Source: Aegilops tauschii subsp. strangulata
Lineage: Eukaryota > Streptophyta > Magnoliopsida > Poales > Poaceae
DNA length: 64,000 nucleotides
Assembly: GCF_002575655.3 (NCBI RefSeq)
Contig: NC_053039.3
Location: 241,654,622-241,718,621 of the forward strand
Reading direction: 5' to 3'
In this document: one piece after another, positions 1-64,000 of the stretch
Layout of the letters: each line of letters begins with the position of its first letter
Position numbering within the stretch: the stretch's first letter is position 1
Position numbers and translations under genes: made by a program
The notes under the pieces: model-generated
What the model was told of the DNA's origin: nothing
The model's database searches: none
The model's input: only the letters and a program-made list of their open reading frames with translations

Positions 1-2485
1 ATGTAGGGCAACTGATGGAATACTAGCATCCTATACTAAGCATTTAGGACTGCAGGTAAGGGTAACAACTGTAGCAACAATGACAGGCTATGCAACAGAA
101 TAGGATTAACCGAAAGTAGTAACATGCTACACTACTCTAATGCAAGCAATAGAGAGAAGGAATAGGCGATATCTAGTGATCAAGGGGGGGGGCTTGCCTG
201 GAAGCTCAGCCGAGAAGGAGGGGTCGTCAACACCGTAGTCGTACTGGGTAGCAGCGGCGTCGGTCTCGGTGTCTAGCGAGAGAAGAGGGGGAAGAAACAA
301 TAAATATAATGCAAACATTTGCATGACGATGCATGACATGACAATGAGCGGTGTTAGGTGTGCCCTAATGCGGTAGGAGGTGATACCGGCATAGGGGGAA
401 ACATCGGAGGAAGTATTCCCAGTGTTTCGCGTTTTCGGACAGATGAACCGGAGGGGGAAAGTTGCGTGTTTACTATGCTAGGGATGTGTGGCGGACGAAT
501 GGGCTACGTATGTGTGTCTCGTCGTTCTGAGCAACTTTCATGTAGAAAACATTTTCATCTCAGCTACGGTTTATTTTCTATGATTTTTCAAAGCTTTATG
601 CATTTTTTGTAATTTATTTAATTATTTAAAATGAACATTGTCTAGAACAGTGAAAGGTGATGTTAGCATGACATCACCATGACATCAGCAGGTCAAACCC
701 AGCTAACCAGAGTCAAACCTGGCCTGTGTGTCCAGTGGGACCCACCTGTCATTGAGTCAGAGGTGAAATAGGGTTTGTTTTAAACTAATTAGGATTAAGT
801 GTGGGCCCCATTAGTCAGTGGCAGATTAGTGTGTTAATTAACTAATTAGGTTAATTAATTAATTAATATATTATTATTTTGTTTTTTATATAGGTGTTTT
901 TTAACGTTCTGGGGCCGGGCCCCTTGTCATAGGCCCCAAGGGCCAAACGGGCGCTCGGCGGTTATGGTCGCAGTGGCTCGCGGGCGCCCGACCCGTGCAG
1001 AAGCCGCGCGGGCATGGCTGAGCGCTGGCGCCGAGCGCCGGAGGCGGCCGCGGGCATGGCAGCCAGGGTCAGCAGCGGAACGGGGGGCGCTGGCGTCGGC
1101 GAGGCAACGGCAGGGGCGGCGCAGGGATAGCGGCAGCAGCAGGGGAGGCAGTGCAGCGGCGGGAGGTCGGGGCGCGACGGGCGCGGTCCGACGCGGCCCG
1201 GTGGAGGTGGAGGTGGCCTGGAAGAGGGCGGAGAAGGCGACGCGGGCGCGGGGTGCGCGAGGGGACCATGGGCGCGGCGACTGGAGGCGCACAAGGCCGC
1301 AGTAGCAGGTGCGGCGGCCGGAGCAGCGCCGTGCAGAGGGCGCGGCCGGTAGCGGCGCTTGGCGCGGGAGAGCAGCGCCGCAGGTGAGCTGGGTGGGGGC
1401 GCACAGGCCGGCGTGTGAGGCGGGCTGCGGGATAGAGCGCGAGCAGAGGCGCTGGAGGCATGGGCTGCGGGGCGAGGTGGTGTGCGCGTGCGGTGCAGGG
1501 TGCGCGACGCGAGCGGGGCGTGGTGGCCGTGCAGGGCGGAGCGGGGCGCGGTCGAGCGCGACGATGACGGCGCGCGCGCATAGAGGAGTAGGGGGAGAAG
1601 AAGGGAGGTGGCGGCTCACAGGGGAGCGGGAGGGGCATGGCAGCGGGCTCGGAGGCGACCCGTGGGGAGGACGACGACGGCGGCGGCGTGCGGAGGCCCG
1701 AGGATGAAGCCGAGCGTGGGGCGGCGTCGTGGGGGCATCCTGGCGCGGTCGCAGTCGGCGAGGCGAGGGGTGCCGTCGAGGGAGAGTGGACGGGGCGCGA
1801 GGACGAGGGCGGGGGCCGGCGAGGCTGCTCCAGGCGACGGCCACGGGGCCAGCCCCGATCCGATCTGGATCGTGGGGAGAGGGAGACGTGGGGAGTGGGG
1901 GGGTAGTGTGTGGTTAGGTTAGGGTTTGGTCGCCCAGGGGGGTTAAGGAGTGCGGTGGGTCGGCTAGGTTAGTGGGCTGGCTGGCTGGGCCATTTGGCCG
2001 AGTTGGCCAAGGGGTCTTTCTCCTTATTTTAATTTTTTGGTGTTCTTTTCTTTTTATTTTTCAATTTCTTTTCTGTTTATTTAATCTTTCAAATTGTTTT
2101 AGTTTTGTAAATCATATAGTTAGCACCCAAATTAGTAATAGTAGTTATACCACTGCCACAATTATTTTTTGTAGTTATAAAAATAGGTTTTCAATAATTT
2201 AATCATTTAAGAGATGTTTAAATAATTGTTTCAGCTATTGTTTTACCTATCTTAGAACATTTAGTTACTTTATAAAAATGTGGTTTCTTCACCAAAATAA
2301 TGTATGGATTATTTATCGCAAACCGAACATTTTAGTTTTAATGTTCTGAAAACTTTTGATGTTTGCCATTAACTCAAATTTAAAGTTGGATCGGTTTCGA
2401 ACTAACGCGAGATTAGGAACAGTAACTGAGGTGATGTGGCATCATTAGCAGGGGATTACTGTAGCTTAATCATCCGGGCGTCACA
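1..2485 (-). repeat. Element A 3' LTR (partial)
   Basis: The minus-strand start is TGTGACGCCCGGATGATTAA at 2485, next to a purine tract. The rest lies left of the window. The section 930-1900 is very GC-rich and gives many long overlapping open frames on both strands. None has domain content, and the matching frames in the other LTR copy differ, so I do not treat them as genes. The flanks 600-900 and 1950-2450 are AT-rich. LTR promoter and polyadenylation sites must be here but I cannot place them. Confidence 0.85.
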
Positions 2486-2522
2486 ATTCTCCTCCACTAC
2501 AAGAAATCTCGTCCCGAGATTT
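2486..2522 (-). other. Element A polypurine tract and adjacent hairpin
   Basis: On the minus strand GTAGTGGAGGAGAAT abuts the LTR start, as expected for the plus-strand priming tract. Just before it (2504-2522) is AAATCTCGTCCCGAGATTT, a perfect 8-bp stem with a 3-nt loop. The same hairpin, with one changed end base, precedes the 3' LTR of element D at 61348-61366. Confidence 0.7.
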
Positions 2523-5500
2523 AAGAGGGGAGTAAAGGTGGAAGGTTCGGGTTACGAAATTCTAACGGGTCTTCTCGGTGTTGGTTGATCTTCTCGAAGA
2601 GTTCGACCCATTATTGATGTCTTCATTCCTCTGCTTGAGGTCATCACGATGAAGTTGTCATCCTTTCTTCGGGGTCTTCATCGTACTTACGAATAGGTAA
2701 GGGGTAGCTTGGCAACGATAGGATGCCATAAGGGTTAATCATCTGGGGGTTATCCCATGAATGAGCATATGATTATCTCTCGAGTTGAACCAATAAAACA
2801 CATCGAGAGGAAAGTAAGAAGGTACAATAAGAAGTATCAAATGGATAGACAATCGTTCAACATCTTGAAACAAAGTGTGAAAGGGGTCCAGAGCAACGAG
2901 AATAAATATTGCGTCTGATACCAGAATAGATCACTAGGAAGGTGGGTCGCGAATTACCTATGAAACCAAGAGCAAGGGATAGCTTTGAAACAGGGATGTA
3001 CAGGTGAGTCAGGTCTCGATCCTGTGGAACTGTGGGTTATGGGCCCACCATGTGGGTCAAAATTAGGGAGGGCGCTGTCGTTTTGCACGATTACGATAGC
3101 AAGGCATGTCAGAGAAGAGACTGCCAGTTATGTCGGCAACAACTTTGGTACCAAGGGCGACGGACGAAGAGAACCATTTTCCTCCTCGTTGAAACGAGGC
3201 GGACCAATAGGCAAAGTTCCCATCCATCGGTGGTTACGGGAATGTCATCAACAATAGTAACAGGGTTCTACTGTCATAGTGGTACAATGAGGTGTTTACA
3301 TAAGCAGGGAAATATTACTGCTTATATAATATAGATCACAAGGAGGTTTAAACAAACCAATGGAAAGGAAAAGTGATTATCAGGTTTAAACAGAACAATG
3401 GAAAGGAAAATGTGTTTACACACATATTTCAAGGGTATATCCTTCCCAAGGACAAGCAGAGCATAATATCCATGACATGATATAATGTAGAAAACTCTTT
3501 AGGTAAGGGGAAGAATTTTTCATGACCTTACCCATACAACGGTGTTTGGATAATTGATCAAGAAACATTTAGCATTGGGCTTTAAATGTTCTTGTTGAAA
3601 ATCGGAGTACCACAGACATGCTTCGAGATAGCATTGACATGGTCTTCAAACAAAGGTCGGACTTGGATAGACAAAGGATTCATCAGGAACAACTTATAGA
3701 ATAAGTCTTACAATTTCCTCATGGAAGAATGATTAACCTTGTTAAAAAGGAAACCATAACAGCAGGTCCTCCGGCCAGGTGTGCTAGGCATGACATCACC
3801 TTATCGGTTCATATAAGGACCAATGTTATGACTCTTGGAAAATATCCGAACCATCATATCTGACCGAGTTTCAGATCTGGTTGGGGTCATGATACCTCAG
3901 ACTCAAGATGCCTGAGAAGGAAGGGGTGCAACACAATTTGACGAGACAACATTGTAAGATTCTCGGGAAATGTACTATGGAAGCGAGTTCCAAAGCAAGA
4001 GTTCATCCTTAAATCAAGGGGAGGGTGAGGAGGTGGCTGATGGGCTCAGTGACAATTCATTGAGATTTACAAAAAGGTGGATTTCCACAATTATGTGAAC
4101 AAGGAGATAACATTTGTCATATCCAATGATATGATGATGTATGCTCAAGGAAAAAACATACACAATTAAACATTGGTTGAAAGGTGCACTCAAAATATGG
4201 GCTGGGCTGCACGACCAAAGTTAGAATGGTGATTCAATTATCGAAAGACTTAGAATGAAACTATCGCCCATTCACTTCAAAGCAATAGGGTTGCTAGAAG
4301 TTTTGAATTCACATGTCATAGCTCAATTGTCGGTATTCCGGTTAACAACAACACGGGGACCAAGGAATGAACGGAGATGGCGGAAAGTATTATTATATCA
4401 AGAATTCTTAAGGGGCGGTGAAATTCTCACCACATTCTTGACAAAAAGAGATGGTAATACTTCAAGGTAAAGAAGAACAAATGATGGGTAGCAAGGAACT
4501 CAAGGTATAACACAAAACATGAACAAGTTTGTGTTGAATGGAAGGCAATAAAGTGGTCGGTGATAATACAAAGCATCAAGGGCAAGGATGGTATTTCTCA
4601 TCAAGAATTCGACTGATATTCTGGAAGAGCTCAGAATGCTGATGAGGTTCATGACACATTTGTCGAGAGATTTCAAGAAGATGTAATCGATAGGCGATGA
4701 ATTCAAGTTAAAGGAATGATGAAGCGAAAGGTTATTGGAACCATGGGTACGACACAAACTCGAAATCAAGTTTGTTGTTCAAGGAGAAATGATATGACAA
4801 GAAAGATCGACGTAAGCTTAGCTCACCGTCGAAATTTGTGCTCCGGGAAGGACCAGGTAGCACAGTTAAAATTATCACGATAATGATGTATGTGATCAGG
4901 CTTGGGATGACTTGAAGGATTATTAAACTCGTAAGCAACGAAAATTACTTAGAGTTATTGAATCAGAGTGCAGACTCTTTTCACTATTTTGTGTTCTCGG
5001 TTGACGACAACCCAGAACTCGTGGAGTGACCATGACGGGGAAAGTTACTACTCCATCAAAAATTCATAAGATGTAGTGTAATGAGTTGATATCCTCGAGA
5101 TACCAGGGGGTAATACCCGAAGGTAGATCAAAATAGAGGTTGGACAGACGTAATGATCTGCAGAAGGCAAGTACTTTTAACTTGTCCGAGAATGGGAGCA
5201 AAGAAGAACAATCACGGTCGGAACCACGATTGCAAAGGACAAAATCATAGATACAAGATCAAATTATGCCAAGTGAATAACTATTGTTACGAGAAACTAT
5301 CATGATAAGCTCAACATCGTTTCCATGGGCATGAACACAAAGTTCAAGGTCGACTCCCACTTCTCCAATGTATAACATTTCAATCACTCCTCGCCTTCGA
5401 CGAAGTTGTAGTGTAGAAATTTATCTAGCATAACACCAGTAGAGTATGATCCATAGAAGTTCCCGGGTTCATACAGATTAGGGAAGGTATTGGTTCAACC

Positions 5501-6678
5501 CTTTAGGGCATCTTAGGAATATATACCACAAGCTTCGAGAGTAATTATCACAAGCTCGAAAACAGAGCATGGTTGGCCAAATCCAAGAATAGGATTTACT
5601 AATGGCATTATGTATCAGGGAAAGAACTTCCCAAGTGATTGAATAGGAAGGACGCTATCGGATAAAACCCAACAAAGGTTCCGGTGGTCCTCAAGGGATC
5701 TGATGTGACCATCGGTACTCAACCAGAGGAAGAATGCAAGGAGATCAGATTATAGAAACAACTGACTAATTCAAAGCTCAAATGTAAATGAATTATGATT
5801 TCCAAATCAAAGGATCAGAAGCAAACGCTCTGATTAAGAATGGATAAGTTGAATAGACTTAGGGGTACATTCGATGACAAGTTGATTGGTCGAGGACCAG
5901 CTCATGTTCAAAATGACGTTTGAGCCGGAAGGATGAATCCTAGGATCCGATTGAGGATTGCGAGCATTCGCAACATATCGAATCAAGTGACTCGAAATGA
6001 TAGTGACAAAGGATGTCAACAGAGATTACTAGAAGTATGGAATTAACCATAATGCAGGAAGGCAAGGAATTCAAGAGCAATGGGCTGCTGAGGATTTCCA
6101 GAAAATCAAATGGTATTTCGAGGACTTTTGTGAAACACACATGAACAACTAGGGATGAGCGAGTACCCAGCAAGTGCGAGGAATTATCCGTAGGGGTATT
6201 TATGTGGCAAGGAACTGCAAGGCAGTAGGCACAAAGTATACTCAGAACAATAGAGCGCATTTCGGGGTATCTTGTAATGACAAGATCAATGGGGAATGAT
6301 TGTATGAATGGCAAGTGTACGTGGTTATCCATAGGGGTATATCGATGATAGTGAATTGCAAAACAAACGGGCACCAAGTCTCGAGGGAACATCGGAGAGT
6401 AACTTCAAAATCTTGTGGTGCAGCCGGCGATCATCTAGACGGAAGGGGCTCTCCGGGAGAAAGTGTTTTTGAGAACCTAAAGTCAGATTTAGTAAAATCA
6501 TTTAACCCGAATAGAAGAGAGATCAGAGTCCCAGAGCATAGACGAGGAATAAAAGATCCTAATACCACCCAATGGCGACGTGGGCCCGTAAGCCACACAA
6601 CCATGTTAGTAAAAGTTTTGCAATGACTAGACTCGACTTCGACCAAGGAGTTTGGAAGGGGGATTCCTACAGGCAGTC

Positions 6679-6691
6679 GGCTCTGATACTA
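6679..6691 (-). other. Element A primer binding site
   Basis: The plus strand shows GGCTCTGATACTA three bases from the LTR boundary at 6695. Its complement differs at one base from TGGTATCAGAGCC, the initiator-methionine-tRNA primer site used by many plant retrotransposons. This fixes the element's orientation and the inner edge of its 5' LTR. Confidence 0.75.
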
Positions 6692-6694
6692 ACT

Positions 6695-7803
6695 TGTGAC
6701 GCCCCCGATTCAATCGTACACTAATCATACACGCAAACGTGTATGATTAAGATCAGGGCCTTACGGGAAGATATGACAACACAACTCTAAAAATAAAATA
6801 AGTCATACAAGCATCATAATACAAGCCAGGGGCCTCGAGGGCTCGAATACAAGTGCTCGATCATATACGAGTCAGCGGAAGCAACAATATCTGAGTACAG
6901 ACATAAGTTAAACAAGTTGCCATAAGATTGCTAGCACAAACTGGGATACAGATAGAAAGAGGTGCAGGCCTCCTGCCTGGGATCCTCCTAAACTACTCCT
7001 GGTCGTCGTCAGCGGCCTGCACGTAGTAGGCACCTCCGGTGTAGTAGGAGTCGTCGTCGACGGTGGCGTCAAGCTCCTGGGCTCCAGCATCTGGTTGCGA
7101 CAACCAGGAAGAAAGGAAATGGGGGAAAGGGGGAGAAAAGCAACCGTGAGTACTCATCCAAAGTACTCGCTAGCAAGGATCTACACTACTTATGCATGGG
7201 TATCTGTATAAAGGGCAATATCGGTGGACTGAACTACAGAATGCCAGAATAAGAGGGGGATAGCTAATCCTATCGAAGACTACGTTTCTGGCAACCTCCA
7301 TCTTGCAGCATGTAGAAGAGAGTAGATGGTAAGTTCACCAAGTATCATTGCATAGCATAATCCTACCCGGCGATCCTCCCCTCACCGCCCTGTGTGAGAG
7401 CGATCACCGGGTTATATCTGGCACTTGGAAGGGTGTGTTTTATTAAGTATCCGGTTCTAGTTGTCATAAGGTCAAGGTACAACTCCGGGTCATCCTTTTA
7501 CCGAGGGACACAGCTATTCGAATAGATAAACTTCCCTGCAGGGGTGCACCACATTACCCAACACGCTCGATCCCATTTGGCCGGACACACTTTCCTGGGT
7601 CATGCCCGGCCTCAGAAGATCAACACGTCGCAACCCCACCTAGGCACAACAGAGAGGTCAGCACGCCAGTCTAAATCCTATGCGCGCAGGGGTCTGGGCC
7701 CATCGCCCATTGCACACCTGCACGTTGCGAACACGGCCGGTAAGCAGACCTAGCCTCCCTAATACAAGAGCAAGCGTTCCAGTCCAATCCGGCGCGCGTC
7801 GCT
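6695..7803 (-). repeat. Element A 5' LTR, inner piece
   Basis: It begins TGTGACGCCCCCGATTC on the plus strand, which is the LTR end in element orientation, next to the primer site. It stops at 7803, where element B is inserted. The sequence resumes at 28012. No gene is seen; the short frames at 6908-7090 and 7544-7753 have no recognisable content. Confidence 0.8.
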
Positions 7804-8401
7804 TGATGAGGACATAGACCTGGGGTAGGGTAATAGGCCTGACCTATACGTCCTACCTAAGGTCCTTGTCTTAGAAGCAAAGAAGGTCAAGAGTAAATAG
7901 GGAGGGCCCAACAAAGGTGTCGAGTGCAATCCACTCGAACTACCATTCACTCGGAGACCCCTCCTTCTTTAGGTGACTCGACCACTCAACCATTCGACCA
8001 TGTAAAAGACCACTCAACGTACAGAAGACCTAAAGCCACCCTGCGCAGCAACGGTCGGGCGTTTACTCATAGACATAATGATCATTTATAGCACTTTATT
8101 ATTGACGTTACCTGTAACGCTCTCGCTTTATGTACATTGAACCCTGTGTAACAGAGGGGAGCTGGGGTCCTGGCGCACTCTATATAAGCCACCCTCGTCC
8201 TCTGAGACAAGGGTTCGCACCCCCTCTAACACACACACGTATAATCCAGTCGACCGCCTCCGGGCACCAAGACGTAGGGCTATTACTTCCTCCGCGAAGG
8301 GCCTGAACTCGTAAAAACTCATGTGTACAACTTCGCCATAGCTAGGATCTTGCCTCTACATACCTACCCCCCATTCTACTGTCAGTCTTAGATCCACGAC
8401 A
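7804..8401 (+). repeat. Element B 5' LTR
   Basis: This 598-bp TG...CA repeat matches 27416-28011 and, on the other strand, 48201-48775. CTCTATATAAGCC near 8180 is a good TATA-type sequence, present in all three copies, so transcription probably starts shortly downstream. Confidence 0.9.
8179..8190 (+). promoter_or_regulatory. Candidate LTR TATA box (element B)
   Basis: The sequence CTCTATATAAGC lies in the LTR about 220 bp before its end. The same string occurs in the 3' LTR (near 27790) and inverted in element B2 (near 48413). Conservation in three copies supports its role as the core promoter, inferred from sequence only. Confidence 0.55.
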
Positions 8402-8403
8402 GT

Positions 8404-8421
8404 TGGCGCCCACCGTGGGGC
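8404..8421 (+). other. Element B primer binding site
   Basis: TGGCGCCCACCGTGGGGC begins two bases after the 5' LTR end. TGGCGCC is a typical start for plant Gypsy primer sites. I did not assign the tRNA. Confidence 0.7.
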
Positions 8422-8880
8422 AGGTGTCTTAGCGACTTGTCGGTAAAGTTGCGATTTTTCCGATTCCCATCATCATGGTTTCCGGCGGTGGATTGGCTGA
8501 GGGCCGTAAGATCCGTCTCGGCACGCTCGTCTTCATTGTCGACAACTCCGCCTAGCTCCAAGAGGCTCCACTCGACGTCGATGTGCTCCCCGTCCGCGGG
8601 GCGACGCACTTTCGTGCATGCGTCCACGGCGTCCTCCTTCGGCTGTCGTCGACTCAGTATCGGTTGGCTCCTGTGGCGTCCTCACTCCCCGCTGGTCGCT
8701 GGCGCAAACGTTCCGGTCGGTCGCGTCTCCAGCGGTGGGTGAGGCACGCAGTGGCCCGCCAGTCGGCCACCCCACAAGTCGCGGCAATCGAGCCCGACGA
8801 AACTCTCTACGGCCTGTTCGACTGGCTCCGTCGAGACCGCATCCGAGTGCGACAGCTGTGATCCTGCGGCAGAAGTCTTG

Positions 8881-9183
8881 ATGGTCAATGGACCACGCAG
8901 TCCTCCTGGCTTCCCTCGCGACGACGGTGGCAATGGTGGTGGCGATCCGTTGCGTGCCCACGAAGAGTACCTCCCCGAGCCTCTTTCTTCGCAGCAGAGG
9001 GAAGAGCTCCGCCGCCGCAATATGGATGCACTTCACACTCCTATCGTTGGAGAAACCCCCGAAGCCCGGGCCTTGGAGGAGGCGCGCCTGGCCAACTTGG
9101 CTGAGCGCACTCGACTGGAGAACCTCCAGCACGCACTCGACGAGCGTGCTCGGCAGCGGATTCCTGAATCCAGTCGGCGATAG
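8881..9183 (+). pseudogene. gag: Element B gag, N-terminal fragment
   Basis: This open frame of about 100 codons begins with ATG near 8881 and ends in TAG at 9181. It has an acidic, charged helical stretch rich in Glu, Arg and Leu (LEEARLANLAERTRLENLQ), common at the start of Tat Gag proteins. A stop and frame changes between 9184 and about 9520 separate it from the main Gag region. I read it as the 5' part of one broken gag gene, because the spacing matches and nothing else accounts for it. The leader 8422-8880 shows no other gene. Confidence 0.55.
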
Positions 9184-9513
9184 CTTTTTCCGCCTCCAAC
9201 TCAGGTATACTGAACTCCGATTCAGAATCTCACAGCTGCAGCCCGAATAGCAGAGTTGATTCAGCCTTCCCAGTCAGAGGCTGGCAGAGGTTTGATGCAG
9301 ATCCGAGCTTTACTCTGGGTAGCGGGAGAGCAGAACACAGCTGTATCTCAGTCGCAGAATAGGATTCACAGCAGATCTGTGATGGCAGACACAGTTTAGT
9401 CGGCTCACAGGCCAAGATCGCCTCCGAGACGTGAGGGACGTGGAGACCGGCGAGATCAGTACAGAAACCGTGAGCAGTATGATCACCGACTCGACCATGA
9501 TGACCTTTGTCGA

Positions 9514-10794
9514 GTGCCCACACCTCCCCCGAGGAGTGGGTCATATGTGCCTCAGCAGCACGATGACAGACGCCCTCATAGTGGCGGACGAAGAATTCCA
9601 GTCGACCCCAGAGAGCCGGGCTTTGATGCGAGATATATTCTCGTTCAAGGTCTGGTTGACAGGAACAGGGCACACAGAGAGGGCCACGATAGAGATTATC
9701 CGACTGGCAGCAGAGTGCATGTTTCAGGTCCTGAGTGTTTCAGCAGAGCCATCAGAGCAGCAGTGATTCCTCCCAACTTCAGGTTGGCGACTGGAGTCAG
9801 CAAGTTCACTGGTGAGTCCAAGCCTGACACTTGGCTCGAGGACTACCGAGTGGCTGTACAGATCGGTGGCGACAATGATGAAGTGGCCATGAAGCACCTT
9901 CCTCTGATGTTGGAAGGCTCGGCCAGAGCGTGGTTGAATCAGTTAGCACCTGGCAGCATATATAGTTGGGAGGAACTTGCCCGATTGTTTGTTAGAACCT
10001 TTGAAGGTACATGCAAACGACCAGTGGGATTGACAGAGTTGCAGTCCTGTGTGCAGAAACCGAATGATACCTTGAGGGATTATATCCAGAGATGGATCAC
10101 ACTGCACCACACAGTAGAGAATGTGTCAGATCACCAAGCTGTTTGTGCCTTCAAGGAGGGTGTTAAGTACCGAGAGTTGAACCTGAAGTTCGGTTGGACA
10201 GGAGATATGTCCCTGAGTCGGATGATGGAGATCGCCACCAAGTATGCCAATGGTGAAGAGGAGGACCGACTCCGGAGTGGCAAGCACAAAACAGTCGCCC
10301 ACGAAATCGGAGGAGGGAATTCCAGTCGGAAACAGAAACGCAAGGCCGAACCAGCAGCTCCTGGTGAAGCTTTAGTTGTGGCCCAAGGGAAGTTCAAGGG
10401 GAAGCCCAAAGGGCCATGGAACCCCAAGAAAGTTAAAGATCAAGATGGGAATGATGTGTTGGATTTACCATGCCACATTCATACCAAAAAAGATGAAGAG
10501 GGTAATCTCATTTACCCTAAACACACCACTCGACAGTGTCGGCTCCTGATCCAGCAGTTCCGAGAGAAACAACCCAAGGAGAAAGAAAAGGAGTCGGATA
10601 AGGGTGATGATAAGGAAGAAGATGATGAAGGTTTTCCCAATGTCAATTCCACTCTGATGATTTTTGCTGATGTTGAAAGCAAAAGTCGACTGAAAGTTAT
10701 CAACAGAGAGGTGAACATGGTTGCTCCGGCGACACCAAGAAGTGGTCCCAGACTGCCATCACATTCGACCAGTCTGACCATCCAGCACGTATAG
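9514..10794 (+). pseudogene. gag: Element B Gag (capsid) region
   Basis: Gag is the structural protein that would package element RNA in cytoplasmic particles. The frame of 426 codons has a retrotransposon Gag domain at about residues 95-235, with the signature stretch FTGESKPDTWLEDYRVAVQ and later EGSARAWLNQLAPGSIYSWE. A basic Lys-rich segment follows at about 265-310. A Cys/His stretch around residues 315-345 (CHIHTKKDEEG...HTTRQC) could be a degenerate zinc knuckle. The last ~30 residues after NMVAPATP look frame-shifted. The first codons up to about residue 60 also look out of frame, so the nominal ATG is unlikely to be the original start. It lies just before protease-pol. Confidence 0.85.
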
Positions 10795-10800
10795 CCACCC

Positions 10801-11345
10801 CTGGGAGGCAAGCGCTAGTGGTCGACCCAGTTGTTGAAGGCACTCGACTGACTAAAGTGCTGATGGATGGTGGTAGTGGCCTGAATATCCTGTATGCTGA
10901 CACCTTGAAGGGAATGGGCATTCCGATGTCCAAGCTTAGTGAAAGCAACATGAGTTTCCATGGCGTTATACCCGGCAAGAAGGCTGAATCACTCGGCCAG
11001 ATCGCCCTTGATGTGGTTTTCGGTGATTCCTAGAATTACCGCAAAGTGAAGTTGACATTTGAAGTAGTGGATTTCCATAGTGCTTATCATGCTATTCTGG
11101 GTAGGCCTGCCTATGCACGTTTCATGGCTCGACCATGTTACGTGTACCTCAAGTTGAAAATGCCTGGTCCCAGAGGAGTGATCACTATCACTGGCAATCG
11201 GCAGAAGGCAGAAGAGTGCTTCCAGAAGGGCTCAAAAATCGCCGATGCACAAATGGCAGGAGTCGAAATGCAAGAATACCGGAAGAACGCAGATCCGAGT
11301 GATTTGTTGCGCTCCAAGAAGCCTGCCACTGATTCTGCATTTTAG
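10801..11345 (+). pseudogene. pol: Element B aspartic protease region
   Basis: Two fragments in compatible frames are broken by a TAG at 11031-11033. The first has the retropepsin active-site stretch VLMDGGSGLNILY, with Asp-Gly-Gly-Ser-Gly in place of the usual Asp-Thr/Ser-Gly-Ala/Ser, as often seen in Tat elements. The second has the C-terminal part FHSAYHAILGRPAYARFMA, typical of retroviral-type proteases. The enzyme would cleave the Gag-Pol polyprotein. The TAG fits a CAG-to-TAG change. The frame ends at TAG 11343, before the RT. Confidence 0.8.
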
Positions 11346-12578
11346 TCATCCGGTGAAACCAAACCGATTCATATTCATCCCACCGATCCTAATGCTGCTC
11401 CTACTCATATTTCAACTTCACTCGACAGCACATAGGAAGAAGCGCTCATCCAGTTCCTCGGTGAGAACTGGGACATCTTCGCATGGAAACCTTCTGACAT
11501 GCCAGGTGTACCCAGGGGACTGGCTGAGCATCGTTTGCGAGTCGACTCGAAGGTAAAACCGGGCAAGGAACATCTTCGACGGTCCGCCGTATAGAAGAGA
11601 AAAGCAATTGGTGAGGAAGTGGCTCGGCTCCTGGCAGCTGAGTTCATCTGAGAGATTTACCACTCCGAGTGGCTCGCCAATGTTGTCATGGTCTCCAAAA
11701 AGGACGATTCACTTCGCATGTGCATTGACTTCAAGCATATCAATCGGGCCTGCCCGAAAGATCATTTCCCTCTCCCCGGCATCGACCAAATTGTCGACTC
11801 AACTGCGGGGTGTGAGCGATTGTCTTTTCTGGACGCCTATTCCGGGTATCATCAGATCCGACTGTATGGACCCGATGAGATAAAAACGGCTTTCATCACT
11901 CCATTCGGATGCTTCTGTTATGTCACCATGCCATTCGGCCTGAAGAACGCCGGAGCCACATTCATGAGGATGATTCAGAAGTGTTTGCTCACTCAAATCA
12001 GTCGGAATGTGGAAGCATACATGGATGACATTGTGGTCAAGTCACGAAAGGGTTCCGACCTGCTGACTGACCTTGCTGAAACTTTTGCCAACCTCAGAAG
12101 GTATGATATCAAGCTTAATCCATCAAAGTGCACATTCGGAGTTCCTGGCGGAAAGTTACTCGGTTTCCTCGTTTCCGAACGAGGGATCGACGCTAACCCA
12201 GAGAAAGTTGGTGCTATACTCCAGATGAAACGCCCTGTGCGTGTGCATGATGTCCAGAAGCTTACTGGTTGTTTGGCCGCCTTGAGTCGATTCATTTCTC
12301 GCCTCGGTGAAAAGGCATTGCCTCTTTACCGACTGATGAAGAAGTCTGATAAGTTCGAGTGGACTCCTGAAGCTGATGCAGCGTTAGCAGAGCTCAAAGC
12401 CCTGCTTTCCACCCAACCGGTGCTCGCTGCCCCAATCAGCAAAGAGCCTTTACTGCTTTACATTGTAGCCACTGGACAAGTTGTCAGTACAGTACTCATG
12501 GTCGAGCGGGAAGAAGAAGGAAAAGCCTATAAAGTTCAGCGCCCAGTATATTATGTTTCTGAAGTTCTGACTCCATAG
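11346..12578 (+). pseudogene. pol: Element B reverse transcriptase and start of RNase H
   Basis: The RT would copy element RNA into DNA. Open coding runs 11688-12578. It shows CIDFKHINRACPKDHFPLP, LDAYSGYHQIRL, FGLKNAGATF and the catalytic YMDD at 12018-12029. The connection domain (KLTGCLAALSRFISRLGEKA) follows, then the start of the first RNase H (EFTPEADAALAELK-type, seen as FEWTPEADAALAELKALL). The segment 11346-11687 is coding-like but frame-broken, with weak remnants of the region before the RT fingers. The frame closes with a TAG at 12576-12578, again explained by CAG to TAG. Confidence 0.9.
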
Positions 12579-12869
12579 AAGCAAAGATATCCACATTATC
12601 AGAAGCTGGTTTATGGGATTTACATGACCACGAAGAAGGTTGCACACTATTTCTCTAATCACTCCATTATAGTCGTCAGCGACGCACCATTATCAGAGAT
12701 TCTGAACAACAGAGATGCAACTGGTCGAGTGGCAAAGTGGGCGATTGAACTCCTTCCCTTCGATATCAAGTTTGAGGCAAAGAAAGCTATCAAGTCCCAA
12801 GCAATAGCAGATTTCCTCGCCGAGTGGATTGAACAACAACTGCCGACTCAGATTCACTCAGAGCACTGA
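12579..12869 (+). pseudogene. pol: Element B first RNase H, C-terminal part
   Basis: This continues the same frame after the TAG: RYPHYQKLVYGIYM, then the tether-like ALxxxRK equivalent (KVAHYFSNHSIIVVSDAPLS), ending AIADFLAEWIEQ. In Ty3/Gypsy Pol this region degrades the RNA of the RNA:DNA hybrid. In Tat elements the first RNase H is usually degenerate and tethers a second, archaeal-like RNase H, which matches what follows here. It stops at TGA 12867-12869, probably from TGG. Confidence 0.8.
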
Positions 12870-13265
12870 ACCATGTTCTTTGATGGCTCCAAGATGCTGA
12901 ATGGTTCCGGTGCTGGGGTGGTATTGGTATCCCCCCGAGGTGACAAACTCAGCTATGTTCTCCAGATTCACTTTGACTCCTCCAACAATGAAGCTGGATA
13001 TGAAGCACTTCTATATGGGTTGCGTATAGCCATTTCACTCGGCGTCCGTCGCCTCATGGTCTATGGCGACTCGGATTTAGTGGTCAATCAAGTGATGAAG
13101 GAGTGGGACGTCAGAAGTCCAGCTATGACTGGTTATTGTAATGCAATGAGAAAGTTTGAGAAGAAGTTTGAGGGGTTAGAGCTCCATCACATACCCTGAC
13201 TGAAAAATCAAGTTGCCGATGATCTGGCAAAGATAGGTTCCAAGAGGGAAGCCATTCCCGGCAAT
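12870..13265 (+). pseudogene. pol: Element B second (archaeal-type) RNase H
   Basis: This starts FFDGSKMLNGSGAGVVLVSP, the DGS...GAG pattern of archaeal/plant-type RNase H1. NNEAGYEALLYGLRIA has the catalytic Glu and VYGDSDLVVNQV has a catalytic Asp. After a TGA at 13197-13199, NQVADDLAKIGS carries the last acidic residue. All four carboxylates are therefore present but split by the stop. A second RNase H of this type is established for the Tat lineage. The stop fits CGA to TGA. Confidence 0.85.
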
Positions 13266-14603
13266 GTGTTCTTGGAACATATACACTCACCTTCAGTTCA
13301 AGAAGATCCTTTCACTGAAGAGCCCTCACAACCAAAGAGTGCCACTGATCCGACTGAAGTCGAAGTCCCAGCCATGGTAGACTTGATAATGGAGGTTTTG
13401 GTCATCACTCCCGACTGGACAGTGCCGTACATTTCATACATTCTCAGAAAGGAACTCCCAGAGGATGAAGAAGAGGCTCGACAGATCGTCCATCGATCCA
13501 AAGCCTTTACTGTGATAAGAGGACAGTTGTTCAGAGAGAGTGTGACTGGAGTCTGTCAGAAATGCATAACACCAGAAGAAGGTCGAGTGATCCTCAATGA
13601 CATCCACTCGGGGACCTATGGTCACCATGCGTCCTCTCGGACCATCGTGGACAAAGCATACCAAGCGGGATTTTATTGGCCATGAGCACATGAGATGGCA
13701 AAAGAAATAGTCGACAAATGTGAAGGTTGCCAGTTTTACTCCAACATGTCTCACAAGCCAGCATCAGCCCTGAAGACCATTCCACTCGTCTGGCCCTTTG
13801 CTGTTTGGGGTTTGGATATGGTTGGACCTTTGAGGACTGGTAGGAGCGGTTTCACTCACGTGCTCGTGGCAGTCGACAAGTTCACCAAATGGATCGAAGC
13901 CAAGCCTATCAAAAACCTTGAAGCCAGTACTGCTGTCAGCTTCATCAGAGAGTTAACATTCAGATATGGTGTTCCACACAGCATCATCACTGACAATGGG
14001 GAACTTCGATTCTGATGAGTTCAGAGCCTTCTGTGCTTCCCAAGGTACTCGAGTCAACTATGCTTCAGTCGCCCACCCCCAGTCGAATGGACAAGCTGAA
14101 AGAGAAAACGGATTGATTCTCAAAGGGTTGAAACCCCGACTGATGCGTGATCTCAAACACGCAGCAGGAGCCTGGGTCAATGAACTTCCATCAGTGCTGT
14201 GGGGACTGAGGACAACTCCCAATCGGTCGACTGGCCGAGTGACTTGCTCCACAATGCACCCCGAGTCGAGCTTTTCTCAGAAGATGAAGCAGAACAAGCA
14301 TGGCAAGATGCAGTTGATCTCCTGGAAGAGGAAAGGGAGATGGACCTGATCCGGTCGACCATCTATCAGCAAGACTTGCGTCGATTCCACGCCAGAAATG
14401 GGAGGGGTCGGGCATTTCAAGAGGGAGACTTGGTTCTCCGAGTGGATCAGCAGAAACCACACAAGCTTGCTCCAGCCTGGGAAGGTCCCTTCATTGTCAC
14501 CAGAGTGCTCCACAATGGAGCGTACCACCTCTATAATGTCGAGCACAAGAAAGACGAACCGCGCACTTGGAATGCGGAGCTGCTCCGCCCCTTTTATACT
14601 TAA
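13266..14603 (+). pseudogene. pol: Element B integrase region
   Basis: Integrase would insert the DNA copy into the genome. The N-terminal zinc-binding part spans about 13540-13760: C-x2-C near VCQKCI and later HSGTYGHH with CEGCQFY. A TGA at 13683-13685 interrupts it. The DDE core has GLDMVGPL (first Asp), IITDNG (second Asp, at about 13985) and HPQSNGQAERENG (Glu). Frame changes occur near 14005 and near 14250. The C-terminal domain (FQEGDLVLRVDQQKPHKLAP, WEGPFIV) ends at TAA 14601-14603 after ELLRPFYT, a normal Tat Pol ending with no chromodomain. Confidence 0.85.
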
Positions 14604-14719
14604 GCACTCATTCTGTTGAGATGTAATAAGAAATACCTTTGTAGTTTGTTTATCAAAGACAAGAGTTTTACAGTCTTCTAAAATGATTGTCGTTGCTTAT
14701 ATTTATGTCTGAAATCCCC
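14604..14719 (+). other. Post-pol spacer of element B
   Basis: This is an AT-rich stretch after the pol stop and before the 73-bp array. It has no coding signal. Polyadenylation-like AATAAG occurs near 14628. Confidence 0.4.
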
Positions 14720-15928
14720 CAGTGGGTGGCTTAGCTGCGAATCCGTTTCGTCTAAGTTTATAAAACCCTACCGAGTGGTGAGCAAGCCTCTCACTCGGGA
14801 GCTTAGCTGCGAATCCGTTTTGCCTAAGTTTGAAAAATCCTACTGAGTGGTGAGCAAGCCTCTCACTCGGAGGCTTAGCTGCGAATCCGTTTCGCCTAAG
14901 TTTGAAAAATCCTACCGAGTGGTGAGCAAGCCTCTCACTCGGGGGCTTAGCTGCAGTCCAGTACTCGCCTAAGTTTGAAAAATACTACCGAGTGGTGAGC
15001 AAGCCTCTCACTCGGGGGCTTAGCTGCAGTCCAGTACTCGCCTAAGTTTAAAAAATCCTACCGAGTGGAGAGCAAACCTCCCACTCGAGGGCTTAGCTGC
15101 AGTCCAGTACTCGCCTAAGTTTAAAAAATCCTACCGAGTGGAGAGCAACCCTCCCACTCGAGGGCTTAGCTGCAGTCTAGTACTCGCCTAAGTTTAAAAA
15201 ATCCTACCAAGTGGAGAGCAACCCTCCCACTCGGGGGCTTAGCTGCAGTCCAGTACTCGCCTAAGTTTAAAAAAATCCTACCGAGTGGTGAGCAAGCCTC
15301 CCACTCGGGGGCTTAGCTACAGTCCAGTACTCGCCTAAGTTTGAAAAATCCTACCGAGTGGTGAGCAAGCCTCTCACTCGGGGGCTTAGCTGCAGTCCAG
15401 TAGTCACCTAAGTTTGAAAAATCCTACCGAGTGGTGAGCAACCCTCTCACTCGGGGGCTTAGCTGCAGTCCAGTACTCGCCTAAGTTTAAAAAAGCCTAC
15501 CGAGTGGAGAGCAACCCTCCCACTCGAGGGCTTAGATGCAGTCCAGTACTTGCCGAAGTTTGAAAATTCCTACCAAGTGGTGAGCAAGCCTCTCACTCGG
15601 GGGCTTAGCTGCAGTCCAGTACTCGCATAAGTTTGAAAAATCCTACCGAGTGGTGAGCAAGCCTCTCACTCGGGGGCTTAGCTGCAGTCCAGTACTCGCC
15701 TAAGTTTGAAAAATCTTACCGAGTGGAGAGCAACCCTCTCACTCGGGGGCTTAGCTGCAGTCCAGTACTCGCCTAAGTTTAAAAAATCCTACCGAGTGGA
15801 GAGCAACCCTCCCACTCGGGGGCTTAGCTGCAGTCCAGTACTCGCCCTAGTTTAAAAAACCCTACCGAGTGGAGAGCAACCCTCCCACTCGGGGGCTTAG
15901 CTGCAGTCCAGTACTCGCCTAAGTTTGA
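14720..15928 (+). repeat. Tandem array of ~73-bp units with internal hairpins (about 16 copies)
   Basis: The units contain GGGGGCTTAGCTGCAGTCCA, then CGCCTAAGTTTGAAAAATCC, then CCGAGTGGTGAGCAAGCCTC followed by TCACTCGG. Successive copies of GGCTTAGCTGC start at about 14728, 14800, 14873 and 14945, so the period is 72-75 bp. The segment CCGAGTG...CACTCGG can pair within each unit. The first three units carry GCGAATCCGTTT instead of GCAGTCCAGTACT. Two sub-variants (GTGGTGAGCAAGCCTCT and GTGGAGAGCAACCCTCC) are interleaved. The array sits between pol and the end of the antisense gene. Confidence 0.95.
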
Positions 15929-16257
15929 AACACATTCCTATCCGCAGGTATGACGAGGTGCAGGTCCACTGCCACCTACTCCTCGGAGCTGTGGTACAAG
16001 TACAATGTATGCTCCATTCCTATCCGCAAGGACGACAAGGTGCAGGTCGACTGCAACCTTCTCCTCGGAGCTACGCCACAAGTACAACGTACGCTCCATC
16101 CCTATCCACAAGGACGACGAGGTGCAGGTCGACTGCAACCTTCTCCTCGGAGCTACACCACAAGTACAACGTACGCTCCATCCTCATCCGCAAGGACGAC
16201 GAGGTGCAGGCCGACTGGAATCTCCTCCTCAGAGCTGCATCTCAAGTTCAAAGATTA
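15929..16257 (+). repeat. RPL26: Tandem array of an 82-bp unit derived from a ribosomal protein L26 gene fragment
   Basis: There are about four copies. The string CCTCGGAGCT starts at 15981, 16063 and 16145, and its variant CCTCAGAGCT at 16227, an exact 82-bp period. In its own frame each unit encodes SSELRHKYNVRSIPI followed by (R/H)KDDEVQV. This matches the conserved stretch of eukaryotic ribosomal protein L26 (uL24 family), roughly residues 45-67. Because 82 is not a multiple of three, each copy shifts frame, so the array cannot encode a continuous L26 repeat. I read it as a captured host-gene fragment amplified at DNA level. It directly follows the 73-bp array and lies just beyond the antisense gene's 3' end. 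Confidence 0.85.
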
Positions 16258-17660
16258 TTCCGAGTGAGGAACAAAACCCACTCGAAGGCAAACACAAGCA
16301 TATTCCAAGATAAACCAAGTTCAGAAAAATCCTAAGGTTTCGGACCGCATATCAAAAGTACTCGAGCATCAAGCCCGAAGAAGTTTAACGATTACACAAT
16401 CACTCGGCATTCCGAGGCAAATAAAGGTGGAGCATAATGTTTTTTGGTCACTCGTCAGGAGAAGGACTGGCTGGGTCGCAGAAACTGTCAAGGTCTATGC
16501 TGTCTGCGATGCGAGTGGCGGCGTCAAGGAAAGTGTCCATGAAGGACTGGAAAGTGTGCCTTTTTGTGTTAGCAACCTTGAGCTCCACCAGCTTGTCTTC
16601 TTTGACATCTTTGCAGTGCACTCGGACCAGAGACAGGGCGACGTTAGCACCGAAGTGAGCAGATGACTTCTTCCATTCTTGCACTCGGTCAGGTATTTGG
16701 TTCAGTCGGACCATCAGAGACTCGAGGTCTTGAGATAGTTCCGCCTGAGGCCAGAGTTCAGCATCAACCCGAGTCATCGCCGCCTTCAGGCGGGCAAGAT
16801 AAGCAACCGCGCTGTCTATGCGAGGCTCCAACCGCAGCACATTCATTGCAACATCATCCTTGACTGGGCAATTTATGGGATCGAGACCCGTCTCGACCCG
16901 CCCAGTTTCCGCTTCCCAGTCCTGGCAAAGTTCTGCACACTCGAGTGAATGGTGAGTCGACAATATAAAAAGACCTGTCAATCGACCATAACAGAGTCAG
17001 TCGAACGTCAGCTACCTTCAAGCTTTAAGACCAGTTTCACAGCAAGCTGGCCCAGATATGATTCCAACTCGCCTTTCTTGGCCTTGAGGCTCCCAATCTC
17101 GTCAGTCAGCTGGTCCTTGTCTTTCTCAGTCGTTCGACCTCCCGATTGGCGTCAGAGACAGCAGTCTTCAGTTTGGAGTTCTCTTCTTCTAACTTGCCGA
17201 CTGAAGCAAGCTTCTTGTCAGCAAGTGCAGTTTTCTCTCACGCTTCTTTCTGCGTGGCAGCAAGGTCCAGATCCTTCTTCTCCAGAGCCTGCTTCATTTT
17301 CTCTAAATAAATAACATTCTTCAGACGAGCTTGGAGTTGACGATTTTCACTACAAACATCTGCTCGAGTTGAGTCACTCGGTTCAAAAAATAGAAAGGAA
17401 AAGTGCCAGTTGTAAGATGGACAGTTGACGGTTGGTTACGTCCCATGGCAGCTACTTCGTCACGAGCAGTCTTGAGATTCTTCCTGGCCAATTCCAGATC
17501 AAGGTTGAGGCTGATTTGCTGCTTGTTCAGTGTAGAAAGCTGAGCCCCAAGATCACAAGATTTCTGCAGTCAATGTATAAGCCATATCAGTCGACAGAAA
17601 CAAAAGAACATCACGGTGAAAGTTACTCTAAGACTGCCGCCGAATCAAACATTCAACGGC

Positions 17661-17990
17661 AGTCTCGAGGACTACACCCAGTGGGTTCACTTAGCGTGCC
17701 CCCACTGGTTTGATTAAACACTCGGCATGGCCTGCCCAGCGCGAGTTGCAAAAAAAAGAGTCGTTCTCAGACCATAGTCGACTGCCTGCAGTCGACCACG
17801 GTCTCGGGGACTACACCCAGTGGGTGCACTTAGCGTGCCCCCACTGGTTCTGGTTCCACCCGACCTGGCCCGCCCAGGTCGAGTGACAAAAATCAGGTTC
17901 TCAGACCACAGTCGACCGCCCGCAGTCAACTATGGTCTCGGGGACTACACCCAGTGGGTGCACTCAGAGTGCCCCCACTAGTTTTAAGAC
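17661..17990. repeat. Direct repeat, ~135-bp units (about 2.4 copies) in an antisense-gene intron
   Basis: GGACTACACCCAGTGGGT occurs at about 17669, 17808 and 17942, followed each time by a GTGCCCCCACTGG-type segment. Within each unit, CCCAGTGGG and CCCCCACTGG can pair. The array lies between two inferred exons of the antisense gene, so it would be removed from the spliced transcript. Confidence 0.75.
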
Positions 17991-18615
17991 TCAATCGACT
18001 CAATCCAAGTCGACTCAAATTGACTTGTGCTACTTTAGAACGGTCACACCCCAGTGGGTGATCGTATGAGAAATAAGACCAGTCGGAAATCAACTAACCT
18101 GGACATTGGTCTGCAGAGCAGCGCCGGCGTTGAACGCCACCTGACTGGCCTCATGCACCACTTTCATCTACCCCATCACAAGATTCAAGTGAAGAAGAGC
18201 TTCCTTGGCGGCACTCGGTGAGTCGTCTGGAGTTTGATACACAGTAAAAAGCGACGATGGTAGAGTGGTCGAAGCAGCCACGGGGTCTGATGCCTGGAGT
18301 TGTATTGGAGCAGCAGGGGTCTGAGCAGCTGATCCTGATGGGAAGTCAGTCGACAGCGGGATAGCGAAAGTGACGTTGGTGCGAGCGGGATCCGTCGATC
18401 GCTCGACCGCCGTCCCAGGCGCCAGTGTCGACTGAGGAACCTGAACCTCAGGCGCTTTCCCACTCAGTCCCTTGTCCCTCCTCCTCCTTTCCCTCAGCGG
18501 TACTTTTTCTTCATCGTCCGGAAGCACAACAACGTCTCGTGGAGCTGCAGTAAACAGAAAAAATCAGAGAGACAACCGACAAACAATCCCGTTGACCGAA
18601 TAAATTCGAGTCGGG

Positions 18616-20281
18616 TGATACGTCTCCAACGTATCTATAATTTTTGATTGTTCCATGCTATTATATTATCTGTTTTGGATGTTTTTGGGCTATGTTAAAC
18701 ACTTTTATATTATTTTTGGGACTAACCTATTGACCCAGAGCCCAGTGCCAGTTCCTGTTTTTTCCCTTGTTTCAGTGTTTCGAAGAAAAGGAATATCAAA
18801 CGGAGTCGAAACGGAATGAAACCTTCTGGAGAAGTTATTTTTGGAAGGAAAGCAACCCGGGAGACTTGGAATCCACGTCAAGAAAGCTACGAGGAAGGCA
18901 CGAGGCAGGGGGGTGCGCCCACCCCCTGGGCGCGCACTCCACCCTCGTGGGCCCCTCGTGGCTCCCCTGACGTACTTCTTTCACCTATATATACCCATAT
19001 ACCCTAAAATGATCGGGGAACAAAAGAGATCGGGAGTTCGCCGCCACAAGCCTCTGTAGCCACCAAAACCCAATCGGGACCCTGTTCCGGCACCCTGCCG
19101 GAGGGGGGAACCCTCACCGGTGGCCATCTTCATCATCCCGGCGCTCTCCATGACGAGGAGGGAGTAGTTCACCCTCGGGGCTGAGGGTATTTACCAATAG
19201 CTATGTGTTTGATCTCTCTCTCTCTCTCATGTTCTTGAGGTGATTCGATCTTGATGTATCGCGAGTTTTGCTATTATAGTTGGATCTTATGTTGCTTCTC
19301 CCCCTCTACTCTCTTGTAATAGATTGAGTTTTCCCTTTGAAGTTATCTTATCGGATTGAGTCTTTAATGATTTGAGAACACTTGATGTATGTCTTTCGTG
19401 GGATAACCGTGGTGACAACGGGTTATTCTATTGATTCACTTGATGTATGTTTTGGTGATCAACTTGTGGGTTCCACCCATGAACCTATGCATAGGGGTTG
19501 GCACACGCTTTCGTCTTGACTCTCCGGTAGAAACTTTGGGGCACTCTTTGAGGTTCTATGTGTTGGTTGAATAGATGAATCTGAGATTGTGTGATGCATA
19601 TCGTATAATCATACCCACGGATACTTGAGGTGACATTGGAGTATCTAGGTGACATTAGGGTTTTGGTTGATTTGTGTCTTAAGGTGTTATTCTAGTACGA
19701 ACTCTAGGGCTGTTTGTGACACTTATAGGAATAGCCCAACGGATTGATTGGAAAGAATAACTTTGAGGTGGTTTCGTACCCTACCATAATCTCTTCGTTT
19801 GTTCTCCGCTATTAGTGACTTTGGAGTGACTCTTTGTTGCATGTTGAGGGATAGTTATATGATCCAATTATGTTATTATTGTTGAGAGAACTTGCACTAG
19901 TGAAAGTATGAACCCTAGGCCTTGTTTCCTAGCATTGTAATACCGTTTACGCTCACTTTTACCACTTGTTACCTTGCTGTTTTTATATTTTCAGTTTACA
20001 AAAACCTATATCTACCATCCATATTGCACTTGTATCACCATCTCTTCGCCGAACTAGTGCACCTATACAATTTACCATTGTATTGGGTGTGTTGTGGACA
20101 CAAGAGACTCTTTGTTATTTGGTTGCAGGGTTGTTTGAGAGAGCCTATCTTCATCCTACGCCTCCCACGGATTGATAAACCTTAGGTCATCCACTTGAGG
20201 GAAATTTGCTACTGTCCTACAAACCTCAGCACTTGGAGGCCCAACAACGTCTACAAGAAGAAGGTTGTGTAGTAGACATCA
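18616..20281 (+). repeat. Element C 5' LTR
   Basis: This is 1666 bp, TGATACGTCTCCAACG...ACATCA. CCTATATATACCC at about 18984 is a strong TATA-like sequence repeated in the other LTR near 23980. The short open frames inside both LTRs (for example 18767-18970 and 19922-20185) have no recognisable domain. Confidence 0.93.
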
Positions 20282-20291
20282 AGCTCTTTTC

Positions 20292-20309
20292 TGGCGCCGT
20301 TGCCGGGGA
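20292..20309 (+). other. Element C primer binding site (tRNA-Asp type)
   Basis: TGGCGCCGTTGCCGGGGA lies ten bases after the 5' LTR. It is complementary to the 3' end of plant aspartate tRNA, the primer used by Athila-type and related elements. Confidence 0.85.
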
Positions 20310-20406
20310 GGTGAGTGCTTGAAGGTATATGCTTAGATCTTGCAATCGAATCTTTTAGTTTCTTGTTTTATCACTAGTTTAGTCTATAAAAGAAAACTAC
20401 AAAAAT

Positions 20407-21171
20407 ATGGAATTGAGTTTGTCTCATACGCTTCGTCTTTTTAATATCTTTCGTGAGTATGATGGAAAGGAAAATTGTGCCAAAGTGTTAGAAGAAGAAT
20501 GTATTAAAATGTTTCGCACTAAATCTTTGAATGATGAGCATGATTGCAATGTTGTTAGTATGAATTCTTTGAATACCCATGATGCTAATGATATGCAAAG
20601 CCACAAGCTTGGGGAAGCTATGTTTGATGAAGATGATATTTTTTGTCCCCCAAGCTTTGATGAGCAAATTTACTATGGTGAAAGCATGCCTCCTATCTAT
20701 GACGATTATTGTGATGACACGTATGCTATAAAGAATAATGATAACCATGAAACTTGTCATCTTGATCTTAATTTTCAATCACATGATAGTTATTTTGTTG
20801 AGTTTTGTCCCACTATTCCGAATGAGAAGAATTTTGCTTATGTGGAGAGTAGTAAAATATCTATGCTTGTAGATCATGAAAAGAATGCTTTAGGTGCTGG
20901 TTATATTGTTGAATTCATTCATGATGCTACTGAAAATTATTATGAGAGAGGATCATATGCTTCTACATATTGCAATAATATCAAGTTTCCTCTCTATGTG
21001 CTTAAAATCTTGAAGTTATGCTTGTTTTACCTTCCTATGCAAGTTGATTCTTGTTCCCATAAGTTGTTTGCTCACAAAATCCCTATGCATAGGAAGTGGG
21101 TTAGACTTAAATGTGCTAGTCATATTCTTCATGATGCTCTCTTTATGTTTCAATTCTTATCTTTTATGTGA
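20407..21171 (+). CDS. Element C single ORF, unknown function
   Basis: This intact frame of 254 codons begins about 100 bp after the primer site and ends in TGA at 21169-21171. The protein is acidic in its first two thirds, with repeated Asp/Glu patches (FDEDDIFCPPSFDEQ; IYDDYCDDTY). The C-terminal 60 residues are more basic and hydrophobic (LYVLKILKLCLFYLPMQ), ending HILHDALFMFQFLSFM. I see no Gag, protease, RT, RNase H or integrase motif. It occupies the place where gag would start, so it may be a remnant of a larger polyprotein or a protein kept by a non-autonomous family. The intact frame in an element otherwise without genes is notable. Whether it is expressed cannot be told. Confidence 0.6.
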   Translation: MELSLSHTLRLFNIFREYDGKENCAKVLEEECIKMFRTKSLNDEHDCNVVSMNSLNTHDANDMQSHKLGEAMFDEDDIFCPPSFDEQIYYGESMPPIYDDYCDDTYAIKNNDNHETCHLDLNFQSHDSYFVEFCPTIPNEKNFAYVESSKISMLVDHEKNALGAGYIVEFIHDATENYYERGSYASTYCNNIKFPLYVLKILKLCLFYLPMQVDSCSHKLFAHKIPMHRKWVRLKCASHILHDALFMFQFLSFM

Positions 21172-23632
21172 GCATCATTGAAATCATCATGCCTAGCTAG
21201 GGGCATTAAACGATAGCGCTTGTTGGGAGGCAACCCAATTTTATTTTAGTTTCTTGCTTTTTGGTTCTGCTTAGGAATAAATAATCTATCTATACTCTGG
21301 TTAGATGTGGTTTTATGTTTTAATTAGTGTTTGTGCCAAGTAGAACCTTTGGGAAGACTTGGGTGAAGTCTTTATGATCATGCTGTAAGAAACAGAAACT
21401 TTAGCGCTCACGAGATTAGCCAAAACTTTTTACTGGAGAGTGATATTTAGTTGATTCTTTTTGCAGATGATTACTAGACAAATTCCTCAGGTCCAACAAT
21501 TTATTTTAGAATTTTTGGAGTTCCAGAAGTTTGAGTTAGTTACAGATTACTACAGACTGTTCTGTTTTTGACAGATTCTGTTTTCTATGTGTTGTTTGCT
21601 TATTTTGATGAATCTATGGATAGTAAAATAGTTTATAAACCATAGAGAAGTTGGAATAAAGTAGGTTTAACACCAATATAAATAAAGAATGAGTTCATTA
21701 CAGCACCTTGAAGTGGTGTTTTGTTTTCTTTCGCTAAAGGAGCTCACGAGATTTTCTGTTAAGTTTTGTGTTGTAATTGAATACTATGAGAAGTTCGATA
21801 CTTGATAATTGTTTTGAGATATGAAGAGGGATATAATAAAAACTTTCATATAAAGTGCATTGATACTATGAGAAGTTCGATACTTGATAATTGTTTTGAG
21901 ATATGAAGAGGGATATAATAAAAACTTTCATATAAAGTGCATTGAATACTATGAGAAGTTCGATACTTGATAATTGTTTTGAGATATGAAGATGGTGATA
22001 TTAGAGTCATGCTAGTTGAGTAGTTGTGAATTTGAGAAATACTTGTGTTAAAGTTTGTGATTCCCGTAGCATGCACGTATGGTGAACCGTTATGTGATGA
22101 AGTCGGAGCATGATTTATTTATTGATTGTCTTCCTTATGAGTGGCGGTCGGGGACGAGCGATGGTCTTTTCCTACCAATCTATCCCCCTAGGAGCATGTG
22201 CGTAGTACTTTGTTTCGATAACTAATAGATTTTTGCAATAAGTATGTGAGTTCTTTATGACTAATGTTGAGCCCATGGATTATACGCACTCTCACCCTTC
22301 CACCATTGCTAGCCTCTCTAAATACCGCGCACCTTTCGCCGGTATCATACACCCACCATATATCTTCCTCAAAACAGCCACCATACCTACCTATTATGGC
22401 ATTTCCATAGCCATTCCGAGATATATTGCCATGCAACTTACCACCGTTCCATTTATTATGACACGCTTCATCATTGTCATATTGCTTTGCACGATCATGT
22501 AGTTGACATCGTATTTGTGGCAAAGCCACCGTTCATAATTCTTTCATACATGTCACTCATGAGTCATTGCATATCCCGGTACACCGCCGGAGGCATTCAT
22601 ATAGAGTCATATTTTGTTCTAAGTATCGAGTTGTAATTCATGAGTTGTAAGTAAATAAAAGTGTGATGATCATCATTATTAGAGCATTGCCCCAGTGAGG
22701 AAAGGATGATGGAGACTATGATTCCCCCACAAGTCGGGATGAGACTCCGGACGAAAAAAAGGAGGAAAAAAGAGGCCATAAAAAAGGAGAAAAGGCCCAA
22801 ATAAAAAAATATAAATAATAATAATAATAAAATGAGAGAAAAAGAGAGAAGGGGCAATGCTACTATCCTTTTACCACACTTGTGATTCAAAGTAGCACCA
22901 TGATCTTCATGATAGAGAATCTCCTATGTTGTCACTTTCATATACTAGTGGGAATCTTTCATTATAGAACTTGGCTTGTATATTCCAATGATGGGCTTCC
23001 TCAAAATTCCCTAGGTCTTCGTGAGCAAGCGAGTTGGATGCACACCCACTTAGTTTCTTTTTGAGCTTTCATATACTTATAGCTCTAGTGCATCCGTTGC
23101 ATGGCAATCCCTACTCACTCACATTGATATCTATTGATGGGCATCTCCATAGCCCGTTGATACGCCTAGTTGATGTGAGACTATCTTCTCCCTTTTTGTC
23201 TTCTCCACAACCACCATTCTATTCCACCTATAGTGCTATGTCCATGGCTCACGCTCATGTATTGCGTGAAGATTGAAGAAGTTTGAGACCATCAAAAGTA
23301 CGAAACAATTGCTTGGCTTGTCATCGGGGTTGTGCATGATTTAAATATTTTGTGTGATGAAGATAGAGCATAGCCAGACTATATGATTTTGTAGGGATAA
23401 CTTTCTTTGGCCATGTTATTTTGAGAAGACATGATTGCTTTGTTAGTATGCTTGAAGTATTATTGTTTTCATGTCAATATTAAACTTTTGTTTTGAATCT
23501 TACGGATCTGAACATTCTTGCCACAATAAAGCAGATATCATTGATAAATATGTAAGGTAGCATTCCACATCAAAAATTCTATTTTTATCATTTACCTACT
23601 CGAGGACGAGCAGGAATTAAGCTTGGGGATGC
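21172..23632 (+). other. Element C non-coding interior and purine tract
   Basis: I see no coding sequence. It contains a tandem repeat (21781-21995), an AAT-type microsatellite near 22805-22830 and a purine-rich tract near 22740-22860. It ends with AAGCTTGGGGATGC at 23619-23632, the priming purine tract abutting the 3' LTR. Confidence 0.7.
21781..21995 (+). repeat. Tandem repeat, 82-83-bp unit, about 2.6 copies
   Basis: ATACTATGAGAAGTTCGATA starts at 21781, 21863 and 21946. Copies are nearly identical, so the duplication is recent. It lies in the non-coding interior of element C. Confidence 0.9.
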
Positions 23633-25272
23633 TGATACGTCTCCAATGTATCTATAATTTTTGATTGTTCCATGCTATTATATTATCTGTTTTGGATGTT
23701 TATGGGCTTTATTAAACACTTTTATATTATTTTTGGGACTAACCTATTGACCCAGAGCCCAGTTCCTGTTTTTTCCCTTGTTTCAGTGTTTCGAAGAAAA
23801 GGAATATCAAACGGAGTCGAAACGGAATGAAACCTTCTGGAGAAGTTATTTTTGGAAGGAAAGCAACCCGGGAGACTTGGAGTCCACGTCAAGAAAGCAA
23901 CGAGGAAGGCACGAGGCAGGGGAGCGCGCCCTCCACCCTTGTGGGCCCCTTGTGGCTCCCCTGATGTACTTCTTTCACCTATATATACCCATATACCCTA
24001 AAACGATCGGGGAACAGAAGAGATCGGGAGTTCCGCCGCCGCAAGCCTCTGTAGCCACCAAAACCCAATCGGGACTCTGTTCCGGCACCCTGCCGGAGGG
24101 GGGAACCCTCACCGGTGGCCATCTTCATCATCCCAGCGCTCTCCATGACGAGGAGGGAGTAGTTCACCCTCGGGGCTGAGGGTATGTACCAGTAGCTATG
24201 TGCTTGATCTCTCTCTCTCGTGTTCTTGAGGTGATTCGATCTTGATGTATCGCGAGCTTTGCTATTATAGTTGGATCTTATGTTGCTTCTCCCCCTCTAC
24301 TCTCTTGTAATCGATTGAGTTTTCCCTTTGAAGTTATCTTATCGGATTGAGTCTTTAATGATTTGAGAACACTTGATGTATGTCTTTCGTGGGATAACCG
24401 TGGTGACAACGGGTTATTCTATTGATTCACTTGATGTATGTTTTGGTGATCAACTTGTGGGTTCCGCTCATGAACCTATGCATAGGGGTTGGCACACGTT
24501 TTCGTCTTGACTCTCCGGTAGAAACTTTGGGGCACTCTTTGAGGTTCTATGTGTTGGTTGAATAGATGAATCTGAGATTGTGTGATGCATATCGTATAAT
24601 CATACCCACGGATACTTGAGGTGACATTGGAGTATCTAGGTGACATTAGGGTTTTGGTTGATTTGTGTCTTAAGGTGTTATTCTAGTACGAACTCTAGGG
24701 CTGTTTGTGACACTTATAGGAATAGCCCAACGGATTGATTGGAAAGAATAACTTTGAGGTGGTTTCGTACCCTACCATAATCTCTTCGTTTGTTCTCCGC
24801 TATTAGTGACTTTGGAGTGACTCTTTGTTGCATGTTGAGGGATAGTTATATGATCCAATTATGTTATTATTGTTGAGAGAACTTGCACTAGTGAAAGTAT
24901 GAACCCTAGGCCTTGTTTCCTAGCATTGTAATACCGTTTACGCTCACTTTTACCACTTGTTACCTTGCTGTTTTTATATTTTCAGTTTACAAAAACCTAT
25001 ATCTACCATCCATATTGCACTTGTATCACCATCTCTTCGCCGAACTAGTGCACCTATACAATTTACCATTGTATTGGGTGTGTTGGGGACACAAGAGACT
25101 CTTTGTTATTTGGTTGCAGGGTTGTTTGAGAGAGACTATATTCATCCTACGCCTCCCACGGATTGATAAACCTTAGGTCATCCACTTGAGGGAAATTTGC
25201 TACTGTCCTACAAACCTCTGCACTTGGAGGCCCAACAACATCTACAAGAAGAAGGTTGTGTAGTAGACATCG
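23633..25272 (+). repeat. Element C 3' LTR
   Basis: This is 1640 bp and matches 18616-20281. The main differences are short deletions near 23760 and 23920 and scattered substitutions. Its downstream neighbour is the TCGGG target duplication. Confidence 0.93.
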
Positions 25273-26994
25273 TCGGGCAGACTTACTGGCTTTGGAGGTA
25301 GCTGCATCATCGTTTGGAACCCTATCGATATCCATATCAGTCGCGGCAGAGGCCGGGCTGGAAAATTTTCATCATCCACTCGGTCAGGATAAGAAAATCA
25401 GTCGAAGCAAGAAAAACACGGAAAGAACATTTACCCAGAAGCAACAGGAACATCCATCTTGATCTTAGGCAAGGTCTTCCGAGACTTCGAGGGGTTGATT
25501 TTGGGCTGCTTGGTGACTTTCTCCGCCAGCTTTGGAGTCGACGACCGAGCGCATTTCCGAGCCGGAGCGCTCGAGGCCACAGCCTTACCGTGCCTGCCCG
25601 CGGGATCATGATGCTGCTTGGATCGATGCTCCGAACAGGGTGGTGAGTCGGCTACCTCGTCGTCGTCGTTTGACTCGTCGCTCTCGTCTTCATCATCGTG
25701 GTCTGGCGACTCCCATTCATCACTCTCCTCCGCGCTATCCTCGCCCTCATGGTCCTGCTCTAGAGCTTGTTCGCCATTGGGCATTGAGTACATCTCTATG
25801 TAAATCTACAAGACAATAAGCTGAGTGGAAATCAGTTGGATTAGCAAATAGTCGGAAAATACATCCAAGTACAATCGGTGATAGCAGTCAAACCTTGTCT
25901 GGTTGGTTGCTGTCGCTGAAAGGGTCGACTCTCCTCGCGCCCCTGGGGTTGTCCTTGTTCCCCGTGATGCTCCTCAACTATTGGGCCACAGTTTTGGCCG
26001 GCACCTCCTCTGGATGAACCCGAGCAGTGTCGCCGGCCCCTGAGTACATCCACATGGAATGGTCACGGGCCTGGAGCGGTTGGATACGCCGACCGAGGAA
26101 CACCTCCAGCAGATCCATGCGGGTGACGCCTTGATTGATCAGCTGAACCACCCTCTCGACCAGCATGCCTGTCTCCGGCTTCTCCGCGGCGGTCACTTTC
26201 AACAAAGATGGAGTGTGAACACGATCAAAAGAAAAAGGAGGAAGTCAAGTCGACTGGCATGGGGTCGCGATATCCCGGCAGTAGAACCAGGTCGACTGCC
26301 AGCCCCAGACCGACTCAGGAAGAGTCATCGAAGGAAAGGAACTCCTCTTCCTCTTCTGGATACCCAGGCCCCCACACATCTGGATAACATGGGTTTTCTC
26401 GTCGTTCGAGTTTGCTTTCTTCACTGTTTGGGAGCAGATGGTGAAAATGTGCTTGAAAAGACCCCAGTGCGGTCGACACCCCAGGAAATTCTTGCACATG
26501 GACACGAATGCAGCAAGATATGTGATGGTGTTGGGAGTAAAATGATGGAGTCGAGCCCCGAACAAATTCAAGAAACCTCGAAAAAAGGGGTGTGGAGGAA
26601 GCGAGAAGCCGCACTCGACATGGGTGGCGAGCAGAACACACTCACCCGGTCGCGGCTGCGGCTCCGTTTCCCCCTCCGGCAACTGCGCAGCCTCATGGAT
26701 GATCAACCCTAACTCGGCCATCTCGTCCAAGTCTTCCTGCCGAAGCAAAGATCGAATCCAATCTCCCTGGATCCAACCCGACGGCAGCCCCGAGCGCGAT
26801 GAAGATCCCCGATTTGTCTTCTTGCTTTTCGCCGCCCCCGTCGCCTTCTTCGCGCGTTCCAGCGCCGCCGTTTTCTCCTTCCCCATGGCGGTGGAGCGGC
26901 AGCGTCGAGAGTGGAGAAGTCGGATGGGGTGAAGGAGCAAGAGGAAGAAGAAGGAGAATGGGCACGCATAGTGCAGACGCCTCGGCCTCGCCGC

Positions 26995-27000
26995 TTTTAA
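26995..27000 (-). promoter_or_regulatory. Candidate TATA box of the antisense gene (element B)
   Basis: The minus strand reads CCTTTAAAAGCGGC about 110 bp before the ATG at 26886. The same TTAAAA is at 49182-49187, 114 bp before the ATG of the copy in B2. Conserved spacing and a CT-rich leader between support a dedicated antisense promoter. Confidence 0.45.
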
Positions 27001-27399
27001 AGGCCCACTTCCGAGTGGCTGACGCGTGGGTCCGGGCGATCCTGTCAAATCCCTCAACAGTCACACACGGGATATGTGGCGAAAAAGGTGGCACGGAAAT
27101 CGAAACATCATGTTTATCCACTCCGCTTACCACAGCGCGCTCCACGTGGCGCGCTTCCACCGAAATTTCGAATCCCGTGAAATCGGGGACCCTCTGCAAC
27201 CGATCACGCCAAAGATTTCACGTCAAAGACAACACTCGACGGGTGACGTTATAAAAACCAATCGGCAATTTCTGAATCGATCAAGGCGACTGAAATGAAG
27301 CCGAAGTTCCAACACTGGCCTCCGTTCAGAGATGAATTCTTGAGAAAGGCAAGAGTCAAAGAAAGATCAACTTCAACCTTCTTTTCACTCGGACCTCAA

Positions 27400-27415
27400 T
27401 CCATTCGGGGGCTAA
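27400..27415 (+). other. Element B polypurine tract
   Basis: CATTCGGGGGCTAA lies directly before the 3' LTR start at 27416. The inverted copy is present next to the LTR of B2 at 48776-48790. Confidence 0.6.
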
Positions 27416-28011
27416 TGATGAGGACATAGACCTGGGGTAGGGTAATAGGCCTGGCCTATACGTCCTACCTAAGGTCCTTGTCTTAGAAGCAAAGAAGTTC
27501 AAGAGTAAATAGGGAGGGCCCAACAAAGGTGTCGAGTGCAATCCACTCGACCTACCATTCACTCGGAGACCCCTCTTTCTTTAGGTCACTCGACCACTCA
27601 ACCATTCGACCATGTAAAAGACCACTCGACGTACAGAAGACCTAAAGCCACTCTGCTCAGCAACGGTCGGGCGTTTATTCACAGACTTAATGATCATTCA
27701 TAGCACTTTATTATTGACGTTACCTGTAATGCTCTCGCTTTATGTACATTGAACCCTATGTAACGGAGGGGATCTGGGGTCCTGGCGCACTCTATATAAG
27801 CCACCCCCCTCCTCTGAGACAAGGGTTCGAACCCCCTATAACACACACGTATAATCCAGTCGACCGCCTCCGGGCACCGAGACGTAGGGCTATTACTTCC
27901 TCCGCGAAGGGCCTGAACTCGTAAAAACTCGTGTGTACAACTTCGCCATAGCTAGGATCTTTCCTCTACATACCTACCCCCCATTCTACTGTCAGTCTTA
28001 GATCCACGACA
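27416..28011 (+). repeat. Element B 3' LTR
   Basis: This is 596 bp from TGATGAGG to CACGACA and pairs with 7804-8401. Most differences between the two copies are C/T or G/A transitions. Confidence 0.92.
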
Positions 28012-28310
28012 CTGCTCAGTCGCTGACGTCAAGAAGGCTTCGGCTGATACCACGACGTCGAGCGCCCATAACTGTTCCCGCGTAGTTGGTTAGTGCGTAT
28101 AGGCCAGTGGCCAGACTCAGATCAAATACCAAGATCTCGTTAAGTGTGTTAATTAAAGTATTCGCGAACGCCGACCAGGGCCAGGCCCACCTCTCTCCTA
28201 GGTGGTCTCAACCTGCCCTGTCGCTCTGCCACAAAGTAACAGTCGGGGGCCGTCGGGAACCCAGGCCCACCTCTACCGGGATGGAGCCACCTGCCCCTTC
28301 AGCCCCCATC
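28012..28310 (-). repeat. Element A 5' LTR, middle piece
   Basis: This short piece lies between element B's end and the CACTA terminus. It includes the ATC at 28308-28310 that was duplicated by the CACTA insertion. It contains no gene. It belongs to element A because element sequence resumes after the CACTA copy, and 39315 onward matches the other LTR of A. Confidence 0.75.
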
Positions 28311-28625
28311 CACTACTGGAATCAGCTAATTTGCCATCTGCCAGCTCTTTGCCGTCTGCTAGCTGACGGCAAAGAAGCTCTTTGCCATCAGCTACCCAAA
28401 AGCAGACGGCAAAGAAAGGGCAGACGGCAAAGAAGCTCTTTGCCGTCCGCCAGCGGACGGCAAAGATTCCTTTGCCGTCCGCTGGCGGACGGCAAAGAGT
28501 GAGGTGGCCCCCACACCCCGCCCATTTTTGAAAAACTTAACGGGCCACCTCTTTGCCGTCCGCTAGCAGACGACAAAGAGGCAAAAAAGCGGACGGCAAA
28601 GGGGGGCGGACGGCAAAGAGCCTAC
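28311..28625 (+). repeat. CACTA left terminus and subterminal repeats
   Basis: The terminal CACTA is followed by repeated TTTGCCGTCTGC/GCAGACGGCAAA blocks, many arranged head to head (for example CCGTCCGCTGGCGGACGG near 28478). In En/Spm the subterminal repeats bind the element-encoded TnpA; the same role is inferred here. Confidence 0.9.
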
Positions 28626-28639
28626 TACCTAACGGCCCG

Positions 28640-29000
28640 TACCCCCCGCCCGTTACTCACTTCTTCCCTCTCCCTCGCCGTTTCTCTCCTCCCACGCCGC
28701 CGCCCGCCGCGCGCCGCCGCCCCGTCGCCCCCGCCGCCCCACCGCCCCGTCGCCCCCCCCGCCCCGGCCCCCCGCCGCCCCGCGCCCCACCGCCGCCACA
28801 GCCCCCCGCCGTCCCGGCCCCCCGCCGCCCCGCGCCCCCCGCCGTCTCCTCCACTGCCCCGCCCCGGCCCCCCGCCCCCCATCCCCCCCGCCGCCCCGGC
28901 CCCCCGCCGGCCGGGCCCCCGCCGCCCCGCCTCCTCCACCGCCCCGCCCCGGCCCTCCGTCGCCGGCCCCTCCCCGACCCATCGCCGCCCCCCACAGTGA
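28640..29000 (+). repeat. CCG/CCCC-rich low-complexity tract
   Basis: This is a very C-rich strand of CCGCCCCGCGCCCC-type words. It yields long proline/arginine or glycine frames on both strands, which I treat as composition artefacts. Confidence 0.8.
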
Positions 29001-29126
29001 GCCCCTCCTCCCTTTTTTTCTATTTTTTGTTTTTTTTCTGTTTAAGTTTAGGTTTAATTAGTTTAAATAGTTTAGTTTTAATTAGTTTAGGTTTTTAGTT
29101 TAGGCTAGTTTAGGTTTAGGTTAAGT

Positions 29127-29360
29127 AGAAGGGGGAAGAAGAAGAAGAAGATGAAGAAGAAGAAGAAGAAGAAGAGGAGGAGGAGGAGGAGGAGGAGAAG
29201 AAGAAGAAGAAGAAGAAGAAGAAGAAGAAGAAGAAGAAGAAGAAGAGGAGGAGGAGGAGGAGGAGGAGGAGGAGGAGGAGGAGAAAGAAGAAGAAGAAGA
29301 AGAAGAAGAAGAAGAAGAAGAAGAAGAAGAAGAAGAAGAGGAGGAGGAGGAGGAGGAGAC
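29127..29360 (+). repeat. GAA/GAG trinucleotide tract
   Basis: About 230 bp of alternating GAA and GAG runs. It abuts the hexamer satellite at about 29361. Confidence 0.95.
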
Positions 29361-30320
29361 ACCCCGAAGCCCCGACCCCGAAACAGCACCCCGACCCCGA
29401 CACGGCACCCCGAGACCGACACGACACCCCGACCCCGAGACCCCGACCCCGACCCCGACCCCGACACCCCGACCCCGAGCCTGACCCGACACCCCGACCC
29501 CGACACTGACACGACACCCCGACCCCGACCCGGCACCCCGACCCGACACCCCGACCCCGAGACCCCGACCCCGACACGGCACCCCGAGACCGACACGACA
29601 CCCCGACCCCGACACGGCACCCCGAGACCGACACGACACCCCGACCCCCGACACGACACCCCCGACACCCCGACACCCCAACCCCGAGACCCAGACCCAG
29701 ACCCCGACCCCGACCCCGACCCCGACACCCCGACCCCGAGCCTGACCCGACACCCCGACCCCGACACCGACACGGCACCCCGACCCCGACCCGGCACCCC
29801 GACCCGACACCCCGACCCCGAGACCCCGACCCCGACACGGCACCCCGAGACCGACACGACACCCCGACCCCGACACGGCACTCCGAGACCGACACGACAC
29901 CCCGACCCCCGACACGACACCCCCGACACCCCGACACCCCGAACCCAAGACCCCGACCCCGACCCCGACCCCGACACCCCGACCCCGAGCCTGACCCGAC
30001 ACCCCGACACCGACACGGCACCCCGACCCCGACCCGGCACCCCGACCCGGCACCCCTACCCCGAGACCCCGACCCCGACACGGCACCCCGAGACCGACAC
30101 GACACCCCGACCCCGACACGGCACCCCGAGACCGACACGACACCCCGACCCCCGACACGACACCCCCGACACCCCGACACCCCGACCCCGACACCCCGAC
30201 CCCGACCCCGACACCCCGACCCCGAGCCTGACCCGACACCCCGACCCCGACACCGACACGGCACCCCGACCCCGACCCGGCACCCCGACCCGACACCCCG
30301 ACCCCGAGACCCCGACCCCG
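29361..30320 (+). repeat. CCCCGA-based satellite with ~250-bp higher-order units
   Basis: Built from 6-bp words (CCCCGA, CCGACA, CCGAGA). The landmark GACCCCGAGCCTGACCCGAC occurs at 29471, 29732, 29981 and 30218, giving higher-order spacings of 261, 249 and 237 bp. Each is 12 bp shorter than the last. Spacing in multiples of three keeps all frames open on both strands, which explains the 300-420-codon frames here. They have no domain content. Confidence 0.95.
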
Positions 30321-30740
30321 AAAAGGTGTTCTTTGGCCTTCCAGAAGCCGACGGGGTCATATATTTGTGAATTATTAGTTAGGTCATATATCTTTCGATT
30401 TTGTTATGAAAAACATCATATATAATTGTGTTGATCGGGTAGTTTTAAATGTGCAGTTGTTTCATCACTGCGAGGTTTGGTGTTCGACGACCTCGCCGTG
30501 CGTTTGACGAGCTCTGCCCCTTCGTTCGTGGGTGAGCACAAATGACATGTCCTCCTCCCCCATTAATTATTTGATCTATTCCGATGAAACTTGATAGCTA
30601 GATATATATGTGTCTTGAATCATCAGTATGCGTAACCAATATGTGTCTCCCGTTCGAAAGCGTCATAGTTATAAATATGCATGCATTTGCATATTTATAA
30701 CCTTGATTCTTTTGAATTGTCCAACGCTATCCATGGACAG

Positions 30741-30958
30741 CCCGAGTATGTTTAGATTGGGTTCGTTTTCCCATATGCTTTGCTCCGGATCCGACGCATA
30801 AATTTCGTCAGTGCCTCCCCTGTTGTTCTCCGGGTACACATCCTCTCTGTTTATTGCAGAGACGTGTATCAGGAGAACAGCGGGGAGGTGCTGCCGAAAT
30901 TTTGCGTAGGATCCGGGGCATAGCATGGGAAAATGAACCCAATCTAAACATACTCGGG
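30741..30958. repeat. Long imperfect inverted repeat (~105-bp arms)
   Basis: The left arm begins CCCGAGTATGTTTAGATTGG at 30741 and the right arm ends with its complement at 30958. Pairing continues through GTTCGTTTTCCCAT, CTCCGGATCC and GTTCTCC down to TCTCTG/CAGAGA around a central loop near 30850-30856. It has a few mismatches and small indels. RNA from it would fold into a long hairpin. Confidence 0.85.
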
Positions 30959-31052
30959 TGGGATTAGGACCTATCATTACCTATTAGAGTGTAGGTTGCA
31001 TGGACGTAATAAAATTGACAAAGTAGATCAACCGATGAATACATACATGGTG

Positions 31053-31054
<2 letters not shown>

Positions 31055-31116
<62 letters not shown>
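31055..31116. repeat. AT dinucleotide microsatellite (about 31 repeats)
   Basis: Uninterrupted AT run ending 32 bp before the likely transposase start codon. Confidence 0.97.
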
Positions 31117-31123
<7 letters not shown>

Positions 31124-31148
31124 GTGTCTAGTAGCTCTGAAAGTCAAG

Positions 31149-34100
31149 ATGAGTGATCGTGCGTGGATGTACACCGGTCACACTGGTCAGAACAAATGGA
31201 GCACTGAATGGTTCACAAAAACCAAGGGGTTTGTGCGAGCCGCATTTGCAAATGGCCAGAGGAAAACCTGGTGCCCCTGTTTACGGTGCGGCAATTGGGA
31301 AAAGAGGACAGAGGCTGAAATGGGCAAACACCTGCAGAAGAGTGGTTTTACGCCCGATTATACGGTGTGGACATTTCATGGTGAGTCTGCCCAACGTGAC
31401 CGAGCTGAGGTGGATCGTCGTCGCACCAACGAGCATGGTACCGGTATGGAAAACATGGTGCAAGACTTTGATGATGCTCGGGATTCGGACGAGGAGATGG
31501 AGGAATCTGCAAAGGCCTTCAATGAAATGTTGGAGTCTTCAAAACGTCCGCTCCATGAGCACACTGAGCTTTGTCAGTTGGATGCCATCTCACAAGTAAT
31601 GGCTCTGAAGGCTCAGTTCAACTTGGGCAGAGAATGCTACGATGCAATGATGACAGTATTTGGACGCTTTCTACCCAAAGGCCATGTAATGCCTGCAAAC
31701 CTGTACCAGTCGGACAAAATCCTCCGTGCACTAAAGATGCCCTATGATAAGATACATGCCTGTGAGAAAGGATGTGTCTTGTTTAGGCTTGACTATGCGG
31801 ACTTGAACTGTTGTCCCATTTGCAAGTCTTCCAGGTATGTTGTGGTAGACAACGGTATGGGTGAGAAGACACAGACCAAAATCCCCGTTAGTGTTCTTCG
31901 GTATATGCCAATCGTACCAAGACTTCAACGTCTTTTCATGGTCGAAGAGACGGCCAGACAGATGACATGGCACAAAACGGGCAAAAGAACCGAACTAGAT
32001 GCAGATGGGAATCTGATGATTGTACACACATCGGATGGTGTTGCGTGGAAAAAGTTTGATGAATTACATGGTGACAAAGCGGCAGATCCGAGGCATCCTC
32101 GAGTCGGCATCAGCACGGATGGGTTCAGTGTGTTTGGTATGACGGCAGCCCAATACAGTTGTTGGCCCGTATTTGTCTTTCCACTCAATCTCCCCCCCGG
32201 ACAGATTATGCAAAGAAAGAACATTTTCCTGACGTTGATAATTCCAGGGCCCAACTATCCGGGGAAAAATATGAATGTGTACATGCAACCTCTTAAGGAC
32301 GAATTGCAAGAAGCCTGGGATAATGGGTTCAAGACATACGATGCCTATAGCAAACGGAACTTCATAATGCGTGTCTGGTACATGTACTCGACGCATGACT
32401 TGACGGCGTATGCGCTATTCGTTGGCTGGTGTGTGCATGGAAGGTTCCCGTGCCCCACATGCAAGGGAGCTCTTGAGTTTCGTTGGCTTCAGGCCGGTCA
32501 CAAGTTTTCTTGCTTCGACATGCATAGAGAGTTCCTGAATCCTCGCCATAAGTTCAGGAAAGACAAGAAGAACTTCATCAGAGGTAGAGTTGTCAAAAAC
32601 TCTGCACCACATGCATTGACAGGCCAACAGACCCTGGATCAGTTAAATGCTCTCGAGCCAGATCCCGAGCGTCCAGGGTACTTCAAGGGGTATAATTCTA
32701 AGCACGCCTGGACTCACAAAACATGCTTATGGGATCTGCCTTACTTCAAAGACCTCCTTTGCCCACACAACATCGACGTGATGCACACTGAGAAGAATAT
32801 CGCCGAGGCACTTTTTGGTACATTGTTCGGCATAGATGGGAAGTCAAAGGATAATACTAAGGCTAGAGTCGATCTGGAGGCGCTATGTGATAGGCCGTTA
32901 CAAAACATGAAAGAACCAAAAGGAAAGCAGAACTGGACGAAGCCAAAGGCATGGTTCAATCTTGGAAGGCCGGCTATGAGGGAAATTATCTTGTGGGTGA
33001 AAATGCAGTTGATGTTCCCCGATGGGTATGCAGCGAATCTACAGAGGGGAGCCAGTCTTGATAAATTGAAGATATTTGGTCTCAAGAGTCATGATTGGCA
33101 CATATGGATTGAGCGGGTAATGCCGGTGATGTTGCGTGGCTTCATCCCTGAGGATGAATGGCTAGTACTGGCAGAACTCAGCTATTTCTTCCGTGTTCTT
33201 TGTGCGAAAGAACTATCGCCTGGCGTGCTAGAAGAAATGGAAGAGTTGGCGCCGGAGTTGATCTGCAAGTTAGAGAAGATCTTTCCACCGGGCTTCTTTA
33301 ATCGAATGCAACATTTGATTTTGCATCTCCCGACCGAGGCAAGATTGGGGGGCCCGTGCAAAATCGTTGGTGCTACCCAACTGAGAGGATGCAGAAGACG
33401 CTTCGACAAAAATGTAAAAATAAACGTAGAATTGAAGCATCGATGGCTGAGGCATTCATCACTGAGGAGGCGGCAAACTTCGTGACAGCACACTACGAAG
33501 CCAAAAATCGTCATTTGCATAATCTGAAGCCTCGGTACAATGCTGACGACCCTAAAAAGGGTGGATCCAACCTCAGCCTATTCAAAGGGAATCTCGCACC
33601 AGCCAGTGTTTCAAATCCAGTATCTTTGGATAACGAACAATGGCAGACCATTTCGTTGTATATCTTCAACAACCTGATAGAAGTGCGGCCGTACATCGAG
33701 TAAGTTCTCGGTACATAGTTTCGCAACTTCTATTTCCTTTGAACTGCTCTTATTCCTGGATATTTCATACAGTCGATACGTCGCCTTATTCTCGTATGGA
33801 GCGGTGATCCAAAAGGATTCTGTCGAAGAGTATGAGCTTCTCGCAAAGCAAGGTGGCGGCTATCCCGGTTTCATCTCTTGGTTCAAACAAACGGTAATTT
33901 CTATTAGACTTGTAGGCTAATTTGTAGGCGGCTATCCCGGTTTCATTCGCTAATTTGTGCGTAATGCAACAATCCTTTCATATTAAACTTGTAGGCTAAT
34001 TCAGAGTCTATGGACGCCGAATTGAGACAAGTCGCTAATGGTTTTGACTATAAGGTCCGTTCATTTGACAAATACGACATCAACGGGTATCGCTTTCGTA

Positions 34101-34810
34101 CCTATGGCAAAGAGCTATCTATGGCCGACCGAAAGTCTACAAATTGTTGTGTATCTGCTATCGGCGAAGGAGGTACCGAGTATTATGGGAGAGCTGAAGC
34201 AATTTATGAACTTCTATTCTATGGTGAAAACCCACCGAATGTCGTAGTCTTCAAATGTTATTGGTTTCAGCCGAAGGAGACTAGAAGAACTCATGAACAT
34301 ATAGGGCTAGTTGAAATCAACCAAAGCACCCATTTAGATGTTCCTGATGTCTATATTACGGCTCAACAGGCGACCCAAGTATTCTATCTACCGTGGGCCT
34401 GCCAAACTAATCCAAATCTGAAAGGTTGGGATGTCGTTTATGAAGTGCCGCCACGTGCTAGACTATCTCCCCCAAAGGAAGAGGATTATGAACCTCACAT
34501 TAACCCAGACACATATGAAGGAGAATTCTTCCAAGAGACACGTCTTTCTAAAAAGCGTTTCAAGAACCGCTATACTTCACCCCAAAACATTGAAGTAGAC
34601 AGTGACAGTGAATCCGACATCACCCCAGAGGAGGAACAAGAAGAGCCGGAACAAGAAGAGGTTACTGCTGCGGATGACCTGTCATTGCTTGACCGATTAC
34701 GTCAAGGTGGCCTTGCACATGTTGATGCCACTGAACCCTATGAGCCCGTCATTGATTATAGTGATGATGATGATTATGCATTTATTGATGATACTGATCG
34801 AGATTATTAG
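31149..34810 (+). pseudogene. CACTA transposase gene (tnp2/TnpD type), one frameshift
   Basis: The enzyme would cut and move the element. I choose the ATG at 31149 (MSDRAWMYTGHTG) because the earlier in-frame ATG precedes the AT microsatellite. Exon 1 (31149-33699) has an N-terminal transposase-associated domain (WCPCLRCGNWEKRT), a Cys4-type motif (NCCPICKSSRY), the tnp2 core (HPRVGISTDGFSVFGM; HDLTAYALFVGWCVHGRFPC; CPHNIDVMHTEKNIAEALFG) and a DUF4218-type part. Introns 33700-33772 and 33894-33994 have GT/AG ends. Exons 2 (33773-33893) and 3 (33995-34810) encode a DUF4216-type domain and an acidic tail. A one-base indel near 33345-33355 in a G-run breaks the frame: coding resumes in the next frame at QNRWCYPTERMQ. 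Otherwise it looks complete. Confidence 0.92.
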
Positions 34811-34947
34811 TAGTGTCAGGTATTACATTTTTTAATGTTGTACTTGATGATGATACACTTAAGTGATACACATATTATTATTCATGTCGGTCTTTTTTTT
34901 ATGTTGTACTAATTTCGTTTACTGTTTGTCATGGCAGGTGTTGAAAG
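34811..34947 (+). other. Spacer between the two CACTA genes
   Basis: About 137 bp, AT-rich. CATGGCAG just before GTGTTGAAAGATGG may be a splice acceptor, so the two genes could share a primary transcript with alternative splicing, as En/Spm does. This is inference. Confidence 0.4.
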
Positions 34948-37394
34948 ATGGTGGGCGCTGGTTGGGAGCGCGCCAAGGCCCCTTCTTCCTCGGCGCGTGG
35001 TCTGAGGTCTTCGATTCCAGACGTACCTCTTCGCCGAGCGTTGCTGGACAGTATGTCCACACCGCCGGGCCCTTCTTCGTCCACCGCGGTGCCCAGCAGG
35101 GGACGAGGTAGGAAGAGAGGAGGTGGGGCACGTGGTCGCGGGAGAGGAGGTAGGGTGACTGCTAGGGCGCCTTCCTCGCCGCCACCCCTAGCTGTTTCAC
35201 CCGAGCACGTGACTGCTAGGGTGGACTCGTCCGAGGAGGAGGCTACACGGACTCCGGTCCACGAGCCTCCGGTCCACGGGTCTTGGGCCCACGAGCCTCG
35301 GGTCGACTGGCCTTCGGCCCACGAGACCCCGGAGGAGCACACGTCCGGATGGGGTACCTGGCCGGATCAGCCCGAGGAGCCGAGTGGCCATGCTGATGAT
35401 GGCGGGGAGCCGACTGATCTTGAGGAGGAGGGTGGCACCGTCTACCAGCGTGGTGCTACACGGCTCCCGTCCGTGCCGGCGACCCGCGAGCAGAGGTGGT
35501 TGATCTTCCCTGATGGGGAGAGGTACGTAAGTGCATTTAATATTTTTGTACCTTCTGCATTCACGTTTCTTCAAATAACTAATGCGTTGGCCTTGTCATG
35601 CTGCAGGGGTTGGGACCACCATCATAGTGTCCGCCGGCCCAACTCCGTCCTTGGAGTTCTTTGCCGGCAAAACTTCCCGGGGTTTGTCACGTTGCCTGGT
35701 GAGGGTCGGCTTCCAGAGCTTGGGTTGAGCTGGGAGCACTACGTGGCTGCCCCGGCCCCGCCGGATGTCATTATCGACGGTGTCGTGTGCGACACGAGGG
35801 CAGACATGGTGATCAGGACGTTCTGGGTAATTTCTCCTTTACACATTTCAAAATGTTCAACTAGCTAGTTATTAATTGTACTAATCAATATTGTCTCATT
35901 TGATTGCAGACATTCTACAGGTGTGAGGAGGGATACGAGGAGGACTGCGCAAATGTTATCCAGAACGTCTGCAAGCGCCTACTCCAGAACTTACGGCACG
36001 AGGCTCGGGTGCAGGCTGTTCGAGACTACTACGCCTTGCGTGGTATCAAGAAGACCAAGCCGGCGTGCCGCGATAAGTTCCTGAGTAAGGAGCAGTACAT
36101 GAAGGTAATTCTTAAGGCCTTCTACTTAAGTTCCTTCATTTAGTAATTCTTAGCCGTAGCGCTCAAGTTTCTATTTGCTAACTTAGGCGCCTCCGAGATG
36201 GTGTGCGGATCGGATGGATTGTTGGGAGGTGTTGGTCGATGAGTGGTGCTCACAAGAATGGCTAGCCCTCCACAACCAGGCCAAGGACAAACGTGCCCAA
36301 ATGGAAGGTGTGCCACACCATCAAGGCAGCTCCAACTTATATCAGTTCGGGCGCAACTGGGTATGTGGTTTGCTTCATGATTCATGCAATTCATTCATCA
36401 TGCTAGCTTGAGCCCTTTAATTACTAATTTTCATTGTTTCTCTCTTTCAGGCACGCCACAATAAGGCGGATAAGGTGCCAGAGGTGTACGACCTGTATGC
36501 CATGGCCCACACTGGCTCTTACAAGAAAGTCAAGGCTTTCTCTCAGTCTAACCTCGATGATGCAAACAACTTCACCAACATCTCCTCCCACAACAAGCTC
36601 GTGAGATATAGAGATGAGGGGAAGGCGAGGAAAGGGGAGGACTTTAACCCGAGCCAGGGTCCCATTGATCCAGAGCTGGTGATGATATCTGGTGGCGGGA
36701 GGTCCCATGGCTCCATAGCCATTGGAGATGGACTTATCCGTTGTCCTAGCACTCTCCCGGAGATCAAGGCGCGCCAGTCGAGCTCCGCTCCTGAGATAAG
36801 GCCTCGTGAACGGCCAGTGCAACTCGCCATCAAGGTTAGTGACACGTACTCAGTTATCTTTCTCCATTACATTGTGTGCGCTTCCATCAATGATTACAAA
36901 TGGTCATGTGAGTGGTGTTGCAGGCTGCTATACAGACTGAGAGAGATAGAACGGAGAAACTTCTGGCGGAGGCGGCGGAGAGGCAGCGGGAGATGGAGGA
37001 GAGGACGAGAAAGATGATGGAGGAGGAGAGGGCACGGAATGACATGCAGGCAAGGGCCATGCACGAGCTCCTTGTGGTAAGTTTCTTCTGCAGATTACTT
37101 GCTAGTCTTAACATTTGAGTCTCATTACTAACTAGTATGACTCTGTTCTGAAAACCAAATGTGCAGTCTGTGTGCGAGAAGTCCGGTCAGCCCGCTCCGC
37201 CGATGCCAGTGATTGCTCCTGGGAGCACGGTGAGTTTAGTTTAAATGGACATTACTTGGTAGTCTTAACATTTGAGTGTCCTAATGCTAACGAGACATTG
37301 GAAATGATCTTTGGTGCAGCTTAACTCCAGAAACGCATCGCACGATCCTTCTCCAGGTAGCGGCACTAGCCACCCCGCTCCTACACCTCCCTGA
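34948..37394 (+). CDS. Second CACTA gene, Transposase_24 (Ptta/En/Spm) type, eight exons
   Basis: Inferred exons: 34948-35522, 35607-35826, 35910-36104, 36187-36360, 36452-36834, 36924-37076, 37167-37229 and 37320-37394, all with GT/AG introns and an unbroken frame to TGA 37392-37394. The N-terminal ~190 residues are disordered, Arg/Gly-rich then Pro/Glu-rich. A motif-bearing middle region includes FYRCEEGYEEDCANVIQNV and YDLYAMAHTGSYKKVKAFSQ, matching the plant Ptta/En/Spm transposase family (PF03004). The C-terminal coiled coil is AIQTERDRTEKLLAEAAERQ. It is probably the DNA-binding partner (TnpA-like) that recognises subterminal repeats; family placement is well supported, the role is inferred. 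The start could instead be the ATG at 35050. Confidence 0.8.
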
Positions 37395-38360
37395 TCACGG
37401 TAAGTTTCTCTAGTGTTTTGCTTAACAAATGCATAAAGACCTAGACTTAGCTTTATTTCCTCCAATATGCTTACCATAATGACCTAGAGTTAGCTTATTT
37501 TCCTCCAAAATGACCCATTTTACCTAGGTTAGCTTATAAATGATGCAGTTCATCCAAGTTAGCTCAAAAATGACCCATTTTACCTACATTAGCTCCTAAA
37601 TGATCCATTTTACCTACATTAGCTTTAAAATGGCCCATTTCACCTAGGTTAACTCCAAAATGACCCATCTTACCTAGGTTATCTCATAAACGATCCATTT
37701 CAACTAATTTAGCTCATAAACGATCCATTTGACCTAAGTGAGCTAAAAAACGATCCATTTCACCTAAATTAGCTCTTAAATGATCCATTTCACCTAAGTT
37801 AGCTCAAAAAGATCCATTTCAACTAAATTAGCTCATAAATGATCCATTTCACCTAAGTTAGCTCAAAAACGATCCATTTCAACTAAATTAGCTCAAAAAT
37901 GATCCATTTCAACAAAGTTAGCTCAAAAATGATCCATTTCAACTAAGTTAGCTCAAAAACGATCCATTTGACCTAAGTGAGCTAAAAAACGATCCATTTC
38001 ACCTTAGTTACCTCAAAAACGATCCATTTCAACTAAGTTAGCTCAAAAACGATCCATTTCAACTAGGTTAGCTCCAAAATGACCCATTTCACCTTACTTA
38101 GCTCAAAAACGATGCCCTTCACCTTAGTTAGCTCATAAACGACCCATTTCAACTAAGTTAGCTCATAAATGATCCATTTCAACTAAGTTAGCTCATAAAC
38201 AACCCATTTCAACTTAGTTAGCTCATATATGATCCATTTCACCTAAGTTAGCTCATAAATGACATATACTTCTTGTTCTAGTCTTCTTCTTGTTCTAGTC
38301 TTCTTCTTGTTCTAGTCACCTATTTCTAACTTTCTTATTTACCATTTTGCAGATTTCATT
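37395..38360 (+). repeat. CACTA 3' tandem array, ~30-bp unit (about 25 copies)
   Basis: From about 37509 to 38262, units of the form GATCCATTTCAACTAAGTTA plus GCTCAAAAAC repeat with mild divergence. A further three copies of an 18-bp TTGTTCTAGTCTTCTTC-type unit lie at about 38271-38316. No coding sequence is seen. Confidence 0.93.
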
Positions 38361-38665
38361 CACTTGATGGAAGCTAGCTTGCTATGATGGAGTGATTGCT
38401 TTTCCTTTGATGAAACTTTGCATTGTATCTAGCTTGCTATCTTCATGACACTTTGCATTGTAATATATATATGGATGGAACAATGTGTATGGATGGAACT
38501 TCCTTATGTATGAACAATGTGTATGGATGAAACTGATGTGATATGTGATATGAAACTTATGTGCTAGATATGTGTTGGATATGTGCTGGATATGAAACTT
38601 ATATATGTGATATGTGCTGCAAATTGTGGGATTTAATAAAAAACAGAAAAAACAGACAATATGCA
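38361..38665 (+). other. CACTA 3' non-coding region
   Basis: AT-rich sequence with repeated ATGTGTATGGATGGAAC-type and GATATGTGCTGGATATG-type short words. I see no gene. Confidence 0.5.
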
Positions 38666-39203
38666 GGCTCTTTGCCGTCTGCCACCGACGGCAAAGAGCC
38701 TTTGCCGTCTGCCGCAGACGGCAAAGAAGCCACGTGGCAGCCAACTGTGCTTCCTGGGAGCTGACCCATTTGGTCAGTTTGCCTACAGTGGCAGACGGCA
38801 AAGACTTTGCCATCTGTGGCAGACGGCAAAGAACCTGCACTTTGCCATCAGTGGCAGACGGCAAAGAACCTGCCATCTAGTGACGTGTAGATGACATCAT
38901 AAGGCGGACGACAAAGACCAAAGGCTCTTTGCCGTCTGCGGCGGACGGCAAAGGTTTGCCGTTAGCCACTTAACGGACTGACATCGCAAATATTGCCGTC
39001 CGCCCTCTTTGCCGTCCGCCGCAGACGGCAAAGAGCCTTTGCCGTCCGCCGCCAGGAAGCAGACGGCAAAGCAGCTGTTTACCGTAGCCTTCTTTGCCGG
39101 AGCCTTTTGCCGTCCGCGGCTGATGGCAAAGGTCTTTGCCATCCGCCTTTCGAGCCTTTGCCGTCCGCCATGGCAGACGGCAAAGTAGCTGTTTCCTATA
39201 GTG
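38666..39203 (+). repeat. CACTA right terminus and subterminal repeats
   Basis: Many TTTGCCGTCTGC and GCAGACGGCAAA motifs in both orientations end with the inverted terminal repeat whose last bases are TATAGTG. They mirror the left end and are the expected transposase-protein binding sites. Confidence 0.93.
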
Positions 39204-41718
39204 ATCTCCGAACAGTATCATAAGTAATGTAACAGTATAAAGTATATAGCCTATGCCCATGATCACCTCCCGAGTGATCACGACCCAGTAGTATAGCATG
39301 GCAGACGGACAGGAATGTAGGGCCACTGATGGAATACTAGCATCCTATACTAAGCATTTAGGATTGCAGGTAAGGGCAACAACTGTAGCAACAATGACAG
39401 GCTATGCAGCAGAATAGGATTAACCAAAAGCAGTAACATGCTACACTACTCTAATGCAAGCAGTAGAGAGAAGGAATAGGCGATATCTGGTGATCAAGGG
39501 GGGGGCTTGCCTGGAAGCTCAGCCGAGAACGAGGGGTCATCAACACCGTAGTCGTACTGGGTAGCAGCGGCGTCGGTCTCGGTGTCTAGCGAGAGAAGAG
39601 GGGGAAGAAACAATAAATATAATGCAAACATTTGCATGATGATGCATGACATGACAATGAGCGGTGTTAGGTGTGCCCTAATGAGGTAGGAGGTGATACC
39701 GGCATAGGGGGGAACATCCGAGAAAGTATTCCCGGTGTTTCGCGTTTTCGGACAGATGAACCAGAGGGGGAAAGTTGCGTGTTTACTATGCTAGGGATGT
39801 GTGGCGGACGAACAGGCTATGTATCCGGATTCATCTCGTCGTTCTCAGCAAGTTTCATGTAGAAAACATTTTCATCTGAGCTACGGTTTATTTTTTATGA
39901 TTTTTCAAAGCATTATGCATTTTTTGTAATTTATTTAATTATTTAAAATGAACATTGCTAGAGCAGTGAAAGGTGATGTTAGCATGACATCACCATGACA
40001 TCAGCAGGTCAAACCCAGCTGACCAGAGTCAAACCTGGCCTGTGTGTCCAGTGGGACCCACCTGTCATTGAGTCAGAGGTGAAATAGGGTTTGTTTTAAA
40101 CTAATTAGGATTAGTTAAGTGTGGGCCCCATTAGTCAGGGACAGATTAGTGTGTTAATTAACTAATTAGGTTAATTAATTAATATATTATTATATATATA
40201 TGTGTTTTTTAACGTTCTGGGGCACGGCCCCTTGTCATAGGCCCCAAGGGCCAAACGGGCGCTGGGCAGTTACGGTCGCAGGGGCCCGCGGGCGCCCAAC
40301 CCGTGCAGAAGCCACGCGGACATGGCTGGGCGCTGGCGCCGAGCGCCGGAGGCGGCCACGGGCATGGCAGCCAGGGTTAGCAGCGGAACGGGGGGGGCGC
40401 TGGCGTAGCCGAGGCAACGGCAGGGGCGGCGCAGGGATAGCGGCAGCAGCAGCAGAGGCAGTGCAGCGGCGGGAGCCGCGGCGGGAGGTCGGGGCGCGAC
40501 GGGGGCGGTCCGACGCGGCCCGGCGGAGGTGGAGGTGGCCTGGAAGAGGGCGGAGAAGGCGACGTGGGCGCGGGGTGCGCGAGGGGACCATGGGCGCGGC
40601 GACTGGAGGCGCACATGAGCGGGGCGGGGGCGCACAGGCCGGCGCGTGAGGCGGGCTGCGGGACAGAGCGCAAGCAGAAGCAATGGAGGCACGGGCTGCG
40701 GGGCGAGGTGGTGTGCGCTTGCGGTGCAGGGCGCGCGACGTGAGCGGGTCGTTGTGGCCGTGCAGGGCGGAGCGGGGCGCGGCCGAGCGCGGTGACGACG
40801 GCGCGCGCGCACAGAGGAGTAGGGGAGAAGAAGGGAGGTGGTGGCTCACAGGGGAGCGAGAGGGGCATGACAGCGGGCTCGGAGGCAACCCGTGGGAAGG
40901 ACGACGACGGCGGCGGCGTGCGGAGGCCCGAGGATGAAGCCGAGCGTGGGGCGGCGTCGTGGGGGCGTCCTGGCGCGGTCGGCGAGGCGAGGGGCGCTGT
41001 CGAGGGAGAGTGGACGGGGCGCGAGGACGAGGGCGGGGGCCGGCAAGGCGGCTAGAGGCGACGGCCACGGGGCCAGCCCCGATCCGATCTGGATGGGGGG
41101 GAAGAGGGAGACGTGGGGAGTGGGGGGGGGTGGGTAGTGTGCGGTTAGGTTAAGGTTTGGTCGCCCAGGGGGGTTAAGGTAGTGCGGTGGCCCAGCTAGG
41201 TTAGTGGGCTGGCCGGCTGGGCCATTTGGCCCAGTTGGCCAGGGGGTCTTTCTCCTTATTTTAATTTTTTTGCTGTTCTTTTCTTTTTATTTTTCAATTT
41301 CTTTTCTATTTATTTAATCTTTCAAATTGTTTTAGTTTTGTAAATCATATATTTAGCACCCAAATTAGTAATAGTAGTTATACCACTGCCACAATTATTT
41401 TTTGTTGTTATAAAAATAGGTTTTCAATAATTTAATCATTTAAGAGATGTTTAAATAATTGTTTCAGCTATTGTTTTACTTATCTTAGAACATTTAGTTA
41501 CTTTATAAAAATGTGGTTTCTTCACCAAAATAATATATGGATTATTTGTCGCAAACCGAACATTTTAGTTTTAATGTTCTGAAAACTTTTGATGTTTGCC
41601 ATTAACTCAAATTTAAAGTTGGATCTGTTTCGAACTAACGCAAAATTAGCAACAGTAACCGAGGTGACATGGCATCATTAGCAGGGGATTACTGTAGCTT
41701 AATCATCCGGGCGTCACC
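39204..41718 (-). repeat. Element A 5' LTR, outer piece
   Basis: It aligns with 1-2485 from 39315 on. It lacks about 90 bp present at 1292-1384 in the 3' LTR. The outer end should be TGTGACGCC on the minus strand, but the terminal base is altered and merges into a C run. The GC-rich core (40250-41150) gives many spurious frames. Confidence 0.9.
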
Positions 41719-41739
41719 CCCCCCCCCCCCCCCCCCCCC
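41717..41739 (+). repeat. Poly-C run of 23 bases at the outer edge of element A
   Basis: It directly replaces the last LTR base and the position where the target duplication should be. It is followed by CGCGCGCACACACG. It could be real or an assembly/sequencing weak point. Confidence 0.9.
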
Positions 41740-42279
41740 GCGCGCACACACGCTACATACTTCCTGTATCGGTCAATCTTCCTCTCCTAACCACCTTAGG
41801 AAGCTATCAGTTTCCAACACACATCCATTCTTTCTCTCCATGTTTCGATCTCTAACTCTCTCAACTACACAACCCCCTTTTTCCACTCTGTTACGAAATG
41901 TATTTACCTTACACACCCGCCATTGCACCCCATGCCGAGCTCTCGCTCTCTCTCCCTCTCCCTCTCACCCTCTCGCGCTAAATACATGCATTGCCTATCT
42001 AGCCCCCCAACCTCTCGTGCGCATGCACGCACGTTGTCTATCTAGGTCGCTCCCTCAAGACTATCTCACTCTTTCTTCCGCACGGCGGGCCACACTCGCT
42101 CAATCTCGCTCCCTTTATCTGAGTCTCGTTTAACCTCGTTTTCTTTCACACACAAATGATATATCTCCCTGTTCGGGCCTCGATCGACACACTCTATACT
42201 CTCTCACGCAGATTGTCTATCTAGGTCAGTCCATCAAAGTCGCCCCCACTCTTTTGACCTCATGGCGGGCCATGCTCGC

Positions 42280-42312
<33 letters not shown>

Positions 42313-42985
42313 GTATGTCTCGATTGACCTCGCTCTTTCTCGGACAAAAACGATATATCACCATGTTTGAGCCCAATTTGACTTATTCACATTGTATACT
42401 CTCTCACGCACATTGTCTATCTAGGTCACTCTCTCCAACCCGTCTCACTCTTTCGATCACACGATGACCCTATGTGATCGATTGACCTTGCTTCCTCCCA
42501 CGCACAAAATATATCTACACGTCTGTGACTGGATCATCTCTCAAGCTCTATCTTACAGCCCTCAACCTTGCCAAAAGCTCAATCGGACAATATCCCTCCA
42601 GAGCATATATATATATTTGTTCAATGAATGTCGGACCACACTCACATTGTCTCTCTATATATATGTCTCTCGATTGACCTCGCTTTCTCACGCCGTATCT
42701 TCCACACATTGAAGCTACCTCTCCATCCCTCGCAAAGCCGGAGCTATTTACATTGCGAGGGGCACTCCAACCTTGGATTAATTTGTGTAGGCATTTATTC
42801 CGGTCGGTTTAGATTATATTTTCGTAGCATTCGGCCCACAACTACTCGAAACACCGTTGCAAGCCCCGCAACTCCCCTAGTTGATTTCCCTCTGGCTCGG
42901 TCATCGCTCTCTCGCACGTCCTTTCTTGCCTTCAACGTCGCACCATGGTATTATTGCAAAAAACTCTGTTGTTCTCTTTAATTAT
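41740..42985. repeat. TC-rich region with degenerate ~170-200-bp tandem repeats
   Basis: GTCTATCTAGGTC-type words follow CACGCA at 42026, 42206 and 42406. A second landmark, CTCGATTGACCTCGCT or a variant, recurs near 42125, 42308, 42478 and 42667. Units are diverged and separated by CT microsatellite runs (for example 42280-42312). No coding signal is seen. Confidence 0.6.
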
Positions 42986-43779
42986 TATAAATAAGCTACA
43001 AAACTACACACCGATAGTCCACTTGGAATGGAACAAATTTCGACCCACAAATTAAAGTGCTGCAAACTACACACCGAGGGGCCCACATGTCATGAAACAA
43101 ATTTGGACCCATATACAAATTAAAAAATAAAGGACGAGGATCGAACATGCGACCAGGGCCTTCAAGCCGCACGTCAATAGGCAACATACGTAGAACAACA
43201 ATGTTTGTTGTACCTCCCTTTGTTCACATAATGTTTTTATATTACCACAGCCCATTTAATTGATAACATGTAATATTATTTTTAGTACTATTTTCCTTCA
43301 CTTACTGGTGGGTTCCATGTGTGCTCTCTCTCTCTGTCTCCTCCCCTTCTGCGTATAGACGCATGGACAAACACGAAGAACTCGCGGGCGATGTTGCCGT
43401 TGACCATATCTAGACGCGTTCACAAGTTACGGCACCAGTTTCACGTGCTAGCAGCACTAGTCAGTGTGTACGTGCAATGCACGTTAATTTGGAAGTATAT
43501 TAAGTGCATGCAGATATTAAGTAGGATATTATTTGCATGTTATTATGTGATTAGCACTATTTTTGGCATGAAATTAACTGCACGCTAAACGTGTTGAGCG
43601 CTCGACATTGAAGCAGTCTAGGTCGTTGGATGACAAGGAATACATGTGGCTTGATGACGTTTTATATTTAATTTGATACGGCTCTAGCAGAACATTCAAT
43701 CAATCAAACCATAGATTTCGTTCAGTCCGACTCCGACTTTTAATTATACGACGATCGATCTAAAATAAACGGAAATGAC
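42986..43779. other. Unassigned intergenic sequence with one arm of a diverged direct repeat
   Basis: The part at about 43000-43400 resembles 47440-47760 (see findings): ACACACCGAGGGGCCCAC, AAATTTGGACC, then a CGAGGATCGAAC-type motif and a TGGTGGGTTCCATGTG-type segment. No gene is recognised. Confidence 0.45.
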
Positions 43780-43816
43780 AAACGTTCGGATTTTAAGCAT
43801 GGCAATCCGAACGTTT
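43780..43816. other. Perfect 13-bp inverted repeat with 11-nt loop
   Basis: AAACGTTCGGATT (43780-43792), loop TTAAGCATGGC, AATCCGAACGTTT (43804-43816). It overlaps the stop region of the minus-strand open frame that ends at 43793. Confidence 0.85.
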
Positions 43817-44529
43817 TTCATGGCAAATTTGGATTACGCAGCGGCGGCGGGGGCGTCTTGCGGTGGGAAGCGGCTCCTCTGCCGTGCTCTGTGTGTTGTC
43901 GGGCCACTGACCGACGGCGACGGCGGCGCCTTGCACCGTTGTTGGCGTACTCCTAGACGTTGGCCTAGCTTCAAGGAAGGCCAAAATATTCTGGACTTCG
44001 GAGCGAGTCAACTGGCGGGAGGAGGCGAGTGGCGTTGGTGCAAGGAAGCGGTCAACGGTGGCCATCCATGCCGCTGAGGGGGCACTGGCACCCGCGCGGG
44101 GACAGGCGTTGTCAACGGCGCGGCGGAGACATTCGTGTGCACGGGCACCGGCACGGGCGCGCACGTCAGTGCATGCGCAGGCGCATGTGCTGGCAGGTGC
44201 ACGGGCACCGGCATGGGCGTGCGCGTCAGTGCACGCGCAGGCGCATGCGCTGGCAGATGCACGAGCACGTGAAAGTCAGCGGGGACCTCGTGGAACCCCG
44301 TGGCATCAAGCTCGGCGACAATGTGCGGCTCCCAGCCCATCAATGCCACGGGGATGGGCGCTGGCACAGTCGGGGCGACGGAAGCCGGAACGGGAGCGGG
44401 GACAGGCGCGACGTCTTCCCGCAAGGCTAGTTCAAGCTCCTCCCAAAGCGCCTTATGTTCTTGAGACTCCAGCTGGGTGTCTTCCTCAGGAAACTGGAAG
44501 ACTAAGGGCAAACCATTGTGATGCGGCAT
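43793..44529 (-). pseudogene. Candidate gene or captured gene fragment, proline/alanine-rich, frameshifted
   Basis: The ATG at 44529 (MPHHNGLPLVFQFPEEDTQL) opens a frame of 173 codons ending at 44008. A second overlapping frame (44164-43793) continues with more protein-like sequence (MATVDRFLAPTPLASSRQLT, then EVQNILAFLEARPTS). I infer one gene with a frameshift around 44050-44110. The N-terminal 45 residues are acidic and helical (HKALWEELELALRED). The middle is a Pro-Val-Ala repeat with an exact 60-bp DNA duplication (44137-44256) encoding 20 residues. I do not recognise a family. Upstream on the minus strand is TTTAAAA near 44622, then a CT-rich leader, as in plant genes. It could be a host gene, a pseudogene or a transposon-captured piece. 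Confidence 0.4.
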
Positions 44530-44945
44530 GGCGTACGTTTAGGTCAGGCTGGTTGGAGGTAGACGACAGGAGAATCGAAGAGGAAGAGAGAAGATTGTAG
44601 CGATACCGGGTAGTGCGGGGTTGATTTTAAACTGCGGCGCTGGCGACATTAAAAGTGGGAGCAGTTGGGACGAAGGTGGGCGGCGGATCCTGGTCAAAGG
44701 GCTCGCGTCCCGGTGAGCCTGCACAGCGGTCTGCTCGCACGCCTCCCTGTCAGCCGGCGCAACGGTCCGCTCGCACGCCTCCGGTCGACTCACACGCTTG
44801 CTCAGACGGCACCTGTCGATGAGAAGCGGGACTCGTGGCGGCACGTAAACGCCCACGGTTTCAATAGTGAAAGCGTTCACCTTAACGTGACAGGTCTTTG
44901 TTCCAAAATACCTTGGCTCTTCATTTGTGCAACTTGTCATAACTA
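44530..44945 (-). promoter_or_regulatory. Possible 5' leader and promoter of the 43.8-44.5 kb candidate gene
   Basis: On the minus strand a TTTAAAATCAACCCCGC segment (about 44610-44627) precedes a CT-rich stretch and the ATG at 44529. Further upstream is a 32-bp-spaced direct repeat: CGGTCTGCTCGCACGCCTCC near 44730 and CGGTCCGCTCGCACGCCTCC near 44762. Promoter status is inferred from layout only. Confidence 0.3.
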
Positions 44946-45997
44946 GCTTGTCTCAAATTGAAGAAAAAAATTATGAAGTAATATTTGTGCCATATCACGT
45001 GACCATGCTCAGTTTCAAGAATTTATGGTCACTTTTGGATTTTCTAAAATTTAAGATCCAGGATTCGAAACAATATCATAACCTGCATCATGCAATAAAG
45101 TTTCAAGCCATACATCTGTCCTGTTGTATTTCTTAAGAAAGGATTTGGTCAAACATTTTGCTTAGTTAGACTTCAGACAAGTTATATATGCAGAGCAAAA
45201 GGATAATCCCTCCGTACCAGTGCATTGCCTGATATATTAACTCAAGTACTAGGCACGAACAAACGGGCTCAATTCTGTGCTCATCCTGGTGTAGTAGTAG
45301 TAGTACTAGGCAATGCAGTTGACGGGTCACCTTGGCGAGCGGCGACCGAGGGAATTGAATCGTGCTCGGCATAGTAGGTAACGTTGTCTAGTTACTAAAG
45401 CATCCCTCCGTTGTTCATCGATAGTCATTATGGACCGGGGACATGAGGGGAATTTCCTAGGGCTGGAATTCTGGCCGCCAGATATTCCGACTCGACACGC
45501 GGTGGCTCGACTGGTTGGGGTTGCCTAATGTGCGTACCACACACGCCACCAGAAGGACACGAGCCCGGTTTTTTTTAGGATCAACACGAGCAAAGGTCTG
45601 GCTGGTACGCCGTTGGGTCCTACCATTCGAGAATACGAAAGGAACCTTTTAAATTGCCGAACGAATCTATGTGTATTACAATGCCCGTATTTTCCTTGCA
45701 AATACTAATCTCAACGTGGTAATTGATTTAAGACGAGTTGTTGAATTAGAGTGAGTTTGTGATATAGTGATCTCAACGTGGATTTCACATTTCATGGTAT
45801 CCCTGGTGAGTTTTTCAATGCAAATTCAAATTTAAAAGATGAACAATATGGAGGTGAGAAAACTTTGTATGTATCAAGCATATGACCACACACACACACG
45901 GAGAGAGAGAGACACCCACACACGAACACAACAACAATCCAATAAGTATAGTGCATCTATTTTTCCAAACCATGCATGTATGACACGAATTCAAAAA
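44946..45997. other. Unassigned intergenic sequence
   Basis: I see no gene or clear repeat apart from a CA/GA microsatellite at about 45889-45925. Composition is AT-rich and unlike the neighbouring elements. Confidence 0.5.
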
Positions 45998-45999
45998 TA

Positions 46000-46160
46000 C
46001 TCCTTCTGTTCCTAAATATTAGTCTTTTAGAGATTTCAACAAGCGACTACATACAGAGCAAAATGAGAGAATCTACACACTAAAATATGTCTATATACAT
46101 CCGTATGTGCCAGTCCACTTGAAATCTCTAAAAAATACTAATATTTAGGAACGAAGGGAG
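46000..46160. mobile_element. Stowaway (Mariner-type) MITE
   Basis: This 161-bp non-coding element has inverted ends CTCCTTCTGTTCCTAAATAT and its complement ATATTTAGGAACGAAGGGAG. It is flanked by TA on both sides (45998-45999 and 46161-46162), the target duplication of Tc1/Mariner elements. The interior (GAGATTTCAACAAG, CTACATACAGAGCAAAATGA) is typical of the abundant Triticeae Stowaway families and is itself largely palindromic. It cannot move without a transposase from elsewhere. Confidence 0.93.
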
Positions 46161-46409
46161 TAAAATGTAAGACATGCGTGGTCCTCAATTCAATATTTAA
46201 AACGAACATGAAATTGAAACATGAATATTAAGTCTAGTACTACAGTACATGCAAATGTTGTGTTTAATTAGGTGGAGCTATGATTGTCGGGGGTCACCCC
46301 CTCGACCTTAGATAAAATTGTGAAGCTCCGTTTAGGGTTGTTTAGATTATATTTGTCCCCACCCTCCCAACCACCGATTGGTTGTGCACCCCCCACCCCT
46401 CCTCCCCGG

Positions 46410-47330
46410 GAGAATATCATGTGCCCCCATACCTTAGATGCTATATGCCTATACGAGTTGCTTGGAGCTTGTAGATCTGAGATATAGCAGCTCACATGAT
46501 GTCTTAATATTTTTACAGGAAACCTTGATGAGTTTGAGAATTGCACACAATTTGTACAAAAACTACTCAGATGCCCTTGGATCCCATATCCAACGACCTC
46601 GAAGCTCGTATCACCGTAGCATCTAAGATGAAAGAGGACATCATATTCTCCTGTATGTAAGAATATCATGTGCTACCACACCTTAGATGCTTTGGTGATA
46701 CAAGCTCTTCGGAGCCGTTGGATTTGTGACCCAACACCTCCTCGGTGGTTCGAATGGTTTTTTGCGGAAAAGCCCCCAAAGAGTTCGGCACTGCTTACAA
46801 GCACAAAGACTGCTCAGATGCCATTGGATCTCAGATCAAACGACCTCGAAGCTCGTATCACCGTAGCATCCAAGCTGCGAGAGCACCTTATGTTTTCTCG
46901 CACGGGAGAATATGAGGTGCTCCCGCACCGTAGATTCTATGGTGATACGAGTTCACGGAGATCTAACGGCCCACAGTAGGAGGTTTGAATATTTTTGCAA
47001 TATACGGCTGAGAGAGTTTGGGAATTGCGCAAAAAGTACAAGTACTACGCATGTGCCATCTGATCACTGATCATACGACCTAGATGCTCATATCACCGTA
47101 GCGGGTAATTAAGCTACGGGGAGCACCTAATATGAGCAACAGGGAGCCGTTGGATCCAAGATGCAACGGCACACACGAGGCCTGAATGTTTTATTTGCAA
47201 AAAAACCTTTGGAGAGTTTGGAAATTGCGCATAATTACAAAGACTACTCCCAAGCCATTGGATCTCACTTCCAACGGTGTAAAAACTCGTATCACCATAG
47301 CATCTAAGCTGCGGGGTGGATGTGATATTC
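46410..47330. repeat. Tandem array of ~248-bp fold-back units (about 3.7 copies)
   Basis: Units start near 46410, 46659 and 46906 with GAATATCATGTGCT-type sequence, plus a degenerate fourth from about 47125. Each joins a segment reading CTCGTATCACCGTAGCATC to its near-complement GATTCTATGGTGATACGAG around the unit boundary. A GCCGTTGGATC/GATCCAACGGC-type palindrome lies within units. Short frames across it have no domain content. Confidence 0.8.
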
Positions 47331-48200
47331 TATGCCGCTGTCATTTTTGTTCATAAACTTGCAAAATACGTGTAACTTGTGCCGTTACTTGTCTAACCGC
47401 ACAAAGTGTTTGTTCAAAAAAAACATCCTACATTGAAATATCGGAACAACACACAGGGGTCCCACTTGTCATTAATCAAATTTGGACCTAAAACTAACAA
47501 ATCTGAAAGACGAGATTCGAACTGGCAACCTGGACTACAAAGCGTAAGTCGATAGCTTGAAACAACAACAGTTGTTGGCTTTGTCCCATAACTTGATTTT
47601 ATAGAGTATTACGTTGAGTAGAGTAGAGGGAGTGCCTCGTCAACACGTGCATGACCGTTGACTCACTTAGTGGTGGGTCCCAGGTCTGCGATCTCTCTCT
47701 TCTCTCCATCATCTAACCTTTGCACCGGCACACACGAAGAGCGGCGCTAGCTTGCCGTGGTGTTATTACAACTAAAAAAAGCTTGGAAAATAGAAGAATC
47801 GCCTAGAACAAGAGACGTTGTGGCTGGTCGAGACAGAGCTAACTACACCTATCCTCCATGCCATGTTAGCATGATGAAGCTGTGTGGCTAGTGGGGTGTT
47901 TTCGACCGACTGGCTGGGTCCCGAGGTCGAACCATAGGTACTACGTCTGATACAGTAAATTTTTACACGCACATTTTTCCTCCGTGCCGAGACATGGCAC
48001 ACTCTACCGCGCGGTTTCGGGGCCCTCCCGGGTGGTGCACGCATATATTCTTCCTGACGTGGGACGCCCTACCGCGCGTTTTCGCCGAAGCAAGTAAATG
48101 AGTCATCAAATCATGAAAGACCACTTTTCCCGCCGAGTACATCAGTGAAGCACGGTGGCTAGCTAGTTGGGCTAGTTCGACCGATTAGCTAGGCCGCCGC
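47331..48200. other. Unassigned intergenic sequence up to element B2
   Basis: The part at about 47440-47760 is the second arm of the diverged direct repeat with 43000-43400. The rest (47770-48200) shows no gene. The last bases, GCCGC (48196-48200), should be the target site duplicated by element B2. Confidence 0.45.
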
Positions 48201-48775
48201 TGTCGTGGTTCTAAGTCTGGCAGTAGAATGGGGGGTAGGGATGTAAAGGCAAGGTTCTAGCTATGGAGAAGTTGTACGCACGAGTTTTACAAGTTTAGGC
48301 CCTTCTCGGAGGAAGTAACAGCCCTACGTCTCGGAGCCCGGAGGTGGTCGACTGGATTATATGCGTGTGTATTACAGGGGGTGCGAACCCTTGTGCCAGT
48401 GGAGGGGGTGGCTTATATAGAGTGCGCCAGGACCCCAGCCAGCCCATGTTACAAGGAGTTCAATGTTCATAAAGTAGGAGTGTTACAGGTAACGCCTGTA
48501 GTAAAGTAATATAAATGACTATTAAGTCTAAGAGTAAATGCCCGACCGTTGCTGCGTGGAGTGGCTTTAGGTCTTCTGCACGTCGAGTGGTTTAGTGGTC
48601 GAGTGACATAAACAAGGGACGTCTCCAAGTGAATGGTAGGTCGAGTGGATTGCACTCGACACCTTTGTTGGGTCCCCTCTATTTACTCCTGAACCTCTTT
48701 ATTTCTAGGACAAGGACCTTAGGTAGGAGGTATAGGTCAGGCCTATTACCCTACCCCAGGTCTATGTCCTCATCG
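48201..48775 (-). repeat. Element B2 3' LTR
   Basis: This 575-bp minus-strand repeat is homologous to 7804-8401 and 27416-28011, with the conserved TATATAAGCC (inverted) near 48410. Its first base pair in element orientation is changed (CG instead of TG end). Confidence 0.9.
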
Positions 48776-49181
48776 TTAGCCCCCGAATGGATTGAGGTCC
48801 GAGTGAAAAGAAGGTTGAAGTTGACCTTGCTCTTGGCTCTTGCTTTCATCTCCAAATGGATGCCAGTTGTTGGAACTTCGGCTTCGTTTCAGTCGCCTTG
48901 ATCTATTCAGAAATGACCGACTGGTTTTATAATGTCATCCGTCGAGTGTTATCTCTGACATGGAATCTTTGGCGCGATCGGTTGTAGAGGATCCCGGATT
49001 TCGCGGGATTCGAAATTTTGGTGGAAGCGCGCCAGACGGAGCGCGCCGTGCAAAGCGGAGTAGATAAGTAGGGCATTTCAATTTTTCGCGCCACCTTTTT
49101 CGCCACGTATCCCGTGTGCGACTGTTAAGGGATTTGACAGAATTGCCCGGACCCACGCGTCAGCCACTCGGAAGTAGGCCC

Positions 49182-49187
49182 TTAAAA
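49182..49187 (+). promoter_or_regulatory. Candidate TATA box of the B2 antisense gene
   Basis: CCCTTAAAAGCGGC lies 114 bp before the ATG at 49296, the same spacing as in element B. A CTTCTTCTTCTTC leader lies between. Confidence 0.45.
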
Positions 49188-49295
49188 GCGGCAAGGCCGA
49201 GGCATCCGCACTGTGTGTGCCCATTCTCCTTCTTCTTCTTCTTGCTCCTTTACCTTGTCCGGCTTCTCCACTCTCGACGCCGCCGCTCCACCGCC

Positions 49296-51308
49296 ATGGG
49301 GAAGGAGAGAACGGCGGCGCTGGAACGCGCAAAGAAGGCGACGGGGGCGGCGAAAAGCAAGAAGGCGAATCGGGGATATTCATCGCGCTCGGGGCTGCCG
49401 TCGGGTTGGATCCAGGGAGATTGGATCCGATCCTCTCTTCAGCAGGAATACTTGGACGATATGGCCGAGCTAGGGCTGATCGTCCATGAGTCTGCGCGGC
49501 TGCCGGAGGGGGAAACGGAGCCACAGCCGCGACCGGGTGAGTGTGTTCTGCTTGCCACTCATGTCGACCGTGGCTTCTCGCTTCCTCCACACCCCTTCTT
49601 TCAAGGTTTCTTGAATTTCTTCGGGGTTCAACTCCATCATTTCACTCCCAACACCATCACATATCTTGCCGCATTTGTGTCCATGTGCGAGAATTTCCTG
49701 GGATGTCGACCGCACTGGGGTCTTTTCAAGCACATTTTCACTATCCGCTCCCAAACAGTGAAGAAAGCGAACTCGAACGACGAGAAAACCCATGTTATCC
49801 AGATGTGTGGGGGTCTGGGTATTCAAAAGAGGAAGAGGAGTTCCTTCCCTTCGATGACTCTTCCTGAGTCGGTCAGGGGCTGGCAGTCGACCTGGTTCTA
49901 TTGCCAGGATATCGCGACCCCAGGCCACTCGACTGGACTTCCCCCTTTCTCTTTTGATCGTGTTCAGACTCCGTCTTCGTTGAAAGTGACCGCCGCGGAG
50001 AAGGCGGAGACGGGCATGTTGGTCGAGAGGGTAGTTCAACTGATCAACCAAGGTGTCACCGACATGGATCTGCTGGAGGTGTTCCTCAGTCGGCGCATTC
50101 AACCACTCCAAGCTCGTGACCACTCCATGTGGATGTACTCCGGGGCTGGTGATACCGCTCAGGTTCATCCGGAGGAGGTGACGGCCAAAACAGTGGCCGA
50201 GTGGCTGAGCGGCATCACCGGGAACAAGGACAACCCTAGGGACGCCAGGGGAGTCAAACCTTTCAGCGACAGCAACCAGCCAGACAAGGTTTGGCCATTA
50301 CAACTGATTTAATTTGGATGTGTTTTCTGACTGTTTGTTGATCCGAATGATTTCCATTCGGCTCCTTGTTTTGTAGATTTATACAGAAATGTACTCAATG
50401 CCCAATGGCAAACAAGCTCTGGAGCAGTACCATGAAGGCAAGGACAGCGCAGAGGAGAGCGGCGAGTGGGAGTCTCCAGCCGACGACGATGAAGATGAGA
50501 GTGACGAGTCGGACGACGACGAGGTAGCTGACTCACCACCTCGTTTGAATGTCGATCCAAGCAGCACCATGATCCCGCGGGCAGGCGCGGCAAGCCTGTG
50601 GCCTCGAGTGCTCGATCTTCGACTCCAGAATCGGCTGAGAAAGTCACCAAGCAGCCCAAGATCAATCCTTCGAAGGCTCGGAAGACCTTGCCTAGAATCA
50701 AGATGGACGTTCCTGTTGCTTCTGGGTAAATGTTCTCCCCATATTTTCTTGTTCTAACCGATTCTCTTGTACTGACCGAGTGGATGATGAACCTTCACAG
50801 CCTGGCCTCAGTTGCGACTGATATGGATATCGACAAGACCCCAGACAACGAGGAAACCGACGACACAGCTACCTCCAAAGCCAGTAAGTCTGCCCGACTC
50901 GAGTTTATTTGGACGACTGGATTGTTTGTCAGCTATCTCCTTGACTTTCTCTGTTTGTTGCAGCGCCATGAGACGTTGTTGTGCTCCCGGACGATGAAGA
51001 AGAAGTACCGCTGAGGGGAAGGAGGAGGAGGGACAAGGAACTGAGCGGGAAAGCGCCTGAGGCCCAGGTTCCTCAGTCGACTGAGATGCCTGGGATGGCA
51101 GTCGAGCGATCGTCAAATCCGGCACGTACCAACGTCACTTTCGCTATCCCGCTGTCGACTGATTGCCCATCAGGATCAGCTACTCAGACTTCTGCTGTAC
51201 CAATACAACCCCACGCATCAGACCCAGCGGTTGCTCCGACTGCTCTGCCATCATCGCTTTTCACTGCGTATCAAACCCCGAACGACCCACCGTCTGCCGC
51301 CAAGGAAG
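49296..51308 (+). pseudogene. Element B2 antisense gene with intact first exon, truncated 3'
   Basis: The ATG at 49296 (MGKERTAALERAKKATG) opens exon 1 (49296-50288), uninterrupted for 331 codons, then introns with GT/AG ends and exons 50377-50724, 50800-50883 and 50964-51308. Exon 1 carries a basic Lys-rich start (likely nuclear targeting), the 'putative gypsy type transposon' domain at about residues 90-200 (SLPPHPFFQGFLNFFGVQLH) and a C-terminal helix ending SNQPDK. Exon 2 starts IYTEMYSMPNGKQALEQ with an acidic run, then is frameshifted after about 50525 relative to element B. Element D's LTR replaces the rest after AAKE. Function is unknown; the gene runs antisense to gag-pol. Confidence 0.75.
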
Positions 51309-54300
51309 TGTCACATCCTAGCTAGTTCATGCATTAGAGTGTTGCATCATGTCTACTTTTCACAGAAACTTGAAATGGGGATGCCAGAAACCCCCAACAC
51401 CCCCCTGAACACAACTAGGGTTTACTAAATCCTCTTCAATGAACCTGAAATGCCCTCCATAAATGTTCACCATCTTTGGTCCTGGCTAAAACCTCTGCCA
51501 AAAATGGTTTCATATTTTTGGAGGCCATTCTGGATTTTTGCACCAAGCCATAAGTATTTGCATTTGGGCAATTTAAATCCTATAAATATTTTTAAATGCC
51601 CAAATAATCTTGAAGGTATTTTTAGGCTGTTGAGAATAATATCAAAGGTGCCTCTGAATATTTTCAGGATTTTCCTAAATGGAATAGTATTTCTACTATT
51701 TCAAAACACAGAACAGAAATAAATAAAAAGAGAAAACAGAAAGCAGAGAGGAACTTACCTGGCAGCCCACCTGGCGGCCCAGCACTGTGCTGGCCCATGG
51801 CCAGTCAGCTGCTTGCTCTTGCCAGAGCAGGCAGAGAGGTGACGCCGGCGTGCGCGAGCTCGCCACGGCGCCACCTGCTTGCCGCCTCGCCCGTGGACGA
51901 GCTGGACGACCTCCACGACGCGCCCCCGAGCCCCTGGACACCCCCTTTCTCCCCCATCGCCTCTCCCTCGCCTTCCTCCACCATGGCCGACGCAGCCGCT
52001 GCCACCTCGCCGGAGTAGCCGTAGCCACCATCGTCCTCGCGCCGCCCCACCGTGTCCAGCAGCTCCGCCGTCGCCTTCTCCTTCGAGCAGGTCGAGCCCC
52101 GAGCGCTCGCTTGCCCCGAAGCCACTGCTCCGACCTCGCCTTCACCGCCCACCGCCGGAGATCCCCTCCGCCGTCACCACCGCAGCAATTCGCCCCCGAC
52201 CTCGCCGTCCGCTCCGTCGCAACCACCGTGAGCCTGGCCACCTCTCTATCCTCTCCGTTCTCCCTCTCGAGCTCCGTAGCCACTGCACGTAGCTCACCCG
52301 CACGCGTCGCCGCCGAGCTCGTCGCCGACGAGGCTCCGGCCATCCAACGGTCGCACCACCATGGCCGTTAGCTCCACTGCATCGCCAGGAGCCCGTCGCA
52401 CCATCGCACGCCCCTCACCGTGCTCTCTAGCGACGGGTTCGACTACACCCGTACCCCGGCAGCCGCACGGCTCGTCGCCGGCGTCGATTCCGGCGACCCC
52501 GAGCTCCACCACCACCACCAGTCGATGCGGCTTGCTCCCAGCTACGCGTAGGTGCTCTCCGCCGCCCATTTGGTCGCCGGAGCACGGATCCCGCACTCCA
52601 CCGCCGCGTCTAGACGTCGCCGGTGGCTAAACGCCGGCGAGTCAGCGTGGTTTGACCATGGGTTTGACTCCCCAGAGTCACTGACAGTGGGGCCCGCCTG
52701 CTAATTAACCTGAGTTAGAGTTAAAATTAATTCTAATTAGTTTAACTAACTAACAGTGACACTGACACAGGGGACCCACACGTCAGGTTTGACCTGTACG
52801 ACCCCATTGACCGCTGACGTCATCATGACACACTGCTGACGTAATAAGTAACTTAATTACTGGAATTATTCTTATACAGGAAATTCCAGAAATTATCACA
52901 AACTTCAAAAAATCATAGAAAATAATCTATAGCTCAGAATGAAAAGATTTATATATGAAAAATGATCAGAAAAATCCATTCTATCCATCTGTACTGGTTT
53001 CATGCATGTTTAAGAAAATTAACCTACTGTTTAATGCAGAACAAGATAAAGAACTAACATGGGCCATTTATGAACATGGAATTTGAATCTTTGATTCAAA
53101 ATAGTCCAAACCCATCTGGTCTTAGTTGCATTAGCCCAATACATCCATTTTGCCATGTCGCATGCATGCATCATATTGTTGCACTTGCTTGGTGTTGATT
53201 GTGCTTTGATGTGTTCATTGTAGTAGGTTCTGCCTCCGAGGATATTCACGAGTATCCAACTGAAGGGCAGTATCCCACCACCACTCTGTCAGGCAAGCAA
53301 CACATTGATCATTTCAATACAAACCCATCTTCTCACTTCTGCTCTCATTTACTGCATTAAGACAACGCGATTCAAACTGCTGTGTGTTGCGGTAGTTGAA
53401 CCCACTTTCCTTTGCATGACCTGTCATTGCCACAGTAACTAGATGAAACCCACTAGCATGTGTAGGAGTTGACTGAGCCATGTTGTGTTCCTACAATGCT
53501 ATGCTTGCTACGCTTAGAGTCGTGTCAGGTCTGGCTCATCAGGGTGATGAACTAGAGTGAAAGTGTGTGTCGATAATGAGAGTGAGGTGTTGAATACGAT
53601 TTGGTAAAGGCATCGATGGGAGGCCATGTAGGAGTACATGGTGGGTTGTTTCATTGAGACCGTCCCTAAGAACTGAGATCTGTATGCGTGATTTAAGATC
53701 AGCTACTACCACGCATTGGGCCCGAAACCAATGGACCCCCTCAGCTTCTTAATCACCCTTGTCCTCTGTCCAGGAGTTGCACGTAGTTTCTGGTGTTTGT
53801 AGTAAGCTGGAGGCCGTGGATAGCGCTGACCAAGGGGTGGGCGGTGATGCAGTAGGCTCGTGGCCCGGTGTACCGAGTCTCCCGTTTGGTGTCTCGGGAA
53901 CCCTGCACACATCGTTCGGGGCCGTATGTGGAAACCTCGGCCGGACTCCCTGCAGATGGAACCTAAATAGGCGATAAACCTGGACTAGAGACTCAAGTGT
54001 TTAGGTAGGCTGTGGCCGACACCCTCGCTGGGCTTCCGCTTGAAGGTTGACGAGTACACACTGTGTAAACGGTGGTAAGTGGTGAGAGCGTGTGTGACGA
54101 AGTACACCCCTGCAGGGTATAAAACTATTCGAATAGCCGCGTCCGCGGTAAAGGACTACTTGGTCGCTTATGCAGTTCATAGACAAGTAAATGGATACTA
54201 ATAAAAGCCTCAAGATAAGTGTGAGTACCGCGGATGGCCCTCTCGTGGGATGACGAGGGAGGATCCACGGTGGAGTATTGAAATGGTGATTAGTGGACTC

Positions 54301-55372
54301 GTGTATGAAAACTATTTCACAAGTGGTGTCTCGTTGGATAGCTTAGCCAAGAGTCAAAGCTGGCATGCTGCAATAACTCCACTACCTTCTTGAGAATGAA
54401 CATGTATAGTAGGATCTGTTGTAAGACTTGCTGAGTACCTTTGTACTCATGTTGTTTCAATTACTGTTTTCAGACGACAACACCGCCCCTTCTGATGGGT
54501 TCTACGTAGAACTCGACGACGACGAGTGACTTGCCACCCAGGTGGTGATCTAGGCTTGTGAAGGGCCTACGTAGATAGACAGGCTTCGTCAAGCCTTCTT
54601 TCTTTCTAGTGTCTGTACCCAGACAAGTTGCTTCCGCATGTGCTTGTATGATTGTATGACTTGAGTGTCGGGTCATGTGACCCCTATCTGTATGAATGAG
54701 TTATGTAAGGCTCTCTGGAGCCCTTTAAATAAAGTACTTTGAGTTGTAGAGTTTTGTTGTGATGCCATGTTGTATTTGCACATATCGAGCATATTGTGTG
54801 TATGATTGAAATGCTTGGTATGTGTGGGATCCGACAATCTAGTTGTTTATCCTTGGCAGCCTCTCTTATGGGGAAATGTAGTCTAGTGCCTCCTTGAGCC
54901 ATAGTAGTCCGCTACAGCCCGGTTCACCGGAGTCCTGCTAGCCCAGCACTACTGCTCTGGACACTTGACTGGCCGGCATGTGATTCATATCGTTCCTGTG
55001 TCTGTCCCTTCGGGGAAATGTCACGCGGTGACATCCGGAGTCCTGCCTAGCCTGCTACAGCCCGGGTTCCCGGAGTCCTGTTAGCCCAGTGCTACAGCCC
55101 GGATTCGCACGCTGCTGACCGACACGTTCGATGTTGATTCATGTATGCCTGTCCCCATACGTTAGTGCCGCTTTGGGTTCACGACTAGCCATGTCGGCCC
55201 GGGTTCTCTGTCATATGGATGCTAGCGACATTGTCATATACGTGAGCCAAAAGGCGCAAATGGTCCCGGGCCATGGTAAGGCAACACCCATGGGAGTACC
55301 GTGCATGAGGCCGCAATGTGATATGAGGTGTTACAGGCTAGATCGGTGTGAATTAGAATCGGGGTCCTGACA
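51309..55372 (+). repeat. Element D 5' LTR (4064 bp)
   Basis: It starts TGTCACATCCTAGCTAGTTC and ends GGGGTCCTGACA. It has an AT-rich first 430 bp, a GC-rich block (51750-52630) and then AT-rich sequence with promoter-like patches. The long frames in the GC block (for example minus 51696-52343) are present in both LTRs but lack domains. TTTAAATAAAGTACTTTGAG near 54724 may include the polyadenylation signal AATAAA. Confidence 0.92.
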
Positions 55373-55376
55373 GCGT

Positions 55377-55389
55377 TGGCATCAGAGCC
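55377..55389 (+). other. Element D primer binding site
   Basis: TGGCATCAGAGCC lies four bases after the LTR end. It differs at one base from TGGTATCAGAGCC, the initiator-methionine tRNA primer site. Confidence 0.8.
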
Positions 55390-55809
55390 GGACTGCCTGT
55401 AGGTGCGTTAAGCCAAACTGGTCGATGTCGAGTCTAGAAATGCTTTAGTTATATGTAGGGGAATTGATTGTGGGAGGGAACATTAGGCGCTTTTACTCCT
55501 TTACCTCATGCCCTCTGATCTGAGTCATTCTCTTCTCATTCTACGTGGGTTAAGGACTAGGCTCTCTTCTCTCTATTAGGTTCACGTGTTACCAATCCGT
55601 AGTAACTTATAGGATTGTTGGTTCCATGCTTCGGTTCAGTTTCTACTACCTTAGTATGTTGTCGGTTGAACCAGAACCTTGATATGATGTTGTTGAGTGG
55701 TATTGCAAACTGTTGCGAATGTCTCAAATCTTTTTCCGAGCATTACAGCCGTTATGCTGTCCGAATTCTCCTAGAAATACTAATGCCTTGCATTATTCCG
55801 TGCTTTCAG

Positions 55810-56583
55810 ATGGCCACCCGTTCCCAGAATCAAGTGGTTCGTCTGACCCGGTGCCTCGATGTACCTGGTCACACGGCCATGCTGGTCCGAGTGATGGTTG
55901 AGACAGGCTATCATTGGTATCCCGAGTATACCGTCGAGGAGCAGTTTCGAGACTTTAATCAAAGCCAATATTTTTGCACAGTCAGGATTTACCCTTCCTA
56001 TCCTGGAGCTACTGAACCCCTCCATTGCTCTTATGGACTTGGGGTTACCATCGAGATGTCCGTGAAGGACGCAGCTTACGCGATGATGATTATCATGCGA
56101 GCCAGAACTGCCTTGCTTCAGAACACTGACTTCCGCTATATGCCAGCATCACTCCCTGGGGCACAGGGGTACTATCAGGCTACCTACTGTGATCCTACCC
56201 ATGAGGATTCACTACTCCGCACCACCACCGAGATGCTTGAGGACAAGGACCGTGAGAATCGTGCCTTGCGAATGGAGCTCTTTAATGCCCGTTCTGACCA
56301 CTGGGCCACTCTGACACGGTTTGTACCTGCCGTGCAGGCCGGGTATATGGACATGAGGGACTTGTACCCCGTGCGGTCTGGTCTGCCAGAATGTATGGAA
56401 TGGCGTGATGTAGGAGGCATCACCCCTCCTCGTGGACCCCGTCTGCCACCGTTTGTTGGACCAAGGCCACACCCGAGTCCTTATGGACCGCAAGCTCCAC
56501 AGGACCGACTGTTTCCAGATGATCATGTTCAGCTCCCAGGACATGGTGATGACTTCTATGAAGATTACTACGGAGACGTCTGA
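55810..56583 (+). CDS. Element D extra ORF between the 5' LTR and gag
   Basis: An intact frame of 257 codons from ATG 55810 (MATRSQNQVVRLTRCLDV) to TGA 56581-56583. The ATG directly follows TGCTTTCAG, a good splice acceptor, so a spliced leader may deliver it. The frame is open further upstream to 55615, but that part lacks protein-like character. Residues 1-130 look globular (YHWYPEYTVEEQFRDF; GVTIEMSVKDAAYAMMIIM). Residues 140-175 are a charged helix (TEMLEDKDRENRALRMELFN) and the tail is Pro-rich then acidic (DDFYEDYYGDV). I recognise no Gag, envelope or enzyme motif, no signal peptide and no membrane segment. It is intact while gag-pol is not. Function unknown. Confidence 0.65.
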   Translation: MATRSQNQVVRLTRCLDVPGHTAMLVRVMVETGYHWYPEYTVEEQFRDFNQSQYFCTVRIYPSYPGATEPLHCSYGLGVTIEMSVKDAAYAMMIIMRARTALLQNTDFRYMPASLPGAQGYYQATYCDPTHEDSLLRTTTEMLEDKDRENRALRMELFNARSDHWATLTRFVPAVQAGYMDMRDLYPVRSGLPECMEWRDVGGITPPRGPRLPPFVGPRPHPSPYGPQAPQDRLFPDDHVQLPGHGDDFYEDYYGDV

Positions 56584-56927
56584 GTTGGTAGTAGATCCGC
56601 TAGTATTGTAACAGTTGTATTCCCCACAGTCCTGCGTGTCTTGTGGGATACGACTTGGTGTGTATCACGTTCCGGAGGTGTAGAAAAATAATGTATAGGA
56701 GCTTGGAATGCCTCTGATGAGATGTATCGTCTTTCATCGTAGCTGTACTCTAGCCTGGGCTTGTACTAAACTATGTATGGTGTGTATGACCGTTGGTATA
56801 TATATGTTTCTATATTACCATGTCATACTGATGATCATCTCTGCATTCCGTGTTATCCATTACATTCCGCATTTCCCTGCCAAGATTTAGCCATCCTTGT
56901 CTAAACCGTTGTTTTGCTTCTCCTAGG
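56584..56927 (+). other. Spacer between the extra ORF and gag
   Basis: No coding sequence. It ends TTTGCTTCTCCTAGG directly before the gag ATG, again a splice-acceptor-like sequence. Confidence 0.5.
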
Positions 56928-57947
56928 ATGGTTAACACCCGCAACAACCCTGCTGTCCAGGCGCAGGGTGAAGCCAATGCAGTTAGGGGGGAGAATCTGC
57001 CTCAACCGCCTTCTCTGGCCGAAGTCATGCTGGAGGCAGAAAGAAACAAGCGTGAGACTAACCGCTTGCTAGAGCGAATTGAGCAGAATACTGCACGTCA
57101 TCAGAGGAACGACTTGGTGTCCATCAATGACTTTATCAAGTTGTACCCACCGAAGTTTAACCATTTCGTCGAGCCCCTCGATGCGGATGATTGGCTTCGC
57201 AGCATCACCCATAAGCTACGTTCTGCCAACGTAGCCGAAGCTGATAAGGTTACCTACGCTACCTATCACCTCGAAGGCCCTGCTAGCCTCTGGTGGGAAA
57301 ACTTTGAGGCTATGCGCCCAGCCGGCCAAATCACTACTTGGGCTGAATTCAGTGAGGCTTTCCGTGAGCATCATATTCCGGAGGGTCTCATAGATCGTAA
57401 GCGGGAAGAATTCTGCAACTTCACCCAAGGCAGACTGACTGTGGATGCATACAGCCGTGAGTTTGGAAATCTAGCACGCTATGCTCCTGAAGAGGTGTCC
57501 ACCGACGCCAAGAAGCAGGCAAGGTTCCGCAAGGGACTTAGCCCCGAGCTTCGCCGTGATCTTCGTCTGCACGAGTGCACCTCCTTCCAGAAGTTGGTCA
57601 ATAAGGCCATCAGTGCTGAGACAGGATAGACTGACTATGACGCTACACGCAAGCACTCCCGCGATTTTGGTTCCTCATCCGGCTCCGGATCTCAGAAGCG
57701 CCGGGTCTGGATTCCAAACACTGCTTTGCCACCTAGGTTCACTCCGAGGCCATCCTTCGAGGCGCCTCGCCCCAACCAGCAGTATGCACCGCCCAAGGTC
57801 TATGGTGGCCCCGCTGCTAATGCTGCTCCACGCCCCAATGTTGTGACATGCTTCAAGTGTGGAGAAACGGGTCACTACTTGCGCGAGTGCCCCCGAAACA
57901 ACCCCAATCAACCTGGACAGTCCGTTGGCCGTTGTAAGCCAGCATGA
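56928..57947 (+). pseudogene. gag: Element D Gag with one internal stop
   Basis: ATG 56928 (MVNTRNNPAVQAQGEANAV). A helical N-terminal part (LAEVMLEAERNKRETNRLLE) precedes the capsid-type Gag domain at about residues 60-220 (ADDWLRSITHKLRSANVAEA; GPASLWWENFEAM). A TAG at 57627-57629 splits the gene. The same frame then continues through a Pro-rich linker to a CCHC zinc knuckle CFKCGETGHYLRECP at about 57850. It closes with TGA at 57945-57947. The internal TAG fits CAG to TAG. The protein would form the particle and bind RNA. Confidence 0.9.
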
Positions 57948-58595
57948 AAGACTTACTATGCCAAGCCAGCCACCACTGCACGTGGCCATGTCAACTATGT
58001 TTCAGCTGAAGAAACTCATGAGGATCCCAACGTCGTCCTTGGTACGCTCCTTGTTAATTGCCATCCGGCAACTGTTCTTTTCGATACTGGAGCATCTCAT
58101 TCATTTATCTCTGAGAGCTATGCTCGATTGCACAACACCACATTTAGTGACATGCCCACCTCCATGGAAATTCAAACCCCTGGTTCTAGATGGCAAACCT
58201 CTAGGATTAGCCATGGAAATGAAATTCTCGTCGACAGATTGGTCTTCCTTGCATCACTAATAGCTCTCAAGTCCTCGGACATAAATATCATCTTGGGTAT
58301 GGACTGGATGTCAGCTCATTATGCTAAGATTGATTGCTCTACTAGAACTGTTCAACTCACCCATCCGTCGGGCAAGACAGTCAATGTTTTGACCCGGGTG
58401 TCTAAGCGTCAGCTTTACTCATTAAATGCCAACCCTCTTCCAGACCTTGAAGATGTTCCGGTAGTTTGTGACTTCCCAAATGTCTTTCCAGAAGAACTGC
58501 CAGGTATTCCACCTGACAGGGATGTCGAGTTCGTGATAGACCTTGTTCCAGGAACCGTCCCAATCTCTAGAAGACCTTTAAGATGGCACCCCTAG
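57948..58595 (+). pseudogene. pol: Element D protease region
   Basis: Coding resumes after the TGA. The aspartic protease active site is VLFDTGASHSFIS (about 58077-58115), with the flap and C-terminal motif NIILGMDWMSAHYAKIDC at about 58287-58340. The linker to RT ends FPEELPGIPPDRDVEFVIDL. A one-base change near 58576-58582 throws this frame to a stop at 58593, while the RT continues in another frame. It would cleave Gag-Pol. Confidence 0.9.
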
Positions 58596-60154
58596 AGCTA
58601 GCTGAGCTTAAGAAACAACTCGATGAGTCCTTGAAAAAGGGTTTCATCCGTCCTAGTTCTTCTCCATGGGCTTGCCCCGTCCTCTTCGTCAAGAAGAAGG
58701 ATGGTACGGATCGGATGGTTGTGGATTACCGACCTGTCAACCTAGTCACTATCAAGAACAAGTATCCGCTCCCCAGGATCAACGACCTGTATGATCAGCT
58801 CGCTGGATCCTCAGTCTTCTCTAAAATGGATTTGAGGTTGGGCTACCATCAAATCAAAATCAAGAACGGGGACATTCCTAAAACGGCCTTTGTTACTCGT
58901 TATGGCCAATACGAGTATACCGTCATGTCTTTCGGTTTAACCAATGCTCCAGCCACCTTCTCTCGGTTAATGAACTCAATCTTCATGGAGTATTTGGATA
59001 AATTCGTCGTAGTATACCTCGATGATATACTCATCTACTCCAAGAATGAGGAAGAACATGCCGAGCATCTAAGGCTAGTATTGACGAAACTTCGAGAGCA
59101 TCGCCTTTATGCTAAATTCTCTAAGTGTGAATTCTGGTTGCCAGAAGTGACCTATCTAGGCCATGTAATCTCTGGTAAGGGTATTGCTGTCAATCCCGAG
59201 TGAGTTCAAGCCATCCTTGACTGGACTCCACCTGAATCGGTCAAGCAAGTTCGGAGTTTCCTTGGCTTAGCGAGCTACTGTCGCCGCTTCGTCGAGAATT
59301 TCTCCAAGGTTGCTAAACCTCTAACTGAACTCCTCAAGAAAGATAAAAAGTTCGAATGGACCCCACAGTGCGAGTTCAGCTTTCAGGAACTGAAAAGACG
59401 CCTGACATCTGCCCCCGTACTCATACCACCAGATTTTTCTAAGGACTTTGTTATCTATTGCGACGCCTCGCGACAAGGACTAGGTTGCATACTTATGCAA
59501 GATCGTCACGTGATTGCCTACGCTTCCCGACAGTTGCGTCCACATGAGGATAATTATCCCACACATGATCTAGAGCTTGCAGCCGTAATCCATGCACTCA
59601 AAACATGGCGACATTACCTTCTCGGTAATCGTTGCGAGATTTTCACTGATCACCAAAGTCTGAAATACATCTTCACCCAACCGGATTTGAATCTCAGGCA
59701 AAGACGTTGGGTCGAGTTGATCACAGATTACGACTTAGGAATAACTTACACCCCGGGCAAAGCCAACGTCATGGCTGATGCTCTAAGCCGTAAATCTTAC
59801 TGTAACAACTTGATGTTACAACAAAGTCAACCACTTCTCCACGAGGAATTCTGTAAGCTTAACCTTCACATTGTTCCTCGAGGGTTCCTATCCACCCTGG
59901 TGGCGAAACCTACCCTTACGGATCATATCATCAAAGCTCAGAAGGTAGATCCGGGAATCTCCCGTATTAAGAGAAACATCAAGAAAGGAGTTGCGGATTG
60001 TTTCTCCGTTGATGACCAAGGTGTCGTGTTCTTTGGAGACCGCCTAGTGGTTCCCAAGGTACGCAACCTGAGGCGATTGATCCTTAAGGAAGCTCATGAA
60101 TCTCCTCTCACCATTCATCCTGGTAGTACCAAAATGTATCAAGACCTACGCTAG
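58583..60154 (+). pseudogene. pol: Element D reverse transcriptase and RNase H
   Basis: The RT has [20 protein letters not shown], then [42 protein letters not shown] and catalytic YLDD at 59015-59026. A TGA at 59201-59203 (probably from TGG) interrupts the connection. Coding continues with [17 protein letters not shown]. RNase H shows [16 protein letters not shown] (first Asp), [14 protein letters not shown] (Glu), [10 protein letters not shown] (Asp) and [10 protein letters not shown] (last Asp). The frame ends at TAG 60152-60154, explained by CAG to TAG. All catalytic residues remain, but the stops make it inactive. Confidence 0.93.
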
Positions 60155-61190
60155 AGGTTTTGGTGGACTAGGATGAAGAGAGAAATTGCTCAATACATTG
60201 CTAATTGCGACGTCTGCCGTCGTGTTAAAGCAGAGCATCAACGGCCTGCTGGCACCCTTCAGCCTTTGGCTATTCCTGAATGGAAATGGGATAAAATCGG
60301 TATGGATTTCATTACCGGGTTTCCCAGGACCAAGAGAGGGAATAATGCCATCTTCGTTGTTGTCGATCGTCTTTCCAAAGTAGCCCACTTCCTACCTGTT
60401 CGTGAGAGTATAACCGCGAGCCAGCTAGCTGACTTGTACATCTCCCGAATAGTGTCTCTTCATGGTGTTCCATTGGAAATTAACTCAGACCGTGGAAGTC
60501 TCTTCACCTCTCGATTTTGGCAAAGTTTCCAGAATGCTATGGTAACTCGTCTCTCCTTTAGCACCGCCTTCCACCCTCAATCAAGTGGTCAGGTAGAACG
60601 AGTTAATCAAATTCTGGAGGATATGCTCCGAGCTTCTGTCATCTCTTGCGGCATGGATTGGGAGAAATGCCTTCCATTCGCCGAGTTCGCTTATAACAAT
60701 AGCTATCAAGCTAGCTTGGGCAAAGCTCCTTTCGAGGTTCTCTATGGACGAAAATGTCGAACGCCTCTTAACTGGTCAGAAACCGGGGAAAGACAACTCT
60801 TTGGCCCTGATATGATTCAGGAAGCAGAAGAGCAGGTTCGCATTATTCGTGAGAAATTGAAAACAACCCAATCTCGCCAAAAGAGCCATTATGATCGCAA
60901 ACATAAGGCTATGACTTTTGAGGTTGACGAGAAGGCTTACCTTCGGGTTACTCCTTTAAAGGGAACCCATCGATTCGGTATCAAAGGCAAATTGGCTCCT
61001 CGTTACATTGGACCCTTTCGCATTCTTGCCAAGCGAGGAGAAGTTGCCTACCAATTGGAACTACCTCCGCATCTCTCCAAGGTTCATGACGTCTTCCACG
61101 TCTCTCAACTCAGGCGTTGCTTCTCGGATCCTATCCGTGGAGTGGACCACGAAACGCTTGATCTCCAAGATAATCTCACATATCGGAATA
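60155..61190 (+). pseudogene. pol: Element D integrase
   Basis: The zinc-binding N-terminus straddles the preceding stop: [12 protein letters not shown] before it and CDVCRRVKAEHQR after. The core has IGMDFITGFP (first Asp, about 60297), INSDRGSLF (second Asp, about 60480) and HPQSSGQVERVNQ (Glu, about 60573). The C-terminal part has the GPF/Y-type module LAPRYIGPFRILAKRGEVAY. It would join the DNA copy to the chromosome. Within this segment the frame is open, so only the flanking stops and the missing chromodomain disable it. Confidence 0.93.
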
Positions 61191-61384
61191 TCTCGTTCGA
61201 ATCCTTGATCAAGCCGAGCGTACCACTCGACGCCAAAATATCAAGTTTCTCAAGGATCAATGGTCACACCATTCCGAGAAAGAAGCTACTTGGGAAAGGG
61301 AGGATCGTCTTCGACTTGAGTACCCCACCTTCTTCCCAACGGATCCTAAATCTCGGGACGAGATTCTTTTGAGTGGGGGTGAGT
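61191..61384 (+). pseudogene. pol: Element D chromodomain (frameshifted), hairpin and purine tract
   Basis: After VDHETLDLQDNLTYRN the open frame reads IKPSVPLDAKISSFSRINGH, which is not chromodomain. From about 61235 the +1 frame has the expected aromatic and acidic pattern (IKFLKDQWSHHS, then ATWEREDRL). I infer a one-base indel near 61230-61236. Chromodomains steer chromovirus integration to marked chromatin. A hairpin follows at 61348-61366, then GAGTGGGGGTGAGT, the priming purine tract, before the LTR at 61385. Confidence 0.8.
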
Positions 61385-64000
61385 TGTCACATCCTAGCTA
61401 GTTCATGCATTAGAGTGTTGCATCATGTCTACTTTTCACAGAAACTTGAAATGGGGATGCCAGAAACCCCCAGCACCCCCCTGAACACAACTAGGGTTTA
61501 CTAAAATCCTCTTCAATGAACCTGAAATGCCCTCCATAAATGTTCACCATCTTTGGTCCTGGCTAAAACCTCTGCCAAAAATGGTTTCATATTTTTGGAG
61601 GCCATTCTGGATTTTTGCACCAAGCCATAAGTATTTGCATTTGGGCAATTTAAATCCTATAAATATTTTTAAATGCCCAAATAATCTTGAAGGTATTTTT
61701 AGGCTGTTGAGAATAATTTCAAAGGTGCCTCTGAATATTTTCAAGATTTTCCTAAATGGAATAGTATTTCTACTATTTCAAAACATAGAACAGAAAAAAA
61801 AGAGAAAACAGAAAGCAGAGAGGAACTTACCTGGCGGCCCACCTGGCGGCCCAGCACTGTGCTGGCCGATGGCCAGTCAGCTGCTTGCTCTCGCCAGAGC
61901 AGGTAGAGAGGTGACGCCGGCGTGCGCGAGCTCGCCACGGCGCCACCTGCTTGCCGCCTCGCCCGTGGACGAGCTGGACGACCTCCACGACGCGCCCCCG
62001 AGCCCCTGGACACCCCCTTTCTCCCCCATCGCCTCTCCCTCGCCTTCCTCCACCATGGCCGATGCAGCCGCTGCCACCTCGCCGGAGTAGCCGTAGCCAC
62101 CGTCGTCCTCGCGCCGCCCCACCGTGTCCAGCAGCTCCGCCGTCGCCTTCTCCTTCGAGCAGGTCGAGCCCCGAGCACTCGCTTGCCCCGAAGCCACTGC
62201 TCCGACCTCGCCTTCACCGCCCACCGCCGGGGATCCCCTCCGCCGTCACCACCGCAGCAGTTCGCCCCCGACCTCGCCGTCCGCTCCGTCGCAACCACCG
62301 TGAGCCTGGCCACCTCTCTATCCTCTCCATTCTCCCTCTCGAGCTCCGTAGCCACTGCACGTAGCTCACCCGCACGCGTCGCCGCCGAGCTCGTCGCCGA
62401 CGAGGCTCCGGCCATCCAACGGTCGCACCACCATGGCCGTTAGCTCCACTGCATCGCCAGGAGCCCGTAGCACCATCACACGCCCCTCGCCGTGCTCTCT
62501 AGCGATGGGTTCGACTACACCCGTACCCCGGCAGCCGCACGGCTCGTCGCCGGTGTCGATTCCGGCGACCCCGAGCTCCACCACCACCACCAGTCGATGC
62601 GGCTTGCTCCCAGCTACGCATAGGTGCTCTCCGCCGCCCATTTGGTCGCCGGAGCACGGATCCCGCACTCCACCGCCGCGTCTGGATGTCGCCGGCGGCT
62701 AAACGCCGGCGAGTCAGCGTGGTTTGACCACGGGTTTGACTCCCCAGAGTCACTGACAGTGGGGCCCGCCTGCTAATTAACCTGAGTTAGAGTTAAAATT
62801 AATTCTAATTAGTTTAACTAACTAACAGTGACACTGACACAGGGGACCCACACGTCAGGTTTGACCTGGACGACCCCGTTGACCGCTGACGTCATCATGA
62901 CACACTGCTGACGTAATAAGTAACTTAATTACTGGAATTATTCTTATACAGGAAATTCCAGAAATTATCACAAACTTCAAAAAATCATAGAAAATAATCT
63001 ATAGCTCAGAATGAAAAGATTTATATATGAAAAATGATCAGAAAAATCCATTCTATCCATCTGTACTGGTTTCATGCATGTTTAAGCAAATTAACCTACT
63101 GTTTAATGCAGAAGAAGATAAAGCACTAACCTGGGCCATTTATGAACTTGGAATTTGAATCTTTGATTCAAAATAGTCCAAACCCATCTGGTCTTAGTTG
63201 CATTAGCCCAATACATCCATTTTGCCACGTCTCATGCATGCATCATATTGTTGCACTTGCTTGGTGTTGATTGTGCTTCGATGTCTTCATTGTAGTAGGT
63301 TCTGCCTCTGAGGATATTCATGAGTATCCAACTGAAGGGCAGTATCCCACCACTACTCCGTCAGGCAAGCAACCCATTGATCATTTCGATACAAACCCAT
63401 CTTCTCGCTTCTGCTCTCATTTACTGCATTAAGACAACGCGATTCAAACTGCTGTGTGTTGCGGTAGTTGAACCCACTTTCCTTTGCATGACCTGTCATT
63501 GCCACAGTAACTAAATGAAACCCACTAGCATGTGTAGAAGTTGACTGAGCCATGTTGTGTTCCTACAATGCTATGCTTGCTACGCTTAGAGTCGTGTCAG
63601 GTCTGGCTCATCAGGGTGATGAACTAGAGTGAAAGTGTGTGTCGGTAATGAGAGTGAGGTGTTGAATACGATTTGGTAAAGGTATCGATGGGAGGCCATG
63701 TAGGAGTACATGGTGGGTTGTTTCATTGAGACAGTCCCTAAGAACTGAGATCTGTATGCGTGATTTAAGATTCAGCTACTACCACGCATTGGGCCCTAAA
63801 CCAATGGACCCCCTCGGCTTCTTAATCACCCTTGTCCTTTGTCCAGGAGTTGCACATAGTTTCTGGTGTTTGTAGTAAGCTGGAGGTCGTGGACAGCGCT
63901 GACCAAGGGGTGGGCTGTGATGCGGTAGGCTCGTGGCCCGGTGTACCGAGTCGCCCGTTTGGTGTCTCGGGAACCCTGCACACATCGTTCGGGGCCGTAT
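61385..64000 (+). repeat. Element D 3' LTR (first 2616 bp)
   Basis: It matches 51309 onward nearly base for base. By the 5' copy's length it should end near 65448, outside the window. No gene is seen in it. Confidence 0.93.

What the first reader, a model, noticed from the sequence alone, without database searches (positions are those of the whole stretch)
15929..16257. Ribosomal protein L26 gene fragment captured and tandemly amplified inside a Tat retrotransposon
Each 82-bp unit encodes, in its own frame, the conserved L26 stretch SSELRHKYNVRSIPI plus KDDEVQV. Four copies follow at exactly 82 bp. Since 82 is not a multiple of three, the copies fall in successive frames, so the host peptide is not being kept as a repeat protein. 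This points to host exon transduction followed by DNA-level amplification (template slipping during reverse transcription is one route). It sits directly after another tandem array in the same spacer, so this spacer seems prone to repeat growth. I know of no description of this, but cannot search.
Basis: partly seen in the sequence, partly recalled or inferred. Interest (0 to 1): 0.8.

Follow-up and report, generated by a model that had tools for sequence, protein, structure and literature searches.

The report
Ribosomal gene piece multiplied inside retrotransposon
A jumping element in a large grass genome picked up a 104-letter piece of the plant's own ribosomal protein L26 gene, strung it head to tail into a repeat array and spread it, which shows where one of these otherwise unexplained retrotransposon repeat arrays came from.

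Summary
Window 15933-16236 holds 3.7 units of 82 bp. Unit 16062-16130 encodes 22 of 23 residues of uL24/RPL26 35-57 (E 3e-9); its DNA matches the only RPL26 gene detected in the genome at 87% over 75 nt.

Relatives show an older form: a 104-bp unit equal to RPL26 CDS nt 82-185, typically [105-185][82-185]n[82-132]. The 82-bp unit is that minus 22 nt, CDS 92-173. 40 of 40 further loci picked by downstream flank carry an array. An exact 22-mer of the gene occurs 2,123 times. The element has Tat/Retand features: a TRP28 antisense ORF and a 73-bp repeat array.

Unexpectedly, common differences between units are mostly synonymous in the RPL26 frame (8:2, against 14:64 for rare ones, p 1.6e-4), in none of the five other frames (post hoc). 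One multiplied fragment does not predict this; several RPL26 donor sequences would.

Gene capture and Tat-type 3' arrays are each known. A host gene piece as the array unit I did not find in nine literature searches.

The parts
15933..16236 (+). RPL26-derived tandem array, period 82 bp, 3.7 copies
   Evidence: TRF; RPL26 CDS alignment
15933..15967 (+). 5' partial unit, RPL26 CDS 138-171
   Evidence: (row WIN)
15979..16049 (+). unit 1, RPL26 CDS 102-172, 82% identical to host gene
16057..16131 (+). unit 2, RPL26 CDS 98-172, 87% identical; encodes SSELRHKYNVRSIPIHKDDEVQV
16139..16213 (+). unit 3, RPL26 CDS 98-172, 84% identical
16225..16257 (+). decayed last partial unit, then junction back into 73-bp-like sequence (TATTCCGAGTG)
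   Evidence: alignment with 104-bp family edges
14728..15930 (+). 73-bp tandem array of the element, 16.5 copies; units hold a hairpin
   Evidence: fold of 15770-15930, (z -3.1)
7804..8401 (+). 5' LTR of the host element
   Evidence: 95.8% identical to 27416-28011 over 598 columns; TG..CA ends
27416..28011 (+). 3' LTR of the host element
9514..10794 (+). gag ORF (Retrotrans_gag)
   Evidence: E 4e-13
11688..12578 (+). reverse transcriptase / RNase H piece
   Evidence: RVT_1 E 6.5e-29
16448..16981 (-). antisense ORF of 177 aa downstream of the array, no family above cut-off
26245..27057 (-). antisense ORF with TRP28 domain (PF04195), a Retand-lineage mark
   Evidence: E 5e-18
18616..25271 (.). 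younger LTR element nested inside the host element (LTRs 96.5% identical; TCGGG on both sides)

Best explanation
In an ancestor of this Tat/Retand element family, the reverse transcriptase left the element RNA inside the 73-bp repeat tract, copied RPL26 mRNA in sense orientation, and returned to element RNA. RPL26 sequence nt 82-185 became joined head to tail (185|82), giving arrays of the form [105-185][82-185]n[82-132]. The array was then inherited through transposition. In one branch a 22-nt deletion made the 82-bp unit (CDS 92-173), and the whole array turned over to that form; a further branch gained 1 bp (83-bp unit, one array with 15.8 copies). The array is not kept as protein; it behaves as a DNA/RNA-level repeat. 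Shown for the loci examined: homology, unit limits, a shared position and 3' edge, deletion order, spread, sense orientation. Inferred: template switching during reverse transcription as the route (rather than DNA-level repair), and its timing.
For: Protein and DNA match to RPL26. Unit = CDS 82-185 in 30 distinct loci of the 104-bp family; 49 distinct loci, the window included, of the 82-bp family. 73-bp array upstream in 75 of 79. 3' edge within 2 mismatches of TATTCCGAGTG in 78 of 79; L058 has 4, with a 1-nt gap. 20 of 20 and 20 of 20 further loci picked by downstream flank carry an array. Empty-site pattern 0 matches against 52 for the filled-site pattern at up to 3 mismatches. The 22-nt deletion, with GT at both ends, is readable in L112, L114, L117, L125. 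Flank tree of 59 loci parts the two unit types by one branch once L001 is relabelled. The array has the same sense as gag, RT and RPL26 mRNA. Published model for Tat arrays: abnormal strand transfers between co-packaged RNAs (PMC7004042, passage).
Against: No element copy without the array was found, so the pre-capture state was not seen. The 5' edge differs between subfamilies (at least five forms by eye). In one form the 7 nt CTCCGAG are common to the 73-bp unit and RPL26 nt 105-111, but only 4 of 7 loci printed keep it exactly at the junction and 4 of 7 in the preceding 73-bp unit; it may be secondary. The 185|82 joint has no shared bases that I could see. The donor gene found is intronless, so an mRNA template cannot be told from genomic DNA. 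At E 1e-3 two blast pieces reach beyond 82-185 (L077 76-185, L099 98-206); at E 1, 8 of 62 rows also show short 70-77% pieces at CDS 191-226 or 371-413, taken as chance. In L107-L126 the edge motif is weaker (12 of 20 within 2 mismatches, 8 at 3-4). Mostly synonymous old differences do not follow from one copy multiplied.
Confidence: 0.72

Rival explanations
1. More than one RPL26 donor: the array was built, or later overwritten, from several different RPL26 mRNAs (paralogues, alleles, or the same gene at different times), by end-to-end jumping of the reverse transcriptase between fragments with the same ends, or by homologous template switching onto host mRNA. This refines rather than replaces the capture model.
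For: Common unit variants outside CpG transitions are 8 synonymous: 2 non-synonymous in the RPL26 frame, rare ones 14:64, p 1.6e-4; the five other frames give 0-4 of 10. Subfamily majorities differ at nt 105, 114, 117, 132 and 144, all third positions. Units of one array can differ like genes do, e.g. L011 units 1 and 2: 7 synonymous, 2 not; all 30 family-B arrays summed: 282 synonymous, 409 not, pairwise and not independent (my sum), against 14:64 for rare variants.
Against: Test chosen after seeing the data and rests on 10 variants. Subfamily majorities also differ at nt 100 (first position) and 143 (second position). Within single families the test is weaker: p 0.052 in A, 0.026 in B without CpG transitions. 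Single arrays show no bias (L077 9:60, L042 4:26). Rare variants at sites where host and family differ equal the present host base in 24 of 70, about one third as expected if all bases are equally likely, so no sign of recent exchange with today's gene. Only one RPL26 gene is detected in this genome. Identical 185|82 joints are easier to explain by duplication.
Confidence: 0.4
2. DNA-level origin: a small piece of the RPL26 gene was pasted into one element copy during break repair, and unequal recombination made the array.
For: Short shared sequence at one edge type and at the 22-nt deletion also suits end joining; donor intronless; copy number varies by whole units; near-identical neighbours exist (19 of 49 family-A loci, but 1 of 25 family-B loci, have an adjacent pair of 97% or more).
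Against: Sense orientation, position in the tract where Tat elements are known to make repeats, and the synonymous pattern fit RNA templates at least as well.
Confidence: 0.25
3. Rolling-circle copying of a 104-nt circular RNA (for instance a back-spliced exon of an intron-bearing RPL26 gene).
For: 104-nt period, 185|82 joint without visible shared bases, and start and end inside the unit as expected from a circle.
Against: The RPL26 gene here has no intron in its coding region; any tandem array has arbitrary edges.
Confidence: 0.07
4. The L26 peptide is kept as a protein by the element.
For: Third-position bias; 47 of 49 family-A arrays have one frame open throughout.
Against: Periods 82, 83 and 104 shift the frame at each unit; 14 of 30 family-B arrays have no open frame; the 185|82 joint often reads TAG in the L26 frame (by eye).
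Confidence: 0.03

Closest known systems
[quoted passage not shown]
   Same: Same part of the element, same kind of variable short tandem arrays, family specific. PMC11963269 (abstract, discussion section and passages seen) reports arrays in about half of recently active Retand elements; PMC7004042 (passages seen) reports arrays as seeds of satellites.
   Different: [quoted passage not shown] here the unit is traced to a named host gene.
Host gene capture by plant LTR retrotransposons (maize Bs1 with H+-ATPase; rice and sorghum captured genes)
   Same: A host coding piece carried inside an LTR element (PMC13317346, passages; PMC3726574, passages; PMC11963269 discussion).
   Different: The passages seen do not mention tandem multiplication of a captured piece; the words 'tandem' and 'ribosomal' do not occur in the main text of PMC3726574. 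Here a 104-nt piece is a multi-unit array in many copies.
Abnormal template switching in Triticeae elements (Veju, BARE-2)
   Same: Foreign sequence entering an element during reverse transcription (PMC13317346, passages).
   Different: Those inserts are unknown DNA or another element, not a host gene array.

Membership tests
Retand lineage (Tat, Ty3/gypsy) | antisense ORF with TRP28 (PF04195) between pol and 3' LTR | tested here: met
   window 26245-27057 (-), E 5.3e-18
Retand lineage (Tat, Ty3/gypsy) | tandem repeat arrays between pol and 3' LTR | tested here: met
   73-bp and 82-bp arrays
Retand lineage (Tat, Ty3/gypsy) | long pol-3'LTR region | tested here: inconclusive
   long, but the pol end was not fixed and a nested element of about 6.7 kb lies inside
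Retand lineage (Tat, Ty3/gypsy) | position in reverse-transcriptase phylogeny | not tested
   no reference RT set held; RT domain present
Fatima family | nucleotide identity to named Fatima elements | not testable with these tools
   no Fatima sequence held; only passages of a paper on it seen (PMC3129301)
Host gene captured by LTR retrotransposon | significant match to a functional host gene | tested here: met
Host gene captured by LTR retrotransposon | piece lies between the LTRs and is shared by copies at one position | tested here: met
   LTRs for the window copy; shared edge 78 of 79; flank-picked loci. LTRs of the other copies were not looked for
Host gene captured by LTR retrotransposon | relatives without the piece show the empty site | tested here: not met
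   none found: pattern 0 matches, 40 of 40 flank-picked loci filled; capture may predate all copies held, so this does not exclude it
Host gene captured by LTR retrotransposon | loss of introns shows an RNA template | not testable with these tools
   donor CDS is intronless

The most novel reading that the evidence does not exclude
The array is a record of repeated copying from RPL26 mRNA. Once the element carried RPL26 homology, its reverse transcriptase could switch onto that abundant mRNA again, joining or overwriting units with sequence from different RPL26 transcripts over millions of years. This would make it a retrotransposon repeat array periodically renewed by a host messenger, and a store of extinct RPL26 alleles.
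Probability: 0.33. Interest if true: 0.82.

Novelty: new variant of a known kind. Interest (0 to 1): 0.64.

Why it matters
The origin of the tandem arrays in Tat/Retand elements, which can seed satellite DNA, is stated as unknown in the 2025 Retand survey (PMC11963269, discussion). Here one is traced base by base to a host coding region, with longer unit, deletion step and expanded form all present in one genome. It also means about 2,100 exact 22-nt matches to an essential ribosomal-protein message, most of them probably in elements that plants normally silence with small RNAs, so whether such siRNAs touch RPL26 is directly testable.

Tried and rejected
Protein-level selection on the array: rejected because of shifting frames and stops. 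Recent exchange with today's RPL26 gene: no support (24 of 70); the single unit L076-1 with two nearly host-private bases is one case only. A conserved core at nt 151-172: lower divergence at non-CpG sites is p 0.18 in family A and 0.006 in B, not pursued. Higher-order structure in the 16 units of L103: identities at lags 1-8 are flat, 0.92-0.95. Positional orthology of units: first-first and last-last between loci exceed first-last only slightly. RNA fold of the L26 array: z -2.9, not pursued. Family labels (47/32) were wrong for L001 and L094 and were corrected to 49/30; the tree used the old label for L001. Dating: LTR identity 95.8% means roughly 1.6 My and an A-B flank distance of about 0.5 (branches summed by hand) roughly 20 My at a recalled rate of 1.3e-8; rough only.

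Full report
What is there. At 15933-16236 there are 3.7 copies of an 82-bp unit. In its own frame unit 16062-16130 reads SSELRHKYNVRSIPIHKDDEVQV, 22 of 23 residues of uL24/RPL26 positions 35-57 (E 3e-9, Pfam Ribosomal_L26 E 6e-4, under the curated cut-off). The genome has one detectable RPL26 gene, on C3, with 474 nt of coding sequence and no intron (in one search all 12 candidates were scored and one matched). Units match it at 82-87%.

The element. LTRs 7804-8401 and 27416-28011 are 95.8% identical and have TG..CA ends; the 5-nt flanks are TCGCT and CTGCT, not a perfect target duplication. Gag and RT lie on the + strand. A TRP28 (PF04195) antisense ORF lies at 26245-27057. [quoted passage not shown] A younger element is nested at 18616-25271. 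The L26 array follows 16.5 copies of a 73-bp repeat and is itself followed by 73-bp-like sequence, so it lies within that repeat tract.

Relatives. DNA search scored 40 of 1,432 candidates for the 82-bp array and 40 of 782 for a second type found through Pfam L26. After removing repeats of the same place, 79 distinct loci, the window included, were compared: 49 with period 82 and 30 with period 104. The 104-bp unit equals RPL26 CDS nt 82-185, and arrays typically read [105-185][82-185]n[82-132]. Two blast pieces at E 1e-3 go beyond 82-185 (L077, L099). The 82-bp unit lacks 22 nt (174-185 plus 82-91 of the next unit), leaving CDS 92-173; the joint is best read in L112, L114, L117 and L125. Since the 104-bp form contains RPL26 sequence that the 82-bp form lacks, 104 is the older. 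By spacing no array mixed the two among the 79, so whole arrays turned over. Three more loci show an 83-bp form, one with 15.8 copies (L103).

One place, one origin. The 3' edge returns to 73-bp-like sequence: within 2 mismatches of TATTCCGAGTG in 78 of 79 loci, L058 being the exception. The 5' edge has several forms; one joins at CTCCGAG, common to the 73-bp unit and RPL26 nt 105-111, exact at the junction in 4 of 7 loci printed. The 73-bp repeat lies within 500 nt upstream in 75 of 79; L089 and L099 hold under 30 nt upstream, L088 and L091 hold over 310 nt without it. Further loci picked by downstream flank all carry an array: 20 of 20, taken from the 40 places scored, whose query began 21 nt inside the decayed last unit; and 20 of 20 taken from the best of 381 pattern matches, places already held left out. 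A pattern for the uninterrupted 73-bp unit had no match, while the filled pattern had 52. So the copies examined seem to descend from an ancestor that already had the array; the empty site was not seen.

Scale. A 22-nt stretch of the gene (CDS 151-172) occurs 2,123 times exactly, 1,052 forward and 1,071 reverse, with none for the reversed control. The host gene is one of these. I did not check each place; the first 100 listed form 47 clusters, and the 53 gaps within clusters are all within 1 nt of multiples of 82, 83 or 104. The longest exact match to RPL26 is 21 nt or more in 47 of 49 family-A and 24 of 30 family-B loci, up to 35 nt.

Not a protein. Periods 82, 83 and 104 change frame at each unit. 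A frame stays open through 47 of 49 A arrays but only 16 of 30 B arrays; the A unit has few stops to start with, so open frames are weak evidence.

An unexpected pattern. If one captured fragment had been multiplied and then drifted, old differences between units should fall on all codon positions. Instead common variants outside CpG transitions are 8 synonymous to 2 not, against 14 to 64 for rare ones (275 units, p 1.6e-4). The five other frames give 0-4 of 10, and the result holds over twelve threshold settings with p between 1.6e-4 and 1.4e-3. Third positions vary more also at non-CpG sites (p 0.006 in A, 0.028 in B). Between subfamilies the commonest base differs at nt 105, 114, 117, 132 and 144, all third positions, and also at nt 100 (first position, near the deletion joint) and 143 (second position). 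Units in one array can differ like two genes: L011 units 1 and 2 have 7 synonymous and 2 other non-CpG differences. Since the array cannot be read in this frame throughout, the pattern suggests that unit diversity came from functional RPL26 sequences, that is, more than one donor molecule. Against this: the test followed the data; ten variants carry it; within single families it is weaker (p 0.052 and 0.026); some arrays (L077 9:60, L042 4:26) show no bias; and today's gene is not an obvious later source (24 of 70).

Mechanism. Most likely the reverse transcriptase left element RNA within the 73-bp tract, copied RPL26 mRNA and returned. The sense orientation and the published model of abnormal strand transfer for Tat arrays (PMC7004042, passage) support this. 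Break repair at DNA level is not excluded because the donor has no intron. The 185|82 joint could come from a tandem duplication, end-to-end template jumping, or a circular template.

Literature. Nine full-text searches and passages of PMC13317346, PMC3129301, PMC3726574, PMC4290129, PMC7004042 and PMC11963269 showed gene capture by LTR elements and Tat arrays, but no host-gene-derived array. 'RPL26' with 'LTR retrotransposon' occurs in no paper held. Subscription papers are mostly missing from the library and I read no paper whole, so this is a limited negative.

Verdict. A real, well-resolved case: new variant of a known kind, of interest chiefly as a traced origin for a Tat array and as a testable link between element arrays and an essential host message.

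Noticed in passing
window 14728-15930: The 73-bp units have an inverted repeat CCGAGTGG..CCACTCGG; 161 nt of the array fold at -55.5 kcal/mol, z -3.1 against shuffles. Possible structural role in the RNA.
   Followed up: partly
window 18616-25271: Nested LTR element, LTRs 96.5% identical, TCGGG on both sides, with its own 82-bp tandem array of different sequence at 21776-22001.
   Followed up: partly
L103 (G000:C1:48707450-48709100), 282-1593: 83-bp L26 array of 15.8 copies, 1.3 kb long, the longest seen here; a possible satellite seed.
   Followed up: partly
L016, L018, L020, L022 (G000:C1:36687700-36702000): Four very similar array copies within about 12 kb, suggesting local duplication of an element piece.
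   Followed up: no
L076 first full unit: Differs from its neighbour unit only at CDS 114 and 126, both to bases otherwise rare in units and present in the host gene; could be a short exchange with RPL26.
   Followed up: partly
L088, 1-311: DNA directly upstream of the array reads by eye like the end of pol, with the 73-bp array missing; probably an internal-deletion copy.
   Followed up: no
window 29370-30321 and 37503-38262: Two other tandem arrays (CCCCGA-type, and a 30-bp unit with 25 copies) outside the element.
   Followed up: no
window 28330-28498 and 38670-38878: Short tandem motifs of the TTTGCCGTC / GACGGCAAAG kind, which I recall from CACTA transposons.
   Followed up: no
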